In this document: positions 1 through 20,779 of the stretch, one piece after another
Numbering within the stretch: the stretch's first letter is position 1
Layout of the letters: each line of letters begins with the position of its first letter
Source: a virus
Reading direction: 5' to 3' (one strand)
Virus record (IMG/VR): IMGVR_UViG_3300031695_000044
Location: 1-20,779 of that record
DNA: 20,779 nt
Made by a program: the position numbers and the translations under genes
The notes under the pieces: model-generated
What the model was told of the DNA's origin: nothing
What the model saw: only the letters and a program-made list of their open reading frames with translations
Databases searched by the model: none

Positions 1-1094
1 TTATTGACGCTTGCACCATGCGTGTTGGTCGTTTCCCCTCTATGCGTGATGGTGGTGCTACTTGGACAGGAGTTATCGCTGATACTAACGCCCCAGAAGA
101 GGATCACTGGTGGCCTATTATGTCTGGTGAAGTACCAGTACCCGATCATATCCCACGCGAACAAGCTAAGATGTTGGTCAAGCCAGACAACTGGTCGTTT
201 TATACACAGCCCAGCGGCATGGTAGAGAAGCATGACAACGAGGGCGAGATAGAAGACTATGTTCCTAATGATGTCGCTGAAAATAAAGAATACATGCGAG
301 CTGATTACTACTCTAACCTGATACGAGGTAAGACTAAGAGCTGGATTGATGTGTATGTTATGAACAAACTAGGCTCGATACAGGATGGCAAGCCCATTTA
401 TCAGATGTTTTCTCCTGATATACACGTAGCAAGGGAGGAAATACCTATTGCTGCTGGCGCTCCGCTATACATTGGCATTGACTTTGGCCTTACTCCAGCC
501 GCTACATTGGGTCAAAAGGTGCGTGGACGCTGGTTAATACAGCAAGAACTGGTTGCATTTGACATGGGTATTGTAAGGTTTGCAGAAGTAATGCGCGAAG
601 AGATTGCAACTAGGTTTTCCCAAGCCTCAGAAGTATTTATATACGGCGATCCAGCTGGTGATTTCCGCGCGCAGACAGATGAATCTACTCCATTCCACAT
701 ACTGCGTGGTGCTGGATTGCGAGCGTTCCCTGCTCCGTCAAACTCTGTAGACCTTAGACTTGAGTCTGTTGCTACTCAATTGCAGAAGATGAGTGATGGT
801 AAACCAGCATTTCTTATAGACCCTCGGTGTCAACAATTGATTAAAGGCTTTGAGGGTGGGTATCAGTATCGCCGTATGGAAGTATCTGGTGAGCGATATG
901 CAGATAAACCTGATAAGAATATGTTTTCTCACGTCCATGATGCGCTGCAATACATGATGTTGGGTGCTGGTGAAGGTCGTGCGCTAATGAATAACCAAAA
1001 GCCAGCCATACCAACTGTAGCTAAAAGTAGTTTTGACGTGTTTAATCGTGGTAAAAAGCCACAGCGAAGATCAGGTTTGTGGTCACGGATGTAA
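1..1094 (+). CDS. Terminase large subunit (5' truncated by window edge)
   Basis: DNA-packaging motor: the large subunit cuts concatemeric phage DNA and pumps it into the procapsid through the portal. The frame is open from base 3 with residues continuing upstream of the first in-window ATG at 18, so the N-terminal ATPase with its Walker motifs is missing. The start of the window reads IDACTMRVGRFPS and then GATWTGVIADTNAPEEDHWW, a stretch typical of the end of the ATPase domain in podophage terminases. The nuclease domain is complete. Counting from the ATG at 18, the RNase H-like acidic residues are D155 (GIDFGLTP), D211/D215 (GDPAGD) and D308 (HVHDALQ). It lies upstream of the portal, whereas T7 gene 19 is downstream of the fibre. 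A small-subunit gene would be expected left of the window. I am confident of the family but not of the packaging mode. Confidence 0.93.
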   Translation, partial: IDACTMRVGRFPSMRDGGATWTGVIADTNAPEEDHWWPIMSGEVPVPDHIPREQAKMLVKPDNWSFYTQPSGMVEKHDNEGEIEDYVPNDVAENKEYMRADYYSNLIRGKTKSWIDVYVMNKLGSIQDGKPIYQMFSPDIHVAREEIPIAAGAPLYIGIDFGLTPAATLGQKVRGRWLIQQELVAFDMGIVRFAEVMREEIATRFSQASEVFIYGDPAGDFRAQTDESTPFHILRGAGLRAFPAPSNSVDLRLESVATQLQKMSDGKPAFLIDPRCQQLIKGFEGGYQYRRMEVSGERYADKPDKNMFSHVHDALQYMMLGAGEGRALMNNQKPAIPTVAKSSFDVFNRGKKPQRRSGLWSRM

Positions 1095-1157
1095 ATTGTG
1101 CATTGAAAACTTATCTTTTTTATGCCAACCAATATGAAACTAAACAAGGAGAACAAT

Positions 1158-1403
1158 ATGTGTGGTGGTGGTGGCGGCAGAAGCCAAGCGGATATAGATA
1201 AAGAAGCTGAAAAAGCAGCTGCAGATAGAATTGCTGCGGAAGATGCAAAGCGTACAGAAATTGAAGGTCGCGCCGAAGAGAAGCGTGAAGACATTGGCGA
1301 AGCAATAGAATCACGTACTGAACGTCGTGGCGCTCGTGGTGGTTCTGGTCGCCGTTCTTTGTTTAAAACTGGCGCTGGTGGTTATTTGGGTCGCTTTGGC
1401 TAA
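1158..1403 (+). CDS. Gly-rich MCGGGGG protein, gp7.3-like tail assembly candidate
   Basis: Small protein of 81 residues between terminase and portal. I chose the ATG at 1158 because AAGGAG stands six bases before it; an in-frame ATG at 1122 would add 12 residues but lacks a good ribosome site. It opens with MCGGGGG, continues as a charged Ala/Glu/Arg-rich likely helix, and ends in a basic Gly/Ser-rich tail (RRGARGGSGRRSLF, then GAGGYLGRFG). The tail resembles the ARAGGKKSLSVARSS end of T7 gp7.3, a virion protein needed for tail assembly and adsorption that is also encoded just before the portal. Its stop codon overlaps the portal start (TAATG). Function by position and tail composition is inference; such short proteins diverge quickly. 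Confidence 0.6.
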   Translation: MCGGGGGRSQADIDKEAEKAAADRIAAEDAKRTEIEGRAEEKREDIGEAIESRTERRGARGGSGRRSLFKTGAGGYLGRFG

Positions 1404-2947
1404 TGGACAAAGCAGCTAAACAGTACATACAAAAGTATGAAAAAGCCAAGTCCTTTCGAGAGAACTGGGTTCCGTTGTTCGAGGAGTGCTACGAGTACGC
1501 ATTGCCTCAACGTGAAAGTTTTTATGCTGAATCTGCTGGGCAGCGAAGGGATGATAAGATATTTGATGAGACTGCGGTAGTGGGTGTGCAAGAATTTGCT
1601 AGCCGCCTCCAGTCTGGGCTTGTTCCTAATTTTGCTAGGTGGGCTGACCTCATGGCTGGTAGTGAAGTGCCTCCAGAACAGCGCGAAAAAGTTAATAATG
1701 AGCTTGATGAAGTAACAGAATACGTCTTTGAGATACTACAAAACTCTAACTTTAGCCAAGAAGTACATGAATCCTTTATGGATTTAGCAGTTGGTACAGG
1801 TATTTTATGCGTAGAAGAAGGCAATGCTCTTAACCCTGTCAACTTTGCTGCCATTCCTTTACCTCATGTTGTGTTAGATACTGGCCCTGATGACAAGATT
1901 GACCATGTTTTCCGTGAGCGTAAGAACGTAAAGTACGATCACTTGAAGCTTATGTATCCTAACGGCACTCTTGATCCTAAAGTTGAAAACAATATGGGTA
2001 TGGATAAGACAACAACAGTCCTTGAAGTTGTTTGTCGTGATTATGCAAAGCCACTTGAGGAAGCCTATCTTAGTTATGCTTTCTGTATGACAACCAATAC
2101 AGTTATAAACTATAAGCAGATGACAGGTAGCGGTTCTAATCCCTTTATTTGTTTCCGCTGGTCTAAATGTGCTGGTGAAGTATATGGACGAGGCCCACTT
2201 ATTAATGCTTTATCTGCTATTAAAACTACAAACCTAACTATTGAAATGATACTTGAGAACGCACAGATGTCTATCTCTGGTATATATCAAATGGAAGATG
2301 ATGGGGTTATAAATCCTGATACAATACAGTTAGTCCCAGGCTCTATCATTCCAAAAGCTATGGGTTCTGCTGGACTGCAGCCTATTCGTGCAGCTGGAAA
2401 CTTTGATGTAGCCCAGCTTGTGCTAGGTGATATGCGTCAAAACATTAAACGTGCCTTGTATAACGATATGCTTGGTAATCCTGACAAAACACCAGCATCA
2501 GCTACAGAAGTTGCAGAGCGTATGGCAGATTTGTCTAGGCGAATGGGTGCTGCTTTTGGTAGATTGCAAGCTGAACTTGTTCAACCTGTACTGCAGCGCG
2601 TTATTTACATCCTTAAAAAGCAAGGACGTATTGATGTGCCTACTGTTAATGGTCGTGAAGTTAAGGTTCGTTCTGTATCTCCACTAGCCCAAGCACAATC
2701 TAACCAAGATATTTCTAGCGTTGGACGTTTCCTTGAAATGGTTGGCGGTACGTTTGGCCCAGAAATGTTGCAGCTACTTATTGATGGTGAACAAACTGCA
2801 ATTCATTTAGCCAAAAAGTTTGGTGTGCCTGAAAGCTTGATTCGTGATGAAGAACAGCGTAAACAAATAGCTGCATTAGCGCAGCAAATGGCGCAACAAC
2901 AGCAACAGCAACAACCACAGGAACAAGTGATTGAACAACAAGGTTAA
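1403..2947 (+). CDS. Portal protein (head-tail connector, gp8-like)
   Basis: Forms the dodecameric ring at one capsid vertex through which DNA enters and leaves and to which the tail attaches. The 514-residue length is close to T7 gp8 (about 536). The N-terminal part shows the usual connector pattern: FRENWVPLFEECYEYALPQR, then a segment around residues 47-85 with KIFDETAVVGVQEFASRLQS and LVPNFARWADL. Later there is FICFRWSKCAGEVYGRGP and a helical stretch, TPASATEVAERMADLSRRMG, both typical of podophage connectors. The C-terminus ends in a glutamine run encoded by CAA/CAG codons. Start and upstream stop overlap by one base, indicating translational coupling. Gene order, portal then scaffold then capsid, supports the call. 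Confidence 0.95.
   Translation: MDKAAKQYIQKYEKAKSFRENWVPLFEECYEYALPQRESFYAESAGQRRDDKIFDETAVVGVQEFASRLQSGLVPNFARWADLMAGSEVPPEQREKVNNELDEVTEYVFEILQNSNFSQEVHESFMDLAVGTGILCVEEGNALNPVNFAAIPLPHVVLDTGPDDKIDHVFRERKNVKYDHLKLMYPNGTLDPKVENNMGMDKTTTVLEVVCRDYAKPLEEAYLSYAFCMTTNTVINYKQMTGSGSNPFICFRWSKCAGEVYGRGPLINALSAIKTTNLTIEMILENAQMSISGIYQMEDDGVINPDTIQLVPGSIIPKAMGSAGLQPIRAAGNFDVAQLVLGDMRQNIKRALYNDMLGNPDKTPASATEVAERMADLSRRMGAAFGRLQAELVQPVLQRVIYILKKQGRIDVPTVNGREVKVRSVSPLAQAQSNQDISSVGRFLEMVGGTFGPEMLQLLIDGEQTAIHLAKKFGVPESLIRDEEQRKQIAALAQQMAQQQQQQQPQEQVIEQQG
2893..2946 (+). repeat. CAA/CAG-rich run coding polyglutamine tail of the portal
   Basis: Near-perfect CAA/CAG triplets at the 3' end of the portal gene encode MAQQQ..., ending QEQVIEQQG. 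The 17 bases at its end are shared in another frame with the next gene. Glutamine-rich portal C-termini are common in podophages, and the run may be a slippage-prone spot. Confidence 0.7.
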
Positions 2948-3191
2948 TATTGGAGTCGATGGTTATCAAAGGGCGTCTAGTCAAGATACACAGATTAGCC
3001 AACAGGTAGCCGAAGTTGTTAGTACCCCTGCTGGTGCAGCTGTATTAAAGTATTTGCGATCCATTACCATAGAAATGGTACATGGGCCTAATGTGACTAC
3101 AGAAGAACTACGCCATATGGAAGGCCAGCGTTATATTGTTGGCCTTTTAGAGCGGCGCATATCCCACGCACATAGGAGCAAAAACAAATGA
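2931..3191 (+). CDS. Bbp19-like small phage protein, TTG start
   Basis: Protein of 86 residues between portal and scaffold. The only plausible initiator is TTG at 2931, inside the 3' end of the portal gene, preceded by CAGGAA with about seven bases spacing. Residues 42-81 (LRSITIEMVHGP, then TTEELRHMEGQRYIVGLLERRI) match the pattern I associate with the Bbp19-like family of short phage proteins (a helix, then an E-G-R-x-x-V-G-L helix) that sit next to portal or scaffold genes in podophages. The family's role is not established; a minor head or assembly role is an inference from location. Its TGA overlaps the scaffold ATG (ATGA), so the head genes form one coupled translation unit. Confidence 0.7.
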   Translation: MNNKVNIGVDGYQRASSQDTQISQQVAEVVSTPAGAAVLKYLRSITIEMVHGPNVTTEELRHMEGQRYIVGLLERRISHAHRSKNK

Positions 3192-3919
3192 ATGAAACAT
3201 TAACGACTTCCGAAACTACAGAAACCGCTACAGAAGAGCCGCGTGATTTTGTAGTTGCTGAGGATTTAACGCCTGATAGACCAGAATGGTTGCCCGAAAA
3301 ATACAAAAGCGGTGAAGATTTAGCTAAAGGTTATAAAGAATTAGAGTCTAGGCTTGGCACTAAAGAAGAAGATTTGCGTGTTAAGTTTAAGGAAGAGTAT
3401 GAATCTGATAAGTTTGCTGAAAGGCCAGCATCGTCAGGTGAATACGCACTGCCTGATAGCGTAGATAGCGAAGAAGCTGTCGATAATAGTCTACTAAAGT
3501 GGTGGGCAGAAGAAGCATTTAATAGCGGATACAGTCAAACCCAGTTTGAAAAGGGCATAGATATGTATATGGAGTCAGTTGAAGGTTCTATGCCTGATCT
3601 TGATGCTGAAGCTGCAAAGCTCGGTGAAAGTTCAGAGCAACGCATTGAGGCTGCATCTATGTTTGCAACTAAATTCTTTCCAGAAAATTCTATGCCAGCA
3701 ATTGAGCGCATGTTTGAAACTCACGAAGGTATTTTAGCAGTAGAAGCTATTCAAGAAGCTATGAAAGATGGCAACTTTGCTGGAAGTGCTGAGCCTGTTT
3801 CTGGTTTAAGTGAAGATAATTTAAGGGAGATGATGCAAGACCCTCGCTATTGGAGCAAGAATGATCCTGCATATGTACGGCAAGTAGAGGCTGGCTTTAA
3901 GAAACTCTATGGAGGATAA
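3188..3919 (+). CDS. Capsid assembly scaffolding protein (gp9-like)
   Basis: Internal scaffold that guides assembly of the procapsid and then leaves before DNA fills the head. The protein has 243 residues, is very acidic and largely predicted helical, which suits a scaffold. The signature RPEWLPEKYKSGEDLAKGY near residues 31-50, followed by KELESRLG, is the conserved motif of podophage scaffolds and related proteins. The C-terminus (REMMQDPRYW, then DPAYVRQVEAGFKKLYGG) also fits, with the basic end likely contacting the coat protein. It lies between portal and capsid as in T7, but with an extra gene before the capsid. The start overlaps the upstream stop (ATGA). Confidence 0.9.
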   Translation: MNETLTTSETTETATEEPRDFVVAEDLTPDRPEWLPEKYKSGEDLAKGYKELESRLGTKEEDLRVKFKEEYESDKFAERPASSGEYALPDSVDSEEAVDNSLLKWWAEEAFNSGYSQTQFEKGIDMYMESVEGSMPDLDAEAAKLGESSEQRIEAASMFATKFFPENSMPAIERMFETHEGILAVEAIQEAMKDGNFAGSAEPVSGLSEDNLREMMQDPRYWSKNDPAYVRQVEAGFKKLYGG

Positions 3920-4430
3920 ATTATTAAAACGTGGTAGGTTTTATTTAACTCCATTTAAGTTAGAGCATATTGATGAAGTTGTTAATAATCTAAGCTATGA
4001 AAACGTCAGGGAGATAAAACTCCTTGGCTACAATAGTGTTAGGGAATGTATTGACGACATGGTTAAACATGCTGATTGCTATTTAGTTCGAAAGGAAGGC
4101 CAAGTATTCACAGCTATTGCTGGCCTTTGGTATGAAGATAGTAGAGAGATACCTCAATTTTTTGCAATGTTTTCCCAACGTTTAAAGAAAGATTTTAAAT
4201 CTATAGCTCGCGGATCAAAAATGTTAATTAATTTTTTAGACACGCTTCAAGATGAGATGTCTATGAGGATTTTAACTGACCATGAGTTCATGTTGGACTG
4301 GGCTTCATGGCTAGGATTTGAAGCAGTTGGCATTACTAACTATAATTCTAACAATTATGTTGATTTTGTGCGTTGCATTTCACCACAAAAAAGTGCTTAT
4401 AGTAATTCATCACGGCCCGTGATGCACTGA
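3909..4430 (+). CDS. gp13-like (GNAT-fold) virion assembly protein
   Basis: Protein of 173 residues. Its arrangement (RGRFYLTPFKLEHIDEVVNN near residue 8, REIKLLGYNS, ADCYLVRKEGQVFTAIAGLW near 56, a helix RGSKMLINFLDTL, and a late DWASWLGFEAVGI) matches the T7 gp13 / internal virion protein A family, which has an acetyltransferase-like fold. In T7 gp13 is required for virion assembly. An acetyl-CoA-binding loop of the Q/RxxGxG/A type is not obvious here, so catalytic activity is doubtful. The start at 3909 overlaps the scaffold end by 11 bases and lacks a clear ribosome site, suggesting coupling. Position between scaffold and capsid differs from T7, where gene 13 follows the tail tube genes. 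Its last codons contain a perfect inverted repeat. Confidence 0.72.
   Translation: MEDKLLKRGRFYLTPFKLEHIDEVVNNLSYENVREIKLLGYNSVRECIDDMVKHADCYLVRKEGQVFTAIAGLWYEDSREIPQFFAMFSQRLKKDFKSIARGSKMLINFLDTLQDEMSMRILTDHEFMLDWASWLGFEAVGITNYNSNNYVDFVRCISPQKSAYSNSSRPVMH
4408..4424 (+). other. Hairpin at 3' end of gp13-like gene
   Basis: CATCACGG, one base, CCGTGATG: an eight-base perfect inverted repeat (realistically a 6-7 bp stem with a 3-5 base loop) overlapping the last codons before the TGA at 4428-4430. No T run follows, so it is not a standard terminator. It could be an RNA processing or stability element before the capsid message. Structure is seen; function is inferred. Confidence 0.5.
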
Positions 4431-4508
4431 AAGGCCCATTTGGATACCCTTGTCGATGTGAAGTAACGGATACCCGAGTAACCGAAACTTTATATTTAGG
4501 AAAAGAAA
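4431..4508 (+). promoter_or_regulatory. Capsid gene leader with short direct repeats
   Basis: One of the two longest gaps in the left half. It contains GGATACCC at 4442-4449 and again at 4468-4475, related AGTAACGG and AGTAACCG words, and an AT-rich TATATT at 4491-4496. The capsid ribosome site is AGGAAAAG just before the ATG. No convincing -35 partner for TATATT is seen. A leader that boosts capsid expression is plausible because the coat protein is needed in bulk, but this is an inference. Confidence 0.3.
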
Positions 4509-5318
4509 ATGGCTAATACAATCGACCAAGCTTTTATTAAGCAGTTCGAAACAGAAGTCCATATGGCTTATCAGCGTATGGGTTCTAAGCTTCGAAACAC
4601 AATCCGTTCAACAAACGTATCTGCATCAGTAGCACGATTCCAAAAAATCGGTACTGGTACTGCGTCAACTAAATCACGTAATGGTAACGTTACGCCGATG
4701 GAGCTAGCGCACACTAATGTAGAAGTCACAATGGCTGACTACTACGCTGCAGAGTACATTGATAAGTTAGACGAATTGAAGACTAACATCAATGAGCGTC
4801 AAGTTGTTGCTCAATCTGCTGCTGCCGCATTAGGCCGTAAAACAGATGAGCTAATTACAGCGGCATTAGATGCTGGTGCAAGTAGCACACAAATACATGA
4901 CACAAATTCTGCTCTTGAAAAAGCTGACTTGCTTTCATTATTTGAAACAATGGGTACTGCAGATGTTCCAGAAGATGGACAACGCTACCTTGCTATGTCC
5001 CCTGCTGGTTACACTGACTTGTTTTCAATTAATGAGTTTGCTTCATCAGATTACGTTGGGCCTCAAAACCTTCCGTTTGCTGGTGGTATGACAATGAAAG
5101 AGTTCTTGGGTTTCAAGATTTTCTCAACGTCTGCCGTAGCTGCTGGTAAAAACTTTGCTTACCATACATCAGCGGTTGGTATCGGAATCAATGCCGATGT
5201 TAGCACTGAAGTAAATTATGTAGCTGAGAAGGTATCTCACTTAGCGACTTCAATGATGTCAATGGGATCAATTGTTATTGATGCTAATGGTGTTTACGAA
5301 GTTCTTGACAACAATTAA
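4509..5318 (+). CDS. Major capsid protein (HK97-fold family)
   Basis: Coat protein forming the icosahedral shell. The 269-residue protein starts MANTIDQAFIKQFETEV, followed by MGSKLRNTIRS, FQKIGTGTAS, a loop ending in a THMELAHTNVEV-like stretch (here PMELAHTNVEVTM), and DYYAAEYIDKLDELKTNI with the helix ALGRKTDELIT. This order matches a compact family of podophage and prophage capsid proteins of about 270-330 residues rather than the 345-residue T7 gp10. There are no cysteines. The C-terminus SIVIDANGVYEVLDNN ends in a short strand typical of the family. It follows the scaffold/gp13-like pair and has its own leader with a good ribosome site; the next gene starts 14 bases after its stop. Confidence 0.92.
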   Translation: MANTIDQAFIKQFETEVHMAYQRMGSKLRNTIRSTNVSASVARFQKIGTGTASTKSRNGNVTPMELAHTNVEVTMADYYAAEYIDKLDELKTNINERQVVAQSAAAALGRKTDELITAALDAGASSTQIHDTNSALEKADLLSLFETMGTADVPEDGQRYLAMSPAGYTDLFSINEFASSDYVGPQNLPFAGGMTMKEFLGFKIFSTSAVAAGKNFAYHTSAVGIGINADVSTEVNYVAEKVSHLATSMMSMGSIVIDANGVYEVLDNN

Positions 5319-5332
5319 ACTGGAGTAAAAAA

Positions 5333-5599
5333 ATGGCTTTTAATGCAGCAAACTTAACTCGCATGGCTGGTGCTTCTGGAGTGTCTTTATGGCACTACAC
5401 ATCAGCAGATTCAATTGCGACTGTAAATTCGGCTGGATATTTTAATGGTGCTTCTTCCATGATGAATATTCGTGACGTTATTATCGTTGTAGACAGTAAC
5501 ACTCCGACAACAAATCTTGCAAATGTACTTACAAATACATCAGCAGGAGTTGTAGACATTTCTAATGGCACTGCCATTGTAGAAACTGACGGAGATTAA
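5333..5599 (+). CDS. Small capsid-adjacent protein, possible head decoration protein
   Basis: 88-residue protein with ribosome site GGAG before the ATG. It opens MAFNAANLTRMAGASGVSLW and carries HYTSADSIATVNSAGYFNGA, then a hydrophobic strand DVIIVVDS and a Thr/Asn/Val-rich C-terminus; this looks like a small beta-rich fold without cysteines. I recognise the LWHY-T-D-x-x-ATV-x-x-AGYF pattern as recurring in phage structural proteins directly after capsid genes, but I know of no assigned function. It is placed between capsid and terminator, so it is probably made at high level with the capsid. Head decoration is one reading; a head-tail joining role is another. Both are inference. Confidence 0.6.
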   Translation: MAFNAANLTRMAGASGVSLWHYTSADSIATVNSAGYFNGASSMMNIRDVIIVVDSNTPTTNLANVLTNTSAGVVDISNGTAIVETDGD

Positions 5600-5604
5600 T
5601 AAGG

Positions 5605-5632
5605 AAGGGGGCTTCGGCCCCCTTTCATTTCT
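5605..5632 (+). terminator. Rho-independent terminator after capsid genes
   Basis: AAGGGGGC, loop TTCG, GCCCCCTT, then TCATTTCT: an eight-base-pair GC-rich stem with a UUCG tetraloop starting six bases after the stop of the small capsid-adjacent gene, followed by a broken T tract. It mirrors the T7 terminator that follows gene 10 and would reduce transcription into the tail genes relative to the capsid. Confidence 0.9.
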
Positions 5633-5649
5633 ATAGATAGGTTGATTAG

Positions 5650-6228
5650 ATGCCAGCAAATACACCAATAAAAGTATGTTCACGCGCCTCCGTCCTAATG
5701 GGCGGTTCTCCTATTTCAGCCTTTGACGAGGGTACAGCTGAGGCTGATGTCGTCGATGCTCTATACGAAGACATTGCAAGATCGTCTTTGACTAGCAGTC
5801 GTTGGCGATTTGCCACCAACCAACAAGTTTTAAATCGTTTAGTTTCTGCGCCTACAGGAAGATTTGATGCAGCATATCAAATGCCATCTGACCTTCTTAT
5901 GCTTAGCGCAGTTACAGTAGGCGATCACCCCATACAGTATGATACATATGGGGATAAAATCTATGGAGACATAGATACTAATGATGTTGTTATTGCTGAT
6001 TACATTTACAGAGCAGCAGAAGCGCACTGGCCTCCATACTTTACGTTGGCAGTAGAGTTTCAAGTTGCTTCAATGTTGGCAATTTCTATTGCAAGAGACG
6101 CTAATTTAGCACAGATGATGGATCAACAGGCGGAGCGCCAAATGATAAAAGCTCGCAGACTTGATTCACAGCAACAGACTACTCGAAAACTACAGACAAC
6201 AAGGTTTATAGCACAGAGGCGTAGCTAA
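5650..6228 (+). CDS. Tail tubular protein A (gp11-like adaptor)
   Basis: Forms the ring between portal and nozzle in the short podovirus tail. Its 192 residues match T7 gp11 (196). Seen: KVCSRASVLMGGSPISAFDE at the start, an acidic helix (AEADVVDALYEDIARSSLTS), SRWRFATNQQVLNRL, then AAYQMPSDLLMLSAVTV and IADYIYRAAEAHWPPYF followed by helices to the end. The W-R-F-A and Y-x-x-P-x-D elements are the usual landmarks of this family. It is the first gene after the capsid terminator, so a promoter or read-through should supply it; none is convincing in the 50-base gap. TAATG overlap with the next gene couples the two. Confidence 0.93.
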   Translation: MPANTPIKVCSRASVLMGGSPISAFDEGTAEADVVDALYEDIARSSLTSSRWRFATNQQVLNRLVSAPTGRFDAAYQMPSDLLMLSAVTVGDHPIQYDTYGDKIYGDIDTNDVVIADYIYRAAEAHWPPYFTLAVEFQVASMLAISIARDANLAQMMDQQAERQMIKARRLDSQQQTTRKLQTTRFIAQRRS

Positions 6229-8420
6229 TGCAGAAAGTAAGGATTCCACAAAATAGCTTTCAATTTGGTGAGATTAGCGAAAGCACTATAATGAGGACTG
6301 ATAGTCCTATTTATTCAGCGTCTGCTCAGAGTTTAGAGAATATGATTGTCTTGCCCGAAGGCGCTGTTAAGAAGCGGCATGGTTTAAAGTTTCATGCAGC
6401 TAATGGTCAAACAAATAAAGACGTATACTTAGCTCCATTTATATTTGATGATAACGAAAAATATATAATTGCAATTGGTGAAGCTTACATTCTTTGTTAT
6501 AGGCTTTTAACAAATGGAACAGTAAGTCTTGTATCAACTATAACTGCTGATACAGCTTCTGCTTCTTTACCTTTTGACGCAGATTACATACGGCAACTTA
6601 ATACAGCACAGTATGGCGATGTTATGTTTATATCCCACCCTCTGTTTGCGCCTCGTATGTTATCAAGAACAAGTCTTACAGCTTTTGAATTAAGTACATA
6701 TAGCTTTGATGAAAGCTTTGATGGTCACAATACTCACCAGCCATACAGCAAGTTTCATGCTACAAGCACAACACTTGCAGTAAATAATACTTCTGGAAAT
6801 GGCAGAACATTAACTACAAGTGCAGCTTATTTTGATACTACAGGTAAACACGTCAATACAGTTCTGCGCTATGGTGGAAATGAAATTTTGATAACTGCTG
6901 TAGCTAGTTCTACTAGCGCGACTGGTAATATTATTGATACTTTAGATGTGCGTTTAAGCATTTTAAATCCATTAAGAACAAGAAACGGAAGCGCTATTAT
7001 TGAGGTCACGCAAATAGAACATGGTTTTGCTGGCGGTGAATCTATTGCTTTTTCTGATGCTGTTGCTGTTGGGGGTATAGTTGCTACCAATATAAATGGC
7101 TCAAGGACTATTGGAGATGTATTAGATTTGAATACATATACAATTACTGGTGGTTCTAATGCAACATCAGCCGAAGATGGAGGCGGTTTTGTTAAAGTGA
7201 CTACTGGAGCTGCTACTCATATATGGGATGAACAATCTTTTTCTGCTTTGCGAGGCTATCCAGCTGCAGTTACCTTCCATGAAAACAGATTATGTTTTGG
7301 TGGTACTATTGCAGAGCCTGATACAATTTGGATGTCCAGTCTTGGAGAGTTCTTTGACTTTAATGTTGGGGATGCCGAGGATACTGATGCAATTAATTTA
7401 GTTGCTGCGACTGGTGATGTTAATGAAATTAGGTATATGAGGTCGAATCGTGACCTACAAGTATTTACATTGTCAGATGAGCTGTATGTACCTACTTTTT
7501 TAAACCAAGCAATTACACCAACTAATGCTCAAATAAGAAAACAAACACCATTTGGTACTGAGTTTGTTTTGCCTACATCTATTGATGGTGCTACTGTTTT
7601 TGTTGAAAAAGGTGGTAGAGCAATACGCGAGTACATTTATTCTGATGCAGAAGATGCTTATATATCTACTGCGGTTTCAACAGTAGCTACTCACTTAATA
7701 GAAACACCAGTTGATATGGCTGTTGTTCATTCTGGTTTTAGCACTCAAGAATCTTATGCAGCTTTAGTTATGAATAATGGGAATATGGCTTTGTTTAGTT
7801 CTAGTAGAGCTGAGAAACGTGCAGCTTGGACTAGGGTTACATCTCAATGCGACTTTAAATCTGTTGTGGCAATTGGAGATAGGTTGTTTTCTTACATTAA
7901 AGACACAAACAATATCTATACATTGTGTGAATTTGTAGGTGATATTGGTTTAGATAATTATATTTATGTAGCTTACGGCAATGGGACTGTAAGCGTCAGT
8001 AGCGCCTATACTACAGGCACTGTAGATGTAATTGGATATAACTCAACTAGCGGAGTATTTGCTTCTCTAGGCGAGTTTACTGTTAGTAGTGGTAACATTA
8101 CTATGACTGCACATAGCGGTCATACTCATTTCTATGTTGGCAAAAAGTTTACAGCTAAAATTATTACTAATCCTATAGACACTGTGGTTGGCAATGGGCC
8201 AGTAACAGGTGACATACGCGGCATTGGGACAGTTGTTTTAAGTCTTAAAGATGCTACTTCGGTTAAAGTAAATAATAGAGCAATTTCAAACTTAAATGGA
8301 TTTAGTGGAAACAAAGAGGTTAGGCTTCTCGGATACAATAGAAATCCTCAAGTAACTGTTGAGCAAGTTGATCCAATGCCTATGCAAGTTAATGGTCTTA
8401 TTTCGGAGTTAATTTTATAG
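6228..8420 (+). CDS. Tail tubular protein B (gp12-like nozzle)
   Basis: Hexameric nozzle that closes the tail tip and carries fibre attachment. 730 residues against 794 in T7 gp12. The start (RIPQNSFQFGEISESTIMRTD, SLENMIVLPEGAVKKRHGL) is the family's hallmark, followed by APFIFDDNEKYIIAIGE and IRQLNTAQYGDVMFISHP; FHENRLCFGGT, DTIWMSSLGEFFDFN and EIRYMRSNRDLQVFT mark the beta-propeller. Residues about 257-322 (EVTQIEHGFAGGESIAFSDA, NINGSRTIGDV, GGGFVKV) look like an inserted small beta module of the kind found in marine phage tail proteins. Four cysteines are scattered. Start overlaps the gp11-like stop, and the stop overlaps the following GTG, so the tail genes form one unit. Confidence 0.93.
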   Translation: MQKVRIPQNSFQFGEISESTIMRTDSPIYSASAQSLENMIVLPEGAVKKRHGLKFHAANGQTNKDVYLAPFIFDDNEKYIIAIGEAYILCYRLLTNGTVSLVSTITADTASASLPFDADYIRQLNTAQYGDVMFISHPLFAPRMLSRTSLTAFELSTYSFDESFDGHNTHQPYSKFHATSTTLAVNNTSGNGRTLTTSAAYFDTTGKHVNTVLRYGGNEILITAVASSTSATGNIIDTLDVRLSILNPLRTRNGSAIIEVTQIEHGFAGGESIAFSDAVAVGGIVATNINGSRTIGDVLDLNTYTITGGSNATSAEDGGGFVKVTTGAATHIWDEQSFSALRGYPAAVTFHENRLCFGGTIAEPDTIWMSSLGEFFDFNVGDAEDTDAINLVAATGDVNEIRYMRSNRDLQVFTLSDELYVPTFLNQAITPTNAQIRKQTPFGTEFVLPTSIDGATVFVEKGGRAIREYIYSDAEDAYISTAVSTVATHLIETPVDMAVVHSGFSTQESYAALVMNNGNMALFSSSRAEKRAAWTRVTSQCDFKSVVAIGDRLFSYIKDTNNIYTLCEFVGDIGLDNYIYVAYGNGTVSVSSAYTTGTVDVIGYNSTSGVFASLGEFTVSSGNITMTAHSGHTHFYVGKKFTAKIITNPIDTVVGNGPVTGDIRGIGTVVLSLKDATSVKVNNRAISNLNGFSGNKEVRLLGYNRNPQVTVEQVDPMPMQVNGLISELIL

Positions 8421-8878
8421 TGCAAATGATTTTTCAATTATTATCTGGTTTTATGTCAGCGAAAGCTAGCAAGGAAGCTGGTAGAGCAAGACAAGATGCA
8501 GCCAACATGGATGCGTTTAATACCGAAACCGAGAGAGAACAGGGCGAAGTCTTTGCAATGCAACAGGCTGCAGCTCGTAGGGCCGAGTTTGATTCAGCAA
8601 CAGAGGCTAACATAGCTATGTTTTCTGTTGGTAGGGATATTGGTTCTGATAGGTCTGTTGAGGCTTTCTTAAATAAACAAAAAGAAATTGCTGCGACTGA
8701 TCTTGGCAGACTTGATAATCAAAGACGAGCTGAGGCTAGTGCCAGAACAAGAGAAGCCATGGCTCTTCGCCGTGGCGGTAGAGTTGCTAGACGTGCTTCT
8801 TTACTTAAAGCTACTGGAACAATCTTTAATACTTTTTCTGATGCTTCAAAAACTGCTGCAAATGGAGGGACAAGATAA
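8420..8878 (+). CDS. Internal virion protein (gp14-like)
   Basis: 152-residue protein. The GTG at 8420 overlaps the upstream TAG (TAGTG); an ATG two codons on, at 8426, is equally possible. A hydrophobic N-terminus (MIFQLLSGFMSA) is followed by a long Ala/Arg/Glu-rich helix, the segment MFSVGRDIGSDRSVEAFLNK near residue 68, then a basic stretch (ALRRGGRVARRASLLKA) and a Thr/Ser-rich tail. Length, composition and position between the nozzle and two giant proteins fit T7 gp14, the internal core protein thought to be ejected first and to line the outer membrane pore. No cysteine is present. The family call rests mostly on synteny and architecture. Confidence 0.78.
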   Translation: MQMIFQLLSGFMSAKASKEAGRARQDAANMDAFNTETEREQGEVFAMQQAAARRAEFDSATEANIAMFSVGRDIGSDRSVEAFLNKQKEIAATDLGRLDNQRRAEASARTREAMALRRGGRVARRASLLKATGTIFNTFSDASKTAANGGTR

Positions 8879-11800
8879 ATGGCTGTAATTAGACAGAAAA
8901 CTCAAGTCTTTAATAAGCCAGTTGGTGTGCGTAGGATAAACACTGGTGAAGCAGAAATGTGGGAACAAATCAGCCAGCAAGCTGACCAACTAACTGCTAG
9001 AGCTTTTGAGGCAGCAGCTAATAATGCTCGCACTGTTGGTGAGGAAACTGCTTTAGCTCAATCTAGTAAACAAATTTCAACTATAAATCCTCTTACTAAT
9101 GAACCTGAGGCTTATACTCCACCAGCAGAGTTTGGAGAATTTGCCGCTGCTGCTTATCAAAGCATGATTAATAGAAGATTTGAAGAGTCAGTTAATTCTG
9201 AACTTACAGCAATGGGAGCAAGTATTGCTTCTAGTTCTAAAAGTGCGAGCCAATATCGTGATGATATGAGTAAGCATGTTAATAATATGTATAATGCAGC
9301 TGGAGAGAATACTTATTATAGCAGATATATTACTGAAAAAGGTACTAACTATGTCCACAAAACATACGAATCACTTAAAGCAAAAGAAATTGAAGAAACT
9401 AAAGCAGCGATTGAAAGGCAACAAATTGTTGCATCAATTCATGCTGGCAGAAATATAGCACAACAAATTGCATTAGGAATAGATCACAAAAAAATTGAGG
9501 AAGATATAGGTATAGAGTACATAAGAGCTTCTGATCTTTTTAAGACAGGTGCTATCACACCCTCACAATATAACTCCGCATTAGATACGCTTGATGGATA
9601 TAGAGCTTTATCTTCTAATAATTCTTTAGCACAAATATACTCAAACATGACTGAAGCAAACCAAAATTTATTAATGATGGGAATTGATAACCCTAATGTG
9701 TTAATGACATTATCCAATGACACAGGAATTGGAAATTTAAATGAATTGGTGTCTGTTGCTTCTATAGCTAGGGGTAAAGATACTCTTCGATCTTCTTTAA
9801 AGGCTTCCCAAGAAGCAGCAAGTAATGTTCAACAAGATAATACCGCTACTCTTGTATCAAAACTTACGCCTCAGATTGCGCTTAGTCCAAGTTTTAATAC
9901 TATAAATATGGCAACTAGTTCAATAGCAGACCCTAAATTAAGATACCAAGTCAAAACTGAACTATACGCTAATTTACTAGAAAAGAAATTAGACTTTATT
10001 ACATCTGGCAGCAGTAACCGCCTTGATGAATTAGTGGTAGATTTATTAGATTCTAGTTCAGCATTTGGTTCAATTAATAATGTTAAAGATAAAAAAATAA
10101 TATCCGAATTAAAAAGTTTAACTATGGAAGAGCGAAAAACTTTATCGCAAAAGCTAAATGATAAAAGATCAGCGAAAGCCAGACTGGAAGGCGTAGATAT
10201 TAAAAAGGCAGAAAATGCATTAAGATCACAAGCCCTTGCTTTTAGTGCTAGTACAGATTTAACAAAAGATTATAAAGAATTACGCAAAAAGATTAACGAT
10301 TCGTCTCTTTCTAGTGCTACTAAAATTTCACTTACAAATGAAATTGGAGAACACTATACTAAAATTTCGTTACTAAAAGCTAGAGATATTTTACTTGAAT
10401 CAGCTGACGAATTAACTGCTGTTCTTGATGCGCTTGTTACTGGAAATAATATAAGTTTAACAACGCAAGCACAAAAAGATAAATACAATATGCTTCGTCC
10501 AGCATTTGATGAAAGCCGAACTGTTGTAAGTAGCGCATTAAATCAAGAAATTCTTTCTATTAAAAACCAAACTAAACTAACGATTGAAGCTAATACAAAT
10601 TTAGAATCTGGAATTGGATTTAATAATGGCATAGGACAAAGTCCTGAGAATATTAAAAAGTATATAGACCAATATTTAGCTAACGAAGTTTTATCTGCTA
10701 GCAATATAATGTTATTTCCAGAAGTTAATAAACTAATGGAGCAAGGAATTTTAGTACCTCAAGTTTTAGATGTTTTAAGCTCTTCCTTAACAAGCTCTAG
10801 TGAACTTGATATTGAAGCAGCTATGAATATTTGGGAGCAATACACAAATTTAAAAGTTACTGGTTCAGATCAAAGAGATTTGCCTTTAGATTTACTTAGA
10901 GCGTCTATGACTCAAGAAGATTACGCAAGATATTCTGCTGCCAGTTATATTGGTAGATCAGAAGGTAGAAGTCCTGCAAGTATATTAATAGAACTTAGAA
11001 ATTATTCTGGTGATTTAAGCAAAGATGTACTTTTTGATGTAACAGGTAAAAGGCAGGGCGTTCTTAAAGATATTCTTAAAGAGGTCAGGGCTAGCCCTCA
11101 GTATTCAGAACAAATATTATCTGTTATTAAGATAAAAAAAGCTAGAGGAATTACTATAACTAAAGAAGTAATAACTGAAACAATCTCTAGTTTTACTAAA
11201 AATATGATAAAAGACCCAAACGTATTTGGTCCAAATATTGGAGACTCAACTGTTTTTGCTATTCAAGGTTATCTGACTACTAAAGAAATATTAGCTGCTC
11301 GAAACTTTTTTACTAATAAATTAGCTCTACATCCAGATAATAAATATGCAAATTATTTAAGAGGTGGTACTGCTGCCGATGCTTTTATAAGGGCTGCTGG
11401 TCAAAGCTTTGGCTTTAATTTTTGGGATGGTATGCTTGGAGTTAAAGATAAAATAACTGGTGGTTATCAAAATTTAGTTAATATGAATGATAACCAAAGA
11501 ATTATTGATGGTGGCAGAGCATTAAACTTTAACGTTATTTTTCAACCAGATGTAGCATCTTTTGACGAGGGTAAGCCTCAGTGGCTTATTGGAATCCCAT
11601 CTGAAAACGGAGGCTTTGAACCTTTTACAATAGATGGTATGCCTCAATACATGACTAAACCTAAAGACGTGTCTAATATAACTTTGGCTGCTCTTGTTAA
11701 TTTTCAGCAATCAAAGAGTCGCGGTGGTACTAAAGCTGAACAAGTAACTGCAGAAATTCAATACTTAGCAACTCTTCCACACTTTACAGAAAAACATTTT

Positions 11801-11926
11801 ATGTCAAACGCAGCTGAACAATTTAGATTTTCTGGTATAAGAACAGGGCTTGGAAGTAACGCTAGAGTTCTTGAAGTGTTTAGAGCAAAACGAAAAGCTT
11901 ACAATGAAAAGGATTTGGTTGAATAA
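8879..11926 (+). CDS. Internal virion protein (gp15-like)
   Basis: 1015-residue, mostly helical protein of the internal core, expected to be ejected with the DNA and form part of the periplasmic conduit. GGAGG stands ten bases before the ATG, which directly follows the previous TAA. The N-terminus (VFNKPVGVRRINTGEAEMWEQ, then an Ala-rich helix TARAFEAAANNARTVGEE) resembles gp15-type proteins of marine podophages; later landmarks are AAGQSFGFNFWDGMLGV and a C-terminal globular part PQWLIGIPSENGGFEPFTI. It is longer than T7 gp15 (747). No cysteine anywhere, and no recognisable hydrolase motif. Stop TAA overlaps the next ATG. Identity is from position, size and helical character more than from a diagnostic motif. 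Confidence 0.8.
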   Translation: MAVIRQKTQVFNKPVGVRRINTGEAEMWEQISQQADQLTARAFEAAANNARTVGEETALAQSSKQISTINPLTNEPEAYTPPAEFGEFAAAAYQSMINRRFEESVNSELTAMGASIASSSKSASQYRDDMSKHVNNMYNAAGENTYYSRYITEKGTNYVHKTYESLKAKEIEETKAAIERQQIVASIHAGRNIAQQIALGIDHKKIEEDIGIEYIRASDLFKTGAITPSQYNSALDTLDGYRALSSNNSLAQIYSNMTEANQNLLMMGIDNPNVLMTLSNDTGIGNLNELVSVASIARGKDTLRSSLKASQEAASNVQQDNTATLVSKLTPQIALSPSFNTINMATSSIADPKLRYQVKTELYANLLEKKLDFITSGSSNRLDELVVDLLDSSSAFGSINNVKDKKIISELKSLTMEERKTLSQKLNDKRSAKARLEGVDIKKAENALRSQALAFSASTDLTKDYKELRKKINDSSLSSATKISLTNEIGEHYTKISLLKARDILLESADELTAVLDALVTGNNISLTTQAQKDKYNMLRPAFDESRTVVSSALNQEILSIKNQTKLTIEANTNLESGIGFNNGIGQSPENIKKYIDQYLANEVLSASNIMLFPEVNKLMEQGILVPQVLDVLSSSLTSSSELDIEAAMNIWEQYTNLKVTGSDQRDLPLDLLRASMTQEDYARYSAASYIGRSEGRSPASILIELRNYSGDLSKDVLFDVTGKRQGVLKDILKEVRASPQYSEQILSVIKIKKARGITITKEVITETISSFTKNMIKDPNVFGPNIGDSTVFAIQGYLTTKEILAARNFFTNKLALHPDNKYANYLRGGTAADAFIRAAGQSFGFNFWDGMLGVKDKITGGYQNLVNMNDNQRIIDGGRALNFNVIFQPDVASFDEGKPQWLIGIPSENGGFEPFTIDGMPQYMTKPKDVSNITLAALVNFQQSKSRGGTKAEQVTAEIQYLATLPHFTEKHFMSNAAEQFRFSGIRTGLGSNARVLEVFRAKRKAYNEKDLVE

Positions 11927-14900
11927 TGGAAATAATAGTACCAGAACCAAAACCATTTGACGAAAAGCCAAAAGGCCCAATAGATCAGGCTCCAGCTACA
12001 TTTGGCGAAACTGCTAATGCAAATTTCAACAAATACATTGATCCAATCATAGCTCAAAATCAAGTGTTCCTAAGCAAAGGCCCTTATGATCCAAACGCTA
12101 TTAGCCGTGTAGAAGATTTTATAGAAGAGAATGGTATATCGGGTGAGTCAGCACAATATCTTCGTACTTTTGGAATTGGAAGCCAAGAAAACTTTTTAGC
12201 TGCAAACGAGTTCCTTGAAAAAAGAGATAGAACAAGAAGCATTCTTGACAGATCAACTGGTCTTAATTTGTTTGCAAGTGACCCACTTGTTTATGCTTCT
12301 ATAGTAATTCCTTACGCTGGTTTTGCGGCTACTAAATCTTTGGGGTATCTTTTAGCTAGAACATCTACTAATTCTGCAAGTAAAATTGCTGCAGCTAATA
12401 AAATAAAACAAGCACATAGCTTAATGGGGCCTAGAAAAAGTTTAACTGCTGGTAATCTTGCTAAAATTACAGCTTTAGACACTGCCGTACTTGATGGAAG
12501 TTTAAATTTATCTAAAGCATTAACAGATTTAAGTTTTGGGGAAGATGTAAATACTACTCTAGGCAATGCAGCTTTATTAACAACCGCTACTATAACTGTT
12601 AGTTCTGCTTTTGGATATGGACTTGGTAAAGCTCTTATTAGACCAGCGGCTAGCAATAAAAGGGTAGCTGTATTTCACGAAGGTTATAAAACTTATCTTA
12701 ATAGCATTACTGACAAGCCAATAAAACGTGGTGAAGATTTATCTTATAGTGGACAATGGTTTAATAATTCTTGGTTTACAAAATTTTTACCAAGTCCAGT
12801 TAAGGTTACTGTAAATGATAAACTTTTACCTGATTGGGCTGTTGAGGATATGTTAGGTTTAGCTGGGGATAATGGTATGCCGTTAGCTCTACATCAATTA
12901 GGTAGAAGCATAGGCACTCCTGTTTATACTAATGCTGCACGCAGACAAGGTGATTGGTATGTAGCTTTAAACAAAATAAATGAAGATCATAGGAAATTAA
13001 ACTCTCGCGGAAACGCTGAGTTTATGAATGTTCCTGTTGGTGCTTTCTATGAAAAAATACGTTCTAAGCTTGGAATGACAAGTTTTGCTCCAGATCAATG
13101 GTACAATCATGTCGGCAGATTAATGGCAGATGATATACCCTATGAGAAAATGACACCCGAAGAAGCATCTTCGGTTCAATCTGCTCGTACTTTCTTTGAA
13201 AAATATGGCAAAGAATTGGAAGACGAAGGTTTAATTAATGCTAGAGATATAATGGAAGACACCTATCTTAAAACTGTTGGCAAACAAATGGAGCTTCAAA
13301 GTGTAGTTCGAAGTATTATTGATGCGAATAAAAAATGGATGAAGAGTTGGGAAAAAAAGAATCTAACTAAAATTAAAACAACTGAGGCTAAGTTAGTTCC
13401 ATTAATTAAAGCTTCTTCATCTAGGGGTTTAACTAAAAAACAAATAGATTTTAAGAAAAGATTAGAAACTGAATTAGCTCAAGCTAAAAAAGATAATGCA
13501 ACTATAGCTGCAAAATTTGAGTTAATTAGAACTGCAAAAAACATAGATGATCTTGCTGCTTTAAATAAAGATTTAGATTTAACACCTCGAATGGGTGGAG
13601 CTTTACAAGATATAGGTAAAGCTATGAACGAAACTAAATTGCGTATTGAAAACGCTTTAGACGTAATTAATAAAGGTGGTGGGAAAAAATCTGCTACCAA
13701 TTATTTACCTAGATTGTTTAATAGACGTAAAATACATAGTGATCGAGATGGATTTAAAAAAATATTAATGGATCATTTTAAAGAAAATCCAGAGGTTACT
13801 CTTAAAGGTGATGATGGTTTATTTAAAGTTAAAACATTTGCAATTGATCCAGCATCCCTTGAGCGACGAGCTAATGAAACAATAGAAACTATCTTAGGTG
13901 AAACTGATGACGATGCTATTGATGCTATCTTTACTGGGTTTGGCAAGAGTGGGCCTTTAGTCTCCAGGCGATTAAGTATTAATAATTCTAAAGTAAAAGA
14001 TTATATAGTTACTGACATTAAAGAATTAATGATTGCATATACAAATAAAGTTGCTCCCAAAATTGAGTACCATAAAAGGTTTAGAAACCCCAAAGATGGT
14101 AAGCTAATGACTCTTGAAGCTAGGATAGATTATATTCGAGAGCGTATGGTTAAAGAAAAAGTTCCAACAAGAACAATAAATAAATACATTAAAAACTTTG
14201 TTCACAGTTATGATAGAGTAGTTGGCACAACATTAAAGCGCCCTGATGCAATAGATACTAAGGTTGCCAACTTTTTGCGGACAGCTACAAACTGGACATT
14301 TTTAGGTAGTTCTGGCGTTGCGGCTGTTGGTGACGCAGCTTCATTAGTTATGGATCACGAGTTAAGAGCTGTTGGTTCTGGTCTTTTAGGTTTAATGGAC
14401 GATTTATCATTAAAGATGTCTAAGCATGAATTAAATTTAGCTGGTGAAGCTTTAGAAATTGTTCGTGGAATTACACATTTAAAATATATGGAAAGTTTAA
14501 CTAACGATGTTTTTACTAAATCGTTACCTGATAAATTAAATAATGCTTTCTATACATTAAATGGTTTAGCGCCAATAACTGTTACAATTAAAGCTATGGA
14601 TGGTTTGTTGCGAGGCCATACGATTATTGATGCTTCAATAAATTTAACAAAAGGACAAGCCACTCCATTTGAAAAAACATTTTTAGCTCAATATAATATT
14701 ACGCCAGATTTAGCTAAGAGAATATCTAAAACTCCTTACGAAAAAAGTCAGGGCAATTTGTTTTTGCCAAATACAGAAGCTTGGGTTGATGATGAAGCTG
14801 TGATTGCTTTTAGAAACGCTCTTAATTCTGGCGTTATGAACAGAGTTATTATGGGTACTCCAGCAGATAAACCTATAACTATGGATGGCGTTGCATACAT

Positions 14901-15528
14901 ACCAGAAGCTTTTGCTAGGTCTCTACCATTTTACAAAAATCTGCCTAAAGATTCACGCGTTAAAGGTTATGTTAGAATCGAAAGTGGTTTGCTTGCACTG
15001 CCATTTACTTTTTATAGTTATTCTTTTGGAGCTTTAAGTAAGATAACAGGCAACCATGCGGCTGGAGCAGTTAGAAATAGAGCAGCTCATATGGCTGTAG
15101 CTATGGGTCTTGGCTATTCAATTGTTAAATTCCGCACACCAGACTGGGCTTGGGATGAAATGGATTTTGATGATAAGGTTATGAGATCTTTTGATTTCTC
15201 AGGTCTTGCAGCTATTCACAGTGATATGGCTTATAGAACTTTAAGTTTTCTTGCTGAAACAGGTGCAGCAAACCCAGAGAACATGCCAATAAAACCTAAG
15301 TATATTGGTGAAGTTGATCCTTTTGCGGCTGGAATTTCCATTCTTGGCGCTCCAGCTGACTGGTCGTATGAAGTAATAAGTGGAGTTAAAGAAATGTTGG
15401 GTGGTGATGTTGGTACTGGAGCGCAAACTATAGCACGAATGTTACCGCTTACAAAAACCCTTTTACTTGGAGATGGTTTAAAGCAAGGGGCTATAGATTT
15501 AGCTGGTCAATTGCCAAATAAACCTTAA
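11926..15528 (+). CDS. Internal virion protein (gp16-like)
   Basis: 1200-residue protein, close to T7 gp16 (1318), expected to be the largest ejected core protein spanning the inner membrane. Two hydrophobic stretches near the N-terminus, residues about 119-144 (DPLVYASIVIPYAGFAATKS) and 212-238 (LLTTATITVSSAFGYGLG), could insert in a membrane. A Lys-rich helical region follows at about 450-560. The C-terminal part, with YVRIESGLLALPFTFYSYSF and HMAVAMGLGYSIVKF, looks like the conserved C-terminus of gp16-type proteins. The lytic transglycosylase that T7 gp16 carries at its N-terminus is not recognisable. No cysteine in the whole protein. The gene ends the tail/core block; a weak hairpin and a new ribosome site follow. 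Confidence 0.82.
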   Translation: MEIIVPEPKPFDEKPKGPIDQAPATFGETANANFNKYIDPIIAQNQVFLSKGPYDPNAISRVEDFIEENGISGESAQYLRTFGIGSQENFLAANEFLEKRDRTRSILDRSTGLNLFASDPLVYASIVIPYAGFAATKSLGYLLARTSTNSASKIAAANKIKQAHSLMGPRKSLTAGNLAKITALDTAVLDGSLNLSKALTDLSFGEDVNTTLGNAALLTTATITVSSAFGYGLGKALIRPAASNKRVAVFHEGYKTYLNSITDKPIKRGEDLSYSGQWFNNSWFTKFLPSPVKVTVNDKLLPDWAVEDMLGLAGDNGMPLALHQLGRSIGTPVYTNAARRQGDWYVALNKINEDHRKLNSRGNAEFMNVPVGAFYEKIRSKLGMTSFAPDQWYNHVGRLMADDIPYEKMTPEEASSVQSARTFFEKYGKELEDEGLINARDIMEDTYLKTVGKQMELQSVVRSIIDANKKWMKSWEKKNLTKIKTTEAKLVPLIKASSSRGLTKKQIDFKKRLETELAQAKKDNATIAAKFELIRTAKNIDDLAALNKDLDLTPRMGGALQDIGKAMNETKLRIENALDVINKGGGKKSATNYLPRLFNRRKIHSDRDGFKKILMDHFKENPEVTLKGDDGLFKVKTFAIDPASLERRANETIETILGETDDDAIDAIFTGFGKSGPLVSRRLSINNSKVKDYIVTDIKELMIAYTNKVAPKIEYHKRFRNPKDGKLMTLEARIDYIRERMVKEKVPTRTINKYIKNFVHSYDRVVGTTLKRPDAIDTKVANFLRTATNWTFLGSSGVAAVGDAASLVMDHELRAVGSGLLGLMDDLSLKMSKHELNLAGEALEIVRGITHLKYMESLTNDVFTKSLPDKLNNAFYTLNGLAPITVTIKAMDGLLRGHTIIDASINLTKGQATPFEKTFLAQYNITPDLAKRISKTPYEKSQGNLFLPNTEAWVDDEAVIAFRNALNSGVMNRVIMGTPADKPITMDGVAYIPEAFARSLPFYKNLPKDSRVKGYVRIESGLLALPFTFYSYSFGALSKITGNHAAGAVRNRAAHMAVAMGLGYSIVKFRTPDWAWDEMDFDDKVMRSFDFSGLAAIHSDMAYRTLSFLAETGAANPENMPIKPKYIGEVDPFAAGISILGAPADWSYEVISGVKEMLGGDVGTGAQTIARMLPLTKTLLLGDGLKQGAIDLAGQLPNKP

Positions 15529-15533
15529 ACTGC

Positions 15534-15559
15534 ACGCATGATTTTGTGCGTTGATTTTT
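15534..15559 (+). terminator. Weak terminator candidate before tail fibre
   Basis: ACGCA, loop of eight bases, TGCGT, then TGATTTTT. The stem is only five base pairs, so termination would be partial at best. It lies between the core block and the fibre gene, where a step-down in transcription is plausible. Confidence 0.3.
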
Positions 15560-15598
15560 AATAAGTTTACTGCGAAAACAAAAAAAAAGAGGTGATTT

Positions 15599-18500
15599 AT
15601 GACTATATTATTATCGACAAACGTTCCAAGAGTTGCTTACACTGTAGGTCAAGGCGTAGTTCAAAAAGTATTTGCTGTTCCTTTTGAGTTTTTTGACGAT
15701 GAAGACGTTACTATTTATGTTGATGGTATTAAAAAGACGCTAGGTTCAAACTACACACTCTCAGGTGGCAATGGTGCGGTTGGTACTCTTACATTTAATA
15801 CAACTGGTGGAACACAATTAATTACTGGAGCTACTGGTGGCAGTACAGTTATTATTGTGCGCGATGTAAAGCTTTCAAGAGTTACCGACTTTGCTACAAG
15901 TGGAGATATTAATAGAACGGCTTTAAATTTGCAGCTTGATACTCTTGTTGCACAAATTTCCGATATGGATGATCGTCTTTCTCGCACAATTCAACTTAAT
16001 GATTTTGAAGTTGCTCCAAGCATGTTGCTTACTGCAGATCGCAAAGATAAAATCTTAGCTTTTAACGCATCAACTGGCAACGTAGAAGCTGGCCCCTCAA
16101 TATCAGCGGTGAATACAGCGGTTACAGCACTCTCTACTACAACTACAAAAGCTAATGAAGCTGCTGCTTCTGCTACTTCGGCTGCTTCTTCTGCAACTAC
16201 AGCGACTGCTAAGGCCACAATAGCAACTGACAAGTCGGCACTAGCAGCTACTGCAAAAACTAACGCTGAGACAGCAGAAACAAATGCTGAAACTGCTGAA
16301 ACTAATGCAGCATCTAGTGCATCTACAGCTCTTACAAGGGCAAACGCGGCAACTGCAAGCGCATCTACAGCTACTACTAAAGCATCAGAAGCTTCTTCAT
16401 CAGCCTCGTCTTCTTTGAGTAATAAAAATGCTACGGACACTGCAAAGGCAAACGCTGTTACCGCCCAAAATGCTTCTGTCGCTGCTAGGGATGCTTCCGT
16501 TACCGCCAAGGATGCTTCTGTTGCCGCGAAGGATGCTTCAGTAGTTGCCAAGAACGCTTCAGTAGCTGCCAAGGATTCTTCAGTTACTGCTCAAAATGCT
16601 TCTGTCGCCGCCAAGAACTCTTCTGAAACTGCAGCAAGCAATTCGTCTTCTAGTGCATCTACAGCTACTACAAGAGCAAATACAGCTACAGCAAAGGCAG
16701 ACATTGCAACTGCTAAAGCCATCATAGCTACAGACAAAGCAGCGATAGCTACAACAAAAGCTAGTGAAGCTGCGAGTAGTGCATCTTCTATGTCAAGTTC
16801 TGTAACAGCGGCAACAGCGGCTAAAGATGCGGCACTCGCGGCATTAGATTCATTCGACGACAGATACTTAGGAACGAAGTCATCAAACCCATCAGTGGAC
16901 AATGACGGAAACTCATTAGTTGCTGGTGCATTATATTTTAATACTTCTGACAACACGATGAAAGTGTACGAAGGTTCTAATTGGGTCGCGGCTTACGCCT
17001 CAATAAGTGGTGCTTTGCTAAAAACTGGCGGAGTAATGACAGGTGCTATCACAACTAATAGTACGTTTGATGGGCGAGATGTAGCTGCTGATGGAGTATT
17101 GGCTACTAATGCTTTACCAAAATCTGGTGGTACTATGACAGGCAATATTGCACACGGCAGCGATTTTACGCTAGACGTAGCAGGGAATATTACCCTTGAT
17201 GCAGGCGGTGGGGATATTTTTCTTAAACAAAATGGTACACATTATGGTAGTATAAAAAGAAATAATGGTGACTTACAAATTCACAGTGAAGCAAGTGACG
17301 AAGATATTTTATTTGTAGGCAAAGATGGTAGCTCAGCTATAACAGCCCTCACCCTTGATATGTCTAATAAGGGTTCGGCTATTTTCAATACTGACGCATC
17401 AATAACAGCCCAAGGCACACACAATGAAGGCGGTGGCCAATTATTCTTAAAGGGTACAGACACCCCTGCGGCAAGTAAAAACTTAGGTCAAGTAAATTTC
17501 GGCAATTCCGATGACCAATCTTTAGCGATGATACGTGGTGAATCAACAGCGGCGACAGGGGCAGATTTAGTTTTCCAAACTGAAGAGGCTGGTGCAGCTA
17601 TTGAAGAACGTATGCGCATCAATGATTCAGGTGAGGTAGGTATTGGAACAAATGACGCTAAACGAAAATTACACGTTTCAAGTGGTGGAGCAATATCTTC
17701 AGGAAATGATTATGATGTTGCAATTTTTCAAAATAGTGATGCGGCAGGAATACGATTAGTTGATGCAGGAAATGGAGGAAGTAATGGGGGTAACGCAGGA
17801 CTAGGCAACGACAACGGAAACCTTAACGTTGCTTCTGCAGGAGTAATGTCCTTCTCAACAAGCTTAGCGGCAAATGCCCCTCTTTATGGTGGATCGGGCA
17901 GCACGGGCGGTACAGAACGTATGCGCATCGACACGTCAGGCAACGTGTTGGTGGGTAAGACTGCTACTGCCCAACAGACTGCAGGGACAGTTTTATACAA
18001 TTCTGGTCAAATATATGCTACTGCTACTAGCACTCACCCTCTGGTAATAACTCGTAAACAAAATGATGGCGCACATGCTATTTTTTACTCAGATACAAGT
18101 GAAATAGGTAAGATTGGTAATTCTGGTAGCGCATTATCTATATCTTCAGGAGCAAATATTACTCTTGATGCTGATGGTGGTTTTATTAATTTTGCAGACG
18201 CTGGTAATGTTGTTGGTGTGTTCGAAAACAATGGCGGACATTTTCATATAAAGGCAGGATTACAAGATAAAGACATAGTCTTTAGAGGCAACGATGGCGG
18301 TTCAGCTATAACAGCTCTCACCCTTGATATGTCTGATGCTGGGTCGGCTCATTTCAACACCAGCATTTATCTTGGCGATGGAAAAGCAATAAAACTAGGC
18401 GCTTCTGCTGACCTACAGATTTACCATGATGGGCAAAATAGTTACATACAAGAACAAGGTACTGGTCAATTACGACTTGATACAAATGGGACGGATGTTC

Positions 18501-18946
18501 GCATTACAAAAAGCGATTCTGAGTTTATGGCAAAATTCATTGTAGATGGTGCAGCAGAGCTATATCACAATAATGCAAAGAAGGTTGAAACAACTAGTGC
18601 AGGCGTAACAGTCACAGGTACAGTAACCGCAACTGCATTTGCAGGTAGTGGCGCTAACCTAACAGGTGTTGGCGGCAGTACAACTCGTGGCGATGTGGGT
18701 ACTTATACTATTGGTTGTACTACTAGCTTTCAAGCTAATGTAACAATAGCTAGAGGGGCTACTATTGCAGGCAACACTATTGCTCAAGGTAACACACATG
18801 GATTTAGATTGATACCAAACCGAGAGTATCACAACCAACAGATTACAACACAAGGTTTATCAGGCACTTGGAGAAACATGGGTGGTAATGTTAGACACAA
18901 CAACGTCAATGACAAGCCTGGGACACTGTGGTGCAGAATATCTTGA
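15599..18946 (+). CDS. Tail fibre protein with T7-type N-terminal anchor
   Basis: Trimeric fibre that recognises the host surface. AGAGGTG precedes the ATG. Residues 1 to about 140 (STNVPRVAYTVGQGVVQKVF, FFDDEDVTIYVDG, RDVKLSRVTDF, GDINRTALNLQLDTLVAQIS) form the T7 gp17-type anchor that binds the tail. Residues about 175-415 are an Ala/Ser/Thr-rich shaft that includes eight seven-residue repeats. A short GALYFNTSDNTMKVYEG-SNW domain follows near 440. Then come beta-rich segments with ERMRIN/ID-SGNV-VGKT motifs and two copies of a 69-residue module. The last part has LQIYHDGQNSYIQEQGTGQL and ends LSGTWRNMGG...LWCRIS, a tip domain common in phage fibres. At 1115 residues it is twice T7 gp17. 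No S74 peptidase chaperone domain is seen, consistent with the separate chaperone-like gene next door. Confidence 0.93.
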   Translation: MTILLSTNVPRVAYTVGQGVVQKVFAVPFEFFDDEDVTIYVDGIKKTLGSNYTLSGGNGAVGTLTFNTTGGTQLITGATGGSTVIIVRDVKLSRVTDFATSGDINRTALNLQLDTLVAQISDMDDRLSRTIQLNDFEVAPSMLLTADRKDKILAFNASTGNVEAGPSISAVNTAVTALSTTTTKANEAAASATSAASSATTATAKATIATDKSALAATAKTNAETAETNAETAETNAASSASTALTRANAATASASTATTKASEASSSASSSLSNKNATDTAKANAVTAQNASVAARDASVTAKDASVAAKDASVVAKNASVAAKDSSVTAQNASVAAKNSSETAASNSSSSASTATTRANTATAKADIATAKAIIATDKAAIATTKASEAASSASSMSSSVTAATAAKDAALAALDSFDDRYLGTKSSNPSVDNDGNSLVAGALYFNTSDNTMKVYEGSNWVAAYASISGALLKTGGVMTGAITTNSTFDGRDVAADGVLATNALPKSGGTMTGNIAHGSDFTLDVAGNITLDAGGGDIFLKQNGTHYGSIKRNNGDLQIHSEASDEDILFVGKDGSSAITALTLDMSNKGSAIFNTDASITAQGTHNEGGGQLFLKGTDTPAASKNLGQVNFGNSDDQSLAMIRGESTAATGADLVFQTEEAGAAIEERMRINDSGEVGIGTNDAKRKLHVSSGGAISSGNDYDVAIFQNSDAAGIRLVDAGNGGSNGGNAGLGNDNGNLNVASAGVMSFSTSLAANAPLYGGSGSTGGTERMRIDTSGNVLVGKTATAQQTAGTVLYNSGQIYATATSTHPLVITRKQNDGAHAIFYSDTSEIGKIGNSGSALSISSGANITLDADGGFINFADAGNVVGVFENNGGHFHIKAGLQDKDIVFRGNDGGSAITALTLDMSDAGSAHFNTSIYLGDGKAIKLGASADLQIYHDGQNSYIQEQGTGQLRLDTNGTDVRITKSDSEFMAKFIVDGAAELYHNNAKKVETTSAGVTVTGTVTATAFAGSGANLTGVGGSTTRGDVGTYTIGCTTSFQANVTIARGATIAGNTIAQGNTHGFRLIPNREYHNQQITTQGLSGTWRNMGGNVRHNNVNDKPGTLWCRIS
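16457..16624 (+). repeat. Eight 21-bp tandem units in fibre shaft
   Basis: Codons 287-342 of the fibre consist of eight imperfect units of pattern V-(A/T/V)-A-(K/R/Q)-(D/N)-(A/S)-S, for example VTAKDAS and VAAKDAS. The DNA units (GTT GCC GCG AAG GAT GCT TCT and variants) differ mainly at third positions. The seven-residue period suits a coiled-coil shaft. The repeat is surrounded by less regular Ala/Ser/Thr sequence. Confidence 0.9.
17186..17392 (+). repeat. Fibre 69-residue module, copy 1
   Basis: Fibre residues 530-598, starting NITLDAGGGDIFL and ending SAITALTLDMSNKGSAIFNT. It aligns without any gap to a second 69-residue stretch 969 bases downstream. The final 56 bases of the two copies (17333-17388 here) are close to identical, while the first part has diverged. 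Confidence 0.85.
18155..18361 (+). repeat. Fibre 69-residue module, copy 2
   Basis: Fibre residues 853-921, starting NITLDADGGFINF and ending SAITALTLDMSDAGSAHFNT. Same length as copy 1 with no gaps; the near-identical DNA part is 18302-18357. It is followed directly by the YLGDGKAIKLGASADLQIYHDG segment. Confidence 0.85.
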
Positions 18947-18974
18947 TAAATAATTGCAATAAAAGGAGGCGCTT

Positions 18975-19391
18975 ATGCCACAAGTAACAATAACAGAAGT
19001 GCGTAACGCACAATCTCTAAGTGCAGCAAATAATTCATTTCAATTAGAAATTAATCACCCAGAGTTTGGTTGGATACCATATGGTTTAATGCCTGATGAC
19101 ACAGATATGACTGTAGACAACAGTGTATTGCTCGAACTTATTGGTTCAGATTATGATGCTTATGTTGCACCTACTCAAGCAGAGTTAGATGCAGAACTAT
19201 CGGCAGATATAAGGGGTGAACGTAATCAAAGGTTAGTCGAAGAGGTAGACGCAATAGCTGGTAATGCACTACGTTGGGCGGCACTTACAGATGCTCAACG
19301 AACTGCTTGGGGTAACTATAGAACTGCATTGCTAGATTTACCAACACAATCTGGGTTTCCCAATACAATAACGTGGCCTACTAAACCATAA
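18975..19391 (+). CDS. Tail fibre assembly / phage tail assembly chaperone-like protein
   Basis: 138-residue protein just downstream of the fibre, with a near-perfect ribosome site AAGGAGG at 18963-18969, five bases before the ATG. The N-terminal half (ITEVRNAQSLSAANNSFQLE, HPEFGWIPYGL) looks like a small beta domain. Residues 78-138 carry the pattern IRGERNQRLVEEVDA...WAALTDAQRTAWGNYRTALLDLP...GFP...TWPTKP, which matches the C-terminal domain of phage tail assembly chaperones (R-x-x-R, AW-x-x-YR-x-A-L-x-D-L-P, GFP-x-x-x-x-WP). It probably assists folding or trimerisation of the long fibre, or joins it to the tail. Family recognition is good; the fibre as partner is inferred from adjacency. 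Confidence 0.8.
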   Translation: MPQVTITEVRNAQSLSAANNSFQLEINHPEFGWIPYGLMPDDTDMTVDNSVLLELIGSDYDAYVAPTQAELDAELSADIRGERNQRLVEEVDAIAGNALRWAALTDAQRTAWGNYRTALLDLPTQSGFPNTITWPTKP

Positions 19392-19405
19392 TAAGGATAA
19401 ATAAT

Positions 19406-19708
19406 ATGCCAACAACACACATATGGTCTATCTCTGACTTAGAGCGAAACACATCTGACAACTCAGTAACAACAGCTCACTGGCGTTGCGAAAGCACAGA
19501 TGGAACAAACACTGCATCAGCCTATGGTGCAACGTTACATACAGGTGTGCCATCAGATGCAGATTATATTGCTTACGCTGATCTAACAGAAGCAAACGTA
19601 TTATCTTGGGTACACGAACAAGTAACTAAAGCTGATACTGAAGCGGCAAACGATACTAAGATAGCTGAACTTGCGAGCCCAATATCTTTAAATGGAAAAC
19701 CTTGGTAA
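19406..19708 (+). CDS. Small fibre-adjacent protein (DUF7936-like)
   Basis: 100-residue protein, ribosome site AAGGA before the ATG. It reads HIWSISDLERNTSDNSVTTA, HWRCESTDGTNTASAYGATL, then YADLTEANVLSWVHEQV and a C-terminal ISLNGKPW. The order (W-x-I-x-x-LER, V-x-x-A-HWR, S-x-YG, AY-x-x-LTE-x-x-V-x-x-WV, G-x-PW) is that of a short uncharacterised family found beside tail fibre genes in marine phages and cyanophages; I believe it is DUF7936 but could not check. No signal peptide or membrane segment. It might be a fibre accessory or virion tip protein; function is unknown. Confidence 0.7.
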   Translation: MPTTHIWSISDLERNTSDNSVTTAHWRCESTDGTNTASAYGATLHTGVPSDADYIAYADLTEANVLSWVHEQVTKADTEAANDTKIAELASPISLNGKPW

Positions 19709-19712
19709 ATAA

Positions 19713-20261
19713 ATGACACGTTTATTTTTAATAGCATTATTTTTATTGAGTGGTAGTTTTGCGTTTGCCGATGAGACAATCAAGACTGAGACTAAAGTAA
19801 TATCTGATGGTAAAATGGATACAACTATTAATAGTCCACCACCATCAGCCATATCACCTCAGATTAGCGCAAGTAATTCTGACCTGTGTACTGTCGGTGT
19901 GGCTGGTGCAGTCCAAACGCAGATACTTGGTATCTCTGCTGGTCGTACTGTACGTGATATGAATTGTGAGAAACTAAAGAACGCTAAGACTATGTACGAT
20001 ATGGGGATGAAAGTGGCAGCCGTGTCCGTAATGTGCCAAGACGAAAGAGTGTTTGATGCTATGATGGACGCTGGTACTCCTTGCCCTAAAGATGGTTTGA
20101 TTGGTGACAAAGCTAAGCTTGCTTGGCAGATGGCAGCTAAGAATGAAACTTTAGAACGTGAGAAAAACAATGTTGGATTAAGGCTTTTCTATGGTGATGA
20201 TGGTACAAAGACTGGCATTAGTGCTGTGCTTGCAGCTCTGGCCTTCCTACTCCTACTCTGA
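19713..20261 (+). CDS. Exported protein with C-terminal hydrophobic tail, unknown function
   Basis: 182 residues. Residues 1-19 (MTRLFLIALFLLSGSFAFA, then DE) form a classic Sec signal peptide with an AFA cleavage site. The mature part carries SPPPSAISPQISASNSDLCT, VGVAGAVQTQILGIS, DMNCEKLKNAKTMYDMGMKV and VMCQDERVFDAMMDAGTPCP, with four cysteines at 59, 85, 108 and 124 that could form two disulfides in the periplasm. Residues about 168-182 are a hydrophobic tail with no charge after it. I have seen this SNSDLCTVG/RDMNCE/AAVSV-CQD pattern as a recurring hypothetical protein near marine phage fibre genes. Possible roles are host-envelope modification, lysis or superinfection exclusion; none is shown. 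The start lacks a strong ribosome site and follows the previous stop by four bases. Confidence 0.8.
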   Translation: MTRLFLIALFLLSGSFAFADETIKTETKVISDGKMDTTINSPPPSAISPQISASNSDLCTVGVAGAVQTQILGISAGRTVRDMNCEKLKNAKTMYDMGMKVAAVSVMCQDERVFDAMMDAGTPCPKDGLIGDKAKLAWQMAAKNETLEREKNNVGLRLFYGDDGTKTGISAVLAALAFLLLL

Positions 20262-20779
20262 ACCATACTCGTATGGTACGACTGGGAACGCAGCATCTGG
20301 CTCATTAAGTTGGGGGATGAGTTCTGTCTTTCCTTCTATTACAGGCTTAGATGTAAACGGATTACTGTATAGATATACTACAATTAAAAATCGAAAAGAT
20401 AACATGAAGGTTCACGTTGGAAACAAGAACCCAAATGGAGTTGGTTATTTATTTCGAGAGACTGATGACTGGTCTGGAGTAGATGGCAATACTATTGTAA
20501 AATATTTTCCTCTTGCAAACATTCCATCCTCTAAGTGGGGTGATGGTTCAATTGAGGTTGAGGGTACAGGTTCAGTTACTAATGCAACAGTGATATATAA
20601 CTATAGAATAAACGAGTGTTATAATCCGCAAGCTAATGAACTATGCGCTGGTTATGTTAAGCCTGTGCCTGTCGTTCCTGTTGTTGAGATATACAATGCT
20701 ACAGAAGATGAAGATGTAGCTGCTGCAATAGATACAGAAATAGAATTTGAATATGATAGCGATGGGAATATTATACTTG
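20191..20779 (+). CDS. Exported beta-rich protein, unknown function (3' end off window)
   Basis: Open frame of at least 196 codons, reaching the window edge without a stop. I chose the ATG at 20191, with AAGG seven bases before it; ATGs at 20197 and 20200 are alternatives. It starts inside the previous gene, overlapping it by 71 bases in the +1 frame. Residues 1-23 look like a signal peptide (R7, hydrophobic LALVLCLQLW, cleavage after SYS before EPY). The mature part reads WGMSSVFPSITGLDVNGLLY, VGNKNPNGVGYLFRETDDWS, SSKWGDGSIEVEGTGSV, VIYNYRINECYNPQANELC, then a Pro/Val stretch and an acidic region. It looks like a secreted beta-sandwich with a C143/C152 pair. I recall similar hypothetical proteins paired with the preceding one in marine phages. 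Function unknown. Confidence 0.8.
   Translation, partial: MVMMVQRLALVLCLQLWPSYSYSEPYSYGTTGNAASGSLSWGMSSVFPSITGLDVNGLLYRYTTIKNRKDNMKVHVGNKNPNGVGYLFRETDDWSGVDGNTIVKYFPLANIPSSKWGDGSIEVEGTGSVTNATVIYNYRINECYNPQANELCAGYVKPVPVVPVVEIYNATEDEDVAAAIDTEIEFEYDSDGNIIL

Follow-up and report, generated by a model that had tools for sequence, protein, structure and literature searches.

Exported proteins P1 and P2 open a conserved module in marine phages that may act on the host envelope at lysis

Genes at the locus

The window, meaning the whole stretch of DNA analyzed (20,779 nucleotides), is the entire IMG/VR virus record IMGVR_UViG_3300031695_000044, a podovirus-like fragment with genes for terminase, portal, capsid, internal proteins, and an 1115-aa tail fiber. 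Its last genes are as follows.

15599 to 18946, + strand: tail fiber gene, 1115 aa (flank; tail fiber PHROG matches, e.g., phrog_38058, E 1.4e-22)
18975 to 19391, + strand: tail fiber assembly chaperone (flank; PF16778, E 2.1e-13; phrog_4628)
19406 to 19708, + strand: DUF7936 gene (flank, outside the module; PF25590, E 3.6e-25)
19713 to 20261, + strand: P1, exported, 182 aa (open reading frame [ORF]; phrog_20531, E 2e-13; alignments; AlphaFold2 model)
20191 to 20261, + strand: P1/P2 overlap, 71 nt (read in two frames: C-terminal helix of P1, signal peptide of P2)
20191 to 20779, + strand: P2, 3' end beyond the contig (ATG start at 20191; ORF open at the 3' end; sibling copies; model)

The gap between the DUF7936 gene and P1 is 4 nt, and the gene upstream of P1 differs between loci, with DUF7936 swapped for other genes in relatives. 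Elsewhere in the window (3909 to 4430), a 173-aa ORF between a scaffold-like ORF and the capsid-side genes had a weak match to phrog_308 (E 6.9e-6), an internal virion protein family.

A first-pass annotation had described two consecutive genes here. Both ORFs are present, but they overlap by 71 nt and P2 is incomplete at the contig end. Sibling contigs (L014 and L093 to L096) were 99 to 100% identical over P2, and the complete protein has 290 aa (L094, 5001 to 5873).

P1 and P2

P1 consists of a signal peptide (MTRLFLIALFLLSGSFAFA, ending in FAFA), a Pro/Ser/Thr linker, a disulfide-type domain (C59, C85, C108, and C124) built of a beta-hairpin plus helices, and a C-terminal hydrophobic helix. 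P2 consists of a signal peptide, a beta-sandwich of about 115 aa, an acidic linker, and a helical C-terminal domain, the last being complete only in the siblings. A crude signal-peptide rule was passed by 212/258 P1 and 67/88 P2 sequences, against 76/1408 other ORFs of at least 80 aa at the same loci; the export signals are more than chance, which bears out the earlier claim that both proteins are Sec exported. The conserved cysteines of that claim also held up: all four in P1 were invariant in 58/58 diverse relatives, and P2 cysteines 143 and 152 were invariant among 20 window-type copies. Both genes are under purifying selection (dN/dS of about 0.11 for each).

The C-terminal hydrophobic segment of P1 was found in 82/82 window-type copies and is missing from P1 of the pelagi and roseo types. 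An AlphaFold2 model of P1 (58 sequences; mean pLDDT 67.8; most of residues 81 to 150 above pLDDT 80) had the beta-hairpin between C59 and C85 and a helical core, and its C-terminal helix in the window lineage is likely membrane seated. A pore-forming beta-hairpin (strands 60 to 68 and 73 to 81) was considered and dropped, as hydrophobicity alternation was not clean over the 58 rows. Foldseek searches of P1 against the PDB gave no E value below 0.35, PDB sequence profiles gave no solved structure matching it, and VIA-align reached a Z of up to 3.8 only, on the C-terminal helices; in BFVD, phage proteins alone matched P1 convincingly. With no convincing PDB structural match, we claim no fold for P1, known or new.

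The P2 model (20 sequences; mean pLDDT 60) predicted the beta-sandwich well (strands within residues 26 to 140; pLDDT of about 76 to 90 over residues 41 to 140) and the acidic and helical C-terminal half poorly. The sandwich matched the Sf6 tail needle knob (Foldseek E 1.6e-4), with BcsB, the furin P domain, carbohydrate-binding modules (CBMs), and viral capsids equal, and VIA-align gave many tied matches (Z of about 7 to 8.4; root mean square deviation mostly 2.6 to 4 Å over 91 to 122 residues). Because the sandwich resembles many unrelated proteins, these matches show a common fold and not a function. Structure prediction of each protein, part of the check proposed in the first-pass annotation, yielded a beta-sandwich head for P2 and no PDB fold match for P1.

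Sequence searches agreed with the earlier statement that the pair has no known function, in that no curated family names one for P1 or P2. P1 matched phrog_20531, a family of unknown function (E 2e-13 for the window, 1.9e-11 for HTVC033P, 1.3e-8 for CRP-207, and 1.4e-5 for phiAxp-2). Pfam was searched to E 1 with P1 and to E 5 with P2 and had no match for either, and NCBIfam, PADLOC, and PDB sequence profiles gave nothing for P1, P2, or the downstream proteins X1 and X2. Homology to a known lysis or tail protein had been named as refuting an undescribed system; P1 and P2 matched no known lysis, tail, or fiber family in Pfam, PHROGs, or NCBIfam.

P2 reads as the variable slot of the module. Homology of P2 between the three lineages (window, pelagi, and roseo type) was undetectable, whether the protein was compared whole or split. 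The P2 match between HTVC023P and HTVC033P was confined to residues 446 to 533, in the C-terminal part; between some phages the N-terminal head appears to have been swapped and the C-terminal part kept. Three contigs (L035, L075, and L080) have P2 split into three reading frames with intact neighbors, which suggests frameshift errors or decaying genes.

Gene coupling and the cassette

The tight coupling noted earlier was confirmed, since P1 and P2 overlap and travel together across relatives. The overlap was exactly 71 nt in 63/81 window-type relatives, and all 81 had 47 nt or more, even when the latest start compatible with the signal core was assumed; most roseo-type loci also keep an overlap, of varying length. 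From P2 to the endolysin, window-type genes are mostly spaced by −1 to −4 nt or overlap, with one gap of 7 to 11 nt after P3, and the coding strand had no terminator-like site from P1 to the endolysin in the window lineage. This unbroken run of touching or overlapping ORFs, with no terminator-like site, suggests that the genes from P1 to the endolysin are probably expressed together, and late.

The sibling contigs give the window-type order as P1-P2-X1-X2-X3-P3-EF-holin-endolysin, with the first five proteins exported. The full order was kept in 37/46 loci; X1 was not called in six, and the P2 frame was broken in three. Downstream of P2 in L094, X1 (166 aa), X2 (about 128 aa), and X3 (132 aa) each have a signal peptide, and the rule was passed by 54/63 X1, 34/64 X2, and 61/65 X3 sequences, the low X2 rate arising because the start was probably miscalled in the longest ORF. 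The rule is blind to the difference between a signal peptide and an N-terminal membrane anchor, so P3 passes were counted as anchors. The EF protein (L094, 7651 to 7962; PF13202, E 2e-7) combines an EF-hand-like loop with two hydrophobic segments and is possibly a calcium-linked lysis regulator; a relative also occurs in roseophage CRP-207. In the siblings, the holin-like protein matched phrog_2524 and the endolysin GH108 (E 3.3e-29); relatives have GTA_holin_3TM (E 2.9e-24) and M15 peptidase (E 2.1e-14) matches.

X1, X2, and X3 (L094, 5870 to 7141) recur as a trio directly after tail fiber genes in Vibrio phages, for example around 4200 to 5340 in L098, L099, and L100, three records from which P1 is absent; X3 matched 180 Vibrio phage records. 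By eye, X1 looks pilin-like and X2 resembles a PapD-type chaperone domain, both without database confirmation.

P3 of a window-type sibling is 166 aa long and, as read from sequence alone, has one N-terminal transmembrane segment followed by a long coiled coil, ending in NPLSD; the NPL of this tail is conserved. By hhalign, P3 of the window type is related to that of the roseo type (95%), and pelagi-type P3 is less clearly related (47%). P3 matched no spanin family significantly (phrog_739, E 0.29 and 0.088). HTVC115P (L005, 6541 to 6969) encodes a window-type P3 (26% identity, E 2e-7) as well as the c30-c31 pair, a second coiled-coil/Cys-rich pair that pelagi-type loci often carry, so both coiled-coil types can coexist. 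Existing annotations of the roseophage genes differ from ours: P3 of CRP-207 (L009, 3292 to 3873) and CRP-810 (L007, 5162 to 5584) is labeled (putative) lysozyme, PHROGs giving no lysozyme match for that of CRP-207, and CRP-810 P1 is labeled an OmpA family protein.

Co-occurrence across phages was another check proposed at the outset. All 41 pelagi-type loci with enough downstream sequence had P1, P2, and P3 together, and among 50,697 GenBank phage records, pelagi-type P2 (5/5) and P3 (4/4) occurred only in P1 carriers. In the roseo type, where the terminase genes come after the module, the same exported P2 lies right after P1 in 74/74 loci and the membrane coiled-coil P3 comes next in 73/73. 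P1 and P2 had been described as a pair closing a virion module. They do not stand alone: each lineage examined has P3 as a further member of the set, and in the window lineage X1 to X3 are encoded in between. Instead of closing a module, the two genes open a longer cassette that, in the window lineage, runs into the holin and endolysin.

Distribution of the P1 family

P1 is very common: three IMG/VR scans confirmed it in at least 598/599, at least 600/600, and at least 579/600 candidate stretches, that is, in over 570 stretches per query among the matches listed. Annotated carriers include Pelagibacter phages HTVC202P, HTVC033P, HTVC115P, HTVC023P, Baldr, and Mosig and Roseobacter phages CRP-207 and CRP-810; P1 also occurs in a Votkovvirus fosmid and two environmental genomes, and a distant relative occurs in Achromobacter phages. 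In the GenBank records of Pelagibacter phages Baldr (L011; OQ414636) and Hodr (L276; OQ414635), the locus tags of each bear the name of the other, and the labels may be swapped.

A species-level collection of bacterial and archaeal genomes held only 13 P1 loci, all on metagenome-assembled genome (MAG) or single-cell contigs. These are compatible with phage contigs binned with their hosts; a host origin was set aside, and because the loci are so few and of this kind, we take P1 as a phage family. In the literature, we found neither a virion proteome nor a functional assay for any P1 carrier (the phiAxp-2 paper has no virion proteomics) and no paper describing the P1-P2-P3 module, the novelty of which is probable, given a search that fell short of many subscription papers.

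Possible roles

We tentatively favor the possibility that P1, P2, and P3 form a spanin-like complex of the envelope that acts late, at lysis. P3 would be anchored in the inner membrane, its coiled coil reaching into the periplasm. P1 and P2 would be Sec-exported periplasmic parts that connect P3 to the peptidoglycan or the outer membrane; P1 would contribute a periplasmic domain stabilized by disulfides between its cysteines, to which the window lineage adds a C-terminal membrane helix of its own. The resulting three-component complex would be made late in infection and, after the holin and endolysin have acted, would disrupt the outer membrane, the job of spanins elsewhere.

The gene neighborhood of the window lineage is consistent with this, as are the joint occurrence of P1, P2, and P3, the kinship of window- and roseo-type P3, and the i-spanin topology of P3. 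In window-type loci with at least eight genes downstream of P1 (n = 46), a holin family follows in 46/46 and an endolysin in 45/46; the module thus lies beside the genes that burst the host and may help the phage to exit through the outer membrane. A P3 coiled coil, a P1 disulfide-type domain, and an exported P2 make up the layout expected of an envelope bridge. Rz (PF03245) scored over the cutoff in 0/19 P1-carrying records. Hodr, the nearest cultured relative (portal 65% identical), lacks P1 and has after its fibers another membrane coiled-coil gene together with holin-like and hydrolase-like genes (assigned by reading the sequences). Because of this layout, the undetected Rz, and the Hodr arrangement, we put a spanin-like outer membrane step first.

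Several observations argue against that step. Recognized lysis genes lay near P1 in 21/40 pelagi-type loci (an M15 endolysin or holin-like gene is nearby in about half) and in 9/64 roseo-type loci. The scarcity of lysis genes near the roseo-type module is the main weakness of the spanin-like reading, leaving room for exclusion or masking, a virion role, or a surface fiber. P3 has no significant spanin-family match, spanins are small and the P1-P2-P3 set is large, and P2 has diverged between lineages beyond detectable homology. A lipobox rule was passed by P2 in 0/88, P1 in 2/258, X1 in 0/63, X2 in 0/64, and X3 in 4/65 sequences, none of them window copies; with no convincing lipobox in any member, the window lineage has no classical outer membrane anchor.

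Lipoproteins do occur near some pelagi- and roseo-type modules (clusters c48 and c40). The c40 protein, whose gene immediately precedes P1 in some roseo-type loci (L007, 3558 to 3818, and relatives), has the same helix-Cys motif as P1 (hhalign, 94%) and a lipobox in 14/20 copies, which speaks for the spanin-like reading.

An action on the host envelope had been suggested earlier, in the form of lysis, superinfection exclusion, or receptor masking. The neighborhood fits an envelope role; within it, lysis is the possibility we tentatively prefer, and exclusion or masking we regard as unlikely. In the latter case, P1 and P2 would be exported during infection, attach to the surface of the host or to its periplasmic face, and keep other phages from adsorbing or delivering their DNA. 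Their export signals, the variation of P2 heads over a kept C-terminal part, the resemblance of the head to carbohydrate-binding and receptor-binding folds (among others), and the position of the roseo-type module apart from recognized lysis genes would all suit this role. The window-lineage run with holin and endolysin, however, suggests expression too late for exclusion to be useful, and PADLOC models gave no convincing match. To our knowledge, an obligate membrane coiled-coil partner is not usual for exclusion proteins.

We consider it quite improbable that P1 and P2 are virion components, passing through the periplasm or associated with the virion and acting at entry, e.g., as a tail-tip or adsorption part. 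They lie directly after the fiber genes and fiber chaperone, and the P2 sandwich is like phage tail needle knobs and fiber domains; yet these fold matches are tied over many unrelated proteins, Pfam and PHROGs gave no fiber or tail family match, cleavable signal peptides would remove the proteins from cytoplasmic virion assembly, and relatives have different fiber genes upstream but keep P1-P2 together with the genes that follow.

Least credible is a pilus- or curli-like extracellular fiber made by P1, P2, X1, X2, and X3 on the infected cell, similar to a proposal for curli genes carried by phages, which the five consecutive exported proteins of the window lineage, the trio behind tail fiber genes in Vibrio phages lacking P1, the pilin-like and PapD-like looks of X1 and X2, and the curli genes already known in pelagiphages (PMC7029224, PMC9599517) would fit, but against which stand the lack of any pilin, chaperone, CsgG, or CsgF match (Pfam, NCBIfam, and PDB sequences) or recognized usher or outer membrane pore gene in the cassette and the occurrence of P1-P2-P3 without X1 to X3 in pelagi- and roseo-type phages.

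A bolder form of the spanin-like reading, which we think rather unlikely, is that P1-P2-P3 would be a novel phage device, present across the oceans, that breaches or remodels the outer membrane of Gram-negative hosts and has no kinship with Rz/Rz1 or u-spanins. Its P2 head would be interchangeable so as to suit the envelope of the host, and in the window lineage the device would be extended by the X1-X2-X3 trio that Vibrio phages carry alone. How phages open the outer membrane of SAR11 and marine Rhodobacteraceae, the most abundant marine bacteria, is largely unknown, and P1-P2-P3 offers a concrete, clonable candidate: a conserved three-part exported module with coupled genes and a constant membrane partner on very many marine phage contigs. 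Were exclusion or masking true instead, the module would be an unusually widespread marine example.

Comparison with known systems

P1 of the window, the pelagiphages, the roseophages, and Achromobacter phage phiAxp-2 are all members of phrog_20531 and do not differ in this respect; the family has no assigned role.

Like the two-component Rz/Rz1 spanins of phage lambda, the module has overlapping genes for envelope proteins, a place beside holin and endolysin in the window lineage, and, in P3, the i-spanin topology of an N-terminal transmembrane segment and a predicted periplasmic coiled coil. Unlike them, it has several larger exported proteins in place of one small lipoprotein, its overlap joins P1 and P2 and not P3 and a lipoprotein, the window lineage has no lipobox partner, and P3 has no Rz family sequence match. 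Window-lineage P1 resembles the u-spanin of phage T1 (gp11) in combining a terminal export signal with a membrane helix at the opposite end, but its signal is of the signal-peptidase I type without a lipobox Cys, and pelagi- and roseo-type P1 lack the C-terminal helix. Because both the lipoprotein feature and a sequence match were looked for and neither was found, we do not class the module as a member of the Rz/Rz1 or u-spanin systems.

Curli genes (CsgG/CsgF) are carried by pelagiphages (PMC7029224, PMC9599517), and methylophage Melnitz likewise encodes curli genes (PMC9004378). P1 and P2 differ from these in having no CsgG or CsgF homology, and the gene set and order also differ; in both cases marine phages that infect streamlined hosts encode exported proteins in a cluster, and for the curli genes, too, lysis control is one published proposal.
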